From assembly GCA_035546535.1 (NCBI GenBank), contig DASZWQ010000181.1, positions 1 through 64,000 on the forward strand: 64,000 nt of DNA, in the 5' to 3' direction. Under the pieces are notes generated by a model. That model worked only from the letters and a program-made list of their open reading frames with translations. It had not been told where the DNA came from and ran no database searches. Made by a program: the position numbers and the translations under genes. The stretch is from Pirellulales bacterium (GTDB lineage: Bacteria > Planctomycetota > Planctomycetia > Pirellulales > JACPPG01). Positions 1-64,000 of this stretch are shown one piece after another. Each line of letters begins with the position of its first letter. Position 1 is the stretch's first letter.

Positions 1-1
1 C

Positions 2-1507
2 GGACGGCCTGACGGTGAACACATTGCCGTCACCGATCACAAGACCGCTGCTGCCGGCGCGCTGGAAAGCATCCAAGACCTGGCCGTGCAGGCCGCCCGA
101 CTGCACGCGCGCTACATCAACCCCGTGCTCGTGACGCTGACCGGAAAAAGCGGCGCGCTGAAGACGTTCGTCGCGGGCGAAGGTAACTATCTGCGCGACG
201 CCGAGGGGCGCCGCTACCTGGATCTTGTCTCGGGCTTCGGATCGCTGAACCTGGGGCACAATCATCCACGCGTCGTGGCGGCCATCCAATCGGCCTTGGC
301 CCAGCACGCGCCGGGCTTCGCGCAATCGGCGGTCAATCCATACGCGGCGGCGCTCGCCGAACAATTGATCCAGATCGCGCCGGACAGCCTGGAGATGGTG
401 TTCTTCGCCAACAGCGGCTCGGAAGCCGTCGAAGCGGCGCTCAAGCTTGCTCGCATCGCGACGGGGCGGGCGGGTTTTCTGCACTGCGACCGTTCCTACC
501 ACGGCAAATCGCTCGGGGCACTCTCAGTTACGGGCAATCCCAATTATCAAAAGCCGTTCGCGCCACTGTTGGCCGATTGCCAGGCCGTTCCGTTTGGTGA
601 TGTGGAGGCCTTGCACGCTGCACTGGAATCGCGGCGTTTTGCGGCTTTCCTCGTCGAGCCGGTGCAGGCCGAAGGAGGCATGATCGTCCCGCCCGACGGC
701 TACCTGCGCGAAGCGGAGCACGTGTGCCACGAGTTTGGCACGCTGTTGGTGGTCGACGAGGTGCAAACCGGATTGGGGCGCACGGGAGAGATGTTCGCGA
801 CGGATCACGACGGAGCTCGCCCTGACATCATGACGCTGGCCAAGAGCCTGGGGGGCGGGCTGATGCCGATCGGTGCCATGCTCTGCCGGCGTGATTTGTG
901 GCACAAGGCTTATGGTTCGCTACAGAATTTCGCGCTGCACACCAGCACGTTCGGCGGCGGCAGCCTGGCGTGCGCCGCGGGGCTGGCCGCGCTCAAAGTG
1001 CTGGCCGACGAAGATCTGGTCGCGCGCGGTCGGGCACGCGGGGAACAACTCCGCGCGGGGCTCGAGGGCATCGCCGAAAAATATCAGCTTGTCAAACAGA
1101 TCCGCGGCCGTGGACTGCTCTTGGGCATCGAGTTCAACCCGCTCCCCGACGCCATCATGACGCACTGGAAGCAGACCCAGGCCCAGGGCATCGGCGAGTT
1201 CATCGCGCCGCAATTGGGGGAATTGATCGAAAGCATTCCGGCCCTCTACACCATGCACAATCTGCTGCAAGAATTCGGCATCTACACGCAGGTCGCGCGC
1301 TCCCACGCCATGGTGCTGCGCATCCAGCCGCCGTTGACCATCACCGCCGAAGAGGTCGATCAAGTGCTCGCGGCTGTGGATCGGGTCATCGGCAGCATTG
1401 ATTTTGCCAAGAACGTCGTGAATGACCTGATCTCGAAATCGACGCTCGGCACGCACGAAGGGGGCAAAGATCGCAGCGGTCAGGCGATCGACCAGACGAT
1501 TGCTTGA
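2..1507 (+). CDS. Class III PLP aminotransferase, probably the C-terminal part of an acyl-ACP reductase-aminotransferase fusion (5' end outside window)
   Basis: The frame is open to the first base of the window with no stop, so the gene begins upstream. An internal GTG at 86 could start a 473-residue protein, but the 28 codons before it resemble the linker of the fusion gene at 7162. The visible part is a complete class III (ornithine/GABA-aminotransferase fold) enzyme. It has the GFGSLNLGHNHP substrate-loop motif, a NSGSEAVEAALKLAR phosphate-binding motif, the DEVQTGLGRTG motif, and the Schiff-base lysine in AKSLGGG at bases 842-844. By eye it is about 70% identical to the C-terminal half of the gene at 7162, including the closing segments VARSHAMVLRIQPPLTIT and VNDLISKS. 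The likely role is transamination of an aldehyde made by an N-terminal reductase that lies off the window. The domain is certain; the fusion is inferred from the paralogue and the open 5' end. Confidence 0.88.
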   Translation, partial: GRPDGEHIAVTDHKTAAAGALESIQDLAVQAARLHARYINPVLVTLTGKSGALKTFVAGEGNYLRDAEGRRYLDLVSGFGSLNLGHNHPRVVAAIQSALAQHAPGFAQSAVNPYAAALAEQLIQIAPDSLEMVFFANSGSEAVEAALKLARIATGRAGFLHCDRSYHGKSLGALSVTGNPNYQKPFAPLLADCQAVPFGDVEALHAALESRRFAAFLVEPVQAEGGMIVPPDGYLREAEHVCHEFGTLLVVDEVQTGLGRTGEMFATDHDGARPDIMTLAKSLGGGLMPIGAMLCRRDLWHKAYGSLQNFALHTSTFGGGSLACAAGLAALKVLADEDLVARGRARGEQLRAGLEGIAEKYQLVKQIRGRGLLLGIEFNPLPDAIMTHWKQTQAQGIGEFIAPQLGELIESIPALYTMHNLLQEFGIYTQVARSHAMVLRIQPPLTITAEEVDQVLAAVDRVIGSIDFAKNVVNDLISKSTLGTHEGGKDRSGQAIDQTIA

Positions 1508-1597
1508 TCTTGAATGTGGCGAAGACAATTCCAAGCGATGCGTCGCCGAGGTTCAGGCATGCTGATTCGCGCGCCGCGAAAAAGCATGGCACAGCCG

Positions 1598-2944
1598 TCA
1601 GAGGAGGTCGCCAGCGAGGCAGCCTTCGATCTGTCGAGAAAACAGACGCAACAGGTCTTCGGCTTTCTGGAGCGACAGGGATGGATCGCGGTGCATCGAG
1701 AGCGTTGTCACCGTCCCATGCGTGACGACGCCGAACGCCGCCGCCGTATGCGGGCGTAGCGGCGGCAGGAGCGCCAGACTCTGTAATCTCAACGGCCCAC
1801 GGCGGGCGTCGACCTCGATCGTTGCGTCCACCAGCGGCTCACCCAGGTTGCTGAGCACGCACGTCGCCAGACAGCGATCCGTCGGCAAGAGGCGCGGGAT
1901 GCGTCGGAGGCGCTGCGCCAGTCCCAGAATGTGATGAAACGCCAGGCCCAACCGGCAGCGTTTGACGATTCCCATTTCCAGCGACACCAGGCGCAGCAGT
2001 TTCGGCACGGTTGCCTTGGCATTCATGCGCCGATCGAGATTGATCATGCACACGATATTCGCAGCCGGTGTGGCATCGTCGGCCGGAAGGCGCAGATTCA
2101 TCGGCACCATCACGCGCGCGATTTTTCCAGCCGCATCCGGCTTATGCTCGGCAACCCAGTCGTGCAGCGCGGCAAACAAGCACGTGACCAGGAGATCGTT
2201 CACCGTGGCGCCGCGAGCGCGCGCCGCGCTACGCAGCTCTTGCAACTTCTCGGCGTCGAATTGATGCGATAACGAGAGCGGGCCGGCCGAGAGATCGGCC
2301 GCCTGGTCCTCCTCGTCGCTGTCATCAACCAGGCTCAGCGGCCGATGCGAATAGAATTCGACCACGCCCACCAGGGCCAGCAGTTCTTGCGGCAATCGCA
2401 ATAGCCGCCGCCACCAGGTAAGGCCGAACCGGCCGCGACGAGCCAGACGTGCGGGATCTACCGTGCGCAGGCGACTGCCACCGGCCGCTTCCACCAGCAT
2501 GGCGTAGGCGTTCAGGCAATCGTCGATGAAGCCGGCCGCGCCAACGCCATCGCAGCAGGCGTGATGAAATTCAAACCACAGCGTGGCGCGGTGCTCATCT
2601 CCACGCACCCAAATTCGCAGTCCCCGCTGTCGCCGCAGGTCGATCATCCGGCCCGCTGGAAAATCGAGCGGTTCGTCGGGGCCTCCCCAGGAGATCGCCG
2701 GCGGCGGCCCGATCTTTGCTGTCCAGTGGTAGCCCGCCGTCTCGTCCCCCTCGAGCAGGCGGCAGAGCAGCGGATGCCGCGGGAGCATATCGTCGACCGC
2801 TTGTCGCCAGACGTCGCGGTCGAGACGGCCCTGCACCTCGGCTTTCAACCAGAAGGTCATAGGCTGACGCGCGCGATCGTCGGCCAGCATGTACTCTTCG
2901 AACGGCGTCAGCGGCAGAAGAGAAGGAGAGAGCGTATCAGACAT
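1598..2944 (-). CDS. Free-standing condensation-domain / acyltransferase family protein (HHxxxDG)
   Basis: The 448-residue protein carries the HHxxxDG motif typical of the condensation / wax-ester synthase / PapA superfamily, as HHACCDG at residues 127-133. This sits in the usual place about 125 residues from the N-terminus, and the length fits a stand-alone member. The N-terminus (PLTPFEEYMLADDR) resembles the opening of these proteins, and a second conserved half follows with a DLLVTCLFAALHDW-type helix near the middle. Such enzymes join an activated acyl donor (CoA or carrier-protein thioester) to an amine or alcohol. No carrier-protein domain is attached. It lies on the minus strand between two paralogous aminotransferase genes, convergent with the first and divergent from the ligase at 3425. 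I infer that it makes the final amide or ester of this locus. Membership of the superfamily is fairly secure; donor and acceptor are not known. Confidence 0.75.
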   Translation of the reverse strand: MSDTLSPSLLPLTPFEEYMLADDRARQPMTFWLKAEVQGRLDRDVWRQAVDDMLPRHPLLCRLLEGDETAGYHWTAKIGPPPAISWGGPDEPLDFPAGRMIDLRRQRGLRIWVRGDEHRATLWFEFHHACCDGVGAAGFIDDCLNAYAMLVEAAGGSRLRTVDPARLARRGRFGLTWWRRLLRLPQELLALVGVVEFYSHRPLSLVDDSDEEDQAADLSAGPLSLSHQFDAEKLQELRSAARARGATVNDLLVTCLFAALHDWVAEHKPDAAGKIARVMVPMNLRLPADDATPAANIVCMINLDRRMNAKATVPKLLRLVSLEMGIVKRCRLGLAFHHILGLAQRLRRIPRLLPTDRCLATCVLSNLGEPLVDATIEVDARRGPLRLQSLALLPPLRPHTAAAFGVVTHGTVTTLSMHRDPSLSLQKAEDLLRLFSRQIEGCLAGDLL

Positions 2945-3424
2945 CGCTGCGCGGTTTTGAAATCCCCCGATGCTGTAAAGCCGCCGCCGTCGCAGCAGGA
3001 TGGGATGCTACCCCGCTTGCTGCTACTCGTCTAGATTCTCCAGATTTTCAGATTGGTAAAACAGATAATCATAACTCGTGCTTCTAATAGGAATCGTCGT
3101 GCTGTCGTTGGTCGAGGGTCCCCGTAAGTCGTTACGCTCCTTGACAATGCTGTGCAATTTATGGAAGATGGGCAACCTGTATTGAGCTAGGGAAGCTGCC
3201 GCCACGCACGAGACCGATGCAGCGCGTCGGGCCTCGCTCGCCAGCCAGAAACAAATCCACGGGCAGCCGACGCTGCTTCGCTTCGATCGCGAAACGAACA
3301 ATGATCGGTTTGCAGGTTTCCTGGGAGGTAAATCCAGGACACATCGATTACCGTTTGCACCTGCTCACGGACGTGAGGTGTGAGTGACAGCCTTGCACAC
3401 GTGCGTCTGCATTTGCAGGTACTT
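2945..3424. promoter_or_regulatory. Divergent intergenic region between the condensation gene and the ligase operon
   Basis: This 480-base gap separates two divergent transcription units, so promoters for both are expected here. Part of it (about 3030-3100) is clearly more AT-rich than the surrounding genes. A TTGACA box lies at 3141-3146 on the plus strand, but the hexamer at the expected spacing (around 3164) is a poor match to TATAAT, so I do not call a promoter. Small open frames on the minus strand here show no recognisable protein pattern. Confidence 0.3.
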
Positions 3425-4858
3425 ATGAGTGAGGATATTCGCCAGCGCTGGCGACAAGTTGTCCGCGAGTCGATGTGTCACGTCGACGCTCCCGCGGACG
3501 ACCGCTATTGGTGCCCGGAGCTCGAAACGGCTTCGCGCGACCAACTGCGCGCGCTGCAGCAAGAGCGCGTGATCCTCGCCTACCAGTACCTGTGGGAGTG
3601 CAGTCCGTTTTATCGGGCCAAGTTCGAGCGAGCCGGGCTCGCGGCCGACAGTATTCGTACGCTGGACGATCTGCCGAAAATCCCGGTCACGCGCCGCGAG
3701 GAATGGCTGGAAAACCAGGAAGCCAATCCCCCGTGGGGCACCTTTTCGCCGCTCCGCCAGGAGGATTGGACCGAACGCGGCTGGATGCTGTTCACCACGT
3801 CGGGCACGACCGCGGCACAGCCCCGAGTTTTCCGCCACACCACCCACGACCGCGACCTGTGGAGCTGGCTTGGCGCCCGGGCTTTGTACGCCATGGGGGC
3901 CCGCCGGGGCGACATTGCCATCAATTGCTTCGGCTATGGCACCTCGGTCGCCTTTTGGGGGCTGCATTATGCCCTGAACCTGATGGGCGTGCCGGTTATC
4001 TCGGGCGGAGGGGCGAATACCGAGCGGCGGGCGTTTTTCATCCAGACTTATCGCCCGACGATGTTACTTTGCACGCCCTCTTACGCTCTCTACCTGGGGC
4101 GCGTCATGCAGGATGCCGGCCATTCGCCACAAGAAAGCTCGATCCGCATGATCGTGGCCGCCGGCGAGCCGGGCCCCTGCGTTCCCAGCACCAAGAAACG
4201 CATCGAAGATCTGTGGCACGCCTCGCTGCACGACGACTTTGGCTGCACCGAAGTGGCCATGAGCCCGTTGGGCTACACCTGCCGCGAGCAGGTGCGACGC
4301 CCAGACGGCCAGGTCGACGTGCATTTGATGGAAGACGCCTACCTGCCCGAGGTCTTGCATCCCGAAACCATGCAACCGGTCGGGGCCGGCGAATCGGGGG
4401 TGCTGGTCGTGAGCAACCTGTTCAGCGAATCGCAGCCGATCTTGCGGTACGTGATGGGAGATTGGATCAGCGTGACGACCGAGCCTTGCCTGTGCGGCCG
4501 GACGCACGCCCGGGCCATCGGCGGCCTGAAGGGGCGCAACGACGAACTGATCAAGATTCGTGGCCTGATGTTCTTCCCCTCAGTGATCGAGGACGCCGTT
4601 CGCCGGCTGCCCGAGGTGGGGGATGAGTTCAAGATCGAGATTCGCCGGGTCGACGACATGGATCGCATCAAGATCACGGTGGAACCGAACTCGCAGATCC
4701 CCAAGGGGGACTACGCGACGCCGCAGCAGCGCATCGCCCGATCGCTGAAGGGTTCGCTGGGTATCGACGTCGACGTGGCCCTGGTGCCATTCGGCACGTT
4801 GCCGCGTACCGAGTTCAAGGCGAAGCGGCTGTTTGACCTGCGCGAGAAGGCCTTCTGA
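3425..4858 (+). CDS. PaaK-like acid-CoA ligase / adenylate-forming enzyme
   Basis: The 477-residue protein resembles phenylacetate-CoA ligase (PaaK) proteins. It has the N-terminal YQYLWECSPFYRAKFERAGL region, the P-loop-like LFTTSGTTAAQPR segment, a DDFGCTE motif, and the CLCGRTHARAIGGLKGRNDE plus IKIRG segments of the C-terminal half. The family activates an aryl or other carboxylic acid with ATP, giving an acyl-adenylate that is usually passed to CoA. I chose the ATG at 3425, which has CAGGT five bases upstream. A GTG at 3380 would add 15 residues but has its GAGG almost touching the start. The stop overlaps the start of the next gene (TGATG at 4856-4860), so translation is probably coupled to the pabB-like gene. 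That suggests, without proving it, that the substrate is an acid derived from chorismate. Confidence 0.85.
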   Translation: MSEDIRQRWRQVVRESMCHVDAPADDRYWCPELETASRDQLRALQQERVILAYQYLWECSPFYRAKFERAGLAADSIRTLDDLPKIPVTRREEWLENQEANPPWGTFSPLRQEDWTERGWMLFTTSGTTAAQPRVFRHTTHDRDLWSWLGARALYAMGARRGDIAINCFGYGTSVAFWGLHYALNLMGVPVISGGGANTERRAFFIQTYRPTMLLCTPSYALYLGRVMQDAGHSPQESSIRMIVAAGEPGPCVPSTKKRIEDLWHASLHDDFGCTEVAMSPLGYTCREQVRRPDGQVDVHLMEDAYLPEVLHPETMQPVGAGESGVLVVSNLFSESQPILRYVMGDWISVTTEPCLCGRTHARAIGGLKGRNDELIKIRGLMFFPSVIEDAVRRLPEVGDEFKIEIRRVDDMDRIKITVEPNSQIPKGDYATPQQRIARSLKGSLGIDVDVALVPFGTLPRTEFKAKRLFDLREKAF

Positions 4859-6408
4859 TGCACACCGCCAGCTCGACAACCATCGGCCGAGGCCAGCGGG
4901 CCGCGTTCCACCTCGTCACCGAGTTGGAGCTCGCGCACCCGTTCTGGCAATATCGCCGGCTGTACGAGTTCGAGCCGTATTCCTTCCTGCTCGATAGCGC
5001 GAAGGATCCGGAAAAGCTGGGCCGGTTCTCGTTCGTCGGTGGTGATCCGTTCCTGGTGTACAAGGCGAAGCGGCGCCTGCAGCCGGGCGCGCCGGCGACG
5101 GCGCGGATCGAAGTCACGCGCCGCCACGACGCCGAAGGGCGTCCGCTGGCCGCTCCCAAGGTTGAAACGCGCGAGGCAGACGTCTTCGACGATCTGCGCG
5201 CCTTGCTTGCCGAATCGTACGTCGACGTCGCTTGTTATGCCGATCAGCCGGTACCGCTGTTGGCCGGCGCCGTGGGCTACCTGGGGTACGAGGCGGGCTA
5301 CTTCGTCGAAGAGATGCCCGACCTCGGTGCTGACGACCTGGGAATGCCGGACGTTTATTTCATGTTCCACGACGTTCTGTTGGCTCATTGCCACCAGAGC
5401 GAGCGGTCGTTCCTGTCGGTCGTCGGGCGCGGCGCGACCGAGGAGCAGGCACGCGCGCGGGCCGAGCGGCTGCGCGACCAGATGCTCGCGCGGATCGAAG
5501 CCTTCGAGGCAGCCCCGCCCGATCTTGCCTGGTCGGGGCCGAATCCCCAGCGCGCCGCGGCGACGACGATCGACGTGAAATCGCATTTCGACCTGCCGGG
5601 TTACTGCGAGCTGGTCGAACGCTGCAAGGAACACATTTTCGCGGGGGATATTTTCGAGGTCTGTCTGACGCACCGGCTCGAAACCGAGCTGGTCGGCGAT
5701 CCGTGGGACCTGTATCAGGAGCTGCGGCGCATTAATCCGGCGCCGTTTGCATCGTTTTTGAACTTTCCTGAAGGGCACGTGATCTCGAGTTCGCCCGAGC
5801 GGTACGTCAGCCTGGGCGTGGACCGGGTTGCCGAGAGCCGGCCGATCAAGGGAACGCGCCGCCGCGGCGAGTCCGAAGCCGACGACGAGGCGATCTATCA
5901 AGAATTGTTCTCGTCGGTCAAAGATCGCGCCGAGAACGTGATGATCGTCGACCTGGTGCGCAACGATTTCGGCCGCGTCTGCAGGTTCGGCAGCGTTCAC
6001 GTGCCCGAGCTGATGATCGTCGAACCGTACGCCACGGTGTTCCAGATGGTGTCGACCATACGCGGCGAGCTGGACGAAGGACTCGATGCGCTGGATCTTT
6101 TGCGGGCTTCGTTCCCCGGAGGATCGATGACCGGCGCGCCCAAGATCGAGGCCATGAAAATCATCGACCGGCTGGAGCCGGTCAAGCGCGGCATCTACTC
6201 GGGCGCGATCGGCTATCTCGATTTTTCGGGCGTGATGGATTTGTCGATCGTGATCCGTACGCTGGTCGAGCGCAATGGCCGTTGCTACTTCAACGTCGGC
6301 GGCGCGATCGTGGCTGACAGTGTTCCGCAGGCCGAGTATTACGAAACGCTCGACAAGGCGCGAGCTTTGATTACGGCCGTGAAGAATTTGAAGGCTTGCC
6401 AGATGTAA
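4858..6408 (+). CDS. pabB: Aminodeoxychorismate synthase component I (PabB-like chorismate-binding enzyme)
   Basis: The 516-residue protein belongs to the TrpE/PabB chorismate-binding family. It has a TrpE-type N-terminal domain and the C-terminal block with DRAENVMIVDLVRNDFGRV, SFPGGSMTGAPKI and YSGAIGYL. The motif PIKGT around Lys331 is informative. Aminodeoxychorismate synthases carry Lys in PIKGT, whereas anthranilate synthases usually have Ala (PIAGT). The product is therefore probably 4-amino-4-deoxychorismate, the precursor of p-aminobenzoate, rather than anthranilate. It starts inside the stop codon of the ligase gene and is followed after 21 bases by the glutaminase subunit. No aminodeoxychorismate lyase (PabC) is present in the window. 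The gene could serve folate synthesis, but its position in this locus suggests supply of an aromatic building block. Confidence 0.88.
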   Translation: MHTASSTTIGRGQRAAFHLVTELELAHPFWQYRRLYEFEPYSFLLDSAKDPEKLGRFSFVGGDPFLVYKAKRRLQPGAPATARIEVTRRHDAEGRPLAAPKVETREADVFDDLRALLAESYVDVACYADQPVPLLAGAVGYLGYEAGYFVEEMPDLGADDLGMPDVYFMFHDVLLAHCHQSERSFLSVVGRGATEEQARARAERLRDQMLARIEAFEAAPPDLAWSGPNPQRAAATTIDVKSHFDLPGYCELVERCKEHIFAGDIFEVCLTHRLETELVGDPWDLYQELRRINPAPFASFLNFPEGHVISSSPERYVSLGVDRVAESRPIKGTRRRGESEADDEAIYQELFSSVKDRAENVMIVDLVRNDFGRVCRFGSVHVPELMIVEPYATVFQMVSTIRGELDEGLDALDLLRASFPGGSMTGAPKIEAMKIIDRLEPVKRGIYSGAIGYLDFSGVMDLSIVIRTLVERNGRCYFNVGGAIVADSVPQAEYYETLDKARALITAVKNLKACQM

Positions 6409-6429
6409 CAGCGCGCGGAATTTCGCGCG

Positions 6430-7032
6430 ATGGTAAATATGAAGACCGTCATCCTCGATAACTACGACTCGTTCACCTTCAACCTCTATCAATACATAGG
6501 GGAAACGGATGAACGGCCGCTCGTGTTTCGCAACGACAAGATTTCGTTCGACGAACTGACGCAGCTTGCGCCCGACCGGATCATTATCTCGCCCGGGCCC
6601 GGCAGCCCCGAGGATCCCGCGTATTTCGGCATCTGTCGGCAAACGATCCTCGAGTTGGGGCCGACGATTCCCATCCTGGGCGTCTGCCTGGGGCACCAGG
6701 GAATTATCTATTCGTTGGGGGGACGCGTGATCCGCGCTCCGGAAGTGATGCACGGCAAGACGAGCTACGTGTATCACAACGGCAACACGATGTTTCGCGA
6801 AGTGCCCCGCGCGTTCGAGGCCATGCGTTATCACTCGCTGGTCGGCGATCCGACATCCCTCCCCGATTGCCTGGAGGTGACGGCCAAAACCTGGGACGAC
6901 GTGATCATGGCCGTGCGCCATCGCGAGTATCCGATCTACGGGATCCAATTCCATCCCGAATCGATCGGTACTGCCGTCGGCAAGCAATTGCTGCGCAACT
7001 TCCTGCACGGCGATCACGGAGGTCGAAATTAG
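6430..7032 (+). CDS. pabA: Glutamine amidotransferase subunit of aminodeoxychorismate/anthranilate synthase
   Basis: This 200-residue class I glutamine amidotransferase supplies ammonia from glutamine to the chorismate-converting subunit encoded just before it. It has the N-terminal DNYDSFTFNLYQY signature of TrpG/PabA, the oxyanion-strand motif IISPGPGSPEDP, the nucleophile in GVCLGHQG (Cys86), and the His-Glu pair in GIQFHPESI. Length is normal for a stand-alone subunit. Two ATGs (6430 and 6439) are possible and differ by three residues. A 6-bp inverted repeat, CGCGCG with a GAATTT loop, sits at 6412-6429 directly before the first ATG and covers the likely ribosome-binding bases. It could mask initiation, but in GC-rich DNA this may be chance. 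Co-location with the pabB-like gene makes the assignment firm; folate versus secondary metabolism is undecided. Confidence 0.88.
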   Translation: MVNMKTVILDNYDSFTFNLYQYIGETDERPLVFRNDKISFDELTQLAPDRIIISPGPGSPEDPAYFGICRQTILELGPTIPILGVCLGHQGIIYSLGGRVIRAPEVMHGKTSYVYHNGNTMFREVPRAFEAMRYHSLVGDPTSLPDCLEVTAKTWDDVIMAVRHREYPIYGIQFHPESIGTAVGKQLLRNFLHGDHGGRN

Positions 7033-7161
7033 AACGTTTTTGTAGCGACGCTTAATTCAGTTGGAACCGTTTTGCGGCCGCACTGCCGGCGCACACCGGT
7101 CACGGAGGAACGGGTTTAGTGCGACGGCGCGGTCGGTTGTTTCGCGCCGAGATTCGCAACC

Positions 7162-9855
7162 ATGAAATTCGCCTTCCTGATTCACCCGCTCTCTGACGAG
7201 ACCAACTACGTCCTCCATTTCGGCGGCGACGCGCTGCAAAACCGCTGGGGGACCGACCCGGTGGGCTTTTGTCGCGCCGTACACGAGGCTGTCGGATCGT
7301 ACGAAGACGTGCTCACCGAAGACATCGTCGAGGCCAATCGCGTGGCCGACGAGATGGCCGGGCTCGTTTCGCTCCGCGGCGCGCAGGCCGACGGCCGGTT
7401 GTACGAGATTCCGCTGGATGCCATGCGCATTCTGGAAGAGCCAGCCCGCGCCATGGAGTTCATGGAGCAGGCCGTGGAAATGGCCGCGCAGTGGGGGGCG
7501 AAAGTCGTCGGGCTGGGTTCAATGACGGGAGTCGTCGGTGGTCAAGGCAAATACCTGTCCGAGCGCAGCCCGGTTCCTGTGACCACAGGCAACAGCCTGA
7601 CCGTTTTCGCGGCCATCGAGAACGTCCATCACGCGGCCGCCGAGCTGGAAATCGACTTGCGGCACGAAACCGTGGCCGTGGTCGGCGTGCCAGGCAGTAT
7701 CGCCACGGCGTGCGCGAAATTGCTCGCACCGCATTGCGGGCATTTGATTCTCGTCGGGCGGCGCCCCTCGGATCGAGCGAGCGCGCTGGCCCAGGAACTG
7801 GGCGCCTCCCTGGAATTCGACATCGCCACGGCGGTCGCTCGGGCGAAGATCGTCGTCTCGGCCACTTCGGCCGGGCATTGCATCGAGCAGGCGATGCTCA
7901 AGCCGTGGAGCGTCGTGGTCGACGTCGCCATTCCGACCGACATTTGCGAATCGCACGCCACGCGCGACGACGTGCTGGTCCTCTCGGGCGGACTGACGCA
8001 GATTCCCGATTGCATGCCGCGCACCAGCAAATTCCTGTGGTTCCATCACGGCATGATTCCCAGTTGCCTGGCCGAAACCATGGTGCTGGCCTTGGAAGAG
8101 CGCCCCGAATCGTTTTCGCTCGGCCGCAGCCTGGACGTGGACAAGATCAACGAGATCGGCCGTATCGCCAAATCGCACGGCTTCGATTTTTCGCGGTTTT
8201 TCTCGTTTGGGCTGCCGCTCGATGATTCGGCGCTTATCCGCTTTCGCAAAGCGAATTCGCGACTGGTGCGTCGGCCGTCGTCGGCCAAACTATTGCCAGC
8301 GCGAAACGGCAACGGCCATGCGAATGGCCATTCACCGTCCGGTGGAAGCAATGGTCTGCACGCGGGTGCAAACGGCGCAACCAACGGCATTACGCACGGT
8401 GCGGAACACGCAAAAGAGCCGGCCAAGATCGTCGACCTTGCCGGCCGCGCCGAAAAGCTCTTCGCCCGGCACATGAATCCCGTGCTGGTGGCGCTCGGAG
8501 GCAAGGGGGGCTTCGTCAAAACGTTCGTGCGCGGCGAGGGATCGTACTTGTGGGATGCCGACAACGTTCCCTATCTCGATTTCGTCTCCGGCTTCGGGTC
8601 CGTCAATCTCGGGCACAATCACCCGGCGGTCGTCGCCGCGGTGAACGACGCGCTGCGGCAACAGGCGCCGGGCTTCGCGCAATCGGCGGTGAATCCCTAC
8701 GCGGCGCAATTGGCCGAAGAGTTGGTGAGCATCGCCCCGCCAGGGCTGGAGATGGTCTTCTTCTGCAACAGCGGCACCGAATCGGTCGAGGCTGCCCTTA
8801 AGCTCGCACGGAAATCCACCGGACGCGCCGGCCTGTTGCACTGTGATCGATCGTTCCACGGCAAGTCGCTCGGGTCGTTATCGATCACGGGCAATCCCGA
8901 ATACCAAAAGCCGTTCGGTCCGCTATTGCCCGGCTGTGAGAGCATTCCGTTTGGCGACGTGGCCGCTCTCGAGCAGGCATTGAGCACGCGACGCTTCGCG
9001 GCGTTCGTCGTCGAGCCGATCCAGGCCGAGGCGGGCATGGTCGTGCCGGGCGATTACTTCCTCCGTCAGGCACAAGAACTGTGCCGCGCTCACGGCACCC
9101 TGTTGATCGTTGACGAAGTGCAGACCGGCATGGGGCGCACCGGGTCGATGTTCGCGGTCGATGCGCTGGGCGTCGAGCCGGACATCATGACGGTTGCCAA
9201 GAGCCTGGGCGGCGGACTGATGCCGATTGGCGCCATGCTCTGCCGACGCGACTTGTGGCACAAAGCCTACGGCAGCCTGGAAACGTTTGCCCTGCACACC
9301 AGCACGTTTGGAGGAGGGAGTCTGGCATGCGCCGCCGGGCTAGCGGCGATCCGCGCGATTCGCAACGAGGACCTGGTGGAAAACGCCGTCGCTCGAGGTC
9401 GCCAATTGCACGAGGGGCTCGCCCGCCTGGTGCAGGAATCCGAAGTGCTCAAGGAAGTACGCGGGCGTGGCTTGCTGTTGGGCCTCGAGTTTCAGCCGCT
9501 GCCGCATGAGATTTCGGCCGCCTGGAAAGCCGTCGACGAAAGCGGCCTGATGCCGTTTCTTGTCCCCAAGCTCGACGACCTGATCGACAACATTCCCGCC
9601 TTGTATGCGATGCAAGTGCTGCTCGACACACACGGCATTTACACGCAAGTCGCTCGCTCGAACCCGTTGGTGCTGCGAATTCAGCCGCCGCTGACCATCA
9701 CGAGCGAACAAGTCGAACAGTTCCTCAATGCCTTGGAAAAAGTCGCGAGCGAGTGGGAACTGGGCACTCACGTCATGTCGACCGTGATTAGCAAATCGGT
9801 CATCGGGCACCACGATGCCGCCGAGCGGCATCGCGGTCCCGTAGCGGCCAAGTGA
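7162..9855 (+). CDS. Bifunctional AAR-like fatty acyl-ACP reductase fused to a class III aminotransferase
   Basis: The 897-residue protein has two enzymes in one chain. Residues 1 to about 375 resemble cyanobacterial long-chain acyl-ACP reductase (AAR). They contain a GSMTGVVGG segment, the TGNSLTVFAAIENV motif, a Rossmann motif GVPGSIA at 175-181, the LVLSGGLT strand, and SCLAETMVLALEE with Cys302. By alignment from memory Cys302 falls on the thioester-forming Cys294 of the Synechococcus enzyme. A flexible linker rich in Asn, Gly, His and Ala covers about 382-425. Residues about 430-880 are a class III PLP aminotransferase with the lysine of AKSLGGG at 680. I infer that the first half reduces acyl-ACP to an aldehyde and the second transaminates it to a primary amine. 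Upstream are the pab genes (129-base gap) and downstream an exporter (42-base gap). A paralogue lies at the window start. Confidence 0.9.
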   Translation: MKFAFLIHPLSDETNYVLHFGGDALQNRWGTDPVGFCRAVHEAVGSYEDVLTEDIVEANRVADEMAGLVSLRGAQADGRLYEIPLDAMRILEEPARAMEFMEQAVEMAAQWGAKVVGLGSMTGVVGGQGKYLSERSPVPVTTGNSLTVFAAIENVHHAAAELEIDLRHETVAVVGVPGSIATACAKLLAPHCGHLILVGRRPSDRASALAQELGASLEFDIATAVARAKIVVSATSAGHCIEQAMLKPWSVVVDVAIPTDICESHATRDDVLVLSGGLTQIPDCMPRTSKFLWFHHGMIPSCLAETMVLALEERPESFSLGRSLDVDKINEIGRIAKSHGFDFSRFFSFGLPLDDSALIRFRKANSRLVRRPSSAKLLPARNGNGHANGHSPSGGSNGLHAGANGATNGITHGAEHAKEPAKIVDLAGRAEKLFARHMNPVLVALGGKGGFVKTFVRGEGSYLWDADNVPYLDFVSGFGSVNLGHNHPAVVAAVNDALRQQAPGFAQSAVNPYAAQLAEELVSIAPPGLEMVFFCNSGTESVEAALKLARKSTGRAGLLHCDRSFHGKSLGSLSITGNPEYQKPFGPLLPGCESIPFGDVAALEQALSTRRFAAFVVEPIQAEAGMVVPGDYFLRQAQELCRAHGTLLIVDEVQTGMGRTGSMFAVDALGVEPDIMTVAKSLGGGLMPIGAMLCRRDLWHKAYGSLETFALHTSTFGGGSLACAAGLAAIRAIRNEDLVENAVARGRQLHEGLARLVQESEVLKEVRGRGLLLGLEFQPLPHEISAAWKAVDESGLMPFLVPKLDDLIDNIPALYAMQVLLDTHGIYTQVARSNPLVLRIQPPLTITSEQVEQFLNALEKVASEWELGTHVMSTVISKSVIGHHDAAERHRGPVAAK

Positions 9856-9897
9856 GTAGACGCGGCAGGTTGCGGGCAGTCTTGGCGACGCGAGCCG

Positions 9898-12381
9898 ATG
9901 GCGACACGTCGGCCGGACTCCCGACATTCGCCCGCAGTGTTTCCTTTGGACGTGCCAGCAGCGAGGTTCCACGTTTTGTTTTTCGAGCGCTATAGCAAGA
10001 TCATTCTGGGAGCAGCGATTCTCGTGCTGCCGGTGCTGGCGTATGGCGCGATCAGGGCTGCCGGCACGAATCGTAACGACGTCAAGGACTGGCTGCCCGA
10101 AACGTTCCAGGAAACCCAGGACTATCACTGGTTCCAGAAGCACTTCGAGAACGAGACGCAGGTGCTTGTCAGTTGGCCCGGCGCGACGCTCGAAGATCCG
10201 CGCGTGGAAAAGTTCGCCCGCCTGGTCGATGCGCGCCGTAGCGGCACAGACGGGCCCATCGACACGGCGCTCTTTTCCACCGTGCTCACCGGGCCCGAGG
10301 TCGTCGAGCGACTGACCAGGGCGCCTGTGAATCTCACACGTGCCGAGGCCGCGGCGCGGTTGGCCGGAGTGCTGGTCGGCAAGGATCATCGGCAAGTCAG
10401 CGCCGTGGTATCGCTTTCGCCGAAAGGGCAAGTCGACCTGCACGACACGCTCGCGCAGCTCGAAAAGGCCGCCGAGATGGCCACTGGCCTGAGCGCGCGT
10501 GACATCTACATGGGCGGGCCGCCGGTCGACAACGTGGCGATCGACGACGAAAGCGCAGGCACGCTGCGATACCTGGCTGGCTTGTCTGCGCTCACGGGCC
10601 TAGGGCTCGCCTATTGGTGCATGCGGCAGTGGGGGCTGACGGTTCTGATTTGCACCGCCGCGGTGTATAGCGCGCTGGTGGCCCTGGCCATGGTCTATTT
10701 CACCGGCAACATGATGGACGCCATCATGTATTCCATGCCGCCGGTCGTGTACACCGCGGCCCTGTCGGGCGCGATCCACATCATCAACTACTATCGTGCG
10801 ACGGTAGGAGAAGGGGGTCGCGCAGGCGCCGCGGGTCGCGCGCTGCGCCGCGCCTGGCTGCCGTGCATGTTGTCGGCCATGACGACGGCGATCGGGCTCG
10901 GCTCGTTGTGCATCAGCGAGCTGGTGCCGATCCGCCTGTTCGGGTTTTATTCCTGCCTGGGCGTGCTGTGCACGCTCGCGCTGTTATTCACTTGCGTGCC
11001 GGCAGCTTTGCAGCTCTGGCCGCCGCGTCCGGTCGCTCCGCCAGCCATCCATCCCTGGGACGAACCGACGGATGGACGCTGGTTTCATCGGTTGGGTCTG
11101 AAGCTTGCCTGGGGGATTGTCGGGCACCATGCGCTCGTCATTCTGGCTTTTGCCACCACGCTTGTCGGCTTGGGGATCGGAGCGCGGTACGTAAAGACGT
11201 CGGTCTCGATCGCGAATCTCTTCTCGCCCGAGGCTGAGCTGGTGCGCAAATACGAGTGGCTGCAGGAGCACCTGGGCGGGCTGATTCCGATGGAAGTCAT
11301 CATCCGCTTCGACAATCGCGAGAATCAGCAGTCGTTCCTCGAAAGGTTGACGCTGGTCGATCGCATCGAACGGCACCTGGTTGCGCTGCCCGAGGTGAGC
11401 AGCTCGATGTCACCCGTGACCTTTGCACCCAGCCTCGACCAGCCGGTGTCCAGCGGCGGCCGCGGGGCCTCGAAGGCGATGCAGCGGCTGCTCGTGCGAA
11501 ATCCCGAGCGTGTCCGCCAGGACGTGCTCAACAAGCAGCTTTTGAAGAGCCGCGCGGAATTCGAATCGAGCGACTATCTCAGCCGCGATACCGCTGACGG
11601 GAACGACGAAGAGGAATGGCGCATCAGCCTGCGCCTGCTCGCGGACGAAGACGTCGACTACGGGCTGTTCGTTCACGAAATCGAGCGACAGGTGGAACCG
11701 TTTCTCGACGCGGCGAACGATCCCGACGTGCGCGGGGCCTCGGCCCTCTACACAGGAGTCACGCCAGTCGTTTACAAGGCCGAACGGGCGCTGCTCAACG
11801 GGTTGATCGAAAGCTTTTTCACCGCCTTTCTGATCATGGCCGCGGTGATGGCGATCGTTTACCGCAGCGTGCTGGCCGGTCTACTTGTGATGTTCCCGAA
11901 CGTATGGCCGATGGCGGTCGTGTTCGGCTACTTGGGCTACGCCGGAGCCGTGATTGACATCGGCACCATGATGACGGCCAGCGTCGCCATGGGCGTGTCG
12001 GTCGACGATGCGGCCCACTATCTGACCTGGTTTCGTTTCGGGATCGGCCGTGGCTACGACCGAAAGACAGCCGCTGTGTTTGCGTATCGCAACGCCGCCG
12101 TGGCCATGGCGCAGAGCTCGATCATCGTCGGCTTAGGGCTGGCCGTGTTCGGCTTCAGCTCGTTCGTGCCGACCAAGATGTTCGGTCTGCTTATGCTGTT
12201 GCTCTTGGCCTGGGGGCTGTTCGCCGACCTGGTGCTGCTGCCGGCGATTGTGGCCGGCCCCCTGGGGCGCTTTTTCACGCGCGGCGTCAGGCCAGACATC
12301 GTGCATAGGCCGGACGAGGTATCGGGAGGCGGCGAGCTGGTGGGCGCTGGCGCAATCGCGGACAAGAGCGCTACTCAGTAG
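9898..12381 (+). CDS. RND superfamily / MMPL-type exporter
   Basis: The 827-residue membrane protein has the duplicated RND/MMPL layout. There is one N-terminal transmembrane helix (about residues 35-56), a large external domain with a WFQKHFENE segment, a block of about five helices (roughly 225-380), a seventh helix near 410-435, a second external domain, and a final five-helix block (about 640-800). Both helix blocks contain sterol-sensing-domain-like segments such as YTAALSGAIHIINYY and MTASVAMGVSVDDAAHYLTWF. The latter has the paired acidic residues seen in proton-driven members. MMPL proteins move lipids and lipid-like products out of the cytoplasm. It follows the reductase-aminotransferase gene closely on the same strand, so it probably exports the product of the locus. 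A hopanoid or general lipid role cannot be excluded. Confidence 0.85.
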   Translation: MATRRPDSRHSPAVFPLDVPAARFHVLFFERYSKIILGAAILVLPVLAYGAIRAAGTNRNDVKDWLPETFQETQDYHWFQKHFENETQVLVSWPGATLEDPRVEKFARLVDARRSGTDGPIDTALFSTVLTGPEVVERLTRAPVNLTRAEAAARLAGVLVGKDHRQVSAVVSLSPKGQVDLHDTLAQLEKAAEMATGLSARDIYMGGPPVDNVAIDDESAGTLRYLAGLSALTGLGLAYWCMRQWGLTVLICTAAVYSALVALAMVYFTGNMMDAIMYSMPPVVYTAALSGAIHIINYYRATVGEGGRAGAAGRALRRAWLPCMLSAMTTAIGLGSLCISELVPIRLFGFYSCLGVLCTLALLFTCVPAALQLWPPRPVAPPAIHPWDEPTDGRWFHRLGLKLAWGIVGHHALVILAFATTLVGLGIGARYVKTSVSIANLFSPEAELVRKYEWLQEHLGGLIPMEVIIRFDNRENQQSFLERLTLVDRIERHLVALPEVSSSMSPVTFAPSLDQPVSSGGRGASKAMQRLLVRNPERVRQDVLNKQLLKSRAEFESSDYLSRDTADGNDEEEWRISLRLLADEDVDYGLFVHEIERQVEPFLDAANDPDVRGASALYTGVTPVVYKAERALLNGLIESFFTAFLIMAAVMAIVYRSVLAGLLVMFPNVWPMAVVFGYLGYAGAVIDIGTMMTASVAMGVSVDDAAHYLTWFRFGIGRGYDRKTAAVFAYRNAAVAMAQSSIIVGLGLAVFGFSSFVPTKMFGLLMLLLLAWGLFADLVLLPAIVAGPLGRFFTRGVRPDIVHRPDEVSGGGELVGAGAIADKSATQ

Positions 12382-12525
12382 CTCTCTCCAGCGATTCAAT
12401 ACCTTGTGGCTCCGCGGCGGGACGCCACGGGGGGATTGTCCGCCCGGCCCTTACGCGGCGTTCGCCAGTCGCGGGCGAGCCACCAGTGGCACCCAATGCT
12501 GGTTTGAACAACGTCGTGGTGAATG

Positions 12526-12591
12526 ATCGAGGGCACTGGGCACGCGCAGCATTGAAGGCCATCGTCCCGCCGCGATCCCAGTGCCCTCGAT
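12526..12591. repeat. 15-bp perfect inverted repeat between convergent genes
   Basis: ATCGAGGGCACTGGG at 12526-12540 is matched exactly by its reverse complement at 12577-12591, with a 36-base loop. It lies between the convergent ends of the exporter (12381) and the GH16-like gene (12610). It has no T-run, so it is not a standard intrinsic terminator, though it could still end transcription from either side. The preceding bases 12478-12503 contain a second repeat type (CCAGTGGCACCCAA) that recurs near 48065. Confidence 0.7.
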
Positions 12592-12609
12592 GAGAAGAAT
12601 GCGCGCGAC

Positions 12610-13476
12610 TTACGACGGCTTCTTGTCGTACACGCGCACGTAATCGATCCACCACCTGGCAGTGCTGCCGTCGGGCGGGCCGATCCAGCCGCCGTCGTCC
12701 CCCACGGCCAGGCTGAGCATCAGGTACATCGGCACGGCGGTTCCGGCCGGAGCTTTTTGCGTCAACACCAGCTTCCCGTCGAAGTACCAGTTCATTGTCG
12801 AGGCGGTCCACTCGAAGCCATAGGTGTGCATGGCCTGCGCAAGATTCGTACCGCCGTTCACGAAGGTGCCGGCCGTCGTGCCGCTGCCATAGATCACCGC
12901 CGGGTAGTACTCGTTATTGATGCGGCTGCTGAATTGAAAGATGTCGACCTCGGGAGGCCACACCACGTTGAACCAACTGCCGGTCCACTTCATCATCCAC
13001 AGGCTGGGCCAGAATCCTTTGCCGCTGGGGGCCATGCACCGCATTTCCACATAGCCGTACTGAAAAGAGAAAATCCCTGCCGTCGACAAGACGCCCGAGG
13101 TATAGGTAAAAGGCGCCGGCAACCCGGGCGTGGGCGTGGCCGAAATGCCGACCATCGAGGCCCCTTGCGTGAAGGGATTGGGTCCCCACGTCTCGCCGTT
13201 TTGCACGTCGACATAGATCTGCACTTCGCCGGGCGATGCATTGCTGTTGACGCCCGATCCAAGCGGCCAACTGGTATTCCACTTCTTGGCCGCTCCGGCC
13301 GTGTAATCGGCTGCCGTGTCGAACTCCGAAGAAAACAGCAGCTTCGCCGGCGTGGTGGGAGTCGGCGTCGTGGGGGGCGGCGCCGGCTGGGGCGGTGGCT
13401 GCCGATGATGATGCTGCGCCTGGACATTCGCGGCGCAGACAATCAGGCATGCCGCCAGGGCGAAAGAACACTTCAT
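12610..13476 (-). CDS. Secreted GH16-family-like protein with altered catalytic motif
   Basis: The 288-residue protein has a signal peptide (residues 1-20, ending NVQA), a His/Pro/Thr-rich stretch to about residue 43, then a jelly-roll glycoside hydrolase family 16 domain of the laminarinase/agarase type. Supporting segments are SFQYGYVEMRCMAPSGKGFWPSLWMM, HTYGFEWTASTMNWYFDGK and the closing WWIDYVRVY. The usual catalytic motif ExDxxE appears here as EVDIFQ, with Glu176 and Asp178 present but Gln181 (codon CAA) where the acid/base Glu is expected. The protein may therefore bind rather than cleave beta-glucan or another polysaccharide, or use another acid. It is exported and faces the cell surface or medium. 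Its neighbours do not indicate a polysaccharide-utilisation operon. Confidence 0.8.
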   Translation of the reverse strand: MKCSFALAACLIVCAANVQAQHHHRQPPPQPAPPPTTPTPTTPAKLLFSSEFDTAADYTAGAAKKWNTSWPLGSGVNSNASPGEVQIYVDVQNGETWGPNPFTQGASMVGISATPTPGLPAPFTYTSGVLSTAGIFSFQYGYVEMRCMAPSGKGFWPSLWMMKWTGSWFNVVWPPEVDIFQFSSRINNEYYPAVIYGSGTTAGTFVNGGTNLAQAMHTYGFEWTASTMNWYFDGKLVLTQKAPAGTAVPMYLMLSLAVGDDGGWIGPPDGSTARWWIDYVRVYDKKPS

Positions 13477-13737
13477 GTCAAAGAACTCCTCAGTGCCCCT
13501 GAGGTTCTTTTCTGCTTACAAGAAATCTCCTTCCGCGCCCAGGACTCGACAGGAACGGATCGCAATTTTGAAATTTTTTTCACCGGCGATGTAAAAACGT
13601 GGTTCGAAATCGACCAACTTTCGCTGCGCAGGGGGGCGAATGCCCTTGCCGTAAATGCCCTATCCTGTGCAGCCGCCGCACCGCGGTTCCTTCCGGCCCA
13701 CATGCGCAGCCGCCACGTCTTTTTCCGGTGCCTCGCC

Positions 13738-15015
13738 TCACTTGGCCGCCGGCTCGAGCACCGCGGCATAGAGCTTCTTGCGCGCGTCCTGCACGAACGT
13801 CGGCGTCGCCGGCATGAACTGGGTCATGCCGACGCAGATCAGGTCTTCGCGCGGCGCGATGAAGAATTGCGTGCTGGCCGCCCCGCCCCACCAGTACTCG
13901 CCCAGCGACCCGGCGGGCTCTCCCTTGGCCGTGTCGACCCGCACGGCAAAATCCAGCCCAAAGCCCGTATTCGCCATCGACAAGGGGCCCAGCGCGATCG
14001 GCACCAGTTTTTCCGGGAGATGGTTGCGGGTCATCAAATCGACCGTTTCCGGCTTGAGTATTCGCACCCCGTCAAGCTCGCCGCGGTTGAGCATCATCTG
14101 GCAGAAGCGCAGGTAGTCGTCGGCAGTCGAGACCAGGCCGCCGCCGCCGGACAGGAGCGCCGGCTTCGTGGCAAACTGGCTGTCTTTGCCGCCGTCGACA
14201 GGCGACAGCTTGCCGTCTTTCTTGCCGTAGTTGACCGTCATCCGATCGAGCTTGTCGGCCGGGACGTGAAAGCCGGTGTCGCTCATGGCCAGCGGCTTGA
14301 AGATGCGCTCGGCGAAATATTCGTCGAGTGGCTTGCCCGACAGCGCTTCGATCAGCTTGCCTTGCACGTCGACGGCGATGCTGTACATCCACTTTTCGCC
14401 CGGCTGCTGGGCCAGCGGAATCTTCACCAACCGTTCGACCATGTTGTCGAGGTTCTTCGTGCGGTCGAGAATCTTGGCCTCTTTGTACATTTCATCGACC
14501 GGCGAAATCGACAGCAGGCCATAGGCCAGCCCGGCGGTGTGTCGCATCAGGTCGCGAATGGTAATCGGCCGCGTCAACTTGGCGAGCTTGACCGTGCCGC
14601 CGTCTTCGCCTGCATATACCTTCACATCTTTGAAGGCGGGCAAATATTTCGACACCGGGTCGTCGAGATCGAATCGCCCCTCGTCGTAGAGCGTCATCAA
14701 GGCGACGCCCGTGATGGGCTTGGTCATCGAATAGATGCGAAACAGCGCATCGCGTCGCATCGCTTCGCCCGCTTCGATATTCATCTTGCCGTAGACACTG
14801 GTGTGGGCGACTTTGCCCTCGCGCGCCACCAACAGTACGATTCCGGCCAGTTTTCCTTCGTCGATATACGACCGCACGATGGGATCGATCTCGGCCAGGC
14901 GCTTGGCATCCAGTCCGACCCGATCAGGCGGGGCGTCGGGAAGCGGTGCGGCGAACGTCGCCCGGGAGCTAACCGAGAACAGGAACAATCCGACAACGAG
15001 CAGGCGCGAGCGCAT
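13738..15015 (-). CDS. Serine hydrolase of the beta-lactamase / penicillin-binding family
   Basis: The 425-residue exported protein belongs to the class C beta-lactamase-related serine hydrolases (esterase, D-aminopeptidase and PBP-like). The nucleophile motif is SMTK at residues 96-99. A YSI tripeptide stands where YxN is usual, within KWMYSIAVDVQGKLIE. A SGGGGLVSTADDYLRFCQMML segment and a C-terminal WGGAASTQFFIAP strand in place of the KTG/HTG box are also typical of this group. A signal peptide covers about residues 1-23. The open frame extends further upstream, but the ATG at 15015 is preceded by AAAGGGGA at good spacing and gives a clean signal peptide. It is divergent from the PQQ dehydrogenase. 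The substrate is unknown; planctomycetes have many such genes. Confidence 0.85.
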   Translation of the reverse strand: MRSRLLVVGLFLFSVSSRATFAAPLPDAPPDRVGLDAKRLAEIDPIVRSYIDEGKLAGIVLLVAREGKVAHTSVYGKMNIEAGEAMRRDALFRIYSMTKPITGVALMTLYDEGRFDLDDPVSKYLPAFKDVKVYAGEDGGTVKLAKLTRPITIRDLMRHTAGLAYGLLSISPVDEMYKEAKILDRTKNLDNMVERLVKIPLAQQPGEKWMYSIAVDVQGKLIEALSGKPLDEYFAERIFKPLAMSDTGFHVPADKLDRMTVNYGKKDGKLSPVDGGKDSQFATKPALLSGGGGLVSTADDYLRFCQMMLNRGELDGVRILKPETVDLMTRNHLPEKLVPIALGPLSMANTGFGLDFAVRVDTAKGEPAGSLGEYWWGGAASTQFFIAPREDLICVGMTQFMPATPTFVQDARKKLYAAVLEPAAK

Positions 15016-15044
15016 GAGATTCCCCTTTCGTGAGCACCGATTAA

Positions 15045-15064
15045 GCCACCCCGGCCCGGGTGGC
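15045..15064. repeat. Palindrome between divergent genes
   Basis: GCCACCC and GGGTGGC flank a six-base loop in the 236-base divergent region between the serine hydrolase (start 15015) and the PQQ dehydrogenase (start 15252). It is placed where an operator could act on both genes, but with only one copy seen here this is a guess. Confidence 0.35.
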
Positions 15065-15251
15065 ACTGATGAGGACGGTCATTGTCTCTGGCCGGGGCGC
15101 GGTACGCAACAAGTTTCGGCAGCCGCCCGGCGGATTGAATGCCGCATTCCGCCAGGGCATAATGCTTGCTCTCTGTCGACCGTTTCCTAAGGGGGGAAGC
15201 GGTCGGGCGTTTGTCGCCGCTGGCAAACCACACTTCGAGGGCGGAACAAGC

Positions 15252-17201
15252 ATGCGCTCGCCAGTTCAACTCTCTATCGCAGTCGTGATCCTCGTTTCGT
15301 CAACCACGCAGCTATCGGCTGCGGACAAGGTCCCAATGCGTGACACCGTCGCGCGCGGCGCAACCGACGGCAGTTGGAAGTATTACGGTGGCGATGCGGC
15401 CAGCACGAAATATTCCACGCTCGACCAGATCAACGCCGAAAACGCAGGAAAACTGAAGCTGGCCTGGTCGTGGGATTCGCCCGACCTGCCGCTGCAAAAA
15501 GAGAACCGCGCGCTCGGTTCCTTCGCCTACGAGACCACACCGCTGGCCGTGGGCAATACGCTCTACATCAGCACGTCGCTTGCCCAGGTGGCGGCGGTCG
15601 ACGGCCGCACCGGCAAGTCGATCTGGGTGTTCAATCCTGAAGTCTACAAGGCCGGCCGGCCGACGAACCTGGGTTACGTCCATCGCGGTGTCGCTTACTG
15701 GACCGACGGCAAGGAAGAGCGCATCCTGCTCGCCGGCCATGACGCGTACCTCTATGCCATCGACGCCAAGACCGGCAAGAAGATCGACAGCTTCGGCGAA
15801 GAAGGGCGCGTCAACCTGGCCAAGGCCATTCCGCTGGCCGTCAACGCCCGGAACTACACCATGACCTCGCCGCCCGTGATCTGCCGCGACGTGGTGATCG
15901 TGGGCTCGAGCATTTCCGACGGTCCGCAATACAAGGAAGCCCCGCGCGGCGACGTGCAGGCATTTGACGTCCGAACGGGCAAGCCGGCCTGGCTCTTCCA
16001 CGCCATTCCGCAAGAGGGGGAATTCGGCAACGACACCTGGGAAGAAGATTCATGGAAGTACACCGGCAACGCCAACGTCTGGACGTTGATGACCACCGAC
16101 GAAGAGTTGGGCTATGTGTACCTGCCGATGAGCACGCCGACCAACGACTGGTACGGCGGGCAGCGGCTGGGTAATGGACTGTTTGCCGAGGCGCTCGTCT
16201 GCCTGAACGCCAAGACCGGCGAACGAATCTGGCACTTCCAGACCGTGCATCACGGCGTGTGGGATTACGATCTGCCCGGCGCGCCGGTGCTGTGCGATAT
16301 CAAAGTCGATGGTCAGCCGATCAAGGCCGTGGCGCAAATCACGAAGACGGGCTTCACGTTCGTTTTCGATCGCGTGACGGGCAAGCCGGTGTGGCCGATC
16401 GAGGAGCGCCCCGTGCCCCCATCGACAGTGCCCGGCGAGAGACTTTCGCCCACGCAGCCCTTCCCCACCAAGCCCGCGCCTTACGAACGGCAGGGATCGA
16501 CCGAAGAGAACCTGGTCGATTTCACGCCCGAAATTCTCGCCGAGGCCAAAGAAATCATCAGTGATTACGATCACGGCCCTCTCTTCACGCCGCCGAGCGA
16601 GCGTGGCACGGTCAACCTGCCCGGCTGGGCCGGTGGAGCCAACTGGTGGGGCGCGGCGTTCGACCCGGAAACGGGTCTGTTCTATATTCCGTCGATCACG
16701 GCGCCGATCGTGGTGAAGCTGAACGAGCCTGATCCGGCCCGCTCGAACCTGCGTTACGTCCGCGGCGGACCGGCCTTTGCTGGCGGGCTGGACGGCCCGA
16801 AAGGCATCCCGCTCTTCAAGCCTCCGTACGGCCGCATCACGGCGATTAACCTGAACACGGGCGAGCACGCCTGGATGATTCCGCACGGCGACGGCCCGCG
16901 CAAGAAGATCAGCGAAATCGTCGGTCGCGACGTGGGCCCACTGGGCAGCGGCGGCGGCGGACCGCTTTTGACCAAGACCCTGCTCTTCGTCGGGCAGGGT
17001 GCTGCCGGGCGCGGTGGACGCTCGGGCGGAGCGGCGCACTTGTTCCGCGCTTTCGACAAAGCGTCGGGCAAGGTGATCGCCGAAATCCCACTCCCCGGTT
17101 CGCCCAGCGGCACGCCGATGACCTACATGGCCGACGGCAAGCAGTACATCGCCATGGCCACGAACGACGGACGCGTGGTCGCCTATAGCTTGGGCGAGTG
17201 A
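15252..17201 (+). CDS. Secreted PQQ-dependent dehydrogenase (glucose/alcohol dehydrogenase family)
   Basis: The 649-residue protein is an eight-bladed quinoprotein. Blade repeats are visible as [78 protein letters not shown] and [18 protein letters not shown]. The [19 protein letters not shown] segment is typical of membrane-glucose-dehydrogenase-like PQQ enzymes, here without the N-terminal membrane domain. A signal peptide ends near residue 24 (QLSAA). The ATG at 15252 has GAGGGCGGA upstream; the frame continues further 5' but that part has no protein character. Such enzymes oxidise a sugar or alcohol in the periplasm and pass electrons to quinone or a cytochrome. No cytochrome domain is attached and no pqq biosynthesis genes are in the window. 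Confidence 0.88.
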
Positions 17202-17220
17202 CCAAGGACCTTTGAAGCTC

Positions 17221-17523
17221 ATGGAAAACTCGCCGCGCGGCGGTCATCGGTTTTCCATCACGTCGCGGCAGGTGACGCTTGCAGCGGGGCTGGCCGTGGC
17301 GACGGTGGCCCTGATTGCCGCCGTGCCCGTGGCATTCGGATGGTCGTACAACCACGGCGATCCGGGCTGGATGGAGCTGGGACTGATCTTCTTCATCACG
17401 ACGATTCCGGCCTGTGGCTTCGCGGCGGTGGGAGTGCTCTTTGGCCAAGGTGTGAAGGCTGCGCTGGGCGGGCTGTTCGTGGGCGTTACGCTGTGGCTGA
17501 TACTGCGAATCACCCTCGGCTGA
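17221..17523 (+). CDS. Small membrane protein, function unknown
   Basis: This is a 100-residue hydrophobic protein with three predicted membrane helices: about residues 19-40 (TLAAGLAVATVALIAAVPVAF), 50-72 and 75-97. I do not recognise a family. It follows the PQQ dehydrogenase by 19 bases on the same strand, so it is probably cotranscribed. The ATG at 17221 is taken as the start; an upstream TTG at 17212 has AAGGA close by and would add three residues. It could be an accessory membrane subunit, but nothing in the sequence proves this. Confidence 0.6.
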   Translation: MENSPRGGHRFSITSRQVTLAAGLAVATVALIAAVPVAFGWSYNHGDPGWMELGLIFFITTIPACGFAAVGVLFGQGVKAALGGLFVGVTLWLILRITLG

Positions 17524-17672
17524 CGAGAGTCGCCACCACGGAAAGTTCGCAAAACAAGGGTCATGTCCCGACGTGCCGCGGTGATGGTCTGGAACGCATT
17601 TCAGCCGGGCGTTAACCTTTAATGATCACTTATGCCCGCACGCAAAGGATATTTGGCCCAAGAGGTTTCTCT

Positions 17673-18233
17673 ATGTCGACACGAATCGCAATTCTGTTTT
17701 TTGTCGCTGCCCTCGCCTGCTCGAACGTCGCTTGGGCCCAACTGCCGGCCGATTCGGTGATGCTCGACAAGGTGAAGATTCCTCAGAAGCAAAAGTCGGT
17801 CGATCTCTGCCCGGTGTACCTCGTGCCGTCGGACCCGAAGCTGCCGACGTGGGAGTACAAAGGAGTGACTTACCGCGGCAGCAAGCCTGACGCCAAAGAG
17901 AAATTCCTGGCCGATCCCGACAAGTACGCCAAGACGGCCGAAAAGGAGCGGTACATCAACAACTTCATGCAGGCGATGAGCATCGTCTGGTGCCCGGTGA
18001 CCGACGAGATCAGCCCGGGCGGTATGACCCAGTGGAAAAAACTGGGCTACACATGGGAAAGCTGCTGCGCGTTCTGCGACGACAGCGTGACGGATGAGGA
18101 TTTCCCTGCGGCCGTGAAGAAGCTGCGGACGCGGGCCGAAAAGTCGTATGAGCTGGTAGGCGCCAAATATACCGAAGGGGCCAAGAGCCCTGTCGAAGGG
18201 GCGATCAAGAAGCCAACGGCCGAAAAGAACTGA
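17673..18233 (+). CDS. Secreted YHS-like Cys-containing protein
   Basis: The 186-residue exported protein has a signal peptide of about 22 residues (ending NVAWAQ) and a mature part resembling YHS-type domains. One copy is CPVYLVPSDPKLPTWEYKG, followed by YRGSKPDAKEKFLADPDKYAK, the pattern of a YHS domain in which a protein monomer is read as 'missing' residues. A second Cys group follows as WCPVTDEISPGG, then WESCCAFC. Such domains are found in metal-handling proteins and metallo-enzyme partners. The ATG at 17673 is preceded by AGAGG and gives a clean signal peptide; the frame 5' of it does not. It lies 150 bases after the small membrane protein. A metal-binding role is likely from the cysteines, but the metal is unknown. 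Confidence 0.7.
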   Translation: MSTRIAILFFVAALACSNVAWAQLPADSVMLDKVKIPQKQKSVDLCPVYLVPSDPKLPTWEYKGVTYRGSKPDAKEKFLADPDKYAKTAEKERYINNFMQAMSIVWCPVTDEISPGGMTQWKKLGYTWESCCAFCDDSVTDEDFPAAVKKLRTRAEKSYELVGAKYTEGAKSPVEGAIKKPTAEKN

Positions 18234-18410
18234 TCGTACGCCCGGTTTCGAGGCGTGCCATGCTTTTTCGCCAAAGGCGAATAAGCATGCCGTTGTCATC
18301 AAGCGACACTGTCTGGCGCCTCACGACGGATGGACAAGCGCGTTGTCCGTGCCAACCAGTCGGTCTCTGATGGCCCGACGACAACGCTCGGTGCTACCAT
18401 CCACGCTCCG

Positions 18411-19448
18411 CTATTTGATCCAACCGGCGACGTCCTTGGCCCAGTACGTGAGGATCATGTCGGCGCCGGCGCGGTGCATGGCCGTCAGCGATTCGAGCAC
18501 GACCGTGCGCTCGTCGAGCCAGCCACGGCCGGCCGCGGCCTTCACCATGCTGTATTCGCCTGATACGTTGTAGGCAGCCAGGGGCACGCCGGGAAAACGA
18601 TCGCGCACGCTGCGCAAGATGTCGAGATAAGCCAGCGCCGGCTTCACCATGATGATGTCGGCTCCCTCGGCCAGGTCGAGCTCGACTTCGCGCAAGGCCT
18701 GGCCCGGGTCGACGGCCGGGTCCATCTGGTACGTGCGGCGATCGCCGAAAGCCGGCGCGCTTTCGGCCGCGTCGCGGAACGGCCCGTAAAAAGCGCTCGC
18801 GTACTTGGCCGCATAGCTCATCACCGGCAAGTGCGCAAAGCCGGCCCCGTCGAGGGCGTGCCGGATCGCGGCGACCATGCCGTCCATCATCCCGCTAGGG
18901 GCCACCATGTCGACGCCGGCCTGGGCATGGCTGACGACTTGCTTGGCCAAAAGTGCAAGCGTCGCGTCGTTGTCGACGTCGGTCCGCCCCGTCGCTTGAT
19001 TCACTACGCCGCAGTGGCCGTGATCGGTGTACTCGCAGAAACAGACGTCCGAGACGATGAGTAAGTCGGGCGTGGCGCGTTTCAGGGCTCGAATCGCCTG
19101 CTGCACAATGCCCGACTCGCTGTAGGCGTCGCGACCGAGCGCGTCCTTTTCGGGGGGGATACCGAAGAGAATGACGCCGCCAACGCCGGCAGCCCCTAAT
19201 TGCTCGGCTTCGCGTACCATCTCATCGATCGAAAGCTGGAACACGCCCGGCATCGCGCCGATTTCCTGGCGGATATTGTTACCCGGACGTACGAAGAGAG
19301 GCTGGATCAGCCGCTTCGGGTCAAGCCGCACCGCCCGCACCATTTCGCGCAACCGCGGATGCTGCCGCAAACGGCGCAAGCGCGTGGTGGGGAAACCGGG
19401 TTGCGAGGGCTGCGGGTTGCTCATGGACGCTTTCGGGCAAATGTTCAT
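18411..19448 (-). CDS. hemB: Delta-aminolevulinic acid dehydratase (porphobilinogen synthase)
   Basis: HemB condenses two 5-aminolevulinate molecules into porphobilinogen in tetrapyrrole synthesis. The 345-residue protein is of normal length. It has the zinc-type metal site [14 protein letters not shown], the first lysine in [18 protein letters not shown], and the Schiff-base lysine in [15 protein letters not shown], followed by [11 protein letters not shown]. The cysteines indicate a zinc enzyme rather than the Mg-only type. The ATG at 19448 overlaps the stop of the upstream kinase gene (ATGA), which suggests coupled translation. A second ATG at 19424 would remove eight residues. HemL, which makes the substrate, is encoded about 30 kb away at 48956-50239. 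Confidence 0.97.
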
Positions 19449-21343
19449 TGCGTGGGGGGCGAACTCTTATGATGGTCTGCCGCCGTGCGGGCCGCCAGAC
19501 CGGCCCTGGCACGTTCGACCACGGGGGTTGCCCACGGCTTGTCGCTGTAGAGCTTGATAATGGCCTCGCGCATCTCGCGCGCCGCCGCAGGATCGGTGCT
19601 CGCAAGCGCGTCGGCCGTATCCAGCCTCCCTTGCAACACTTGCACGTCGTAGCGCGATCGCTCATCGATTTGAGCTTGCAATTGCGCCAATTGCTGGCGC
19701 GCCAGTTTCAACGACTCCTGATCGGCCGGCAGCAGCCCGCCGTCGTTGTCATAAAGTGCCAGAAGCGCCTGCAAACGTTCCGCGGCCAACTCGGGGTTGA
19801 GCTTCGCGAGAGACATGGCTTCCAGGTAGCCCCGATCCACCAGCGACGCATTTTCTACGGCGGCGGTCGAGCGGGCGCGGCGTTCGGCCTGGCGACCGGC
19901 GCGATATAGGCGGATCGCTTCCCGATGCTGCTTAACGATCGGAGCACGCGGATCGTCGGGATAATGGGCGAGAAACGACTCGATATCGCGATCGGCCGCC
20001 TGCAGCGACGCGACGTCGCCGGGAACGACGGTGTTTTCGATCCGCGCGTACATCCGATCGGCCGACGCCGGCTGCATCATCCACCAGGTGCCGGCCGCCA
20101 ATGCCGTCACCGCAATGCCGAGGGCGACCGTCTGCAAGACATTCCGCGGCGTCGCGTGCTCGCGCGGAGCGTCGGTGCGGCGGTGTTCTTCTTCCGAAAC
20201 GGTTACGAAGCTTGAGGCGGGCTTCTCGGTTGCAGCCGGGGCCGTCGGCACGCCGGCCCGCTGCTCCCCGGTTTTGGCCGCGGTAACCGACACCAGGTCG
20301 ATCGTCGCCTTGAGCGCCCGTTCATGGCGCGCGGCTGCCGTAAGCTCGTGAGGACCGGCCGGCGGCGTAAGCTCGTATTCGCCGGAATCAGCGTCCGACG
20401 CTGCGTCCTGGTCTTCCGGCACTACCGGCTGCCCGGGCGCGGTCATCGTGGCGCTCGACACGCTGACGATCGGCGGTTGCGTAATGTCGCGCGTGGGCGC
20501 GGAGAGCGAAGGCTCGATGCGCTGCGACAGGCCGTGCCGCATCGCTTCCAGTCGGCGCGACAAGACCATGGCCGTCGCGATGCGCTGATCGGGATCCTTG
20601 ATCAGCAAGTCGGAAATGATGACTTGCAGTTCCTCCGGCACATCGGGAGCGTACCGGCGCACGGGGTCCGGCTCGGCAAAACGCTGCAATTGCAACATCT
20701 CGAGCAGTGTCGCGGCCTTAAACGGCGGCCGGCCCGCCAGCAGCGTGTACATCACGCCGCCCAGGCTGTAGAGGTCGCAGCGCGGCGTGATCGGGCGTCC
20801 GTCGGTCTGCTCCGGGGCCATGTATTCGGCGGTGCCCAATACGCCGCCGACGGCCGTCAGGCCTGTCGAGCCAAACAGCTTGGCGATGCCGAAGTCAGAC
20901 AGCTTGACCTGTCCCTCTTGCGAGACGAGCAAGTTGGCCGGTTTGATATCGCGGTGAATGACGCCACGGTCGTGCGCGTGTTTGAGGGCCCGGCACGTTT
21001 GAATGGCATAGTCCGTGACTTCGCGCCAGGCGAACTTTCGGCCCGCCTGTAGATCGTCTTCCAAGCTGCGGCCGACGATCAGCTCCATGGCGTAGAAGAG
21101 GTGGTTGTCCTCTTCGCCAAAGCCGTACAGGCGAACGATATTCGGATGGCGCAACTTGCGCAGCGTTTCGATCTCGGATTTGAAACGCTCGCGAAAGCCG
21201 TCATCGTGGGCGAGCGTCGCGGAGAGAATCTTGATGGCCGCCGGCTCGCCCGTATCGCGCAGGATGCCTTCGTAGACGGTCCCCATGCCGCCCCGTCCGA
21301 GCTGGCGATTGATTTTGTACGGGCCAAGTTGCTCGATTTGCAT
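19445..21343 (-). CDS. Membrane-anchored Pkn-type serine/threonine protein kinase
   Basis: The 632-residue protein (from ATG 21343) starts with a complete Hanks-type kinase domain, about residues 1-260. It has the glycine loop [12 protein letters not shown], the ATP lysine in AAIKIL, the catalytic loop [12 protein letters not shown] in LSDFGIAK, and APE in [10 protein letters not shown] Ser/Thr/Pro-rich linker follows, then one membrane helix at about 400-420 ([17 protein letters not shown]). An external or periplasmic region of about 200 residues is rich in Ala, Arg, Gln and charged helices and looks like TPR-like or coiled-coil helices. An ATG at 21364 is also possible. The 3' end overlaps hemB by four bases. 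All catalytic residues are present, so it should be active; its signal and target are unknown. Confidence 0.93.
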
Positions 21344-21826
21344 GGTCCGACCGCACGGCGACAAAGGAGTCGAATTCTCGCAGCGAGACTCGCACCGGCT
21401 GCGCGAGCATCGCGCGGCGAACTGGCCCGGCGACTTACCCCGCTTGCAGCTGCGAACTTCCCCTCCTGCTAATCTAGCCCCGAACGAGGGAAGCAGCCAG
21501 CACGTTCACATTCCGATGGCTGACGAGGGGTGCATGATTAGAGTCTAATTGCGGGCTCGAATTCATTTGTGGTGCAGGCGTCCCGCCTGCCCCTCAGGAG
21601 AACTGCAAAGTCTGTAGCCAGGGTCTGCGACCCGGAAGCGGCACGTGAAATCCCGGCCCTCACAGAGGCCGGCTACAGAAAATTCGCGCGCAGAATCTCA
21701 ACTTTGCAGTTCTCTTGGCCCGCCGCCGGCCATCCTTGCGAGAAACGGTCCGCAGGCCGATAATCGCCGGCTCGCCGGTGCGGCTTGTGTCGGCGTCCAC
21801 TGAATCGGCAACAGGAATCCACAGAA
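21344..21826. other. Intergenic region upstream of the kinase and PrpD genes
   Basis: This is a 483-base divergent gap. Its notable content is the structured repeat element listed at 21574-21714; the rest (21344-21570) shows no convincing gene. Promoters for the kinase (leftward) and the MmgE/PrpD gene (rightward) must lie here, but I cannot assign boxes with confidence. Confidence 0.4.
21574..21714. repeat. Composite palindromic element (nested inverted repeats)
   Basis: Several inverted repeats are packed together. GCAGGCG at 21574-21580 pairs with CGCCTGC at 21584-21590 (three-base loop). GAGAACTGCAAAGT at 21598-21611 pairs perfectly with ACTTTGCAGTTCTC at 21701-21714. CTGTAGCC at 21612-21619 pairs with GGCTACAG at 21671-21678. 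GGGTC and GACCC pair inside at 21621-21633. The outer 14-bp ends around a structured core resemble a small non-coding mobile element or a REP-like repeat. No encoded protein is present. Whether it has genomic copies cannot be seen here. Confidence 0.75.
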
Positions 21827-23344
21827 GTGTCCAACGACTATCTGACCCTTGCGCGCAACGAGAACCAGGCCCGCGGTATTGCTCAGTATGCGATCGACTT
21901 TCTCGGCGGGCGGTTCACCGGCCCGGCCGAATCGGTCTATCGGATGGTGGAGCGATTTCATCTCGACAGCATCGCCTGCGGCGTCTCGGCACTGGCTTGC
22001 GGCACGAACGCCCCCACGGTGCTGCGGCGCGAGGCGCTGGAATACAAAAACCCGCAAGGCGTGCCCTGCCTGGGCTCGACCGAGCGCGTGATGCCCGAGA
22101 AGGCGGTGCTGGCCAATAGCTCGGCGGTGCGCGAGTGGGATTCGAACGGCACGAACTTCGGCTACAACCCGGCCCGTGGCTACACGCGTGGCGAATTCGG
22201 CCACAACGACTTCTATCCCGTGGCGGTCGCCGCGGCGCAGTTGCGCGGACTTGACGGCCGGCAGACGCTGGCGGCGATGATCGCGCTGGATGAGATTCGC
22301 GGTCGCCTGGCCGAGGTCTTCGCTCTGAAGGATTACAAGATCGACCACGTCGTACACGGGGCGATTGGCTCGGCCGCCGTCTATGGCGCGATCATGGGCG
22401 CCACGGTTGATCAGATCGAATCGGCCATCGGCATGGTCGTGGCACATTACATTCCCTTTCGTGCCATCCGGGCGGGGCATCAATTGTCGGACTCGAAGGG
22501 GGCATCGGCCGCGATCAGCACCGAGGTGGCCGTGCTGTCGATGCGCCGCGCGATGCGCGGATTCGTCGGTCCGGCCGATATCTTCCGCAATCCCGAGGCG
22601 ATCTTCTGCCTGTTCGAAAAGCCCAAATCGCGCGACACCAGCCCGTTCGATCTGACGCTATCGACGGCGGGCGAAGATTTCGCCGTGATGGGGATGCATT
22701 TCAAGCTGGGACTCTACGAGCATCAATCGGCCGGGGCGCTGCAGGGCATTCAGGACTTGCTCGCGGCCAATCCGCAATTACTGGCGGATGAAAGCCAGTT
22801 GAAGCGGGTGAAGATCGCGATTTACGAGCCAGCTTTTCACATCATCGGCGATCCGGCCAAGCGCGATCCGCACACTCGGCAGAGCGCCGATCATTCGATG
22901 GTTTACATCATCGCCACGCTGTTGCGCAAGGCGTTCGAGCAGCGTCGCTCGGGCTGGCAGGAGCTGATGCTCGTGCCCGAGGATTACAACGACAAGAGCC
23001 TGTACCACCCGCTGACGCGCAAGATCATGGAGCGGATCGAATTCGTACACGGCGGCGCGGACTACGACGCGAAGTATCCGGACGGCATCCCCACGTCGAT
23101 CGAGATCGAGCACGCGACGCTCGGCACGCTCTCAAGCGGCCTGGTGATGTACCCCGAAGGGCACGCCCGCAACGCGAGCGGAAATCTCGACAAGCTCCTG
23201 GCGCACAAGTTCCGCCTGCTGGCCGGGCTGGGGGTGCGCGACGTCGATGCGCTGTACCAGCGCTTCACTGGCTTGGCCAACAAATCAGCCGACGAGATTG
23301 CCCGCCTCTACGATTTCGAGATCCTCGAGCGCGGTGGGTTTTGA
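21827..23344 (+). CDS. MmgE/PrpD family protein (2-methylcitrate dehydratase-like)
   Basis: The 505-residue protein belongs to the MmgE/PrpD family, whose characterised members include 2-methylcitrate dehydratase (PrpD) and cis-aconitate decarboxylase. Typical segments are an early FHLDSIACGVSALACGT, the SSAVREWDSNGTNFGYNP segment, GEFGHNDFYPVAVAAAQL, and IGMVVAHYIPFRAIRAG followed by LSDSKGASAA. The GTG at 21827 has AGGAA eight bases upstream; the frame continues to a TTG at 21785 without support. No prpB or prpC gene is nearby, so a role in propionate metabolism is only one option; tricarballylate or other hydroxy-acid dehydration is equally possible. Its last 60 bases overlap the convergent channel-like gene. 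Confidence 0.85.
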   Translation: MSNDYLTLARNENQARGIAQYAIDFLGGRFTGPAESVYRMVERFHLDSIACGVSALACGTNAPTVLRREALEYKNPQGVPCLGSTERVMPEKAVLANSSAVREWDSNGTNFGYNPARGYTRGEFGHNDFYPVAVAAAQLRGLDGRQTLAAMIALDEIRGRLAEVFALKDYKIDHVVHGAIGSAAVYGAIMGATVDQIESAIGMVVAHYIPFRAIRAGHQLSDSKGASAAISTEVAVLSMRRAMRGFVGPADIFRNPEAIFCLFEKPKSRDTSPFDLTLSTAGEDFAVMGMHFKLGLYEHQSAGALQGIQDLLAANPQLLADESQLKRVKIAIYEPAFHIIGDPAKRDPHTRQSADHSMVYIIATLLRKAFEQRRSGWQELMLVPEDYNDKSLYHPLTRKIMERIEFVHGGADYDAKYPDGIPTSIEIEHATLGTLSSGLVMYPEGHARNASGNLDKLLAHKFRLLAGLGVRDVDALYQRFTGLANKSADEIARLYDFEILERGGF

Positions 23345-23896
23345 GCGTTTCTTTGGCTTGTCGTTCCAGTTGATGCGCTCGGCGTCCCAAGTACGCTGCA
23401 TCACCAGGAATAAGAACGAGGCGGTCCACGTGATCAGGATCAGCCCTGTCAGGGCTTCGACCGAGATCAAGAGCCGTATGCTGGCGTGTGTGGACGTTTC
23501 ATCACCCAGGGTGGTATAAGCAACGGCCGATTGATACCACGGCTCGAAGAATCGTTCGTCGGGTTGCCACACCTTTCCGTTGTGCAGGTATTCGAGCACC
23601 CGGATGCCGACGGCAAAGCTGCTGATCTCGAGAATATGCGCGTGGATGGCGATCAGCACCATGCAGCCGATGGCCCACCAGTGCGCGCGTTTGAACCAAC
23701 GATCGAGCGTCCGCGACAATACGACGAGCGTGCCTAGGTGGATGCCCACACAGGTGACGACGGCGACAACGGCGACCAGAAAGGCAGCGAACGGCATCGG
23801 CAAAAATACATTTCGGGGTGCAACGAAGAACCGGTAAAGTATTGGTCGCGATTCGCGTTTTGCAATTTCGCCCTGCGTGACTGTCGGAGAGGCCAA
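23285..23896 (-). CDS. Two-TM potassium-channel-like membrane protein
   Basis: The 203-residue protein has about four hydrophobic segments. In the second half, a pore-like stretch YQSAVAYTTLGDE is followed by the helix SVEALTGLILITWTASFLFLVM. This matches the pore-helix, filter and inner-helix plan of the Ion_trans_2 family, but the filter reads TTLGD instead of TVGYGD. The C-terminus after the helix is short and charged and has no RCK domain. The longest frame starts with TTG at 23896, two bases from the start of the divergent gene at 23899. An ATG at 23797 would give a protein of about 170 residues and leave room for a promoter. Neither start has a good ribosome site. The 3' end overlaps PrpD by 60 bases in convergent orientation. 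Confidence 0.7.
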   Translation of the reverse strand: MASPTVTQGEIAKRESRPILYRFFVAPRNVFLPMPFAAFLVAVVAVVTCVGIHLGTLVVLSRTLDRWFKRAHWWAIGCMVLIAIHAHILEISSFAVGIRVLEYLHNGKVWQPDERFFEPWYQSAVAYTTLGDETSTHASIRLLISVEALTGLILITWTASFLFLVMQRTWDAERINWNDKPKKRSKPTALEDLEIVEAGNLVG

Positions 23897-23898
23897 TC

Positions 23899-24954
23899 AT
23901 GCGAGCATTGGGAGCGGCGAACCGTGTCCTGGTGCGCCTGCGGCGCTACCGTTTCACGTTGGCTGGTCTGGCGTTAATCCTGTGTACTCTCGCAGACGCC
24001 GTTCGGGCGGCCGAAGGGGCACCTTTTCCCACCGTGACCCTCGAGCTGGGCAAGCTGACGGCTTCGTTTCGGGATAATTCCGAATCGCCGCAAGTCCTCA
24101 GCGGTGTCGATGCGCTGTTCAGCCGGGGGGCCAGATATTTCGACGCTTTCGACCCCGACACGAAGGGGGCGTCGGCCGGCTTGAATTTCGAGCACATCAT
24201 CGCCGGCCATGCCAGCCCCAACAACATGTTCACGCCGCGGCACGGCAAGTATCAACTGTTCTGGGTGCCGGGCAGCAAAAGCGTGCGACTCGTTCGCCGC
24301 GCCGAGGACGACCCCTGGAAAGTCGACAGCACGATGACTTACACGCTGGCCGAGCCCTATAGCATTGACGTCGACTTTCGCTGCACGCCGCGCGACGCGA
24401 GCTTATTTGCACCGCGCGGCTACGCGGTCTTCTTCTTTGCCGACTATATGAACAGCGTGCCTGACGTGGCGCTGCACTTTCGCGGCGTCGACGCCGAAGA
24501 TACGGCCGAGCATTGGATCACGGCCGAGGCGCCGCCGGGACACGCCGACTACAACAGTGGCGGGACGTACCGGCACCGCGACGCGGCGCCGCTGGAATAC
24601 GACGCGGATCACAACTTCAAGCTCAATCTCTGGAGCTACGACAACCCCCGCTTCACAAAGCCCTTCTATTACGGCCAGGCGTTTCACAACATGGTCTTTA
24701 TGCTCATGTTCGATCGGGACCATACGACCGAGGACGAGATTCGCTTCAGCCTGTTCAAGTTCAAGCTTCCCAAGCTCTCGCGGCCCGCCTGGGACTGGCA
24801 GTACGTCGTTCACCACGTCGAGGCGGGGCGAGAATATGGCTTCCGCGCCCGGTTGGTCTGGAAGCAGTTCGTCAATGCGGCCGATTGCCAGGATGACTAC
24901 GAACACTGGCTCAAAAAACTGGGCGAAGCACACGGCCCATCGCAGGGTGAGTGA
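23899..24954 (+). CDS. Secreted protein of unknown function
   Basis: The 351-residue protein has a long basic N-terminus and a hydrophobic signal segment at about residues 19-38 (FTLAGLALILCTLADAVRAAEG). The mature part shows no family I can name. It reads like a beta-rich lipid- or sugar-binding fold, with FWVPGSKSVRLVRRAEDDPW, YSIDVDFRCTPRD and a His/Asp-rich middle (HADYNSGGTYRHRDAAPLEY). It is divergent from the channel-like gene and convergent with the TIM-barrel gene. Composition and codon use are like its neighbours. It is a real gene by length, signal peptide and lack of a competing frame, but I assign no function. Confidence 0.7.
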   Translation: MRALGAANRVLVRLRRYRFTLAGLALILCTLADAVRAAEGAPFPTVTLELGKLTASFRDNSESPQVLSGVDALFSRGARYFDAFDPDTKGASAGLNFEHIIAGHASPNNMFTPRHGKYQLFWVPGSKSVRLVRRAEDDPWKVDSTMTYTLAEPYSIDVDFRCTPRDASLFAPRGYAVFFFADYMNSVPDVALHFRGVDAEDTAEHWITAEAPPGHADYNSGGTYRHRDAAPLEYDADHNFKLNLWSYDNPRFTKPFYYGQAFHNMVFMLMFDRDHTTEDEIRFSLFKFKLPKLSRPAWDWQYVVHHVEAGREYGFRARLVWKQFVNAADCQDDYEHWLKKLGEAHGPSQGE

Positions 24955-25016
24955 CGATTCATTCCCGGCACTCGGTCAATTTCACAGACGCCTTCCGCGG
25001 CCGGAAAGCATCGCGG

Positions 25017-25937
25017 TTAGCCGAGGAACGCCCGCCGTATTTCGTTGATATAGCGTGGGCATTCGACGAGCGGATCGGTCGGCTCTTCGAATTCGAGCAC
25101 GATGTAGCCGCGGTAGCCGGAGTCGGTGAGAATCTGCGCGAGCCGCTTCAAATCAGCAGGCCCGCGCTTGCCGCCCGCCGGCTGCATGGAAATCTTCACC
25201 TGCACGTTGATCGCGTAGGGAGCGAGCCGGGCCAGGTCGCCGTACGGATCGGGCGTGTTGAAATTGCCCGTGTCCAGGTTCACGCCGAACCAGGGGCTCT
25301 TCACGTCGCGCACCAGCGTCAACAGGCCGTCGGCCGTGGCCGTCAGGCCGCCGTGGTTTTCGAGCGCTAAATACACCCCATGCTCGCCGGCGTACTGGCA
25401 GGTCTCTTCGATACCGGCGACCGCCAGCTTGTGAGCTTCTTCGACGCTCGCTCCTTGTTGCGCGTGACCCGAGAAAATGCGAATCACCGGCGCGCCGAGA
25501 ACCTCGGCCCGTTCGATCCACCGCTTCACGTCTGCGATCTGCTCGTCACGCTTCGGCCCCGGCGGTACGCAGAAATCATTGCCCACGGCCGTGCCGGAGA
25601 TGTCAAGCCCCAGGTCGAACGATCGTTGCTTGAGGTGGCGCAGATACTCGTTCGTCGGATCCTTGGGAAAGTAGTACGACGTCAGCTCGGTCCCTTCCAA
25701 CTGCATCTTCGCGCAGTCGGTTAGAAAATCCTCCAGCGACAGCTTGGGGGGCTTGGCCGTGAGCAGGTCGCGATAGCTGTAGGCGGCCAGGCTGAACTTG
25801 AACTTCGCGCCACCGACCCGGCGGATTGGCTCGATCGCTTGCGCCAACGGCAATCCGCAATATGTCGCAGCGCCCGCGGCGCCTGCAGCGGCCAGCGCGG
25901 TGCGCAAGAAGTCACGTCGTGCGCAAGGAGCGTTCAT
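25017..25937 (-). CDS. Tat-exported sugar phosphate isomerase/epimerase-like TIM-barrel protein
   Basis: The 306-residue protein has a twin-arginine signal at the N-terminus (RRDFLRTALAAAGAAGAA). A xylose-isomerase-like (AP endonuclease family 2) barrel follows. Supporting segments are KFSLAAYSYRDLL, GLDISGTAVGNDF, APVIRIFSGHAQQG, YLALENHGGLTATADGLLTLV and WFGVNLDTGNFNTPDPYGDLARLAPYA, ending in GYRGYIVLEFEEP. The acidic and His residues that usually bind a divalent metal are present (Glu in ALENHGG, Asp in LDTGNF, Glu in LEFEEP). The ATG at 25937 with GGGAG upstream is preferred over a TTG three codons earlier. Planctomycetes have many exported members; the substrate is unknown. Confidence 0.87.
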   Translation of the reverse strand: MNAPCARRDFLRTALAAAGAAGAATYCGLPLAQAIEPIRRVGGAKFKFSLAAYSYRDLLTAKPPKLSLEDFLTDCAKMQLEGTELTSYYFPKDPTNEYLRHLKQRSFDLGLDISGTAVGNDFCVPPGPKRDEQIADVKRWIERAEVLGAPVIRIFSGHAQQGASVEEAHKLAVAGIEETCQYAGEHGVYLALENHGGLTATADGLLTLVRDVKSPWFGVNLDTGNFNTPDPYGDLARLAPYAINVQVKISMQPAGGKRGPADLKRLAQILTDSGYRGYIVLEFEEPTDPLVECPRYINEIRRAFLG

Positions 25938-26003
25938 GGGCGGCAATCTCCCGCTGTGCTGGGAAACGTGAGCAAGGACCCGCGTGAAAGCCGCGGGAGG
26001 CCG

Positions 26004-27071
26004 CTATTGTAGAAGTCGTCCCAGGCCGCAACAACCAGCGAAGGTCCGCAGCGAGCCGGGCGTTAGAAAGCTCATGCCGGCGATGACCATGATCGTGGCA
26101 AAGGGGGCCAGGCCCGTCGCCACGGCGAACAGACCCCACACCGCGACGCTCGCGGCGACCAACAGGGGCGCCACCAGGCGGTTCCAGGCCAGCACGAGGA
26201 ACAAGGCCTCGAACAGCACGAACGAATGCGTCCAGGCGTTCACGAGCCAGGGATGCGCGTGCAGCCAGACGAGGTCGGTCATCGCCGATTCGCGTCGCCC
26301 GACGATCCACCACATCGCCGTCCCGTCCCACCACGGCACTTCGTTCAATTGCGCGAGCAACATCATCCCGTACACGAGCGCCAGATGTACTTGAATCAAA
26401 CGCGCTGGCACGGTCGCGGTCCAAGTTGCACGAGATTCGGTTTCGGCCGGCGCGCTACTGGTTTTCCGCCGCGCGAGCCAGCGGTCGACCGATAGATACG
26501 CTCCGCACGGCGCCAAGCACAGGTAGAACATGACGAAAGTCAGCACCGGCTCGAACTCGGTCGTTACGACGAAGGACCGATGAAAATACGACAGCAGTAC
26601 GATGAGTGACAGAATCGACGTCACGCGCGTGAAGAGTCCGACGGTGAAAAGTCCCAGCACCGCGATGCCGACCAGATGAGCGGCCCACAGCTTGCCCGGC
26701 GTATCGAGCCAGTAGAAATACGACAGGCTATAGAAATCGCCGCGGAGTTGCGTCACGCTATCGCGTGCCAAGAGCCCGTCCGGACTGAGCAGCCACTCGA
26801 GGTCGGGCGTATACGTGAGCACCGTGTAGATCGCCAGCAAGCCAACCAGCACGCGCATCACGGACAACACGAGCGGATCGGTCGGGGTAAACCAGAAGCG
26901 ATTCCACGCCTGACCAAAGCGCTCGGTGAGCTCGCGAAAGTAATCACCAAGGGCGGCACCGAGAGCGGACGTTTCTCCCGCATGCGGCGCGCGCGCGGGC
27001 GGGGTACCGGGCGCTCCCACGCGGGCGGCGGGCCGGTTTTGTTGCCCTGGGGTTGTGGTCTTCTGATTCAT
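26004..27071 (-). CDS. HTTM-domain membrane protein (vitamin K-dependent gamma-carboxylase-like)
   Basis: The 355-residue protein has a Pro/Ala-rich N-terminal tail of about 50 residues. A multi-helix membrane domain of the HTTM type follows, the bacterial relatives of vitamin-K-dependent gamma-carboxylase. Signature segments are DPLVLSVMRVLVGLLAIYTVL, a SYFHRSFVVTTEFEPVLTFVMFYLCLAPCGAYLSVDRW block, RLIQVHLALVYGMMLLAQLN, PWWDGTAMWWI and the His-containing HAHPWLVNAWTHSFVLFEALFLVLAW. The ATG overlaps the stop of the preceding gene (ATGA at 27068-27071), so the two are cotranslated. The reaction is unknown; a role in modifying a lipid or protein at the membrane is only a family-level guess. Confidence 0.85.
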   Translation of the reverse strand: MNQKTTTPGQQNRPAARVGAPGTPPARAPHAGETSALGAALGDYFRELTERFGQAWNRFWFTPTDPLVLSVMRVLVGLLAIYTVLTYTPDLEWLLSPDGLLARDSVTQLRGDFYSLSYFYWLDTPGKLWAAHLVGIAVLGLFTVGLFTRVTSILSLIVLLSYFHRSFVVTTEFEPVLTFVMFYLCLAPCGAYLSVDRWLARRKTSSAPAETESRATWTATVPARLIQVHLALVYGMMLLAQLNEVPWWDGTAMWWIVGRRESAMTDLVWLHAHPWLVNAWTHSFVLFEALFLVLAWNRLVAPLLVAASVAVWGLFAVATGLAPFATIMVIAGMSFLTPGSLRTFAGCCGLGRLLQ

Positions 27072-27736
27072 GGCGATTTCGGAGGAGGCGCCGTGTCGCG
27101 GGCCGGCTCCTTCTTCAGCAGTTCCACCTGACCGTCGGCCAGAAACGCCCGCACGTCATACGCATCCTTGAAGTTATTGCGCGTGTCCTGCTCGGGCTGA
27201 TACTCTTCCATGACCGGCGGCGTGAGCTCTCCGCGGCAACGAATTTCGACTGCTTGCGCGTCATAAGCTCGGAGCAATCCGCCGGCGATCGCTTGTGCGA
27301 GCAGCTCGAGATTGCGGGGTTCTGGCGCGGTCTCGCTGGCAAATGTCGCCAATTGCTTGGCGAGTGCCTGATAGCGATGATAACGCTGATGGGGCCGCAT
27401 ATCGGCGTTCGGAAACTCGACCGTCTCCGTCGCGCCGTCCGCGCCTTTGAGCGTGGCCGTCAGCTTGTAATCGATGTCCAGGTCGCCGCCCGGTTCGTTG
27501 CCGCGCGTGAAATAGAACGAGTACGGCAGGTCCATGCCCAGGATCTGTCGGTATTGCCGCAGGCCAGGCAGCCGCGCCATCGCCACTTCGAGCTGCGAGG
27601 GAACTTCGCCCGAGAGAATGCCGATCAGAAGTGCAAAAAGGTGCACGAAGATCAGAAAGCTTACCAACGACCGCACACCCTCACTGGGCTCGCCAGTGAC
27701 ACCCGAGGTCGCGGAATTTGTTGAGACCGTTGCCAT
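27068..27736 (-). CDS. Membrane-anchored partner of the HTTM protein, function unknown
   Basis: The 222-residue protein has one membrane helix near the N-terminus (about residues 23-43, SLVSFLIFVHLFALLIGIL). A soluble region of about 175 residues follows, with SFYFTRGNEPGGDLDIDYKLTAT and PHQRYHRYQALAKQLA. I do not recognise a domain. Its stop overlaps the HTTM start by four bases, so the two proteins probably act together. In several bacteria HTTM proteins are paired with an unnamed membrane-anchored protein of similar size; I state that from general memory, not from a search. The ATG at 27736 is the only plausible start. Confidence 0.75.
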   Translation of the reverse strand: MATVSTNSATSGVTGEPSEGVRSLVSFLIFVHLFALLIGILSGEVPSQLEVAMARLPGLRQYRQILGMDLPYSFYFTRGNEPGGDLDIDYKLTATLKGADGATETVEFPNADMRPHQRYHRYQALAKQLATFASETAPEPRNLELLAQAIAGGLLRAYDAQAVEIRCRGELTPPVMEEYQPEQDTRNNFKDAYDVRAFLADGQVELLKKEPARDTAPPPKSP

Positions 27737-28083
27737 GAATCGGGGCTGTCGAAGTCACGTGGCGAAAGCCGCAGACCGAGGTGTTGCGGCACTTGCTGCT
27801 AGCATACAGAAAGATCGGTAGGCCGCCCGCGCGACTGGAATAAATCGCCGACTTTCACTGCTTTGCCGCGTGCCACGATCGACCGAGTGCTAGGGGTGTG
27901 GGCGACACAGGGAGAGGCGCATGAAATAAGCCGAGCCTCTCCAGGCGGAGAGGCTCGGCTTCACTTGTAAGATCCGTCGCATCCGGTTGATCTCTCGATT
28001 GCCGGATGTCTACCTTCGGCGCCGTCTACCTATCCGTAAGTCCGATTGGAATCATTCCACGCGAACGGCCAACCCGAGCGAAC
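27737..28083. other. Intergenic region with terminator
   Basis: This 347-base gap lies between the Cys-rich gene (leftward-reading, ending 28084) and the HTTM operon (starting 27736). It contains the strong terminator hairpin at 27929-27960. The remainder must hold the operon promoter, but I see no convincing boxes. Confidence 0.4.
27929..27960 (-). terminator. Intrinsic terminator of the Cys-rich gene
   Basis: A perfect 14-bp stem, AGCCGAGCCTCTCC, pairs with GGAGAGGCTCGGCT around the loop AGGC. Read leftwards, the stem is followed by CTTATTTC. It sits downstream of the minus-strand Cys-rich gene (end 28084), the only transcript in the right orientation. Confidence 0.85.
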
Positions 28084-28458
28084 TTAGGTCGCGGCGGGAG
28101 CCGGAGGAGGGGTCTCAGCCGGAGCGTCAGCGGCCGGGGCGCTACCGCCGCAGCCACCGTTGCAGGCCGGAGCCGAGCAACCACCGCAGCTGTTGCCGTG
28201 GCAGCCGCAGCAACGGCTACGCAGACGGTGCAACAGACCGCAGCAGCGATGACGACCGTGGCAGCCACAGCAAGCCGGAGCACTGCAACCACCGCAGTCC
28301 GAAGCCGAGCAACCACCGCCGCAGCTGCCGCCGTCACAGGCGCAGCCACCGCAGCCACGATGACGGAAACCAGCCGAAGCCTTGTTGTCGGCGCCCACGA
28401 GGGCAATGCCGACCATCGCGAAGAACATCGCGATGCCGAAAAACAATGCACGATTCAT
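28084..28458 (-). CDS. Small secreted Cys/Gly-rich protein
   Basis: The 124-residue protein begins with a signal peptide of about 29 residues (FFGIAMFFAMVGIALVGA). The mature part contains 19 cysteines, mostly as CGGC, CC and CHG groups, and the motif CGGCSAPAC occurs twice. An Ala/Pro tail closes it (PAETPPPAPAAT). The ATG at 28458 follows GGGAGGAG at ideal spacing, so it should be well expressed. Another ATG five codons upstream has no such site. The protein could be a disulfide-linked surface or cell-wall component or a metal binder; the sequence does not decide. It has its own terminator at 27929-27960 and a long AT-rich upstream region. I know of no named family. Confidence 0.8.
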   Translation of the reverse strand: MNRALFFGIAMFFAMVGIALVGADNKASAGFRHRGCGGCACDGGSCGGGCSASDCGGCSAPACCGCHGRHRCCGLLHRLRSRCCGCHGNSCGGCSAPACNGGCGGSAPAADAPAETPPPAPAAT

Positions 28459-28992
28459 TCTCACTCCTCCCACTAAACAGGTACCGTACCGAAAGGGTTG
28501 TGACCCAAACTATTAGCCGTCCAACTCTGTATCCATCCCCAGTCGCGACGGCCGACAATTGGGGCGGGACCTTCGGACCAAATCCTTGTACCTTCTCCTG
28601 CTGACGCTAGCTTAGACCTCGGTTGGACTTTAACGATCAACCGGTCAAGCGTGGCGTAATAGGCTAGGCCGGTTAAGTTAACACTGACGATTTCGTTGTC
28701 AAGGACCAAAACGGAAGGATAGAAAGAGGCGGGATTCTGGGCTGATCTGCGAAGATCGTTGTTGCTGAACTATAGACCAGAATCAACGCAAGGCAGGAAA
28801 GTTGGGTAATTTTTACCAGCGCCGACGCGTCTTTACCACACGGCTTGCCGTGAATCGACAGAAATAACGGCCATCAAAGAGATTATGGGCCGATCGTTTG
28901 GCAGCCAGAGGGGCTGCACGAAGGAGCGGAAAAATCGATCGAGGCGGTTTTTCCCGCGATTTTCGTCGTTTTATCGCGGCTCGCGCGACCTG
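28459..28992. promoter_or_regulatory. Long AT-rich upstream region of the Cys-rich gene
   Basis: The 534-base gap is clearly lower in GC than its surroundings (especially 28680-28870) and holds no credible gene. It must contain the Cys-rich gene promoter. A small hairpin, GGTAATTTTTACC, lies at 28804-28816. I cannot place -10 and -35 boxes with confidence. Confidence 0.45.
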
Positions 28993-29709
28993 CTACTGTC
29001 GCAAAACATTGCCATCGTTGGGACGGGCTGCCTTTTGCGCAGGCGGCTGCGTGCCCTGCAGTCGAGGGTTTGTGGCGTTGGCGGCCGGCGTTTGAACCTT
29101 CGCCGCGGGGGCCTGAACCTGCGCGGCCGGCGGCGGAGTTTGCGCGGCGGGAACTGGCCCCTTGCCACCTTGCGCGCGACGTTGCATCTCGGCCTCGGCC
29201 ATTTGCTGCTGCTGCATCATCTCTTCGGGCTTCTCGAAGTCGAGCAGCAAGGGGGGCTCGTTCGGGAAAATCGTCGTCGCCATGCCGGCAATGCGCCAGC
29301 CCTGCGGATCAAGTCGCAGCGCCCAGATGATTTCGTCCGTGTGCGGCTGGCCGTCTTCCCCCACGTCGGTCCACTTACTTGCGACGTGCGCCAGTTCATC
29401 CTTGACGACGTATTCCACTTCGCCGACTTCGAATTTCGCCGTGTCGCTTCCTGGCGGTGCCACGACCAACTCATGCTTTTGGGTCTCGGTGCGCGCGACT
29501 TCGGTCAACATCTGCGAAGCCAGGTCATCGTTGCCGGTGCGGATCGCCTCCAGGAACGTATGCACGACTTCGTTCGGTTTTGCGGCGGCTGACGGCGAAG
29601 CGCCGCCGCTTGCAGCCGTGGTCGGCGCAGCGGAATCGCCCGAATTGCAACCGATCACGAAGGCCAGGCAGCCGGCGCCAGCGGCCACGAATATGCGTCG
29701 ACAATCCAT
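28993..29709 (-). CDS. Lipoprotein, function unknown
   Basis: The 238-residue protein has a lipoprotein signal (FVIGCN lipobox after a hydrophobic stretch). A Ser/Ala/Thr-rich stretch follows, then a globular part of about 130 residues that begins NEVVHTFLEAIRTGNDDLASQMLTE, the pattern of an NTF2-like or DUF4878-type domain in which a helix precedes a curved sheet. The C-terminal 70 residues are rich in Gln, Pro and Ala (repeats of AAKVQTPAAN type) and probably unstructured. The ATG at 29709 follows GGAG at good spacing; a longer frame exists but lacks signal features. It is probably attached to a membrane on the periplasmic side. The next gene downstream is the Cys-rich protein, 534 bases away. 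Confidence 0.75.
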   Translation of the reverse strand: MDCRRIFVAAGAGCLAFVIGCNSGDSAAPTTAASGGASPSAAAKPNEVVHTFLEAIRTGNDDLASQMLTEVARTETQKHELVVAPPGSDTAKFEVGEVEYVVKDELAHVASKWTDVGEDGQPHTDEIIWALRLDPQGWRIAGMATTIFPNEPPLLLDFEKPEEMMQQQQMAEAEMQRRAQGGKGPVPAAQTPPPAAQVQAPAAKVQTPAANATNPRLQGTQPPAQKAARPNDGNVLRQ

Positions 29710-29873
29710 GTCGTGTGTCTCCATCCTTGAAGCACCCGTCGAGCCGGCCTCTTGCCAGCCACGGGTCAGATTAGCGGGGCAGAGTTTGCCACGATCATTA
29801 CGATGGGTCAAGACGAGACCCGCCCCCGGGACCGGCGTACCTTCATATCGACCGGAAATGAGCCGATCATGTG

Positions 29874-31952
29874 CTAGCGTGGCGGCGCGAGCGTTACCTC
29901 GGTGCGGACCTCTTCGCTGCCCCGCTTAACGACAACCGGCACCTTGTCGCCCCCCTTGAATTTCCGCAGGGCGTTGTCGAAATCTTCCAGATTACCAATC
30001 TTGCTGTCACCCAGCTTGACAATGATGTCGCCCCCTTTCAGGCCCGCCTTGTCGGCGGGGCTGTCCTTGGTGGCCCCGCTGATGGCATAGCCCGGTTCTT
30101 CCTGACCAAAATCAGGGATGCTGCCGAAATACGGGCGATCACCATCGCCACCGGCACGCTCGCTGCTCTTGGTTTCGACGTACGTCGGCCGCGCGTCGGA
30201 TTCGGCAAGCGCAGCGGCCGTGGCGGCTACGATCTCGGCGACGCGCCGCATGCCCGGCACGTTGATCTTGTCGAAATCGTCGCTGGGCCGGTGATAATCG
30301 CTGTGCAGGCCGGTGAAATAGTGCATGACCGGTATTTTCTTCGCGTAGAAGGACGAATGGTCGCTGGGGCCGCTCCCCCCTTCCTTCCGTGTCAGGTCGA
30401 ACCCGAACGCCTGGTTCAGCCGGTCGATGATTGGGCCGAACTCTGGCGCCGTATTGATCCCTTGGATGATCAACTTTTCGTCCTTCAGTCGGCCGACCAT
30501 ATCCATGTTCAGCATGGCGACGGTGTTTTCCAATGGAAACAGCGGCTCTTTGCAGTAACGGGCACTGCCGATCAGCCCTCGTTCTTCGCCGGTAAAAGCG
30601 ATGAACACCACGCGGCGCGGTAACTTCTTCTCGCGCGTGGCCAGGATCCGCGCCACTTCCAGTAGCGCTGCCGTGCCGGAGCCATTGTCGTCGGCGCCAT
30701 TGTGAATCTGTTTGCCGTCGTTGACGAACGACCCCTCGCCGCCGAAACCAAGATGATCGTAGTGGGCTCCGACGACGATCGTCTCGTCGGCCTTCGGCCC
30801 CTCGCCCTCGAGAACGGCTACGACGTTTTTCACTTCCGCTTCGCGGCGGATCACGTTGATCTCGCCGGTTAATCGCCAGCCAGTCAACTCGCGGCTATGC
30901 GGCGTCGGCCCCTTGTCGATCTCGTGCTCGAGCTGATTCAGGCTCGTGCCGAGGGCCTCTTTCAACAAGCGATCGACGACCGCCCGCTGGCAATGCACCA
31001 CGGGAATGTGCGACGGATCGCCGCCGCCAGGAGCGTTGAAGGGAAGCAGCGGATCAAGCACGTCGCCCAAGTTCTTGTTTTGCGTCTGGAGGTCTTCGAT
31101 TAAATCGCTGAGACGCTTTTGATGCGCCGCGGCTTGGGCCAGCGTGGGCTTTTCGATTTTCTGAAACTCGGCCTGGGCTTCGGTAACTGCGGCGACGGCG
31201 GCTTTCAGTTGCGGACGGCGGGGTTCGATGTTCTTCTCGATGCCGGCCTCGGAACTGACCAGAATTACCGCCGCAGCGCCGTGCTCGTAAGCGTTCGATA
31301 CTTTGCGCGACATCGGGGCATAGAGCGAGTGCTCGGAGTTGCCCAGCGCCGGGTGCGCGGTTCCCTCTTGCGGCAAGCGCCGCAAAATAACGACGGCTTT
31401 TCCTTCTACGTCGAGGCCGGCGTAGTCGTCGTAGTCCTTGTCTTTCGCGGTCACGCCATATCCGGCGAACACCAGCGGCACGTCGAGAACCGACGAGCTA
31501 CCCATGGCCAGCGGCGTAAAATCAGCACTCAACTTCAATTCGATCGATTTGTCCTTGGACGCCGCTGGCGCGGCGAACGACAGCACGTTGGGTTCGCCCA
31601 TTTCCGAGCCGATCGGCATTTTGAACTTCTGAAACGGCGTACCGTCATAGAGCTTCGTATTGAGCCCCAGCGCAGCGAACTGTTCGGCCAGGTAATCGGC
31701 GGCTTTATCGATTCCGGCCGTGCCGACACCCCGCCCCTCGAGTGCGTCATCCGAAAGATAGCGCGTGCTGTCGGCCAGCCGCTTCTCGGCCGAAGCCACG
31801 GCCTCGGCTTCGACGGCCCGCACGATCCGCACGGGGGCGGCCGCGACGAGCGCTACGAGCAGCAACCCGGCGACACCTGCGACCCGATCAGAACGACGAG
31901 CGAACCGCAAAATGTTCGACCGCGGTTGCGGTCCACGATGAATTACAATCAT
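29874..31952 (-). CDS. M28 family zinc aminopeptidase with PA and PDZ domains
   Basis: The 692-residue exported protein has a signal or anchor helix at about residues 24-46. A PA-like insertion follows in the first half (LVFAGYGVTAKDKDYDDYAGLDVEGKAVVIL). The M28 catalytic domain is at about 370-590 and a C-terminal PDZ domain at about 620-690 (GYAISGATKDSPADKAGLKGGDIIVKLGD). The zinc ligands are visible as VVGAHYDHLG, the GADDNGSG Asp, TGEERGLIGS with its catalytic Glu, NMDMVG, and the His of HSDYHRPSDDFD. A helical insert around 245-300, rich in Glu, Gln and Lys, is probably a coiled coil. It should be a periplasmic or surface peptidase; the PDZ may select substrates or regulate. Confidence 0.92.
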   Translation of the reverse strand: MIVIHRGPQPRSNILRFARRSDRVAGVAGLLLVALVAAAPVRIVRAVEAEAVASAEKRLADSTRYLSDDALEGRGVGTAGIDKAADYLAEQFAALGLNTKLYDGTPFQKFKMPIGSEMGEPNVLSFAAPAASKDKSIELKLSADFTPLAMGSSSVLDVPLVFAGYGVTAKDKDYDDYAGLDVEGKAVVILRRLPQEGTAHPALGNSEHSLYAPMSRKVSNAYEHGAAAVILVSSEAGIEKNIEPRRPQLKAAVAAVTEAQAEFQKIEKPTLAQAAAHQKRLSDLIEDLQTQNKNLGDVLDPLLPFNAPGGGDPSHIPVVHCQRAVVDRLLKEALGTSLNQLEHEIDKGPTPHSRELTGWRLTGEINVIRREAEVKNVVAVLEGEGPKADETIVVGAHYDHLGFGGEGSFVNDGKQIHNGADDNGSGTAALLEVARILATREKKLPRRVVFIAFTGEERGLIGSARYCKEPLFPLENTVAMLNMDMVGRLKDEKLIIQGINTAPEFGPIIDRLNQAFGFDLTRKEGGSGPSDHSSFYAKKIPVMHYFTGLHSDYHRPSDDFDKINVPGMRRVAEIVAATAAALAESDARPTYVETKSSERAGGDGDRPYFGSIPDFGQEEPGYAISGATKDSPADKAGLKGGDIIVKLGDSKIGNLEDFDNALRKFKGGDKVPVVVKRGSEEVRTEVTLAPPR

Positions 31953-32426
31953 GAGGGTTTCGATCTCGAGGAGAAGTTACGGTAGGAAGCCTGCCCCAAC
32001 GGCCCAAAGTGAAGGGAGTCCTTGTTCGGCGCGCAGGCGGGAACCAATCTGATGTACGCAAGCAAGCACAGCTGTGGAGCGCGCCAGAGGTAGCGCAGAT
32101 CGTAGTCGACATGCGCTATCTCATGAAATTCTCAGTGGTTGCGAGAACTTCGTCAAGCTGCCGGATGGTGTGGCGTGGCGGCTCGCGTGGCCCGGTTCGA
32201 TTGCGTCGGAAAATCGCTTTTGACACGTCCGCCCGCCGTCGCTATGCTCCCGACCCTCATGGAACGTTACTGCCGTGTAAGGGCCGTCGGGCTGTCGCCA
32301 GCCCCGGAACCGCAGGCGCGTGGGCGGTAACGTTCGACGTCGGGGGGGTCAGTGGTTGCTGGCGGCGGCGACCAAAAGTGCGGGTTCCCACCAATGCCTG
32401 CCCGCATGCCGACACGGAGCGACTCC
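31953..32426. other. Intergenic region with a long inverted repeat
   Basis: The 474-base gap separates the divergent M28 gene and the receiver gene. Its main feature is the 13-bp inverted repeat at 32262-32335 (listed separately). I see no convincing protein gene here and no tRNA. Confidence 0.4.
32262..32335. repeat. Structured GC-rich inverted repeat
   Basis: GAACGTTACTGCC at 32262-32274 faces GGCGGTAACGTTC at 32323-32335 (12 of 13 pair by Watson-Crick; the remaining pair is G-T wobble). The 48-base interior can itself fold. It lies just upstream of the receiver gene on the plus strand. It could be a small RNA, a leader structure, or a dispersed repeat; it did not match any riboswitch I know. 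Confidence 0.5.
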
Positions 32427-32813
32427 TTGGTCCCTCGCTATAGCGTGTTGATCGTCGATCCTTTGGAAGAGACGCACGAGGTTCTACGCACGGCGCTGGA
32501 ACCGCGCGGCGTGCGCGTGCTCGCGACGGGCGAGCCGGCGCTGGGCCTGGCTTTGGCGCGCAAGCATGTTCCGCATCTGATCGTGCTGGACCTCGAGCAT
32601 CTGGCCGCCGGGCCGGCCGAAATCGCCGACGATTTTGCGGCCCAATCGCGTGCCCGAGCGACCCCACTCTTATTACTCGGGGGCCGCGGTCGCCGCAGCG
32701 ATCTGCTCCCCCCCGGAGAGTTCGTCCGCAAACCCTACCACTACGGTCCGCTGATTCGTAAAATCGAAGAACTGCTGGCCAGCTACCAGCAGTCGGTCGC
32801 CCGAGCCGCCTGA
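32427..32813 (+). CDS. Degenerate response-regulator receiver domain protein
   Basis: The 128-residue protein is a single CheY-like receiver domain. The opening RYSVLIVDPLEETHEVL gives Asp11, the strand LIVLDLEHL carries the likely phospho-acceptor Asp55, and FVRKPYHY supplies the conserved Lys102. The usual Thr/Ser at the end of the fourth strand is replaced by Leu or Gly (TPLLLLGG), and the second acidic residue after Asp11 is Pro. Phosphorylation is therefore possible but switching may be impaired. TTG at 32427 is preceded by GGAG at six bases and gives the normal N-terminus; ATGs at 32394 and 32406 or a GTG at 32352 are alternatives. The FHA-histidine kinase starts about 210 bases downstream, so the two probably work together. 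Confidence 0.7.
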   Translation: MVPRYSVLIVDPLEETHEVLRTALEPRGVRVLATGEPALGLALARKHVPHLIVLDLEHLAAGPAEIADDFAAQSRARATPLLLLGGRGRRSDLLPPGEFVRKPYHYGPLIRKIEELLASYQQSVARAA

Positions 32814-33025
32814 AAGGGGGCAAGACCGCGGATCGTCGACGCCAGGGATCGCCGTGACGTGCCGCGTTAGATTTCTTCGGTACGTGCTGGCGCCGCCGCC
32901 GCAACTCCCTCGTGCCAAGGCGCTACGCGGACAGTTTGCCGCGACTGCGTGAGTTGGGGTCAATCCTGCCCAGTTCGACCGGCCCTGCCGAGAGGCTTGC
33001 ATGGGGCCGCTCGTGGAGTCGCGCC

Positions 33026-34777
33026 GTGCCTTCGCTGTTCGTTTTTCGAGGCAACGACCAGGGGATGCGCTTCGAGCTGTCTTCCGACACTCTCGGCATC
33101 GGCCGCGATACGGCCAATGACGTCCAGATTCACGATACCGAAGTTTCGCGCCGCCACGCCGAGCTACGCCGCAGCGGCCTCGGCTACCTGCTGGTGGATC
33201 TGGGCAGTTCGAACGGCACTTACGTCAACGGCGTACGCATTACGACCCATTCCTTGGCCAGCGGCGACCAGGTCCAGGTCGGCAGCAGTCAGTTGCTGTA
33301 CACGGCGATTCCCAGCGGCGCCGAAAGCGATATCGCCCAGAAAATCGACATCATCGCCCGGCAGCAGGCCGACGACCGCTCGCGCATCGTTCGCTCGATG
33401 AGTCACGAGGCGGGCAGCCACCTCTACGACCCGGAATCGGACATTCCGGCCAACATGCGGCTGGCTCACGGCGGTAACCACTTGCAGGTGATGTACCGCA
33501 CGGCCCTGGCCGTGAGTCATACGCTCGATATCGACCAGTTGCTCGATCGGATCATGCGGCTGATTTTCGATTGGGTCGAGGCGGACCGTGGCTGCATGAT
33601 GCTCGTCGACCCGGCCAGCAAAGAGCTCATCCCGCGCGTGCGCCACAACCGCAAGGGGCGCGGCGGCAACGACCGCATCGCGATCAGCCAGACGATCCTC
33701 GATTACTGCATGCAGCGCAGCGAGGGCGTGCTCACCAGCGACGCCCGCGAAGACGACCGCTGGAACCCCGCGGCCAGCATCGTGCGAGCCGGCGTGCGCG
33801 AGGCGATTTGCGTTCCGATGGCCGGCCGCTATGGCATCGTCGGCGTCATCTATATCGACACCATGTCGAGCCCGCAGCAGCTCAGCCTGCGTTCCGGGGC
33901 CAACAAGTTCAACGACGACCACTTGAAGTTGATGATCGCCATCGCGCATCAGGCGGCGCTGGCCGTCGAGGACACGCAATATTATTCGGCGATGGTGCAG
34001 GCCGAGCGGCTGGCGGCCGTCGGGCAGACCGTGGCCGCGCTGTCGCACGACATCAAGAACATTCTGCAAGGCATTCGCGCCGCCAGCTTCCTGATCAAAG
34101 ATGGACTGGCGCGGACCGATGAAAACATGGTCCGCAAAGGGTGGGAGTTCGTCGAACGCAACCAGGAGAAGATCTCGAACCTGGTGATGGACATGCTCAC
34201 GTTCAGCAAGGAACGCGAGCCGGACCTGGTACCCGGCGACTTGAACCAGGTGGTGGCCGACGTGGCCGAGTTGGTCAAAGCCCGGGCGAGCGAAAAAGGT
34301 GTGGAACTACTATGGCAGCCGGCCGACGAGCTGCCCACGTTGACGTTCGATCCTGACGGCATTCACCGTGCCGTTTTGAATGTCGCGACCAACGCCGTCG
34401 ACGCCTGCGCCGCGGCGGCCAGCGACGAGGAGGACGAATCAGCCGACGCGAAAGCGCGGCCACCGGGTCGCGTGGTGATTTCCACCTCTTTCGACATGGC
34501 CGAAAGCGTGGCCCGCATCACCGTCGAGGACAACGGTACTGGCATACCGCCCGAAGAGCTGAAGAATATTTTCTCACTCTTTGTGTCGCACAAGGGGAGC
34601 CGTGGCACCGGCCTGGGCCTGTCGGTCAGTGAGAAAATCGTGAAGGAACACGGCGGCCGGATCACGGTCGAAAGCGAGGTGGGCGCCGGCAGCCGTTTCA
34701 CGCTGGAATTGCCAGCGCTATTGCCCGATGTTCCGCGGCCCACGGCGGAACTGCAGATACCGCCACCGGCGAAGTGA
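33026..34777 (+). CDS. FHA-GAF-histidine kinase hybrid sensor
   Basis: The 583-residue protein has an unusual order. An FHA phosphopeptide-binding domain is at about residues 5-95 (GIGRD, SRRHAELR, SNGTYVNG). A GAF domain is at about 150-310 (VEADRGCMMLVDP, ICVPMAGRYGIVGVIYID). The HisKA region has His341 in LSHDIKN, and the HATPase domain has N-box NVATNAVDAC (452), DNGTGI (502) and GTGLGL (near 527). All ATP-binding motifs are intact. There is no membrane segment, so it is cytoplasmic. The GTG at 33026 follows GGAG at seven bases and places the FHA domain at the N-terminus; a GTG at 32912 would add 38 residues. FHA suggests that a Ser/Thr kinase signal feeds into a two-component pathway. 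Confidence 0.92.
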   Translation: MPSLFVFRGNDQGMRFELSSDTLGIGRDTANDVQIHDTEVSRRHAELRRSGLGYLLVDLGSSNGTYVNGVRITTHSLASGDQVQVGSSQLLYTAIPSGAESDIAQKIDIIARQQADDRSRIVRSMSHEAGSHLYDPESDIPANMRLAHGGNHLQVMYRTALAVSHTLDIDQLLDRIMRLIFDWVEADRGCMMLVDPASKELIPRVRHNRKGRGGNDRIAISQTILDYCMQRSEGVLTSDAREDDRWNPAASIVRAGVREAICVPMAGRYGIVGVIYIDTMSSPQQLSLRSGANKFNDDHLKLMIAIAHQAALAVEDTQYYSAMVQAERLAAVGQTVAALSHDIKNILQGIRAASFLIKDGLARTDENMVRKGWEFVERNQEKISNLVMDMLTFSKEREPDLVPGDLNQVVADVAELVKARASEKGVELLWQPADELPTLTFDPDGIHRAVLNVATNAVDACAAAASDEEDESADAKARPPGRVVISTSFDMAESVARITVEDNGTGIPPEELKNIFSLFVSHKGSRGTGLGLSVSEKIVKEHGGRITVESEVGAGSRFTLELPALLPDVPRPTAELQIPPPAK

Positions 34778-34845
34778 CGCGACTGGCGGCGCTGCGTTTC
34801 GCTTACGGTAAACCCGGCGCGACATCCGGCCCGAAAGGTGCCAAC

Positions 34846-35223
34846 ATGCGGTTTCCCTGGTTTCGTCGAAAGGAAGTGGCCCGGCTACCCGAGAAGTTTC
34901 GGGCGGAGCAGCTTCATTTTCTTGGCGAGCACGACGGTGCGCCCGAACGTGAGCTCAAAGATAAATTGATCCAGCTCTTCGAACGACGAAAGGACATCCA
35001 ACGAGCTTATCTTGCCATAACACAATATGAGGACATCGAGAGCATTAACGTGGCACTCTGCATTCGAGCGAAATGGGGGCGACACCCGCTATTGCGTGAG
35101 ATCGGTCAAGTATTTTCGTCCATCTTCAACGCCGAGGAACATCTTGACATCTTGTATCTGACGGAAGAGCAGGAAGAACGGCTTAGTAGGGTATGTCGGC
35201 CATTCTGGAACGCATGGCCGTAA
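34846..35223 (+). CDS. SseB-C-like protein of unknown role
   Basis: The 125-residue protein has a C-terminal pattern (HLDILYLTEEQEERLSRVCRPFW) that resembles the C-terminal domain of enhanced serine sensitivity protein SseB. The first half is charged and helical (FRAEQLHFLGEHDGAPERELKDKLIQLFERR). The ATG at 34846 follows GAAAGG at about seven bases; a GTG at 34774 that overlaps the kinase stop is less supported. It sits 68 bases after the sensor kinase on the same strand. The cellular role of SseB-like proteins is poorly known, so I give no function. Confidence 0.6.
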   Translation: MRFPWFRRKEVARLPEKFRAEQLHFLGEHDGAPERELKDKLIQLFERRKDIQRAYLAITQYEDIESINVALCIRAKWGRHPLLREIGQVFSSIFNAEEHLDILYLTEEQEERLSRVCRPFWNAWP

Positions 35224-35310
35224 TTGGGCGAGGTTGCGGTTCGCGGTAAGCGGCGGATTTTGGTAGACGAGGCGAAACCGGTCCATCGGGTTGCAGGGTA
35301 TAATTGCCAC

Positions 35311-35640
35311 ATGGCATATGTCGAGCGGCAACATATCGAGATTTCCCCTGGGACTTGTGGCGGCAAGCCGCGCATCGCGGGCCACCGTGTGCGCGTGCAA
35401 GACGTCGTGATCTGGACCGAGCAAGGCCGATCAGCCGAAGAGATCGTCGCCCATATTCCGTCGATCAAAATCGCCGACGTGTATGCGGCTCTAGCCTTCT
35501 ACCACGACCACCGCGAGCAGATCGACGCGGACATTCGTGAAGAGATCAACGTCGCCGTGCGATTGAAGTCGGAGACGCGGTCAAGCACTCTTGACCGGCT
35601 GCGGGGAGGCGATGCCGACACCGATCTCCTTTCATCTTGA
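35311..35640 (+). CDS. DUF433 protein, antitoxin-like
   Basis: The 109-residue protein carries the DUF433 pattern: IEISPGTCGGKPRIAGHRVRVQDVVIW with the conserved GKPRIxGxR core, then a winged-helix-like helix pair (GRSAEEIVAHIPSIKIADVYAALAFYHDHREQID). DUF433 proteins are commonly encoded before PIN-like DUF5615 proteins, in pairs treated as putative toxin-antitoxin modules. The ATG at 35311 gives a normal N-terminus; the longer frame lacks support. Its 3' end overlaps the next gene by 29 bases, which suggests coupled translation. Confidence 0.85.
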   Translation: MAYVERQHIEISPGTCGGKPRIAGHRVRVQDVVIWTEQGRSAEEIVAHIPSIKIADVYAALAFYHDHREQIDADIREEINVAVRLKSETRSSTLDRLRGGDADTDLLSS

Positions 35641-35947
35641 TGAGAACGTTACGACGATCGTTGCCGCCGCGCTACGGAGGCGAGGGATCGATGTCACGAC
35701 TACCGCCGAAGCCGGCTTACTTGCGGCATCGGATGCAGAGCAACTCGCATACGCTCTGCTCGCAAAGCGCGTGCTCATCACGCGCGATGACGATTTTCTG
35801 GTTCTTGCAGCATCAGGAACTCCACACGCCGGGTTGATCTATTGGTCGCCACACCACGAGCGACTCGGCGAGGTCGTGAATCTGCTAACACTGCTCTGGC
35901 GCTTGGAGTCAGCCGAGGAAATGTTCGCGCGAATCGAGTTTCTGTAA
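35612..35947 (+). CDS. DUF5615 PIN-like protein (Mut7-C-like), putative toxin
   Basis: The 111-residue protein matches the DUF5615 PIN-like group. It has an N-terminal FHLDENV with Asp10, a middle AEAGLLAASDAEQLAYAL, and a strand VLITRDDDFLVL with an acidic cluster Asp59-61 of the kind that binds metal in PIN nucleases. The ATG at 35612 lies inside the 3' end of the DUF433 gene. Together they form a toxin-antitoxin-like pair, with a predicted RNase as toxin. Activity has not been shown for this pair, and DUF433-DUF5615 pairs may have other roles. Confidence 0.85.
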   Translation: MPTPISFHLDENVTTIVAAALRRRGIDVTTTAEAGLLAASDAEQLAYALLAKRVLITRDDDFLVLAASGTPHAGLIYWSPHHERLGEVVNLLTLLWRLESAEEMFARIEFL

Positions 35948-35977
35948 CTGCAATCAATCATTCCGCACGCCCGCGAT

Positions 35978-36670
35978 TTAACCGAACGAGCTTTGCCCAC
36001 GTCCGCCCCTGCCCGCATCGACGCCTACGAATGGGTTTTCGATCTTCTCTTCACCGACCGTTGTTGCCGGGCCGTGCCCCGGAAAGACAATCGTGTCGTC
36101 GGGCAACGTGAAGAGATGCTGGTGAATCCCCCGGGCCAGCGCCTCGAAGCTGCCGCCGGGAAAATCGGTTCGCCCGATGCTGCCGGCGAACAGCACATCG
36201 CCACCGAAGACCATAATGGGCCGGAGCGCCCGCGCGATGAACACCATGTGCCCTGACGAATGGCCAGGAATCGTACGGGCTTCAAAGTCGAATCCGGCCA
36301 CCGAGTACGTCTGACCCTCATCGAGCAAAATGTCCGCCGGTGGGGTAACCAAAGGCGCGCCGAAACTGGCCGACAGGTTCAAGTCAGCGTTCGTCAGTTT
36401 CGGTGCCTCTTCGCGCCCGATCACGATGGGGACCTCGGGCCAGCGCTCTTTCATCGCCACGTTCCCGACGATATGGTCCGCGTGGCCGTGGGTAATCAAA
36501 AAGGCCGCTGGCACCCGTCGTTGCTCTTGGATGTAGGCGAAGATCTTCTCCGGCTCGAAGCCCGGGTCGACCACAACGCAGTCGTTGCGCCCTTCAAAAT
36601 GCGCGATGTACGAGTTTTCGGCGAAAGGTGCGGAAACGATTGTCGCGATAGTCGGCTGCGGCGGCTGCAC
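35978..36670 (-). CDS. Metallo-beta-lactamase-fold hydrolase (glyoxalase II-like)
   Basis: The 230-residue protein has the MBL-fold zinc motif THGHADHI (His61, His63, Asp65, His66), then PGHSSGHMVF, a GGDVLFAGSIGRTD Asp-containing loop and FPGHGPATTVG with a further His. The opening APFAENSYIAHFEGRNDCVVVDPG is typical of the glyoxalase II / YcbL-type branch. These enzymes hydrolyse thioesters such as S-lactoylglutathione, though substrate varies widely. GTG at 36670 follows GAGG at a spacing of about nine. It is convergent with the TA-like pair, 30 bases apart. All metal ligands are present. Confidence 0.9.
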   Translation of the reverse strand: MQPPQPTIATIVSAPFAENSYIAHFEGRNDCVVVDPGFEPEKIFAYIQEQRRVPAAFLITHGHADHIVGNVAMKERWPEVPIVIGREEAPKLTNADLNLSASFGAPLVTPPADILLDEGQTYSVAGFDFEARTIPGHSSGHMVFIARALRPIMVFGGDVLFAGSIGRTDFPGGSFEALARGIHQHLFTLPDDTIVFPGHGPATTVGEEKIENPFVGVDAGRGGRGQSSFG

Positions 36671-37061
36671 TCGGTATTCCTCGAACGTGGTTAATCGTAT
36701 AGTCTGCCCAGGCAGCAGGCGCTTTGGGGGCGACGACTGCTAGCACCGCGTAGCCCAGACGATCGTGTCGACCGGCTCAGGCATTGTAAATTCCGCACCA
36801 GCGATTGGCGATAACTACCCATGACAGCATCCCCGCATCGCCCGCCGCTTGCTGCGCACGAATTTCGAGAATCTGCCGACAGGCAGTGACCTTAGGCAAA
36901 AGCTCGACTGATCGCGATCCGTTCAGGCGGCGCGCCGGCACGGCACTTGCTCGCGAACGTCTGGGCTTTGCAGGGGCGTGATGCACGGGGGCGCACGGAA
37001 CAAAAACATACTGGCGCGGCGCCGCAGCAATCCGCTACCGCGACCGAAAGGAGTCGGTTTG
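36671..37061. other. Divergent intergenic region, no gene seen
   Basis: This 391-base gap separates the MBL-fold hydrolase (leftward) from the DUF1571 gene (rightward). I find no credible gene, terminator or repeat. It must contain both promoters. Confidence 0.4.
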
Positions 37062-38534
37062 ATGGCCTTCAGGAAGAATGGCTGGAAGTCGTGGGCGGCC
37101 GGCATCGTCACCGCCCTGGCCGCCCGCTCCGCCGACGCACAGGTCTATAGTCAGCAGGCGCCTTCCGCGCCGCCTGGCAATCAGCAGCCGGCAGCGACCT
37201 ACCCCCAATATCCCAATCAGCAGTCGCCGGTGCAGTATCAAGCGCCGCAGAACGCAGCGCTACAGAATTCTGGGCCGCGTTACCAGCCGCCGCCGTCCAC
37301 GCGCTTCCAAAGCCCGCAATACCCGGCCCCCGCGGCGACGCGCTTTCAGAGTCCGCAAGGCCAGCAGTATGGCGCGGCCACCCAGGCCCCCGCCAACATG
37401 AACGCGCAAGCGCAATTCCAGGTGCCGGCCGGTTCGCCGCAGTATTCCGGCCAGCCGTACGGCAACCAGCCTTACGCGAATCAGGCGCCGGCCAATCCGC
37501 AGTACCAAGCGCAACCGAACGCCTATGGCGCTCAGCCGGGCCGCCAACAGTTCGGTGCCACGTCAGCAGCGCCGAGCCGATTCGATAACTCGCGCATGCC
37601 GCAAGCGCCGGGCGTGGCTTCCTATCCTGAAGCTAACCGTGCCCCGGCGGGTGTGCGTGGCGGAGTGCGTCCGGCGCAATTCGAACAACCGATCGACGCC
37701 GGGCAGCCCGCGGCTGCGCCGGCCGAGCAAACGCCCGCGGCGAATGATCCTCCCGGCTTCCGGGCCACTGAAGTTTCGACGGCGTCGTCGCTGCCGAATA
37801 CGGTTCCGTCGGCAGCCGCTGGCGAGCAGACTCCGCAAGAGCATCCGCTGATGCCCGCCTTGCGTTGGGCCAAGCAGGGGCTCGCGGATTTCAGCAAAAT
37901 CCAGGACTATTCCTGCACGCTGGTGAAGCGCGAGCGCATTGACGGCACGCTGGGCGAGCACGAGTACATTTTCGTCAAGGTGCGGCACCAGCCGTTCAGC
38001 GTGTACACGTACTTCCTCGGCCCCGCCCGCGTCAAAGGGCAAGAGGCCATTTTCGTCGACGGCGCCAACGACGGTAGTCTGCTCGCACATGGCAACGGCA
38101 TCAAGCATCGCTTGATCGGCACTGTGTCGCTCAAGCCCACCAGTGCGCTGGCGATGAGCGGCAACCGCTATCCGATCACCGAAATGGGCATGCGTCGGTT
38201 GCTGGAACGCTTGCTGGAAATTGGCTCGAACGACGTGAAGTACGGTGAATGCACGGTCAACTGGATCCAAGGCGCGAAGGTCAACAACCGGACTTGCACT
38301 TGCATCCAGGTCGAGCATCCCCATCCGCGCCGAAATTTCCTGTTCCACCTGGCGCGAATCTACGTCGACGACGAAATGCAATTGCCGATCCGCTATGAGG
38401 CCTACGATTGGCCGTCGGGCCCGTCGAACCAGCCGCAGCTGAACGAGGAGTACACGTTCCTCAACGTGAAGGTGAACAACGGCTTCACCGACGCCGACTT
38501 CAGCACCGAGAACCCGAGCTACGGGTTTAAATAG
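37062..38534 (+). CDS. Secreted DUF1571 protein with a long low-complexity N-terminus
   Basis: The 490-residue protein has a signal segment at its start (SWAAGIVTALAARSADAQ). A low-complexity region of about 220 residues rich in Gln, Pro, Ala, Tyr and Asn follows (repeats such as NQPYANQAPANPQYQ), then a C-terminal DUF1571 domain at about 285-485. That domain begins WAKQGLADFSKIQDYSCTLVKRERIDG and includes EYIFVKVRHQPFSVYTYFLG and PHPRRNFLFHLARIYVDDEMQLP. DUF1571 is found mainly in planctomycetes and has no known function; related folds resemble lipoprotein-localisation factors. ATG at 37062 has AAAGGAG upstream, an excellent ribosome site; the longer frame is not supported. It is probably periplasmic. 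Confidence 0.85.
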   Translation: MAFRKNGWKSWAAGIVTALAARSADAQVYSQQAPSAPPGNQQPAATYPQYPNQQSPVQYQAPQNAALQNSGPRYQPPPSTRFQSPQYPAPAATRFQSPQGQQYGAATQAPANMNAQAQFQVPAGSPQYSGQPYGNQPYANQAPANPQYQAQPNAYGAQPGRQQFGATSAAPSRFDNSRMPQAPGVASYPEANRAPAGVRGGVRPAQFEQPIDAGQPAAAPAEQTPAANDPPGFRATEVSTASSLPNTVPSAAAGEQTPQEHPLMPALRWAKQGLADFSKIQDYSCTLVKRERIDGTLGEHEYIFVKVRHQPFSVYTYFLGPARVKGQEAIFVDGANDGSLLAHGNGIKHRLIGTVSLKPTSALAMSGNRYPITEMGMRRLLERLLEIGSNDVKYGECTVNWIQGAKVNNRTCTCIQVEHPHPRRNFLFHLARIYVDDEMQLPIRYEAYDWPSGPSNQPQLNEEYTFLNVKVNNGFTDADFSTENPSYGFK

Positions 38535-38776
38535 TCGGCCGGCCCTTCGACAGCGTAAGGACCCCACCGGCAGATCGCCTGTCGATCGTCAACGCGCAGG
38601 ACCTGCCCCCGTGTCGTCGAACTGGCTGGGCACGTCACTTGGACATGGCATGGTCGGCGGCACCCAGCACGCCCCCGTGCCTGAGCCTTTCGCGCTGGTC
38701 CTCGCGGTGCTCGGTGGATTGGCCTGTTTATCGAGGCGCTGGCGGAAGTGAAGACGCTTCGCGATGTGCCTGGCTC

Positions 38777-40108
38777 TCACCGCGCTTTGGTGATTTGTTT
38801 TCGCCACGTCTGCTGCCAGGCGAGAAACATCATCGCTGCAAGAGCCAGCAAAGCCGTGGCCGGTTCGGGCACAGCCGCCGCATTGGAAGCGGCCGCGGAT
38901 TTCAACCAGTTCGAGGACATGAGGGCCAGGTCCTGGGTATTCACGATGCCATCGCCGTTGGCGTCGCCCGTTACGCCGATGCCTGTTTGTAGCCAATTGC
39001 TCGAAGCGAAAGCGATGTCCTGACTGTTTACGATGCCATCCAGATTCACATCGCCCGTCGCGAACGAAGGGAGCGTCGCCAGGAATGCTTCATAATGCCC
39101 GGCCGGATCCAGTCCGTAACCAGCGATTTCGCGACCATCGCCCGAAACCCCGTTCCCGGCGAGCAGCGTCCAGCCGGTCAGGCCTGTGGCGCCGTTGGCA
39201 GACAGGACCGATTTGAGGTTCAGCATTCCGCTGGCTTGCGTCCATACAAAGGCGGTCCCCGAGCTGCCGACGATCATGGAACCATCAAGAGACATGCCGC
39301 CCACCTGACTGGAACTCGCCCCCGGCAAAAATCCCAAGCTCACTGAGCCGGTTTTGCTTGTCCAGCGAAAGGCTTCGAGGAACGTAGCCGCGGGCGCGCC
39401 CAGGAATAAGCCGCTGCCGGCAACGATGGTGTCGTTGTTTGTCACCGCGGTTCCGTATGTGAGCGTGGCGCCCGGCAACGAGGGGAGGCCGACCATGCCG
39501 CCGGCCTTCGTCCATAGAAACGGCTGAGTGCCGGATGCACCCACAACGGTAGCGCCGTCGGCCGAGATTCCCAGCGCGCGGCTGTCGATCGCCGCGGGAA
39601 GTTTTCCGAGATCCGTGATGCCCGCACTGCTCGTCCACAGGAATGCCTCGTTATTGCCGGCGACAGACATAATGCCCGCGGCCGCTGAACCGGCTGACGA
39701 GACATCGCGCACCGAAGGACGACTGGCACCCGCCGGAGCACTCAGAAACGATGGACCTTGGGTCGCAGACCACAGGTAGCCGTTCAACGTGAGGGAATCG
39801 CTTGATTGCTCGTCGCCGCCAATCACCGAGCCGTTGCCCGAGACCCCGTAGGGAGTCGCGTTGTCGCCTGCGGTGACGTTCGGCAGCGCGACGAGCCCCG
39901 TGGCTGCCGTCCATCGCCAGCCGCCGCCGCCTCCGCTGTTGCTGCTCGAATATCCCACGACGGTCGAGCCGTCCGAGGAGATGTCGTTGGCAATGCTCCC
40001 CTGGTAGCCGGAAAGAATCCCCAATGGCGTGAATGTGGCCGCGGCGCACACCCGCGAAACCAGCGCAATGCTCAGCAGACCGACCAATGCGCGAATGCAC
40101 TTCGCCAT
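38777..40108 (-). CDS. PEP-CTERM surface protein with HAF-type repeats and dockerin-like repeats
   Basis: The 443-residue protein has a signal peptide. About six beta-propeller-like repeats of the extracellular HAF type follow, each built around a G-x-A-F/L-W-T or F-R-W-T core (NEAFLWTSSAGITDLGKL, TFLEAFRWTSKTGSVSLGFL). Two dockerin-type calcium-binding repeats are GDVNLDGIVNSQDIAFASSNW and GDANGDGIVNTQDLALMSSNW (one residue beyond 20 omitted here where needed), each with Asp and Asn at calcium positions. The C-terminus is a PEP-CTERM signal: VPEP, a hydrophobic helix and a basic tail. ATG at 40108 lies behind a GGGGGC run. It is probably sorted to the cell surface by an exosortase-type system not in this window. 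Confidence 0.88.
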   Translation of the reverse strand: MAKCIRALVGLLSIALVSRVCAAATFTPLGILSGYQGSIANDISSDGSTVVGYSSSNSGGGGGWRWTAATGLVALPNVTAGDNATPYGVSGNGSVIGGDEQSSDSLTLNGYLWSATQGPSFLSAPAGASRPSVRDVSSAGSAAAGIMSVAGNNEAFLWTSSAGITDLGKLPAAIDSRALGISADGATVVGASGTQPFLWTKAGGMVGLPSLPGATLTYGTAVTNNDTIVAGSGLFLGAPAATFLEAFRWTSKTGSVSLGFLPGASSSQVGGMSLDGSMIVGSSGTAFVWTQASGMLNLKSVLSANGATGLTGWTLLAGNGVSGDGREIAGYGLDPAGHYEAFLATLPSFATGDVNLDGIVNSQDIAFASSNWLQTGIGVTGDANGDGIVNTQDLALMSSNWLKSAAASNAAAVPEPATALLALAAMMFLAWQQTWRKQITKAR

Positions 40109-40284
40109 AGCTGCCCCCGAAAGAACAGGTGGTTGACCTGTTGAAATAGCAACTCGTGCCACCTGAGACGCAGGCCCTAACAAGCGCTCGGTGCTGCGCC
40201 ATTGTAACCTGTGGCAAGGCACCTTTGTCAGCCCGGCAAAGGTCTCTTGGGATCAGACGCGTAGAGTGGCCGGAAGCACGACAA

Positions 40285-41907
40285 TTAGCGGGGGAATTGC
40301 GAGCCGGGGCGTGCGGTGACGTTGTCAGGTTGGCTCATTTCCTCGTCGGGCAGCATGAGCTTCGTGCCAGGCGCGACGAAGTTGTAATCGCTGCCGATTT
40401 GTGCCCGATTCAATTCGTAGATCTCCGCCCAGCGCGAGGCTTTGCCCAACTCGTAGCGGGCGATGTCGAAGAGCGTATCGCCGTCCTGCACGACATAGAC
40501 CCGGCCGCCATAGCCTTGCGAGCTGGTGGGCAGGGCGCGCGTACCCGCCGGCGGGGCGGCACGCCGCTTGGGGCACAATTGCGGATAGCGCTGTTCCAAT
40601 TCCTCGACCGGCGGCACGATGATCCGCTCGCCGATCTCGAGTCCGTCGGCATTGGCTCCCGGCTTGCGATTGTGCCGCTGGATGGCTTTGAAGTAACCGC
40701 CCGTGCCATAAACTTTCTGCGAGATCGTCCAGAAGCTGTCGTTCGGCTCGACGGCGTATGTACCGTCGGGCGTGGGGGTATGCGCCGGGTGATGCTGATG
40801 CCGCGAAATATCGTCCTGCGGTGGCGCGAACTCCGCGGCCGGCGCATCGAGATCATTCGTCGCCGGAGGAGGCGCGGCGTGATGGGGCTGGCCGTACTGC
40901 GGTGTGCGCGCGTTCTGCAAATCGCGCTCCAGCGGCGTCGCATAGGGATCTGCCGACGGTGGTACACCACGCGAGTTCAAATGTTGATCGGGCACCGCGT
41001 GCAGCGGCGTGTGCTCCGCCGAAGGGGCCGCACGCGGACCCTCTTCGAGCGAACCTTCGCGCAGATTGTTCCGCGGCGCGTTGGCATATCGATCTTGGGC
41101 TGCGGGGCGCCCGTAGGGAGCGGCTCGGGGCTCGGCCAGGGTAGGCTGTTGCCCCGCGGCAGGCTGAATCAAGCCCGGCTCGCGCACCGATCCTCTTGAT
41201 TCGTTTTCCTCGGCCACCAGAGGCGCGCCGTTCGCGGGCGCGTCGCCGGCCAGGTCGGGTTCCGGCTCCATCTCCGCGGGCGGTTGATCAGCGCCGGCAG
41301 CCGATTGCTCGGCGCCAGCGACCATCATGGCGGGTGCTGCGAACGCTGGCGCCTCGGGTTCAGGGCCTGCTTGCGCGGGCTCGGGTTCGGGAGTCACCTC
41401 GGCTTCGGCCGAAACCTGATCGATCGCGCCGGACGGCGCCTGATCCACGTCGGCAAACGGATTTCCCGGCACGACTTCGGTCGGCTGCTCGGCGATAGCT
41501 CGTGGCTCCGCCATCGTCGACTCGACATTTCCGACAGGCAGCGGCGCGTCGGTCGGAGGCGCTGCCTCGTGGCGTCCGGCGTACTGATCGCCGGACCAAA
41601 GCGGCTTGGTGCTCGAAGTATCTTCCGGGGCCGGAACGGGCGTCTGCGGCGCCGCCTCGACATGAGCCGTTTCCTCGGCCGGGGCGGCCGCGGCTTCCGG
41701 ACCATCGTCTGTCGCGGCCACTTCCTGACGGCCCCATGGCAGGCCGGGCGTTCCCATCTTCACGTACACGGCAACGGCCAGCATCGCCAACAAAAGCCCG
41801 AGCAGCGATAGCCCAAAGCGCACTTCCCGGCCTAGTGCCGAGGCGGCGGCGGGCGAATCGGGCTCGTCGATTAAGTCGGCATCATGCTGCTTGAGATCTT
41901 CCGTCAT
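40285..41907 (-). CDS. Single-pass membrane protein with two C-terminal LysM domains
   Basis: The 540-residue protein has a short acidic cytoplasmic N-terminus, one membrane helix at about residues 31-51 (FGLSLLGLLLAMLAVAVYV), and a low-complexity Glu/Ala/Pro/Asp-rich stretch of about 320 residues. Two LysM-type modules follow at about 385-440 (YAVEPNDSFWTISQKVYG) and 470-530 (YVVQDGDTLFDIARYELG). LysM binds N-acetylglucosamine polymers such as peptidoglycan, so the protein probably bridges the inner membrane and the wall. It lies 63 bases downstream of rsmH on the same strand, the position that ftsL occupies in other bacteria. The long linker is unusual. Function in division is only a guess. 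Confidence 0.85.
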   Translation of the reverse strand: MTEDLKQHDADLIDEPDSPAAASALGREVRFGLSLLGLLLAMLAVAVYVKMGTPGLPWGRQEVAATDDGPEAAAAPAEETAHVEAAPQTPVPAPEDTSSTKPLWSGDQYAGRHEAAPPTDAPLPVGNVESTMAEPRAIAEQPTEVVPGNPFADVDQAPSGAIDQVSAEAEVTPEPEPAQAGPEPEAPAFAAPAMMVAGAEQSAAGADQPPAEMEPEPDLAGDAPANGAPLVAEENESRGSVREPGLIQPAAGQQPTLAEPRAAPYGRPAAQDRYANAPRNNLREGSLEEGPRAAPSAEHTPLHAVPDQHLNSRGVPPSADPYATPLERDLQNARTPQYGQPHHAAPPPATNDLDAPAAEFAPPQDDISRHQHHPAHTPTPDGTYAVEPNDSFWTISQKVYGTGGYFKAIQRHNRKPGANADGLEIGERIIVPPVEELEQRYPQLCPKRRAAPPAGTRALPTSSQGYGGRVYVVQDGDTLFDIARYELGKASRWAEIYELNRAQIGSDYNFVAPGTKLMLPDEEMSQPDNVTARPGSQFPR

Positions 41908-41970
41908 AGTGCCTCGTTCTCCCTAACTTGGCAGGTGACCGGTCGTGCCGGGGACGTAATTTAGTTTGAC

Positions 41971-42855
41971 TCAGACGCGGCGTGCGGCCACGCGCAGCTT
42001 TGCGCTGCGCGCCCGTGGGTTTTGCAAAGTCTCCTGTTCACTCGCGCGGAGGGGTTTCTTTGTGAGCGGCTGCCAGCGATCGTCGCCGCGAAAGGCCTCC
42101 TTCACGCGCCGATCCTCCAGCGAATGAAAGCTGATGATCGCCAATTTGCCGCCCGGTTCCAGGCAATCGGGCATTTCCGCAAGCGCCTGGTCGAGCGCCC
42201 CCAGTTCGTCATTGACCGCGATTCGCAAGGCTTGAAATGTGCGCGTTGCCGGATCGATGCGCCGCGTATCGGCCGAGCGCGGTACTGCGCGACGGACGAT
42301 CTCGGCCAATTGATGGGCCGTTTCGATTCGTTCCTGCTGCCGCTGTTCCACGATGCGCCGCGCGATCCGTCGGCTGAAGCGTTCTTCACCAAGTTGATAG
42401 ATCAAATCAGCCAGCGCCGTTTCCTTCATCCGGTTTACCAGTTCGCTGGCCGGCTCGCCTTCGCCTGTATCAAAACGCAGATCGAGTGGGCCCTCGGCAT
42501 CGAAGCTGAATCCTCGTTCGCGATCTGCTAACTGGTCGCTCGATAAACCTAAATCCAAGAGCGTGCCTGAAACCCTCTTTATCTGCAATTCTTCCAGCAC
42601 GCCTGTCAGGCTTCGATAGTTCGCCTGCACGACGCGCACCGGTGTATCCGCCAACTCACCCCGCGCCCGTTCGACGGCCACGCGGTCGCGATCGAGCGCA
42701 ATCACCAGTCCCGACGGGCCGACCCGCTCGGCAATCGCACGCGTATGACCGCCGCCCCCCAGCGTGCCGTCGACGAAGACCTGACCCGGCCGCGGATCGA
42801 GCCACGCCAGAACTTCAGCCAGCATCACCGGCACATGTTCGGAGCGCGGCGGCAT
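41971..42855 (-). CDS. rsmH: 16S rRNA (cytosine-1402-N4)-methyltransferase RsmH
   Basis: RsmH (MraW) methylates N4 of C1402 in the ribosomal P site. The 294-residue protein opens with EHVPVMLAEVLAWLDP and contains the S-adenosylmethionine loop DGTLGGGGHT at about 29-38, the DLGLSSDQL motif, and TRRIDPATRTFQALRIAVNDELG, ending with ISFHSLEDRRVKEAF. ATG at 42855 has GGAA about eight bases upstream; a TTG at 42894 is weaker. In most bacteria the gene is in the dcw division cluster with mraZ and ftsL; here it stands beside a glycosyltransferase and a LysM protein, which fits a planctomycete lacking a normal FtsZ-based cluster. Confidence 0.96.
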   Translation of the reverse strand: MPPRSEHVPVMLAEVLAWLDPRPGQVFVDGTLGGGGHTRAIAERVGPSGLVIALDRDRVAVERARGELADTPVRVVQANYRSLTGVLEELQIKRVSGTLLDLGLSSDQLADRERGFSFDAEGPLDLRFDTGEGEPASELVNRMKETALADLIYQLGEERFSRRIARRIVEQRQQERIETAHQLAEIVRRAVPRSADTRRIDPATRTFQALRIAVNDELGALDQALAEMPDCLEPGGKLAIISFHSLEDRRVKEAFRGDDRWQPLTKKPLRASEQETLQNPRARSAKLRVAARRV

Positions 42856-42935
42856 ACGTTTTTCCAGTCCGGACTCCGAGAGGGTCGCCCACAATGACCG
42901 AGTTTGCCCGAGAGGTCAAGCTAGATCGGGTTACA

Positions 42936-44114
42936 TCACATCGGTGGAAGAGGTGCTAGCGAACGATACAAGTCGGCATACGCTTGCACCATCGTTTCGA
43001 GCGAGAAGCAGCGTTGCGCCCGCTCGCGATTTGTCGCCGAGAGTTCCGCAGCTAGCGTCGGATCGGTGAGCAGCCGATGGAGCATCGCTCGCCACCCAGC
43101 TGCGTCGCCCGGGGGAGCGATCTGCTCGCTCGAATCGCCCAACAGCTCGCGAATTCCCTCGACGTCCGCTGCTAGCACGGGCCGGCCGCTGGCCATTGCT
43201 TCGAGGACGACGTTCGGCATTCCCTCCCATTGCGATGGTAGCACGAGCACGTCGCTGGCCGCGAGGATTCCTGGCACATTCGCCTGCCAGCCCACGAAAT
43301 GCACGCGCTCGGCAGGCGCCACGCGCGCGGCCAGGTTTTCCAAGGCTTGCCGCTCAGGCCCGGCGCCGACCAGCAGCAAGTCATGCTGCGGATGTGCAGC
43401 CAGCCAGTCTGGCGTTTGCTCAATGAGCCAGTCCAGGCCCTTTTGCCGATCGAGTCGCCCGACGTATGTGATCCACCGTCGCCCCGTGGGCAGTGACAGT
43501 TCGCCGGGCGCAATGGGCGACACCTCCAGATAACGTGCCACGTCGATTCCGTTGGGAATCACCACTAGCTTGTCGGACGGCAAGCCGCCGACGCTGTGCG
43601 AATACTCGGCCACGCTCCGGCTGACACAGACGTGTTTTTCGATCCAGCGATCGGTCCACCGATCGAGCCGGAGCCGGAGTCGCCCGCGTCGCTCGGCGAC
43701 GCGAATGCCCGACACGACATGCGGCAACCCCGTGCGCCGGGCCGCCAACCGGCCCAGAATGTTGGCATGGAAGAGAAACGTCTGCACCACGTCGGGGCGC
43801 CACTCGCGCCAATCAGCGGTGAGCCTGCGCACGACGCGCGGCGCCGACGCAACGCCGATGGCGTTCAAGGCGACGGCGCGGATGCCAGCCGCGCGCAGCG
43901 TGGGGAACAGAGAGCGATGCTCGTCCGCGGCCTCCGGCATCAGACTCCACACACGCACGTCAAACGCTTCGCGATCGAGCCGCGTTGCCAGTTCCACCAG
44001 CGCGCGCTCCGCCCCCCCCACGTCGAGGTCCGTAATCACGAACGACACGCGCAGCTTGCGACCACCAGCAGGCGGCGCGGCGGAATCTGCAGGTGTGGGG
44101 ATCGATTGCGTCAC
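42936..44114 (-). CDS. GT4-family glycosyltransferase
   Basis: The 392-residue protein has the GT-B fold signatures of glycosyltransferase group 1. The N-terminal LRVSFVITDLDVGGAERALVELA glycine-rich loop is clear, with VVQTFLFHANILGRLAAR in the middle. The linker VVIPNGIDVARY leads to the donor-binding half YVGRLDRQKGLDWLI. The family acid pair lies in SQWEGMPNVVLEAMASGRPVLA. The protein probably transfers a sugar from a nucleotide sugar to a cell-surface or lipid acceptor; donor and acceptor cannot be read. It precedes rsmH on the same strand with a gap of 80 bases, so the two may be cotranscribed. Confidence 0.93.
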   Translation of the reverse strand: MTQSIPTPADSAAPPAGGRKLRVSFVITDLDVGGAERALVELATRLDREAFDVRVWSLMPEAADEHRSLFPTLRAAGIRAVALNAIGVASAPRVVRRLTADWREWRPDVVQTFLFHANILGRLAARRTGLPHVVSGIRVAERRGRLRLRLDRWTDRWIEKHVCVSRSVAEYSHSVGGLPSDKLVVIPNGIDVARYLEVSPIAPGELSLPTGRRWITYVGRLDRQKGLDWLIEQTPDWLAAHPQHDLLLVGAGPERQALENLAARVAPAERVHFVGWQANVPGILAASDVLVLPSQWEGMPNVVLEAMASGRPVLAADVEGIRELLGDSSEQIAPPGDAAGWRAMLHRLLTDPTLAAELSATNRERAQRCFSLETMVQAYADLYRSLAPLPPM

Positions 44115-44305
44115 AATTCTCGCGCAGGCGTTTGGTCTGTGAAATCGGCAGCCTGGCCGGGCATCAATGGACGGTCGACCATGGTATCGACGCCTGGAAT
44201 CGGCTTCGTATACTCGATTCTAGCTTCGCCGCGTGCTGCGACCGAGCCTGCAATGCCGCCTGGGCCGTGCAAGGCTGATTCGATACGAGTATTTCCAGGG
44301 TCAAG

Positions 44306-46865
<2,560 letters not shown>

Positions 46866-46924
46866 CGGTGGTTAACGTTCCTGCTGCTTCGCAGCACGGA
46901 CAAGAAACCTGAAGCGCCTACGGC

Positions 46925-46948
46925 GCCCTGACAACGAGTTGTCAGGGC
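46925..46948. repeat. 11-bp palindrome downstream of eno
   Basis: GCCCTGACAAC and GTTGTCAGGGC face each other around a two-base centre. It lies 60 bases after the eno stop. It could act as an rho-independent terminator stem, but no T-run follows, so a dispersed palindrome is as likely. Confidence 0.55.
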
Positions 46949-47060
46949 CACCCAGGGATGGACCGGGGCCGAAGACCCCGGGTACGGAAAAGCGGTTGAG
47001 AACGGGCTGACTACTCGAAGCAACGCGGTTCGAGACGTTCTGCCGGCGGAGACGGGCGTC

Positions 47061-47447
47061 ATGTCCGAACGACAGCACGAACCCGATAAGCGGCCCTCGG
47101 CGCCGCTCACCGATTCGCCCTGGTTCTGGCTGGCACTGTTCGTGTGTGGCGCCCTGGCGGCGATCGTCGTCATTGGTCCGAAGCACGCGTATCGCCAGGC
47201 GCGGCTCGAACGGATGAACGACACTCGCGAAGAAATCCGCCGCCGGGCCGCGGGCGAAGTTACCGAGGCCGAAAAGGCCGCCGATCATTTGCTCGCTACG
47301 CACGACGCGCGGCAGCACACGCTGGGCCCGTTGGCCGCGGCGCTCGCCATCTTGCTGGCCGTCGGCGCGATCGCCGCCGGCGTCACGGGCTATCTGAAGG
47401 CCGATGCCCGACGTGCTGAACGCCAGGAACGAAAAGCAAGATTATGA
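47061..47447 (+). CDS. Small membrane protein, first gene of a two-gene operon
   Basis: The 128-residue protein has two membrane helices at about residues 20-40 (FWLALFVCGALAAIVVIGP) and 90-110 (LAAALAILLAVGAIAAGVTGYL). A charged helix between them is rich in Arg, Glu and Ala and may form a coiled coil. The family is unknown to me. The stop overlaps the next ATG (ATGA at 47444-47447), so the pair is cotranslated. ATG at 47061 follows GGCGGAGACGGGCG. Confidence 0.65.
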   Translation: MSERQHEPDKRPSAPLTDSPWFWLALFVCGALAAIVVIGPKHAYRQARLERMNDTREEIRRRAAGEVTEAEKAADHLLATHDARQHTLGPLAAALAILLAVGAIAAGVTGYLKADARRAERQERKARL

Positions 47448-47977
47448 GCTGGCTTGTCGAAGATCCCACGCCCACGTTCGTGGCGATCGTGCTCATCGAG
47501 GCCGTATTGGCCATCGCGTTGGTCAAAACCGGACGCGGCATTTTGCTGGCCGTGATCGCCGGCGTGGGCCTCTTGGGCGCCGGCCTCTTGATCGTCGAAC
47601 GCCTCGTCGTTACCGACAAGGAGACCGTCGAAGACACGTTGACCGCCGCGGCGCAAGCTCTCGAGGCGAACGATCCGCAAGCGGTGCAGCAATTCATCGA
47701 TCCGGCCTCGCCCATGCGCAACCGCGTGGCTTCGGAAATGTCGCGCGTGACGATCAATAAGGCGACGTTCAGCCGCTTGGACGTGAAGTTCAACCGCCAC
47801 ACGAGCCCCCCCACGGCCGAGGCCGACTTCATGGGCTACATCAATGCTCATGATCGGCGCGGCGAATTACCCTACGAAAGCTTCGCAGGGCGCTTCATGG
47901 TTCGCCTGCGTCGCGAGGGAGACCGGTGGCTGATGACCGACTACGAAATGCACGATCGGACCGGGCCGATGCGGTGA
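47444..47977 (+). CDS. Membrane protein with NTF2-like extra-membrane domain, unknown function
   Basis: The 177-residue protein has two N-terminal membrane helices (about residues 11-30 and 32-51). A C-terminal soluble domain of about 120 residues begins KETVEDTLTAAAQALEANDPQAVQQFIDP. The helix-then-sheet pattern, with MRNRVASEMSRVTINKATFSRLDVKF and RFMVRLRREGDRWLMTDYE, is typical of NTF2-like or DUF4440/SnoaL-type domains. It overlaps the upstream gene by four bases. No enzyme residues can be claimed. The two proteins probably form a membrane complex. Confidence 0.7.
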   Translation: MSWLVEDPTPTFVAIVLIEAVLAIALVKTGRGILLAVIAGVGLLGAGLLIVERLVVTDKETVEDTLTAAAQALEANDPQAVQQFIDPASPMRNRVASEMSRVTINKATFSRLDVKFNRHTSPPTAEADFMGYINAHDRRGELPYESFAGRFMVRLRREGDRWLMTDYEMHDRTGPMR

Positions 47978-48013
47978 GTCACTAGAATATCGCGAACCGT
48001 GGGGAGTGTGAGC

Positions 48014-48086
48014 CACTGGTCGCTTGTCGACCAGTGCTTACCGCACTCCTTGCACTAGTGGCAAGCCACTAGTGGCACCCAAGGCT
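48014..48086. repeat. Cluster of small inverted and direct repeats
   Basis: CACTGGTCG at 48014-48022 pairs with CGACCAGTG at 48028-48036. The sequence CACTAGTGGCA occurs twice in a row (48053 and 48067), and the second copy extends into GGCACCCAAGGCT, a motif shared with 12478-12503. It lies in the gap between convergent genes ending at 47977 and 48085. Confidence 0.65.
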
Positions 48087-48819
48087 ACCGTAACCTGCGG
48101 CGCTGTGCCGCCAGAGTTACCATCACCGCGGCCGCTGCGACTAGCGAAATCGTTGCCGGCTCGGGGAGCGGCGTCACCGAACCAACGCCCGCTCCGTAAA
48201 TCGCCTGGATGCCGGCAATGTCATCTGGCGTCAAGAAACCGGTTCCCAAGCCGTCCATGCGATGGAAGGTCGGGTACATCACGGCGTTGGGATCGAGCGA
48301 ATGATCGAGCCCCAAAGCGTGGCCGATCTCGTGTTCGGCACAGCCGAGCAGGTCCGGATAGGTGAGCGTGCCGACCAGGGCCCAGCGGTCACCCGTGTCG
48401 AAATGAACGTCACCGGCCAGGCCGGAGTTCGGCAGCGGAAAGTAGGCGTGCGCTTTGGTGTTGCCAAAGCCATCGATGAAGTGGTCGCCGAAACGGATTT
48501 CGGCGTTGCTCAGCGACGGAGAATACTCCTCATCGGAAACCGCTGGCCCGGAGTCGGGCACTTCGACGAAGTTCAACGGCGCGACCCCGGCCCACAACGA
48601 TAGCGCTTCCTGGATGCTTTCCCGAATGATCGAACCTGGCACGGCCTGATTGTTGGGGTCCAAAAGTCCGCCGTCGAAGATGTTCGCGTAGCTGTACGTG
48701 ATCGTCACCGGCGCGCCGAGAAAAGCTTGCGGCCATTTGTCGCCCGTCAGCGTAAATGCGCTCGCCGTGTGGGCGACGATGCCCAGCAGCAGCATCGAAA
48801 AAATGCAGCGTCGAATCAT
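48085..48819 (-). CDS. Secreted matrixin-like zinc metalloprotease with PEP-CTERM
   Basis: The 244-residue protein has a signal peptide (about residues 1-21) and a metzincin/matrixin catalytic domain. The zinc motif HEIGHALGLDH has His163, His167 and His173, with catalytic Glu164, and the Met-turn follows as VMYP (Met181). The structural-metal motif typical of matrixins (AHAYFP, GDVHFD) is present at about 123-141. A C-terminal PEP-CTERM anchor closes the protein (LPEP, a hydrophobic helix and RRRLR). ATG at 48819 gives the clean signal peptide; the longer frame does not. It should be a surface-retained protease; no inhibitory propeptide is evident. Confidence 0.92.
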   Translation of the reverse strand: MIRRCIFSMLLLGIVAHTASAFTLTGDKWPQAFLGAPVTITYSYANIFDGGLLDPNNQAVPGSIIRESIQEALSLWAGVAPLNFVEVPDSGPAVSDEEYSPSLSNAEIRFGDHFIDGFGNTKAHAYFPLPNSGLAGDVHFDTGDRWALVGTLTYPDLLGCAEHEIGHALGLDHSLDPNAVMYPTFHRMDGLGTGFLTPDDIAGIQAIYGAGVGSVTPLPEPATISLVAAAAVMVTLAAQRRRLR

Positions 48820-48955
48820 GGTTGTTTTATCAATGCGGGGAATCGCCGATTCAGTGCGCAGAGTCTTCGCAGCGACGAACCATTGGGGATAACGCGGCGC
48901 GCCAGAACGGGCGCCCGACTTCCAAGCCGATGACCGCGAATGATTCGCGAGAGGG

Positions 48956-50239
48956 TTACAGTCGCGACAAGACTTCCCGCGCCTCGGCGATCGTAGCGTC
49001 GATGTCTTCGTCGCTATGGGCTGCCGAGATGAAAAGCGCCTCGTACTGGCTGCAAGGCATGTAAATGCCTCGGTCGACCAACTCCCAGAACCAACGGGCA
49101 AAACGCTTGGTGTCCGAGTGGCTAGCTTGCTCCCAGTTGGCGACCGGCCGCGGGTTGAAGAATAGTGTCATCATACTTCCGACGCGCGCGACTGTACACG
49201 AAATTCCGGCGGCCTCGGCCGCCTCGCACAGCCCGGTTTCCAGCCGGTGGCCGAGCTTTTCGAGCCGGGCGTAAGGGGGCTGATCGCGGAGGATTTTGAG
49301 CGTGGCAATGCCCGCCGCCGTGGCCAGGGGATTGCCGCTGAGCGTGCCGGCCTGAAACACTTTGCCGGCCGGCAGGATGTGGTCCATGATTTCGGCCCGC
49401 CCGCCATAAGCACCCACTGGCAAGCCCCCCCCGACGATTTTGCCCAGCGTCGTCAGGTCGGGCGTGATGCCGAAGATCGTTTGCGCGCCGCCGTAAGCCA
49501 CGCGGAAACCGGTCATCACTTCGTCGAAAATCAATACCGCGCCGGCCTTGGCTGTTGCCGAGCGCAGCGTGGCCAGAAACTCGGGCGTGGGAATCACGCA
49601 GCCCATGTTGCCCACGACCGGTTCCAGAATCACGCCGGCGATGCGCGCGCCATGCTCGGCGAAGGCGCGCTCGACGCCGGCGATGTCGTTGTATTCGAGC
49701 ACGAGTGTATCGCGCGTCGTGCCGGCCGTGACGCCGGGCGAGTTGGGCACGCCGAGCGTGGCCGCGGCGCTGCCGGCGGCCACGAGCAAGCTATCGACGT
49801 GGCCGTGGTAGTTGCCGGCGAATTTCACGATCACGTCACGGCCCGTATAACCGCGCGCCAGGCGAATGGCGCTCATCGTGGCTTCGGTGCCGGAGCTGAC
49901 CAGCCGGACCTTCTCGACCGACGGAACGGCATCAACGATCAATTCAGCCAACTCGCTTTCGGCCAGCGTCGGCGCGCCAAAGCTCGTGCCGCGCCGAATG
50001 GCGGCGGAGAGCGCTGCTTCGACCGCCGGATGACAATGCCCCAGGATCATCGGGCCCCAGGAGCCGATGTAATCGAGGTAGCGGCGGCCGTCGATGTCGA
50101 AAAGGTACGCGCCTTCGCCGCGCTCGATAAACAACGGTTCGCCGCCGACCGCGCCATAGGCGCGGGCCGGGCTGTTCACGCCGCCAGGAATCAGCTCTTT
50201 GGCCCGGGCAAAGGCCGCCCGACTCTTCTCATAGGGCAC
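48956..50239 (-). CDS. hemL: Glutamate-1-semialdehyde 2,1-aminomutase
   Basis: HemL converts glutamate-1-semialdehyde into 5-aminolevulinate in the C5 route to haem. The 427-residue PLP protein has YEKSRAAFARAKELIPGGVNSP at the start, IGSWGPMILGHCHPAV, RLVSSGTEATMSAIRLARG, the GNYHGHVDSLLV motif, DEVMTGFRVAYGG, the Schiff-base lysine in TTLGKIVGGGLPVGAYGG, and GNPLATAAG. GTG at 50239 follows AAGGAG at nine bases and gives the standard length; a longer frame is not supported. HemB, which uses its product, is at 18411-19448. Confidence 0.97.
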   Translation of the reverse strand: MPYEKSRAAFARAKELIPGGVNSPARAYGAVGGEPLFIERGEGAYLFDIDGRRYLDYIGSWGPMILGHCHPAVEAALSAAIRRGTSFGAPTLAESELAELIVDAVPSVEKVRLVSSGTEATMSAIRLARGYTGRDVIVKFAGNYHGHVDSLLVAAGSAAATLGVPNSPGVTAGTTRDTLVLEYNDIAGVERAFAEHGARIAGVILEPVVGNMGCVIPTPEFLATLRSATAKAGAVLIFDEVMTGFRVAYGGAQTIFGITPDLTTLGKIVGGGLPVGAYGGRAEIMDHILPAGKVFQAGTLSGNPLATAAGIATLKILRDQPPYARLEKLGHRLETGLCEAAEAAGISCTVARVGSMMTLFFNPRPVANWEQASHSDTKRFARWFWELVDRGIYMPCSQYEALFISAAHSDEDIDATIAEAREVLSRL

Positions 50240-50327
50240 GAAAACGTTCTCCTTCGCTTGTCGGCGGTTGTAGGGCGGGCACTGCTGGAGAATCCATCGG
50301 TAGAACGGCGCGCCACGAGCGCATAGC

Positions 50328-51341
50328 TTACGGCATTTCCACGGGTTCGCTGCCGGCGCGTGTCGACAGCGCTTGCCAGACGGCCAGGTCAATGTTCGTG
50401 GCGATAAACCGCGCGCTGCCGTCGCAGGCCAGCAGGTTGACGCCCGACGGGTGATTGCTGCGCGCGGCCATGAAGCCCTTTTGCTGCGCCTGGTTCATGC
50501 AATCGTAAGTAGTGGCGTTTGGCCCGTAAAAGTGGTTGTACAGCGTGTTGCCGTAGTTGCCAAGAATCCATTTTGCGCTGCGCGTGCTGTACCAATCGCC
50601 GGTAGCCAGCGTGGCGCAATTCAGGACGCTGGCGTCGATGCCGTTGCCCAGCTCCAGGACGTAATACGCCGCGTCAGATTGGGATAGCGTCGGCACGTTG
50701 AGCGTCAGGCCAGTGCCCAGCATGCGCTCGCTGAAGGCCGCGGTGTGCGACGAGCCGTCGACCAGATCCGCGAAGCGCACCGCCGAGGTGAGATAGAAAA
50801 CGCCATCGGCGCTGACGAGCGTCCCGTTGTCGACCGTTCCGCTGCCGGTATTTGCCACGTAATTGGTGCCGCCGAAAGTCGAGCCGGGCACTTGCCCCTC
50901 GGCCGGGTCGCTGGGGCACTGCAAGACGCGCACCGCTTGCGCAGCCGCCGCGGCGTTGTTCGCGCCACTGTACGTCACTCCGGCAATTCCCAAAGTCGTC
51001 GGCGCCGATTTCAAGTCGAGCTGCCCGTACAACCCGTTCTGCTCGACGTAGGGCAGAATGTATGCTTGGGGTGAAAACACCAGTGGTGTCGGGCCACCAC
51101 GGCCGGCGGGAAAATGCTGCTGGGCGTCGTAGCACTCGAGTAGCGCCAGCCCCAATTGCTTGAGATTATTGGCGCAGGATACGCGGCGGCTACTCTCGCG
51201 GGCCGCTTGCACGGCCGGCAGCAAGAGCGCGATCAAGAACCCGATGATCGCGATCACGACCAGCAGCTCGACGAGTGTGAACGCCGCGCGGCGCAGGCGG
51301 TTATTGTTTTGCGGATCGTTGGTCCTGGAGAAGAATCGCAT
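50328..51341 (-). CDS. DUF1559 type II pseudopilin-like protein
   Basis: The 337-residue protein has a type IV prepilin-like leader (RRAAFTLVELLVVIAIIGFLIALLLPA) with cleavage expected before Phe21 and Glu25 at the +5 position. It continues with the planctomycete DUF1559 pattern, AARESSRRVSCANNLKQLGLALLECYDAQQHFPAG and the C-terminal SNHPSGVNLLACDGSARFI block. Such proteins occur in large families in planctomycetes. They are exported by pseudopilin machinery, but their function is unknown. ATG at 51341 is chosen because it puts the leader near the N-terminus; the frame runs further upstream without support. Confidence 0.93.
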   Translation of the reverse strand: MRFFSRTNDPQNNNRLRRAAFTLVELLVVIAIIGFLIALLLPAVQAARESSRRVSCANNLKQLGLALLECYDAQQHFPAGRGGPTPLVFSPQAYILPYVEQNGLYGQLDLKSAPTTLGIAGVTYSGANNAAAAAQAVRVLQCPSDPAEGQVPGSTFGGTNYVANTGSGTVDNGTLVSADGVFYLTSAVRFADLVDGSSHTAAFSERMLGTGLTLNVPTLSQSDAAYYVLELGNGIDASVLNCATLATGDWYSTRSAKWILGNYGNTLYNHFYGPNATTYDCMNQAQQKGFMAARSNHPSGVNLLACDGSARFIATNIDLAVWQALSTRAGSEPVEMP

Positions 51342-51429
51342 GAGGCTGCCCGTTACGCGCTCGTCATTCTCGTACGCTCGATTGTATTCGCCGGCCCGAG
51401 CAAAGCGACCCTGGGGCGCGTGCTCGAAC

Positions 51430-54400
51430 TTATCGATGCCGCCCCGGCGGCCCATCCCAGACTTGCTTTTTGGCTTTCAAGAGGCGGCTGGTGTAGCTTT
51501 CTTCGGCCGGTGGGGCGGCTGTAGCGACGGCCGCCGGCTCGGGCTGCGCAGCGGTTTTTGGCGGTGCTTCGGCATCGAGCATTGCTGCTGTCGCCGCCTG
51601 TGGCACCTCGCCCAGCGGCTCATAACGCGCGCCGGCCCGCGCTTGCTCCAAGCGTTCGGCGATTTCGGCTTTGCGGCTTCGCAGTCGATCCATGTACTCC
51701 GTGGGCGCGACCGCCGGCTTGCGGCGCAACAGCCAGTTGCGGGCCGTCGCCGCCACATGCGGAGCCCAGGAGAGATTCACCGCCACGCGCCGCAAGAAGA
51801 TGTCGAAGAAGAATAAGCAGCCCGCTGCGAACACGAGCAGATGCCAGACACCCTGCCGGCGCGCGGCCGGGGGCAGGTCGCGGCGAAAACTATTCACTGC
51901 AAATAGCGACTCGCGCCCGCGCGGGTCCGCGAGCGCGCCAGACATCATCTGCCCCGCTCGTCCTCCGGGCGGGGTCAATTCGGCGATTGAGTCGAGCAGT
52001 GCGATGTTCGCCTCGCGGTCGCGAAACTCGGCCGAGTAGGGGACGTTAATGCCCGCCCGGATCGGCGCCAGCCCTGGTCCGGGGCTGATCATGGCGAAAT
52101 AGCTGCCGGTCTCGTTGGCCTCGAATTCGCCGACGTAGCGTCCCGGCGAAATCTGTTCCAGTTGCACCTCGCGCGGCTCGGAGTCGGGCCCGACGACGCT
52201 GCCGGTCAGATCGAGAAAGTTCAAGAACTCATCCTGGCTGTCGAGCGCCGTGACGAACAATTTGACCCGGTTCCCTTCGACGTCGGTGGCGATCGTAAAT
52301 TTGCCACTGTCATTCACCGGCCGCATCGACCAGCGGACCAGTTGCGTAAAGAACTTGTCGTAGTCGGGCCAGGCGGTCCACTGGGTGGCCCACCGTGCGC
52401 CGTCGTCGGTGGTGAAGGCCACGGCGCGCCCCAGCCCGTAGGTCCACGTGCCGAGGACCGTGGAATTCGTCTCTTCCGCATCGACCGGCGCCACGATCAC
52501 TTGTTCGACGAGTGGATTGTCCTTGAGCGTCGTCCGCACGAAGCCTGTCAGCGGGGGGAGCGCGCCAGAGAGGCCGCTGACGATTTCGTGCGGATAACGG
52601 ATGACGGGCTGGAAGCCGGAAGCCTTTTCGTAGATCACCGAGCGCGAAACGCGCATCGCCTCTTTCATGAAGATGCGTGGAATCACGCGCGGGTTGTCGA
52701 CCTTGTAGAACTTGCCTCCGCCGGCGTTGGCGATGCGCCCCATCAGGTCGATATCGGCGTCATCGCCCACGGCCACGGCCGTCACCGTGATGCGGCGTTT
52801 GCGCATGTCGGCGGCCAACTCGGGGTAACCGCTTCCCTCGGTGCGGCCGTCGGTCAGCACGATCATGTGCTTGACGGCAGCGTCGACTTTGTCGAGCGCG
52901 CGAAATCCTTCCCGCATGCCGGGCGACAAGTTGGTGCCGCCGCCGTTGCCGATTTCGGCGATGTGGTCCAAAGCGCGACCACCGTCGCCAACCTTCAACA
53001 GCGGCACGATCCATTGGTACTCGCCATCGAAGGCAATGACGCCGACCTGGTCGCGTTCGCCCAACGTGCGCACGGCGGCGGCCGCGGCCATCTTGCTCAT
53101 GGCCAGCTTTTCGCCCGCCATCGAGCCCGATCGATCGAGCACGATCATCAGCGCCCCACTGGGCACGACCTTCAGGTTCTTTACCTGGAAATCGACCGGC
53201 ATCGCCTTTTCGATCGTCGTATTGGTCCAACCGCCGGCGCCGAAGCTGCGCGGGCCGCCCAGCATTACCAGGCCGGCGCCGGTCAGCTCGGTATTGCGGG
53301 CCAGCAGCTTCATCTGGTCGTCGTTGAAATGCGTCAGCCGCGCGGCGTCTTCGCCGTCGGACCGCGGGACGTTGGCCAGGATGACGGTGTCGAAAGCTTG
53401 CAACTCGGCCATGGTCTGAAACAACTGATTGTCCGGCTGCACGGTCACTTCCAGGTTGTTGTTTCGCAATCGGTCAACCAGGTGCGCGTGCTCGCCCCGA
53501 TTCTCCATGCTTTCGATCAACAGCACGCGGCCGCTGCCGCGCACGTGCGTGAACGTCGTCGCCCGGTTGTTCTGCGACATCGCGTCGTCTGCGGCATCAT
53601 CGGGCACGAATCGTGCTTCGTACGTGTAGAAATCAGGCTGGTCGATCTCTTGCCGGATCGTGAACACGTTTTTGCCCGGCGAAAGCGCGACCTGCTCGCT
53701 CGATAGCTCGATTGGCTGATCGCTGGTGCGCTCGAGCACCCGCAGCCGGCCGGCAACCTTGCCGGTATCGTTCGTGTTATTGACGACGATGCGCAGGTCA
53801 AAGGGCTGCCCTTTGCGAATGTCGGGGGGCACCGTGATTTTTTCGACCAGCACTTCCCCGCGCGACTGATAGCGCACCGGCACAACATCGATGCCGATCC
53901 CGGCGGCCGAGGCCGCCTGCGCCTCGTCGAGAGCGCTTCCGAGATTCTGATTGCCGTCGCTCACGAGCACGATGCGCTTGGCGGCGTCGTACGGAAAGGT
54001 CGCTTCGGCCAGCTTGATCGCCGCCGCGATGTCCGTGAATGAGGGATCGAGCTGGCTTTCCACGCGCCGCGCGATCCGCACCTGCTCGGCCGAGGGAGGA
54101 ACTTCGATGCCCGCCTCGTGGCCGAAAACGATAACACCGGCCATGTCGCGCGGCGTGCGCTGCTCGGCGATCGCGGCATCGACGTAGTCGATCATCGCCT
54201 GGCGATCTTCGGGCGGAATGCTCGACGACTGATCGAGCAAATAGACGACGGCCACGCGGTCGGTCGAATGGACGATTTCGAGCTCGGCCAGGGCTAGCAC
54301 GAAAAGCGCTACGACGAGCGCGCGCATGAGACAAACCAGCAGTTTCCGCACGCGCCCCATCGCCCCCAGGCTGCGCTGGCCGATCCACCACACCAGTGGG

Positions 54401-54456
54401 ATCGTGGCCAGCAGCGCCAACCAGGCAGGACTGTCGAAAGAGATTCCGTAGGACAT
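51430..54456 (-). CDS. Large membrane protein with two von Willebrand factor A domains
   Basis: The 1008-residue protein has two membrane helices near the start (about residues 10-26 and 38-58). A first VWA domain follows (metal-site motif LLDQSSS with Asp75), then a glutamine-amidotransferase-like region near 310-420. A second VWA domain centres on VLDRSGSM at about residue 437, and a third helix lies near 870 (VWHLLVFAAGCLFFFDIFL). The C-terminal tail is rich in Ala, Pro and Glu. This is the layout of planctomycete 'VWA + GATase-like' proteins related to BatA/BatB, thought to handle cell-envelope or stress functions. The MoxR/DUF58/BatA block lies at 60061-64000. ATG at 54456 is clear. No catalytic Cys of a true amidotransferase was identified. 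Confidence 0.88.
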   Translation of the reverse strand: MSYGISFDSPAWLALLATIPLVWWIGQRSLGAMGRVRKLLVCLMRALVVALFVLALAELEIVHSTDRVAVVYLLDQSSSIPPEDRQAMIDYVDAAIAEQRTPRDMAGVIVFGHEAGIEVPPSAEQVRIARRVESQLDPSFTDIAAAIKLAEATFPYDAAKRIVLVSDGNQNLGSALDEAQAASAAGIGIDVVPVRYQSRGEVLVEKITVPPDIRKGQPFDLRIVVNNTNDTGKVAGRLRVLERTSDQPIELSSEQVALSPGKNVFTIRQEIDQPDFYTYEARFVPDDAADDAMSQNNRATTFTHVRGSGRVLLIESMENRGEHAHLVDRLRNNNLEVTVQPDNQLFQTMAELQAFDTVILANVPRSDGEDAARLTHFNDDQMKLLARNTELTGAGLVMLGGPRSFGAGGWTNTTIEKAMPVDFQVKNLKVVPSGALMIVLDRSGSMAGEKLAMSKMAAAAAVRTLGERDQVGVIAFDGEYQWIVPLLKVGDGGRALDHIAEIGNGGGTNLSPGMREGFRALDKVDAAVKHMIVLTDGRTEGSGYPELAADMRKRRITVTAVAVGDDADIDLMGRIANAGGGKFYKVDNPRVIPRIFMKEAMRVSRSVIYEKASGFQPVIRYPHEIVSGLSGALPPLTGFVRTTLKDNPLVEQVIVAPVDAEETNSTVLGTWTYGLGRAVAFTTDDGARWATQWTAWPDYDKFFTQLVRWSMRPVNDSGKFTIATDVEGNRVKLFVTALDSQDEFLNFLDLTGSVVGPDSEPREVQLEQISPGRYVGEFEANETGSYFAMISPGPGLAPIRAGINVPYSAEFRDREANIALLDSIAELTPPGGRAGQMMSGALADPRGRESLFAVNSFRRDLPPAARRQGVWHLLVFAAGCLFFFDIFLRRVAVNLSWAPHVAATARNWLLRRKPAVAPTEYMDRLRSRKAEIAERLEQARAGARYEPLGEVPQAATAAMLDAEAPPKTAAQPEPAAVATAAPPAEESYTSRLLKAKKQVWDGPPGRHR

Positions 54457-54588
54457 CCGTCACGACCGTTCGAGAAGCGGCGGGAAAGCACGCGTCAATA
54501 GAGCTGCCATTACCCTCTCGCGGGTCATTATATCGCGCCGGAATCGAGACAGCCTATTCTGCGAAGGTTTCTTAACGCGACGGAATCG

Positions 54589-55536
54589 CTAATCGAAACC
54601 AAAGGGCCACGGTGCGGGTGGGGACGTCGGTTTTGCGATCTTGGGAGTTAGCCGTGTGAATAGACGCCTCTCGCGAATCGTCGCGATTTCGTCGTCGGTA
54701 AGTTCGCATTCGGCAATCCAGAGTTCGAGAAGCTTTGGGCACTGCTTCAGGAAGGACAATCCGGAGCCGCCTATTGGGCTGTTTCCAACCGTAAGGCGCT
54801 CTAAACGTGGTGCGGCGTGCAGAATCGCGATCAAGCCTGCGTTTGAAATCCTGGTGTCACTGATGGAGCACGATTTCAACTGAAGTAAGGCGGGAAGGCT
54901 TTGTACATGCGCGTCGGTGAACCCTCGGCCGCGAACATGGAGCTCCTTCAAGTCGGTTGCCTGTGAAAGCGGCACGAGGCTCTTATTCGTCCAATCGGCA
55001 GATTCTGCCTGAGATGACCCCCGTGAATCTTTCCGTAACCACAATGTTTCGAGATGCGGAACTTTGGCAGCGGCCGCCACGAGCGCATCGGATAACTTTG
55101 CGGAGTCACGAAGATCAAGTTGCCGCAAGCTCTGCTCCGGCAGACGGCTGAGCACAGCGAGGTTCTCTACGGTGAAGTCAGGCTGTCCCCAAAACCCGAT
55201 GCGCTTCAGGTATGGAAGCTGGGTAGCCAAGGCAAGTGATTTGTCTAAATCCTTGGGGTCGGGCACGGTGACCCTAGCGACGTGCCATTCCAGATCGAGA
55301 TCGAGCCAGCGTTCGAACCAGGTGCGATGCTCGCGCAAGGGGACGCCTTCGACGTCGCCAATCGCATATTGTACTGAGGCGCCCAGGCGAACGAGTTCCG
55401 CGGAGACGGCTTTTTCGTCGCGGGCGCGCTTCACCTTCACGCCCACGAATGCCACGCCCACCGCGACGAGCGTGGTGATGAGGAAAAGGCCGCGCAGTGT
55501 GAATCCGAACAGCGGTCCGGTTGGTCGCAGGCGCAT
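54589..55536 (-). CDS. Membrane-anchored leucine-rich repeat protein
   Basis: The 315-residue protein has one N-terminal helix at about residues 12-34 (FTLRGLFLITTLVAVGVAFVG) and about six irregular leucine-rich repeats in the remaining length. Examples are LATQLPYLKRIGFWG, LSRLPEQSLRQLDLRD, AAKVPHLETLWLRKD, LPALLQLKSCSISDTRI, ILHAAPRLERLTVGN and LKQCPKLLELWIAECEL. LRR proteins of this kind are frequent in planctomycetes and probably bind proteins. The small N-terminal domain before the repeats is not assigned. ATG at 55536 is the start. Confidence 0.82.
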   Translation of the reverse strand: MRLRPTGPLFGFTLRGLFLITTLVAVGVAFVGVKVKRARDEKAVSAELVRLGASVQYAIGDVEGVPLREHRTWFERWLDLDLEWHVARVTVPDPKDLDKSLALATQLPYLKRIGFWGQPDFTVENLAVLSRLPEQSLRQLDLRDSAKLSDALVAAAAKVPHLETLWLRKDSRGSSQAESADWTNKSLVPLSQATDLKELHVRGRGFTDAHVQSLPALLQLKSCSISDTRISNAGLIAILHAAPRLERLTVGNSPIGGSGLSFLKQCPKLLELWIAECELTDDEIATIRERRLFTRLTPKIAKPTSPPAPWPFGFD

Positions 55537-55700
55537 GTCTCGATTCTACCAGGGCCGCGTGGTTGCCCCATAATGCCATTCCGCACCGCGGTTTCCGAAG
55601 CTGAACTTTTCGCCACCTTGTTTGACACCTCGGGCTCGCCCGTTAGCATGAGGGCTAGTGTTTTTCCAGGAGCCAGTTTTCGTGCAACGGAGAGTTTGCC

Positions 55701-55925
55701 ATGAGCAAAGGATTGAAGATTCGCGTGATCGCGGCGTCGATCGTCGTCGCCGGCTGCGTCTGTGCCGCAGGCTGGGTTGCCACCGCAAATCATGAAGACA
55801 CAAAATCGACCACGGGATCAACGCCGTCTTCGGCCACGTCGGTGAGCGCGAAAAAGGCGTCCAGCGACGACCTGGCTCGCCGCTACCGTCGCGTCGTGCG
55901 CCGCCGCACGGTCGTGGTGATCTAA
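55701..55925 (+). CDS. Small lipoprotein-like protein with Arg-rich tail
   Basis: The 74-residue protein has an N-terminal hydrophobic segment with a lipobox-like VAGC, then a Ser/Thr/Ala-rich stretch and a strongly basic C-terminus (RRYRRVVRRRTVVVI). ATG at 55701 has GGAGAG about nine bases upstream and is followed 50 bases after its stop by a perfect terminator, so it is a well-defined single-gene transcript. I do not know the family. It could be a membrane-attached nucleic-acid- or polyanion-binding protein, but that is only from charge. Confidence 0.65.
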   Translation: MSKGLKIRVIAASIVVAGCVCAAGWVATANHEDTKSTTGSTPSSATSVSAKKASSDDLARRYRRVVRRRTVVVI

Positions 55926-55975
55926 GCAGTGTCCACTTCGCCGCGCCACACGGCGCGGTAGCGAGTAGCAATGAC

Positions 55976-56015
55976 AAAGGCCCGCGGCGAGATTCGCCGC
56001 GGGCCTTTTATTTTT
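55976..56015 (+). terminator. Strong intrinsic terminator
   Basis: A perfect 15-bp stem (AAAGGCCCGCGGCGA pairing with TCGCCGCGGGCCTTT) around a three-base loop, 55976-56008, is followed by TATTTTT. It ends the small lipoprotein-like transcript. The stem ends in T and A runs on both sides, so it may also work leftwards. Confidence 0.92.
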
Positions 56016-56054
56016 GGTCGAGGATGCCGATTTCTGGTGCCCGCAGGGCACCCT

Positions 56055-56078
56055 ACTGCCCTCTGCCGACTGCCCGCT
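56055..56078. repeat. GCAGTCGGCAG-type dispersed repeat
   Basis: ACTGCCCTCTGCCGACTGCC here is built from the same words (ACTGCC, CTCTGCC, CCGACTGCC) as the repeats at 62121-62150 and 62180-62209. It lies directly downstream of the aldolase gene. Confidence 0.6.
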
Positions 56079-56080
56079 AT

Positions 56081-57145
56081 CTATGCCACCGTGACGTTCT
56101 TATCGAGATAGACGTCCTGGATCTTGTTCAACAGTTCGATGCCGTCTTTCATGGGGCGTTGGAATGCCTTGCGACCGCTGATCAGGCCGGTGCCGCCGGC
56201 ACGCTTGTTGATCACGGCGGTGCGCACGGCATCGACCAGGTCGTGCTTGCCCGATGCGCCGCCTGAGTTGATCAGTCCGGCGCGTCCCATGTAGCAATTG
56301 ACGACCTGGTAGCGCGTCAGATCGATCGGGTTATCGGTCGACAGCTGGGTGTACATCCGCTCGTCGTACTTGCCGTAGCTCTCGCCGCCGGTGTTGAGGG
56401 CCTTGTAGCCGCCGTTATTCTCGGGGAGCTTCTGCTTGATGATGTCGGCCTGGATCGTTACGCCCAGGTGATTGGCCTGGCCTGTCAGGTCGGCCGACAC
56501 GTGATAGTCCTTGTCCTTCTTGAAGGCCTTGTTGCGCAAGTAGCACCACAGCACGGTGGCCATGCCCAACTCGTGGGCGTGATCGAAGGCCTTGGCCACT
56601 TCGACCAACTGGCGATCGCCGTCTTCCGAGCCGAAGTAGATCGTTGCCCCGACGGCCGCAGCCCCCATGTCATAAGCGCGCTGGATCGTGCCGAACATGA
56701 TCTGCTCAAATTTATTCGGATACGTCAGCAGTTCGTTGTGATTGAACTTCACGAGGAAAGGAATCTTGTGCGCGTACTTGCGGGCGACGCTGCCCAAGAC
56801 GCCAAACGTCGAGGCCACGGCGTTGCAGCCCCCCTCGATCGCCAGGCGGACGATGTTCTCCGGATCGAAGTATTCGGGGTTGGGTGCGAACGACGCACCG
56901 GCCGAATGCTCGATACCCTGGTCCACGGGCAGGATCGACATATAACCGGTGCCGGCCAGGCGGCCGTGATTGTGCATCCAGGCCAGGTTGCCGATCACGC
57001 GCTGATTGCGATCGCTGGGGACAAAGATGCGGTCGACGAAATCGGGTCCCGGCAGGTGCAGTTGCTCCTTGGGAACCGTCGTGCAGCGATGTTCGAGCAG
57101 TTTCGTGGCGTCAGGCCCCAACAGTTTCACAATCCATTCGCTCAT
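56081..57145 (-). CDS. fbaB: Class I fructose-bisphosphate aldolase (DhnA/FbaB type)
   Basis: The 354-residue protein belongs to the archaeal/bacterial class I aldolase group (DhnA). It has the early [23 protein letters not shown] segment, [83 protein letters not shown], and a C-terminal [38 protein letters not shown] with the likely Schiff-base region. Such enzymes cleave fructose 1,6-bisphosphate to triose phosphates without a metal. The ATG at 57145 follows GGAGGTG at an ideal distance, so expression should be high. Enolase is also in this window, but not adjacent. Confidence 0.95.
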
Positions 57146-57284
57146 CAGGACACCTCCGGCGTGACGGCCGATATCTGGTGGAGATCAGGTTCGGAACGAA
57201 GCGTACGTCGAATGGCCCGTAGTATAGACAATCGTGGGCGTTTCGTCGCGGCGTGAGGGCACACGCGTTGTGAAATAAGGGCTC

Positions 57285-59618
57285 TTACTGATGCAGCGCG
57301 TAGAGCACGACGTTCAACCCCAGCCGGGCCGCATCGTCGCGCGAGTAGCCGGGGCATTCCAGCGAGTCGTGCCGTTCGAGCGCGCAGCTCAGATCGTATT
57401 TCGAGAACAGCACCGCGTACCGATCGCCCAGCTTCAGCCCTTCCAACTCGGGCTCGGCCTGGCGTACGTGGGCCTTGAGGGGGCCGCCGGGGGCTTGTCG
57501 CTGCGGCTCGCGACGCTCGAGCGTCTTTAGCTCGAAGCCGCCGTACTTGTCGGTGAAAACTTCATCCGTGGGCGGCAGTCGCGCGAGCGGTTGGTCGGGA
57601 AAAATCGCGGCCATCTCTTGCCGCATCGAGTTGGCGAATTCTTCGCTCGAACAGATGGCGTCGGCCACCAACACGCCGCCACGCTCGAGATATGTTTTCA
57701 GCCGCTTGCGTTCGGTCTCGTTCAAGTGAAACGCATTGCGGCCGTGCATGAAGATGACGGGAAAATCGAAAACGCGCTCTTCGGAGAGCGTCACCTCGCG
57801 GGCGTCGGTATTGGCGCGCAGGCCCAACTCGCCTGACACGTAACGCAGCAGGTTCGGCAGGGCCATCGGCGCGGCGTTCCAGCCGCCGCCATGCTTGATC
57901 GTGGCGATGTACAGCTTTGCCCGGCCGACCGAATCCTCGGGCGCGGTCTCGGCCAACTGCGGCAGGTCGAGCTTGTACTTCGGCTCGCGATTCGTGGCGT
58001 AGGACAACACATTCACACCGATCGCGCGCGCCGCTGCGATCCGCCCTTCGATCTCGGCCGGATACTTCTTTTCCTTGATCAACTCGCGGCCCGGTCGGGC
58101 CAACTCCCAATAGCAGGACAGGTTCTCCGGGCAGTACATGACGCTAGTGCGGCAGCCGACGTCGACGCCCCACAGCGGCCGCACATAGCGCGGATCGACC
58201 GGCTCTTCCGACGACCAGACCGCATGCTCCGGCGGTAAAAGGTGCAGGCGATGGTCCGGCTCGGGAAACATACGATCGATGAGAATGCGGAAGCCCCGAT
58301 CGAAGTCCGCGCCATCGCACACCGCGTCGGCAAAGATGAAGCCGCCGCGATTGACGTATTCGCGCAACTTGGCGACGTCGTCGTCCGAAAGGTTGGGCGC
58401 CTGCGTGCCGTTAAGGTACAGGATCGGCGCCTCGATCAGATCGTCGCTCGTGGCGGCGTCAACGTCGATCACTTGCCAAGTGAGATCACGATTCCACCGC
58501 TTCTCCGTATACGAGACAAGGTTCGCCAGATCGCGGCGATGATGATTCCAGTCTTCCTGCGGTCCGAAGCGGATCTTCGCGGCCACGATCGGGCGGCGCC
58601 CCTTGGCCAGAAACAAAAGCGCCAGGCTGGTGCCGATGTGCGAATCGTTCTCGCCCAGGCCGGTGCCGCGCCAAAAGCCCGAGATATCTTCCTGCAGATT
58701 GATCAGCCAATCGGCCCCCTCACGATACCAGTCGTGCTGGCCGATGAACCGATGATTCGTCAAGCGGCCGGTGCGTTCCAGGCCATAGAGATAATAGAGG
58801 AGAAAAGCGCGCGGATCGTCGCCAGGATTGACGCGTACCGAAAAGTGCTTTCCCAGCCATTCGAGGGCCCGATCGACCGATTTTTCGACTTCCTGCGGCT
58901 GGCAGCATTTCACCTGGTCGCCCTCGACCTTGGCATCGCCTTCATCAAGGATGTCGTGGGCCATCACCATGGCGCCAATGCCGGCGCAGGTCATGCTGCC
59001 GGAGCCACTGCCGGGATCGGTCGGCTTATAGCTCCACGAACCGTCGGGCCGCTGCGCGTTTTCCCAGTATTTTTGGGCCAGTCGCCACGTCTGGATGCTG
59101 GCCGGCACGCCCGCCCGATGCGCTTCGTACAGGGCCAGCACGGCGAATTGCGAATTGGAGTTGTCACCGTGCCCTTCGGGATAACCCCATGAGCCGCGGA
59201 ATTTTTCGCTCCCTTTCTCGCGCTTTTGCTGGTCTTGGAGCCACAGAACATTGCGCCGAATCAGCGGTGCATCTACTACGGGGTCGGCGATGCTCAAGAC
59301 CATCGTCTGCAGGCAGACGACGTAGTTGAACTTGGGCGGAATCTTGCGCAGGTAGGCCAACGCGTCGCGTATTTGCGGATCGTCGGCCGGCACGCCGGAA
59401 TTCAATAGCGCGAGCGTGGCCAAGGCCGTCACGCCGCCGGCCAGCGTCGGGTGCTCGGGCCACGACCCGTCGCGGCGCTGCTCACGTTTCAAATAGCCCA
59501 CGCCGCGATCGATCGCCTGGCGCACTTGCTCGGCCGTGATCTCGGCGCGCGCGCGGGGGGCCAGAACGCCCGCGATGATACCGGTGAAGAGGAGCCAACG
59601 CGAAAAACGCCGCCGCAT
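57285..59618 (-). CDS. Secreted protein with prenyltransferase-like alpha-barrel and two DUF4159 domains
   Basis: The 777-residue protein has a signal peptide (residues about 5-25, LLFTGIIAGVLAPRARA). A squalene/prenyltransferase-like alpha-alpha barrel follows, of repeats such as AIDRGVGYLKREQRRDGSWPEHPTLAGGVTALATLALL. Two DUF4159 domains come next, at about 395-520 (LYLNGTQAPNLSDDDVAKLREYVNRGGFIFADAV) and 590-760 (VIFMHGRNAFHLNETERKRLKTYLERGGVLVADAI). The repeat of the RGGF/VIFADA motif shows an internal duplication. The gene is divergent from the MoxR operon, a common planctomycete arrangement. ATG at 59618 follows GAGG at six bases; the longer frame lacks a signal. Function is unknown; it may be a surface or periplasmic partner of the MoxR/BatA system. 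Confidence 0.88.
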   Translation of the reverse strand: MRRRFSRWLLFTGIIAGVLAPRARAEITAEQVRQAIDRGVGYLKREQRRDGSWPEHPTLAGGVTALATLALLNSGVPADDPQIRDALAYLRKIPPKFNYVVCLQTMVLSIADPVVDAPLIRRNVLWLQDQQKREKGSEKFRGSWGYPEGHGDNSNSQFAVLALYEAHRAGVPASIQTWRLAQKYWENAQRPDGSWSYKPTDPGSGSGSMTCAGIGAMVMAHDILDEGDAKVEGDQVKCCQPQEVEKSVDRALEWLGKHFSVRVNPGDDPRAFLLYYLYGLERTGRLTNHRFIGQHDWYREGADWLINLQEDISGFWRGTGLGENDSHIGTSLALLFLAKGRRPIVAAKIRFGPQEDWNHHRRDLANLVSYTEKRWNRDLTWQVIDVDAATSDDLIEAPILYLNGTQAPNLSDDDVAKLREYVNRGGFIFADAVCDGADFDRGFRILIDRMFPEPDHRLHLLPPEHAVWSSEEPVDPRYVRPLWGVDVGCRTSVMYCPENLSCYWELARPGRELIKEKKYPAEIEGRIAAARAIGVNVLSYATNREPKYKLDLPQLAETAPEDSVGRAKLYIATIKHGGGWNAAPMALPNLLRYVSGELGLRANTDAREVTLSEERVFDFPVIFMHGRNAFHLNETERKRLKTYLERGGVLVADAICSSEEFANSMRQEMAAIFPDQPLARLPPTDEVFTDKYGGFELKTLERREPQRQAPGGPLKAHVRQAEPELEGLKLGDRYAVLFSKYDLSCALERHDSLECPGYSRDDAARLGLNVVLYALHQ

Positions 59619-60060
59619 CCGTGGCCTCGCAAGAAGTGACACTTCGCCGTCATTTGCGGCCTGCATTCTGTGCATTTTACGGCTACAAGTTCGCGGCGGC
59701 AACGCGGCGGTGATTGGCGCGCGCTTGCGACAGTGGCGGCAACGCGGCGGATTCCCCACGAACAAGTCCCGCGGGCAATACGTAACCGACGCCATGCGTC
59801 GTCTTCTTCGGCTGGCGAAAGAGCGACGGTCGTGCGGAATTTTCCGTTGCTCGCGCGTATGGCCGCGGGGCAAAGGCCCGTAATGCACGCCCAGCAAGGG
59901 CGCGGCCCGCCCCTCGTTGCTCGCTTGGATGCTTGCCAGCTAGAATGAAAATATGCGGCTTTCTCTCGCAGTTTGCCCGCGGGCACTCTTGGCGAAGGAA
60001 GCCGCCCTCACGTCGATGGCCGGAACGCAATCCCACATCTCTCACCAAGGACAGGCGTTG
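59619..60060. promoter_or_regulatory. Divergent intergenic region before the MoxR operon
   Basis: This 442-base gap lies between the DUF4159 gene and the MoxR gene. It holds promoters for both and no clear repeat. The first in-frame ATG (59953) and a second (60016) of the MoxR frame lie inside it but have no ribosome site. Confidence 0.4.
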
Positions 60061-61083
60061 AGCACCAAATCCACCCATCGCAACCTGGGCGAAGTTCTTG
60101 TGGAATTCAGCCAGCATCGGCGCTTGATGCAGGAGGAATTGCAAAAGGTCATCATCGGTCAGGACGAAGTCATCGAACAACTGTTCGCCGCCATCTTCAC
60201 CAGTGGGCATTGCCTGCTGGAAGGTGTGCCGGGCCTGGCCAAGACGTTGATGGTCAGCACGCTGGCCAAGATTCTCGACGTCACCTTCAAACGCATTCAG
60301 TTCACGCCCGACTTGATGCCGTCGGACATCACGGGCACGAACGTCTTGGAAGAAGACGAGCAAGGGCGCCGGCACTTCCGCTTTGTCGAGGGGCCGATCT
60401 TTACGAACATCCTGCTGGCCGACGAGATCAATCGCACGCCGCCGAAGACGCAGGCCGCGCTCCTGCAAGCGATGCAGGAGCGGGAAGTCTCGGTCGGGCA
60501 ACAAACGTACAATCTGCCGGAACCATTTTTCACGATCGCCACGCAAAACCCGATCGAGCAAGAAGGGACCTACCCGCTGCCCGAGGCGCAGCTCGACCGG
60601 TTCATGTTCAATATCAAGGTCAACTACCCGACGAAGGCCGAAGAGGAGCAAATCCTGGCTGCCACGACGCGCGGCGAAAAGCCCGAGGTGCGGCGAGTCT
60701 TGTCGGGCAAGGCGATCGTCAATCTGCAAAAGCTGGTGCGCTCGGTGGCCGTGAGCGAATACATCATTAAATACGTATCGAATCTGGTGCGAGCCACACG
60801 GCCGAAGGACGAATCGGCCCCCGACTTCGTCAAGGAACTCGTCGACTGGGGCGCTGGCCCACGCGCTGGGCAATTCTTGATTCACGGCGGCAAGGCCCTG
60901 GCGGCGATGGAAGGGCGCTTTTCGGTTGCGATCGACGACATCAAGAAAGTGGCCGTGGCCGTGTTGCGGCATCGCGTCAGCACGAATTTCCAGGCCCAAG
61001 CCGAAGGAATGAACACCGAAGACGTGATCAAGAAACTGCTCGACGTCATCCCCACGCCGGAGATTCCCAAGTTTCAGGGTTGA
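60061..61083 (+). CDS. MoxR family AAA+ ATPase
   Basis: The 340-residue protein (from the TTG at 60061) is a MoxR-type AAA+ chaperone. It has Walker A GVPGLAKT at about 56-63, the sensor-like DLMPSDITGTNVLE segment, Walker B in ILLADEINRTPPKTQAALLQAMQERE, sensor 1 in IATQNPIEQEGTYPLPEAQLDRF, and an arginine finger region. MoxR proteins help assemble or activate VWA proteins. The start is uncertain: the TTG has AAGGA seven bases upstream, whereas the ATGs at 59953 and 60016 have no ribosome site. It leads the DUF58-BatA block on the same strand. Confidence 0.95.
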   Translation, partial: STKSTHRNLGEVLVEFSQHRRLMQEELQKVIIGQDEVIEQLFAAIFTSGHCLLEGVPGLAKTLMVSTLAKILDVTFKRIQFTPDLMPSDITGTNVLEEDEQGRRHFRFVEGPIFTNILLADEINRTPPKTQAALLQAMQEREVSVGQQTYNLPEPFFTIATQNPIEQEGTYPLPEAQLDRFMFNIKVNYPTKAEEEQILAATTRGEKPEVRRVLSGKAIVNLQKLVRSVAVSEYIIKYVSNLVRATRPKDESAPDFVKELVDWGAGPRAGQFLIHGGKALAAMEGRFSVAIDDIKKVAVAVLRHRVSTNFQAQAEGMNTEDVIKKLLDVIPTPEIPKFQG

Positions 61084-61099
61084 GGGGGGAAAGAGAGGA

Positions 61100-61210
61100 T
61101 TGCCACAGAGGGGAAAAATGATGAATGCAAAATGATGACTGATGAACGGGTGAATACGGCAGTGCATTTCGTATTCATCACTCTGCATTCTTACTTTTGC
61201 ATTTCTTTTC
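61100..61210. repeat. AT-rich inverted-repeat spacer
   Basis: The gap between MoxR and DUF58 contains related runs: ATGATGAATGCAAAATGATG at about 61118-61137 and TTCATCACTCTGCATTC with TTTTGCATTT on the far side (to 61205). TGAATAC at 61151-61157 pairs with GTATTCA at 61171-61177. It is clearly AT-rich against the flanking genes, so it is probably an inserted small repeat or a processing site within the operon. Confidence 0.55.
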
Positions 61211-61216
61211 CGGACT

Positions 61217-62113
61217 ATGTCTGTCGCTGAAAAATATCTGAAGCCGGAGGTGGTGCGCGAGATTTCGCGTCTGGACCTGCGCGCGCAGTTTATCGTCAAG
61301 GGCTTCTTGCAGGGCCTCCACTCCAGCCCTTTTCAAGGTTTCTCGGTCGAGTTCAGCGAGCATCGCAAGTACACGGCCGGCGACGACCCGCACGATATCG
61401 ATTGGCTGGTCTACGCCAAGACTGACAAGTACTACATCAAGAAGTTCGAGGCCGAGACGAACATCACCGGCTACCTGGTGATGGACCTGAGCCGATCGAT
61501 GGCCTACACGTACCGGCAAGAGCTGTCGAAGTTCGACTATTCGATCTGCCTGGCCGCGGCGCTGTGCTACCTGATGGTGCATCAGCAAGACCCGGTCGGC
61601 TTGATCACGTTCGACGAAAAGATCCGCCACAGCCTGCCGCCGCGTTCGAAACGGACGCAGTTGGGCAACATCTTGTCGTTGCTCGCGAATTTGAAGCCAA
61701 CCGGCAAGACCGACATCGCCAAGAGCCTGATCCAGATCGCGGCCATGATGCGGCATCGCAGCCTGATCATGTTGTTTTCCGATCTGTTGGCCGATCCCGA
61801 GCCGATCATGCACGCGCTGCACCGGCTGCGCCATGGTGGGCATGACGTGATCCTGTTTCACGTCTTGGACGAGGCCGAGGTGCGCTTCCCGTTCGACGGG
61901 CTGGTCGAGTTCGAAGAGCCCGAGTCGAGCGAGCGCTTGACGCTCGACGCCGATGGCTTCAAGGCCGATTACATCGCCGAAATGAACCGCTTTCGCGAGC
62001 GCTACAAGCGCGAGTGCTTTCAGAGCGGAATCGATTACGTTCCCCTCGACACAAGCATGCGTTTCGATCGGGCCCTCACCGGTTACCTGATCAGCCGCCG
62101 TGCGAGATGCTGA
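61217..62113 (+). CDS. DUF58 domain protein
   Basis: The 298-residue protein contains the DUF58 core. It has the first FSEHRKYTAGDDPHDIDWLVYAKTDKYYIKKFEAETN block, a VWA-like nucleotide-fold strand with MDLSRSMAYTYR (metal-site-like DxSxS), then LIMLFSDLLADPEPIMHAL and a GGHDVILFHVLDEAEVRFPFDG strand. No membrane segment is evident. Together with MoxR and BatA it forms the operon that many bacteria use for envelope or stress-related functions. ATG at 61217 follows a short AT-rich stretch with TTTTCCGGAC; the ribosome site is poor. Confidence 0.93.
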   Translation: MSVAEKYLKPEVVREISRLDLRAQFIVKGFLQGLHSSPFQGFSVEFSEHRKYTAGDDPHDIDWLVYAKTDKYYIKKFEAETNITGYLVMDLSRSMAYTYRQELSKFDYSICLAAALCYLMVHQQDPVGLITFDEKIRHSLPPRSKRTQLGNILSLLANLKPTGKTDIAKSLIQIAAMMRHRSLIMLFSDLLADPEPIMHALHRLRHGGHDVILFHVLDEAEVRFPFDGLVEFEEPESSERLTLDADGFKADYIAEMNRFRERYKRECFQSGIDYVPLDTSMRFDRALTGYLISRRARC

Positions 62114-62120
62114 TGAAATA

Positions 62121-62209
62121 GCGGGCAGTGGGCAGAGGGCAGTCGGCAGTAATGTGGAGCTTCGCCTCGCTTATTTACCTGCCTGCTGCCTTCTGCCCAC
62201 TGCCGACTA
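62121..62209. repeat. Imperfect inverted pair of the GCAGTCGGCAG repeat
   Basis: GCGGGCAGTGGGCAGAGGGC at 62121-62140 is mirrored imperfectly by TGCCTGCTGCCTTCTGCCCA at 62180-62199. Both are variants of the repeat at 56055. The pair fills the gap between DUF58 and the BatA-like gene, so it would form a large hairpin in the operon mRNA. Confidence 0.65.
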
Positions 62210-62213
62210 ATTT

Positions 62214-64000
62214 ATGGACTTCCTTAATCCCACGATTCTGGCTGGCGCGGGCCTGGCGGCCGTTCCGGTGGTGCTGCATTTGATCATGCGGCAGCAACCG
62301 CGGTTGCTGGAGTTTCCGGCGCTGCGCTTTCTACAAGCGCGGCAGCAGTCGAATCGGCGCAGCATGCGGCTGCGGCATTGGCTGCTGTTGGCGTTGCGCG
62401 TAGCGGCGATTTGCTTCTTGGCTTTGGCACTGGCGCGGCCGAGCATCAACGCCTCGGGCGTGATCGGCGATCAGGAAGCACCGACGGCCGCGGCGCTAGT
62501 GTTCGATATCGCGCCGCGGATGAGCTATCGGCACGAGAACAAAACCCGGCTCGAAGCGGCCGAGGAAACGGCCTTATGGCTGTTGCCGCGGCTGCCCGCC
62601 GACAGCCAGGTGGCGGTTGTCGACGCATCTCCCGGCGAGCCCACGTTCCAGATCGACATGAGCACGGCACGGCAGCGCATCGCGCGGATGGAAACGACCG
62701 GCCTGGGGCGACCACTCCCCGAACTGGTGGAAAGCGCCGTGGCGCTCTTGAAGAAGAGCGAGCTGCAGCGGAAGGAGATCTACGTCTTTACGGACCTGGC
62801 GGCCACGGCCTGGAGCACCGATACGCCGGATCGGCTGACGCGCACGCTGGCCGAACTGCCCGGCTTGGCGCTGTACGTCATCGACGTCGGAGTGCTCGAG
62901 CCGCGCGATTTGTTCCTGGGCGAGTTGCAGTTGTCCAGCCAGGTCTTGGCGCGCAACAGCCCGCTGCACGTCGTGAGCGAACTCGATTCGTTGAACATGT
63001 CGGGGGATGCGGTGGTCGAAATGTACCTGGCCGACAACGAAGGCCAGATGCAAAAGCGCGGCGAGCAGAACGTCAACTACACGCCCGGCAGCACGCAAGC
63101 TCTCGATTTCGCGGCGCCGGGGCTGGACGTGGGGACGCACCAGGGCTACGTGCGGATCGTGGGCGAAGACAGCTTGCCGATCGACAACCAGCGTTTTTTC
63201 ACCGTCGAAGTCAAGCCGCCGTGGCGCGTGCTGGTGGCGGCGGCGCCGCCGGCCGACTATCACGCCGCCAATTTCGTCGAGGCGCTCGCGCCGGCCGACT
63301 TTCGCCGCAGCGGGCACGCCCGCTTCGAGTGCGAGATTGTCGACTTTGCCGAACTGGGGCGCCGCCCGCTCGAATCCTTCGCTGCTGTGTGTTTGCTCGA
63401 TCCGCCCCCGCTGGTGGAGAGCACCTGGCGACAGTTGTCCGATTACGCCCGGGCCGGTCATGGCGTGGGAATCTTTCTCGGGCCCAATGTCGAGCAGCAA
63501 TTCGCCAGTTTCAACACTGAGGCGGCGCAAGAGCTGTTGCCGGGCCCGTTGGATTTCGTCGCGCGGTTCCCGGAAGGGACGAATTACTTAAGCACGAAAA
63601 ATGACCAGCATCCGATCCTGGCCAAGTTTCGGCCGCGGCGCGGCTCGGTACCCTGGGAGGAATTTCCCGTGTATCGCTTCTGGCAATTCCAGCGCCTGCA
63701 GGAAGGCGTGGCCACGGTGATGTCGATGGCGGGTGGGCAACCGGCGCTGTTGGAAAAGCCGATCGGCAAAGGGCACGCGCTGACGCTGGTCACGCCCGCC
63801 TCGGAGCTGGCCGAGATTTCCGAGGACAATCGCTGGAATCAGTTGTGGGGCGCGGGGGCGTGGCCTTTCTTTACTTTGACCAACGAACTGATGCTGTACC
63901 TGGTCGGTGGCAACGACGAACAACTGAACTACCTGGCCGGCCAGACCGCGGTGGTGCCGGTCGATCAGGAGAAGCGATTTCCGACGTTCCTGGTAACGAC
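62214..64000 (+). CDS. BatA-like VWA membrane protein (3' end outside window)
   Basis: The frame stays open from the ATG at 62214 to the last base, at least 595 codons. The opening MDFLNPTILAGAGLAAVPV followed by HLIMRQQPRLLEFPALRFLQ is the BatA N-terminal signature. A second helix follows at about residues 60-78 (WLLLALRVAAICFLALALA). The central part is a degenerate VWA domain (LVFDIAPRMSYRHE, with Asp but without the full DxSxS), and later VFTDLAATAW and CELIVDF-like strands resemble the BatA/BatB external part. It is the third gene of the MoxR-DUF58-BatA operon. Its end and C-terminal helix lie beyond the window. Confidence 0.9.
   Translation, partial: MDFLNPTILAGAGLAAVPVVLHLIMRQQPRLLEFPALRFLQARQQSNRRSMRLRHWLLLALRVAAICFLALALARPSINASGVIGDQEAPTAAALVFDIAPRMSYRHENKTRLEAAEETALWLLPRLPADSQVAVVDASPGEPTFQIDMSTARQRIARMETTGLGRPLPELVESAVALLKKSELQRKEIYVFTDLAATAWSTDTPDRLTRTLAELPGLALYVIDVGVLEPRDLFLGELQLSSQVLARNSPLHVVSELDSLNMSGDAVVEMYLADNEGQMQKRGEQNVNYTPGSTQALDFAAPGLDVGTHQGYVRIVGEDSLPIDNQRFFTVEVKPPWRVLVAAAPPADYHAANFVEALAPADFRRSGHARFECEIVDFAELGRRPLESFAAVCLLDPPPLVESTWRQLSDYARAGHGVGIFLGPNVEQQFASFNTEAAQELLPGPLDFVARFPEGTNYLSTKNDQHPILAKFRPRRGSVPWEEFPVYRFWQFQRLQEGVATVMSMAGGQPALLEKPIGKGHALTLVTPASELAEISEDNRWNQLWGAGAWPFFTLTNELMLYLVGGNDEQLNYLAGQTAVVPVDQEKRFPTFLVT

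Follow-up and report, generated by a model that had tools for sequence, protein, structure and literature searches.

The window, a stretch of 64,000 nucleotides from a Pirellulales bacterium (assembly GCA_035546535.1), is the start of contig DASZWQ010000181.1 (C181), where a pabB-pabA pair lies between a PaaK-like adenylate-forming ligase and a PigE-like fusion protein, PigE1 (Table 1). Bases 1-141 of the window match the closing 141 bases of contig C98 letter for letter, and the gene that crosses this contig overlap is a second PigE-like gene, PigE2, whose 5' part lies on C98 and which encodes 881 aa when joined. Both domains of PigE1 align to PDB 4ppm, and the protein may work like PigE, given that the cysteine and the PLP lysine are kept, although with 747.1 bits it stays below the cut-off of 850 of the PigE equivalog model NF053554. 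The TIGR02946 score of the acyltransferase lies far under the model cut-off, and a sequence search found no relative of this protein among PDB sequences. Judged by its genes, the cluster looks built for a lipid.

Table 1. Genes at the start of the window.
Feature	Coordinates	Strand	Evidence
PigE2, second PigE-like gene, 3' part	1..1507	+	141-base identity with C98, continuous frame
Condensation / WS-DGAT-like acyltransferase	1598..2944	-	PF00668 31.6 bits, TIGR02946 39.2 bits
PaaK-like adenylate-forming ligase	3425..4858	+	AMP-binding, AMP-binding_C_2; start from alignment with relatives
pabB, aminodeoxychorismate synthase component I, 516 aa	4858..6408	+	TIGR00553, PIKGT Lys331
pabA, glutamine amidotransferase subunit, 200 aa	6430..7032	+	TIGR00566, Cys86 and His175 motifs
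PigE1, PigE-like fusion	7162..9855	+	Thioester-reductase-like domain Cys302 and class III aminotransferase Lys680
MMPL/RND-family transporter	9898..12381	+	PF03176 MMPL

The assignment of the pair as aminodeoxychorismate synthase, which the first-pass annotation had drawn from the PIKGT motif, is supported by profile searches, in which PabB passes TIGR00553 (363.6 bits, cut-off 328.4) while scoring below the other PabB models TIGR01824 and PRK15465, and PabA passes TIGR00566 (204.2 bits, cut-off 121.05). The closest match to PabB among PDB sequences is 8hx6, deposited as 4-amino-4-deoxychorismate synthase, which we take to be from the chloramphenicol pathway. PabA keeps the GxCxGHQ and HPES motifs expected of a PabA/TrpG glutaminase, and a start at 6439 fits its relatives better than 6430 and is thus the likelier one. 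The window PabB aligns along its length with that of E. coli, and Lys331 falls on Lys274, the lysine whose role in PabB has been described (PMC7552465). As a control, PIKGT was found in all extracted PabB sequences (29/29; nine window-type and 20 from the order's other type) and PLAGT in all 24 extracted TrpE sequences. The motif reads PIAGT in 7pi1 and 7qu9, two PabB structures of the Bacillus type, hence the lysine indicates PabB, but an alanine does not rule PabB out.

An anthranilate synthase can feed an anthraniloyl-CoA ligase, as phnAB does with pqsA, and a ligase also adjoins the window pair, whose PabB has a higher raw score with TIGR00564 trpE_most (402.2 bits) than with the pabB model. 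However, this score misses the trpE cut-off of 517.7 and the TrpE models are not passed, the motif is PIKGT, and the genome has a separate TrpE on contig C179 (586.7 bits, PLAGT); the anthranilate reading was rejected on these three grounds and appears hardly tenable.

No pabC had been seen near the pair in the first pass. The window begins at a contig edge, and C98 holds an Aminotran_4 gene (68001-68936) that lies 6248 bases upstream of pabB after the putative C98-C181 join, so that a lyase seemed to be lacking largely because the contig ends there. The same gene is found 3.3 kb upstream of pabB in the sister genome G003, on a single contig with no break, while in G004 it sits on a different contig, and its family is present in 54 of 57 Pirellulales genomes. 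We consider the C98 protein the best candidate for the aminodeoxychorismate lyase. As a firm canonical PabC it was rejected, since none of the curated lyase models was passed (best 61.5 bits, cut-off 308) and S-E-Q stands at the F-T-T positions of E. coli PabC; with the Phe and the Thr of the E. coli lyase missing, its lyase activity is unproven. Phe27, Thr29, His43, Arg46, Lys140, Gly199, and Arg202 of PaPabC are described as conserved in four PabC structures (PMC3174152). By this list the C98 protein keeps the His, Arg, Gly, and Lys and has Ser for Phe, Gln for Thr and Leu for the last Arg, the Lys, Gly, and last Arg positions being placed by eye.

The E. coli Thr is found in none of the three Aminotran_4 proteins of this genome (C98, the IlvE on C135, and one on C15). 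Instead, the lyase role could fall to the C15 protein, or to an IlvE that takes both substrates, with the C98 enzyme serving the cluster's own chemistry: these two proteins keep Phe-Glu and an Arg after the phosphate glycine, and PDB chain 8pnw is deposited as BCAT/aminodeoxychorismate lyase. Nevertheless, the C15 type is patchy in distribution, and five PabB-bearing genomes (95-100% complete) have exactly two Aminotran_4 genes, so that the C98 type is the sole class IV enzyme besides IlvE there; we regard an IlvE or C15 lyase as less likely. Among further genomes, G055, without PabB, has IlvE as its only Aminotran_4, G054 combines PabB with no closer relative of the C98 candidate than one at 35%, and G031 (81% complete) has the C98-type candidate while a chorismate-binding match is absent.

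The only other chorismate-binding gene of the genome is the C179 TrpE, hence the window pair is its only aminodeoxychorismate synthase; a second pab pair was searched for elsewhere in the genome and rejected. That the pair might be the only pab genes was one half of what had been named beforehand as counting against the first-pass reading, and it is the case in this genome. FolP is present, as is a tetrahydromethanopterin (H4MPT) operon with ribofuranosylaminobenzene phosphate (RFAP) synthase, which uses p-aminobenzoate (PABA; PMC6787355). PABA is one of the building blocks of folate-type vitamins. As FolP and RFAP synthase both need it, the evidence favors the option, raised in the first pass, that a lyase elsewhere completes PABA, with a candidate directly upstream. 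The other option was direct use of aminodeoxychorismate without a lyase, as in p-aminophenylalanine pathways, with which the missing E. coli Thr and the match of PabB to 8hx6 would agree. It gains no support from the genes profiled, as seven window and two C98 proteins gave no chorismate-mutase-like or prephenate-dehydrogenase-like match, and in view of the PABA demand it seems very improbable.

The H4MPT operon of the order comprises genes for an SDR, a DHPS-like protein, PabB, PabA, DUF447, and RFAP synthase. Twenty order-type PabB genes, out of a longer list, were fetched with their flanks, and this usual PabB adjoins the pterin-binding (DHPS-like) gene in 17 of the 20 loci, RFAP synthase also being seen at 13. 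By contrast, the SDR, DHPS-like, DUF447, and RFAP synthase genes stand without PabB and PabA in all five operons fetched from genomes with the window-type pair or its relatives (G000, G002, G003, G004, and G006; G001 and G048 were left out because of broken contigs). The window-type PabB forms a clade separate from the usual one in a tree of 40 of the 53 extracted sequences (13 TrpE rows omitted), which carries a long-branch warning and in which the long G006 row is of unsure placement. The other half of the counter-evidence named beforehand, joint transcription of the pab genes with folate genes in relatives, has only a modified counterpart here: the order's usual PabB adjoins a DHPS-like gene, but that PabB belongs to the other clade, and the window-clade pair lies outside the operon.

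The one-base overlap (TGATG) of ligase and pabB that had been reported is confirmed, with the TGA at 4856-4858 and the ATG at 4858-4860. The ligase frame opens at 3380, while its relatives begin at 3425 in the alignment. Its closest solved structures among PDB sequences are phenylacetate-CoA ligases, yet neither PaaK model is passed (TIGR02155, 252.8 bits, cut-off 646.3; NF041878, 267.7 bits, cut-off 700). The pair could be purely housekeeping, making PABA for folate and H4MPT only, with the ligase and PigE-like neighborhood being incidental. This would fit a pair that is the genome's only one, the loci L164 and L166, where the ligase stands without pabB, and the absence of an adjacent ligase in part of the window PabB clade (G001, G006, G057, G066, G071, G073, G078, and G079), whose seven basal members (all of these except G001) show neither ligase nor PabA in the stretch fetched; several of the basal genes adjoin what are presumably glycine-cleavage-like genes. 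However, in each of the six loci that have both genes whole, pabB begins within the stop codon of the ligase gene, across divergent genomes (PabB identity 64-90%), PigE-like, GNAT, and acyltransferase partners recur across the ligase-pabB loci, and in L165 an Aminotran_4 gene encoding the F-x-T found in E. coli PabC joins ligase-pabB-pabA by 4-base overlaps within the same run. A purely housekeeping role is therefore possible but not the reading we prefer.

We consider it likely that folate and H4MPT draw their PABA from this sole pair, and that the ligase probably does so too, the usual pair having gone, with the C98 protein as the best lyase candidate. The pair would convert chorismate and glutamine to aminodeoxychorismate, a class IV PLP enzyme, best represented by the C98 gene, would complete PABA, and FolP and RFAP synthase would carry it into folate and tetrahydromethanopterin. 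The order's usual PabB-PabA would have been lost from the H4MPT operon, and the deeply different window pair would have taken over the supply, becoming translationally coupled, in a few lineages, to a ligase whose neighbors are an exporter, an acyltransferase, and PigE-like enzymes of the fatty-amine type. From this coupling and these neighbors, it is probable that the ligase activates some of the PABA for use in the cluster product. A more speculative version, doubtful as a whole, places this sole PABA supply, on which two essential pterin cofactors would depend, in a secondary-metabolite locus, where the ligase would form 4-aminobenzoyl-CoA or -AMP, the PigE-like proteins a fatty amine, and a GNAT or condensation-type acyltransferase would join both to an N-alkyl-4-aminobenzamide lipid for MMPL export, with a lyase lacking the usual catalytic Thr.

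The arrangement connects primary metabolism of the vitamin type with a lipid-like locus that had not been described, and illustrates that a pathway gene can seem "missing" simply because a contig ends. It raises two testable points, namely how the supply of PABA to folate and methanopterin is maintained once the methanopterin operon has lost PabB-PabA, and whether an aminodeoxychorismate lyase that lacks the usual Thr is in use among planctomycetes. Within the open-access subset of the literature searched, the locus is not in print: this subset held no paper joining planctomycetes with aminodeoxychorismate, no 4-aminobenzoate biosynthetic gene cluster with a fatty amine, nothing on ribofuranosylaminobenzene in Planctomycetes, and only unrelated work on aminobenzoyl/alkylamine clusters, and the titles and abstract openings on planctomycete p-aminobenzoic acid gene clusters named none on this locus.

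Compared with E. coli PabB/PabA/PabC, PabB is alignable along its length with the PIKGT lysine in place and PabA is a separate protein in both, whereas the window pair is coupled to a PaaK-like ligase and its lyase candidate lacks the F-T-T of the E. coli enzyme. The ligase has both domains of PaaK-type ligases and gives 88.5 bits with NF041217 (BagE_FevW), the model of the bagremycin/ferroverdin synthetases BagE/FevW, but is far under every curated cut-off. PigE of prodigiosin and TamH of tambjamine biosynthesis resemble PigE1 in the fusion of a reductase-like domain with a conserved Cys to a class III aminotransferase (PMC8341465, PMC9594044). The window cluster differs from the PigE system in its two PigE-like copies, in the sub-cut-off score of PigE1 and in that pyrrole-pathway genes are not recognized alongside, and from TamH in the domain order, which is reversed. 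The H4MPT operon of the Pirellulales has PabA and PabB of the same functions as the window pair, but in the window's genus this operon is without them, and the pair stands outside it with a PabB of a separate clade.

The assignment of the first ORF of the pair to PabB was borne out, as its product passes the TIGR00553 pabB model (363.6 bits, cut-off 328.4), fails trpE_most (402.2 bits, cut-off 517.7), and aligns Lys331, within PIKGT, with Lys274 of E. coli PabB. Among sequences extracted from this genome (G000) and its relatives, the motif reads PIKGT in 29/29 PabB and PLAGT in 24/24 TrpE, therefore the motif difference, taken as established in the first-pass annotation, is valid within the Pirellulales, but not as a universal rule, since the Bacillus-type PDB entries 7pi1 and 7qu9 carry PIAGT.

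Features of the window and of related loci
Feature	Location	Description
pabB	window 4858-6408	ORF; TIGR00553 pabB, Chorismate_bind and Anth_synt_I_N domains
pabA	window 6430-7032	follows pabB
H4MPT operon	L205 (G000, contig C50) 6689-10837	SDR, DHPS-like, DUF447, RFAP synthase
GNAT-domain protein	L162 4200-5252	
GNAT-domain protein	L164 7270-8325, 11522-12577	
GNAT-domain protein	L166 4659-5711	
GNAT-domain protein	L079 6263-7318	
Group II intron reverse transcriptase / HNH protein	L165 6066-7133	immediately after pabA

A second pabB/pabA pair was sought in G000, and the window PabB proved to be the sole PabB: the only other Chorismate_bind gene, on contig C179, is identified as TrpE both by its motif and by its score of 586.7 bits against the TrpE model cut-off of 517.7. 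Besides window PabA there is one close TrpG/PabA-type protein (C109), and FolP is located on C107. The window PabB shares just 36-41% identity with the order's usual PabB (20 loci), and in a 40-row tree, which carries a long-branch warning, its type forms a clade of its own (support 100/97), separate from 20 other PabB (100/100). This type occurs in 16/396 genomes of the order (E up to 1e-105), and may be either a foreign gene that replaced the usual one or a relocated gene that is changing fast. The usual PabB is adjoined by a DHPS-like gene (TIGR00284, DUF6513) in 17/20 loci and by PabA in 17/20, and RFAP synthase, described as using PABA and PRPP to form its product (PMC6787355), lies within the fetched stretch in 13/20. 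All five H4MPT operons fetched from G000, G002, G003, G004 and G006 are retained without PabB or PabA; that of G000, with 12 bases between the DHPS-like and DUF447 frames, is devoid of both genes, which lie inside the same operon in most relatives checked.

The pair itself stands, but the reported absence of a lyase is largely a contig-edge effect. The window starts where its contig, C181, starts, its bases 1-141 are identical to the last 141 of contig C98 (L016), and a second PigE-like gene split by the break gives a joined frame of 881 aa, continuous across the junction. On a single contig of G003, the same genes (an epimerase-like gene, a second ORF and then an Aminotran_4 gene) lie upstream, the last with 74% identity to the Aminotran_4 of C98. 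The contig overlap and this gene order therefore place Aminotran_4 upstream of pabB, at a distance of 6248 bases in G000 (C98 and C181 joined) and 3344 bases in G003. Homologues are found on a different contig from pabB in G004 and on short contigs in G002 and G048.

Judged by distribution, the C98 Aminotran_4 is probably the lyase: relatives of at least 41% identity occur in 54/57 genomes (missing in G026, G054 and G055), G006, G017, G019, G021 and G027, among 14 genomes scanned, have exactly two Aminotran_4 (IlvE and the C98 type), and in G055 IlvE is the sole Aminotran_4 and TrpE the sole chorismate-binding match. G054, which has PabB and a relative of merely 35% identity, counts against this argument. 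Judged by residues, the assignment is doubtful, as the best score against lyase models is 61.5 bits, under the cut-off of 308, and S-E-Q stands at the F-T-T site of E. coli PabC, the Thr of which has a suggested role as proton donor (PMC3174152). This Thr is also absent from the two other Aminotran_4 proteins of G000; F-E-T and F-D-T are retained, respectively, in the L165 Aminotran_4 that runs into ligase-pabB-pabA and in a 62% relative in G048. A third class IV aminotransferase type with an F-E-V motif, patchy in the order, is represented by C15 (L006) and relatives in L158 and L159.

The one-base overlap (TGATG) between the end of the upstream PaaK-like ligase gene and pabB was confirmed. 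A close ligase was found at nine distinct loci (the window, G003 and seven more, including G002, G004 and G048) and in 7/396 genomes of the order (E up to 1e-80). Both genes are whole and overlapping at six loci, by TGATG in G000, G003, G048 and L162, TAATG in G004 and ATGA in L165; the G002 contig (L160) stops 29 matching residues into pabB, and in L164 and L166 the ligase occurs without pabB, with a GNAT gene downstream. PigE-like genes are nearby in G000, G002, G003, G004, L164 and L166, GNAT genes in G004, L162, L164 and L166, and a condensation-type acyltransferase in G000, G002 and G003. A tight ligase-PabB link is argued against by eight genomes (G001, G006, G057, G066, G071, G073, G078 and G079) in which no ligase was found beside window-type PabB; in G101 and G133 this PabB lies on contigs of less than 4 kb. 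In G001, another member of the genus (L081, contig C164, 7.3 kb, no ligase), pabB-pabA is preceded by a gene resembling polyketide synthases (KR, DH; PfaA-like), by one for a phosphopantetheinyl transferase and by an SDR gene, all read from the same strand as the pair. The GNAT-domain protein recurs, at ~350 residues, next to the ligase or a PigE-like gene, and the one scanned received no NCBIfam name.

The window locus may make a fatty amine and join it to PABA; direct use of aminodeoxychorismate, raised earlier as an alternative, found no support. Of interest is that the lineage's sole PABA source overlaps gene-on-gene with the PaaK-like ligase, and that its probable lyase is non-canonical. 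PigE is described as performing thioester reduction followed by amination of the aldehyde, and TamH as converting fatty acyl-ACP to an amine (PMC8341465, PMC9594044). Both the Cys and the PLP Lys are retained in the window PigE-like protein.

Follow-up and report, generated by a model that had tools for sequence, protein, structure and literature searches.

We analyzed a 64,000-nt stretch of DNA (the window), which is the very beginning of a contig in a draft genome of 210 contigs, and compared it with Pirellulales-type metagenome-assembled genomes of the Planctomycetota. The genes of interest are arranged as FUS2, converging on a condensation-type acyltransferase gene on the opposite strand, followed by LIG, pabB, pabA, FUS1, and an MMPL transporter gene, all reading forward. 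Their coordinates in the window, with the supporting evidence in parentheses, are as follows:

2..1507, + strand: FUS2, 3' portion of another fusion gene, 881 aa when joined (contig overlap, joined translation)
1598..2944, - strand: condensation/WS-DGAT-like acyltransferase with an HHxxxDG motif, HHACCDG (profiles)
3380..4858, + strand: LIG, PaaK-type acid:CoA ligase (profiles)
4858..6408, + strand: pabB, PabB-type aminodeoxychorismate synthase component I (PIKGT motif, TIGR00553)
6430..7032, + strand: pabA, PabA/TrpG-type glutamine amidotransferase (profiles)
7162..9855, + strand: FUS1, fusion of an AAR-type thioester reductase with a class III aminotransferase, 897 aa (ORF, profile match, orthologues)
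7162..8280, + strand: N-terminal AAR-like reductase domain of FUS1, residues 1 to 373 (profiles, motifs, fold)
7684..7704, + strand: Rossmann motif GVPGSIA, residues 175 to 181 (motif)
8065..8067, + strand: catalytic Cys302, within SCLAETM at residue 301 (motif, alignment)
8281..8436, + strand: poorly conserved linker rich in Gly, Asn, His, and Ala, about residues 374 to 425 (alignment, low model confidence)
8449..9759, + strand: class III aminotransferase domain (profiles, best solved relative)
9199..9201, + strand: PLP-binding Lys680, in MTVAKSLGG (motif)
9898..12381, + strand: MMPL/RND (HAE3-like) transporter (profiles)

In the ORF listing of the window, FUS1 is intact, beginning with an ATG and encoding a single chain. 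Its orthologues are 88%, 78% (a partial sequence), and 75% identical within the same genus and 50 to 60% identical in other families. The presence of full-length orthologues (50 to 88% identity) in other genomes, together with a conserved start (MKFAF...), argues that the frame is not a chance one.

Both halves of the chain matched the model of PigE, the prodigiosin enzyme, in profile searches (residues 64 to 367 with an E value of 1e-76 and residues 430 to 864 with one of 1e-146). Residues 140 to 342 also matched the model of the acyl-ACP reductase AAR (TIGR04058; 1e-24), the score of 87.4 bits lying below the curated cutoff of 449.7. When sequences of solved structures were ranked against the reductase half, PigE (4ppm, 1e-50) came before AAR (6jzq, 1e-15, matching the same residues 140 to 342), and glutamyl-tRNA reductase followed. 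A TTGNSLT motif is present at residue 141. A full-length structure predicted from 5 sequences was of low quality (pLDDT 53), and the reductase domain modeled alone, from nine sequences of the window and related loci, reached a pLDDT of 81. The latter model turned out to have the AAR fold, superposing on solved AARs with Z scores of 32.6 to 33.5 over 317 residues (for 6jzy, Z 33.5 and rmsd 2.9) and on the carmabin pathway's AAR-like "TAD" with Z scores of 31 to 32, while all other folds gave 14 or below.

In the alignment, Cys302 coincides with the AAR nucleophile C294 and with C296 of PigE, and a cysteine occupies this position in 39 of the 41 homologous domains examined. It is lost only in two paralogues, both located beside a condensation-type acyltransferase gene (L055:1241-3856 in G048, contig C188, and L085 in G089, contig C168). 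These carry Ala or Asp instead, which suggests a reductase-dead form retained for transamination. As for the C-terminal half, its Aminotran_3 domain is complete (5.5e-100), its closest solved relative is again PigE (4ppm), and Lys680 is invariant among its relatives. The initial annotation, made from the letters alone, had described one chain pairing an AAR-like reductase with a complete class III aminotransferase and had named GVPGSIA, SCLAETM with Cys302, and Lys680. The two domains and all of these residues were recovered in the same places, and the kinship with AAR that it had proposed is borne out by the profile and structure-sequence matches, by the alignment of the cysteine, and by the superposition at Z 33.

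FUS2 lies across a break in the assembly. The ORF at 86 to 1507 stays open to the first base of the window, while contig C98 of the same genome (G000) ends in an AAR-like domain that runs off the contig, the last 141 bases of which (L060:18328-18468) are identical to window bases 1 to 141. Given this exact 141-bp overlap, we consider C98 and the contig of the window (C181) to be adjacent, the assembly having broken inside FUS2. The join is supported by synteny with G003, where the order is a class IV aminotransferase gene, the condensation gene, LIG, pabB, pabA, FUS1, and the MMPL gene, with no FUS2. The joined FUS2 is 59% identical to FUS1 along its whole length and keeps the Rossmann motif (as GIPGSIA), TTGNSLT, and the cysteine. 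The ORF at 86 to 1507 was thus rejected as a standalone second aminotransferase, being the end of a fusion divided between contigs. The class IV aminotransferase encoded upstream of FUS2 is not supported as a dedicated PabC, since an orthologue is present in 21 of the 21 genomes searched, whether or not they have the fusion; in G089 a different class IV aminotransferase gene adjoins LIG, and in G048 there is none at that place.

LIG probably starts at the ATG at 3425, as its relatives begin at Met16, and its stop codon overlaps the start of pabB by 1 nt, an overlap also seen in relatives. The pabB product scored 363.6 against TIGR00553 (cutoff, 328.4) and carries PIKGT, which we take to mark the PabB type. 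The genome has one other TrpE-family gene, 42% identical to pabB, so pabAB may also be the source of 4-aminobenzoate (PABA) for folate. The condensation-type gene, which is divergent to LIG in G002 and G003 too, encodes a candidate amide-forming enzyme. The MMPL/RND transporter is a candidate exporter, and a relative of it (31 to 33% identity) is encoded divergently to the fusion in G006, G041, G057, and G079. Neither an acyl carrier protein gene adjoining the fusion nor a TamA (ANL-ACP) partner at the window locus was noticed.

The reductase domain was found, patchily and nearly always in a frame of fusion length, in 20 of the 396 sampled Pirellulales genomes. LIG orthologues were present in 7 of the 396, each of which also has the fusion, and a 352-aa GNAT, first noticed beside the fusion in G004, G258, and L044, was present in 9, eight of them with the fusion. 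Counted by genus, the co-occurrence with the fusion gave hypergeometric P values of 3e-4 (LIG) and 9e-5 (GNAT), which are rough because of shared ancestry. A genome of the same genus, G001, is without the fusion, LIG, and the GNAT and has kept pabAB; its pabAB (contig C164, L128) adjoins a fragment of a KR/DH polyketide synthase and a gene for a phosphopantetheinyl transferase.

LIG, pabB, and pabA are contiguous in five genomes from two families. Other arrangements include FUS-LIG-GNAT without pab (G258), LIG-pabB-pabA-GNAT with the fusion on another contig and the LIG/pabB overlap still kept (G089), and GNAT-FUS (G658/L044). The fusion gene lies beside the MMPL gene in G000, G003, G006, G041, G057, and G079 and beside a FemAB-like gene in L046, G048, G089, and G053, and a second fusion gene lies beside a condensation gene in G000, G048, and G089. 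That these genes are shuffled in order yet inherited together points to one pathway. Several genomes have the fusion without a LIG orthologue (G006, G015, G020, G041, G057, and G079), and for this reason other conjugates, or the free amine, are possible as products. The gene of the 352-aa GNAT and a FemAB-like gene also form a conserved pair away from the fusion, co-inherited with it (G000:C107, L176:5924-8350; G002; G003; G148).

Outside the class to which the window belongs, most planctomycete matches have the aminotransferase first, as in TamH of tambjamine biosynthesis. Planctomycete fusions in this order are found at L062:10785-13421, L133:8458-10956, and L138-L153. The order also occurs within the Pirellulales, in G053, where the gene adjoins a FemAB-like gene, and in G269, so both domain orders exist in one phylum. 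The very long N-terminal frame extensions at such fusions in other planctomycetes contained no Pfam domain and may be noncoding open frame. A stand-alone AAR-like protein of about 360 aa is encoded in a low-GC planctomycete (G741:C107, L164:9043-10140). Three genes away is that of a protein starting MEIVKRRVVVTGLGVVSPIG, presumably beta-ketoacyl synthase-like, and the locus may represent a gene cluster for a lipid or a polyketide.

Taken together, the data identify FUS1 as a well-supported variant of the PigE/TamH enzyme type, and our overall reading, to which we assign a probability of roughly 0.7, is that it is an amine synthase of this type whose product is then probably amidated and exported. 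Judging from homology and the intact catalytic residues, FUS1 likely converts an acyl thioester to an aldehyde and then to an amine. In the N-terminal domain, Cys302 would accept the acyl chain of a pantetheine carrier (ACP or CoA), and the chain would be reduced with NAD(P)H; the aldehyde would probably be handed between the domains and be transaminated by the C-terminal PLP domain (Lys680) to a primary alkylamine. FUS2, as a paralogue, would be a bifunctional enzyme of the same type. We infer a fatty chain as the substrate of FUS1; this chain may be other than plain and long, since PigE reduces a branched C8 keto-thioester.

A different proposal casts the fusion as the source of a pyrrole precursor, the role of true PigE in prodigiosin biosynthesis, where a keto-thioester is reduced and transaminated and the product then cyclizes. 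PigE is indeed the closest curated family (NF053554; 747 bits over residues 64 to 864), with an identical domain order, but the score lies under the curated cutoff of 850, and, unlike for PigE, no PigD-like ThDP enzyme, PigB, or other prodigiosin gene is found among the annotated neighbors in the window or in the relatives, which makes such a function highly improbable. Also highly improbable is a protein with an inactive or purely regulatory reductase half, leaving an aminotransferase acting on a free aldehyde or polyamine. The two Cys-less paralogues near a condensation-type gene show that such loss occurs, and the aminotransferase half also resembles putrescine aminotransferases; against this, FUS1 and FUS2 both have the catalytic cysteine (Cys302 in FUS1), the Rossmann motif, and TTGNS intact, and the cysteine is retained in nearly all homologous domains.

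LIG might activate the acyl substrate for the fusion, as TamA does for TamH (PMC9594044), with PabAB only a neighboring folate operon. This would fit the adjoining fusion and LIG genes of G258, where pab is missing, and the fact that LIG never occurs without the fusion. However, LIG is PaaK-like, a family known mostly for aryl and small acids, its overlap with pabB is kept in several genomes, including G089 with its fusion on another contig, and several fusion genomes do without it, so that we regard this role as rather unlikely. In our preferred reading, the amine would probably be amidated by a linked acyltransferase; the gene association gives about even odds that one of the three types (condensation type, GNAT, or FemAB-like) acylates it. 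The acid would be activated by the linked PaaK-type ligase and could possibly be 4-aminobenzoate from the co-operonic PabA/PabB. As LIG sits in the PABA operon, an aryl acid of this kind is conceivable, and we advance it only tentatively: the nearness of pabAB may be incidental, this being likely the folate PABA operon, present also in the fusion-less G001. Export of the amide by the MMPL pump is plausible. Exported amides of a fatty amine and an aryl acid, made by LIG and an acyltransferase, would be an undescribed class of alkylamine derivatives in some Pirellulales, a doubtful prospect at present. The literature search found nothing relevant on planctomycete fatty amines or PABA-alkylamine ligases.

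What is new here is FUS2, split across contigs, and the company of fusion, ligase, PabAB, acyltransferase, and exporter genes in Pirellulales, a planctomycete gene set that is undescribed and looks as if made for coupling an amine to an acid and exporting the product. FUS1 adds a well-separated planctomycete branch to the small family of one-chain thioester-to-amine catalysts, which are of interest for producing fatty amines from fatty acids, and its recurrent gene company leads to the concrete, testable prediction that a phylum with little-explored small molecules makes a lipid or natural product of the amide type.

The domain pair itself is already known. The initial annotation had known of no described system with it and had placed the tambjamine reductase in a different family; both points proved incorrect. 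PigE was described in 2021 as an N-terminal thioester reductase homologous to acyl-ACP reductases followed by a class III aminotransferase; a lysate of cells expressing it converted the thioester to the transaminated product, while the purified enzyme gave no such reduction in vitro (PMC8341465). TamH joins an aminotransferase to a reductase that is described as AAR-type and has a GxxGxxG motif and a catalytic cysteine, and together with TamA it converts the C12 lauric acid to dodecylamine with NADH (PMC9594044). The expectation that FUS1 would make primary amines from acyl thioesters is strengthened by these precedents. PigE of Serratia agrees with FUS1 in its two domains and their order, gives the best match for each half, and aligns in its catalytic Cys and PLP Lys; the reductase halves are 39% identical over 300 aligned residues, and the linker and the N-terminal 60 residues differ. 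PtTamH of Pseudoalteromonas tunicata (tambjamine YP1), which makes fatty amines from acyl-ACP (PMC9594044), has the same two domain types in the order opposite that of FUS1. Cyanobacterial AAR shares the fold and the position of the cysteine with the FUS1 reductase, with about 32% of 201 aligned residues identical, but stands alone and passes its aldehyde to ADO, whereas FUS1 carries the aminotransferase on the same chain.
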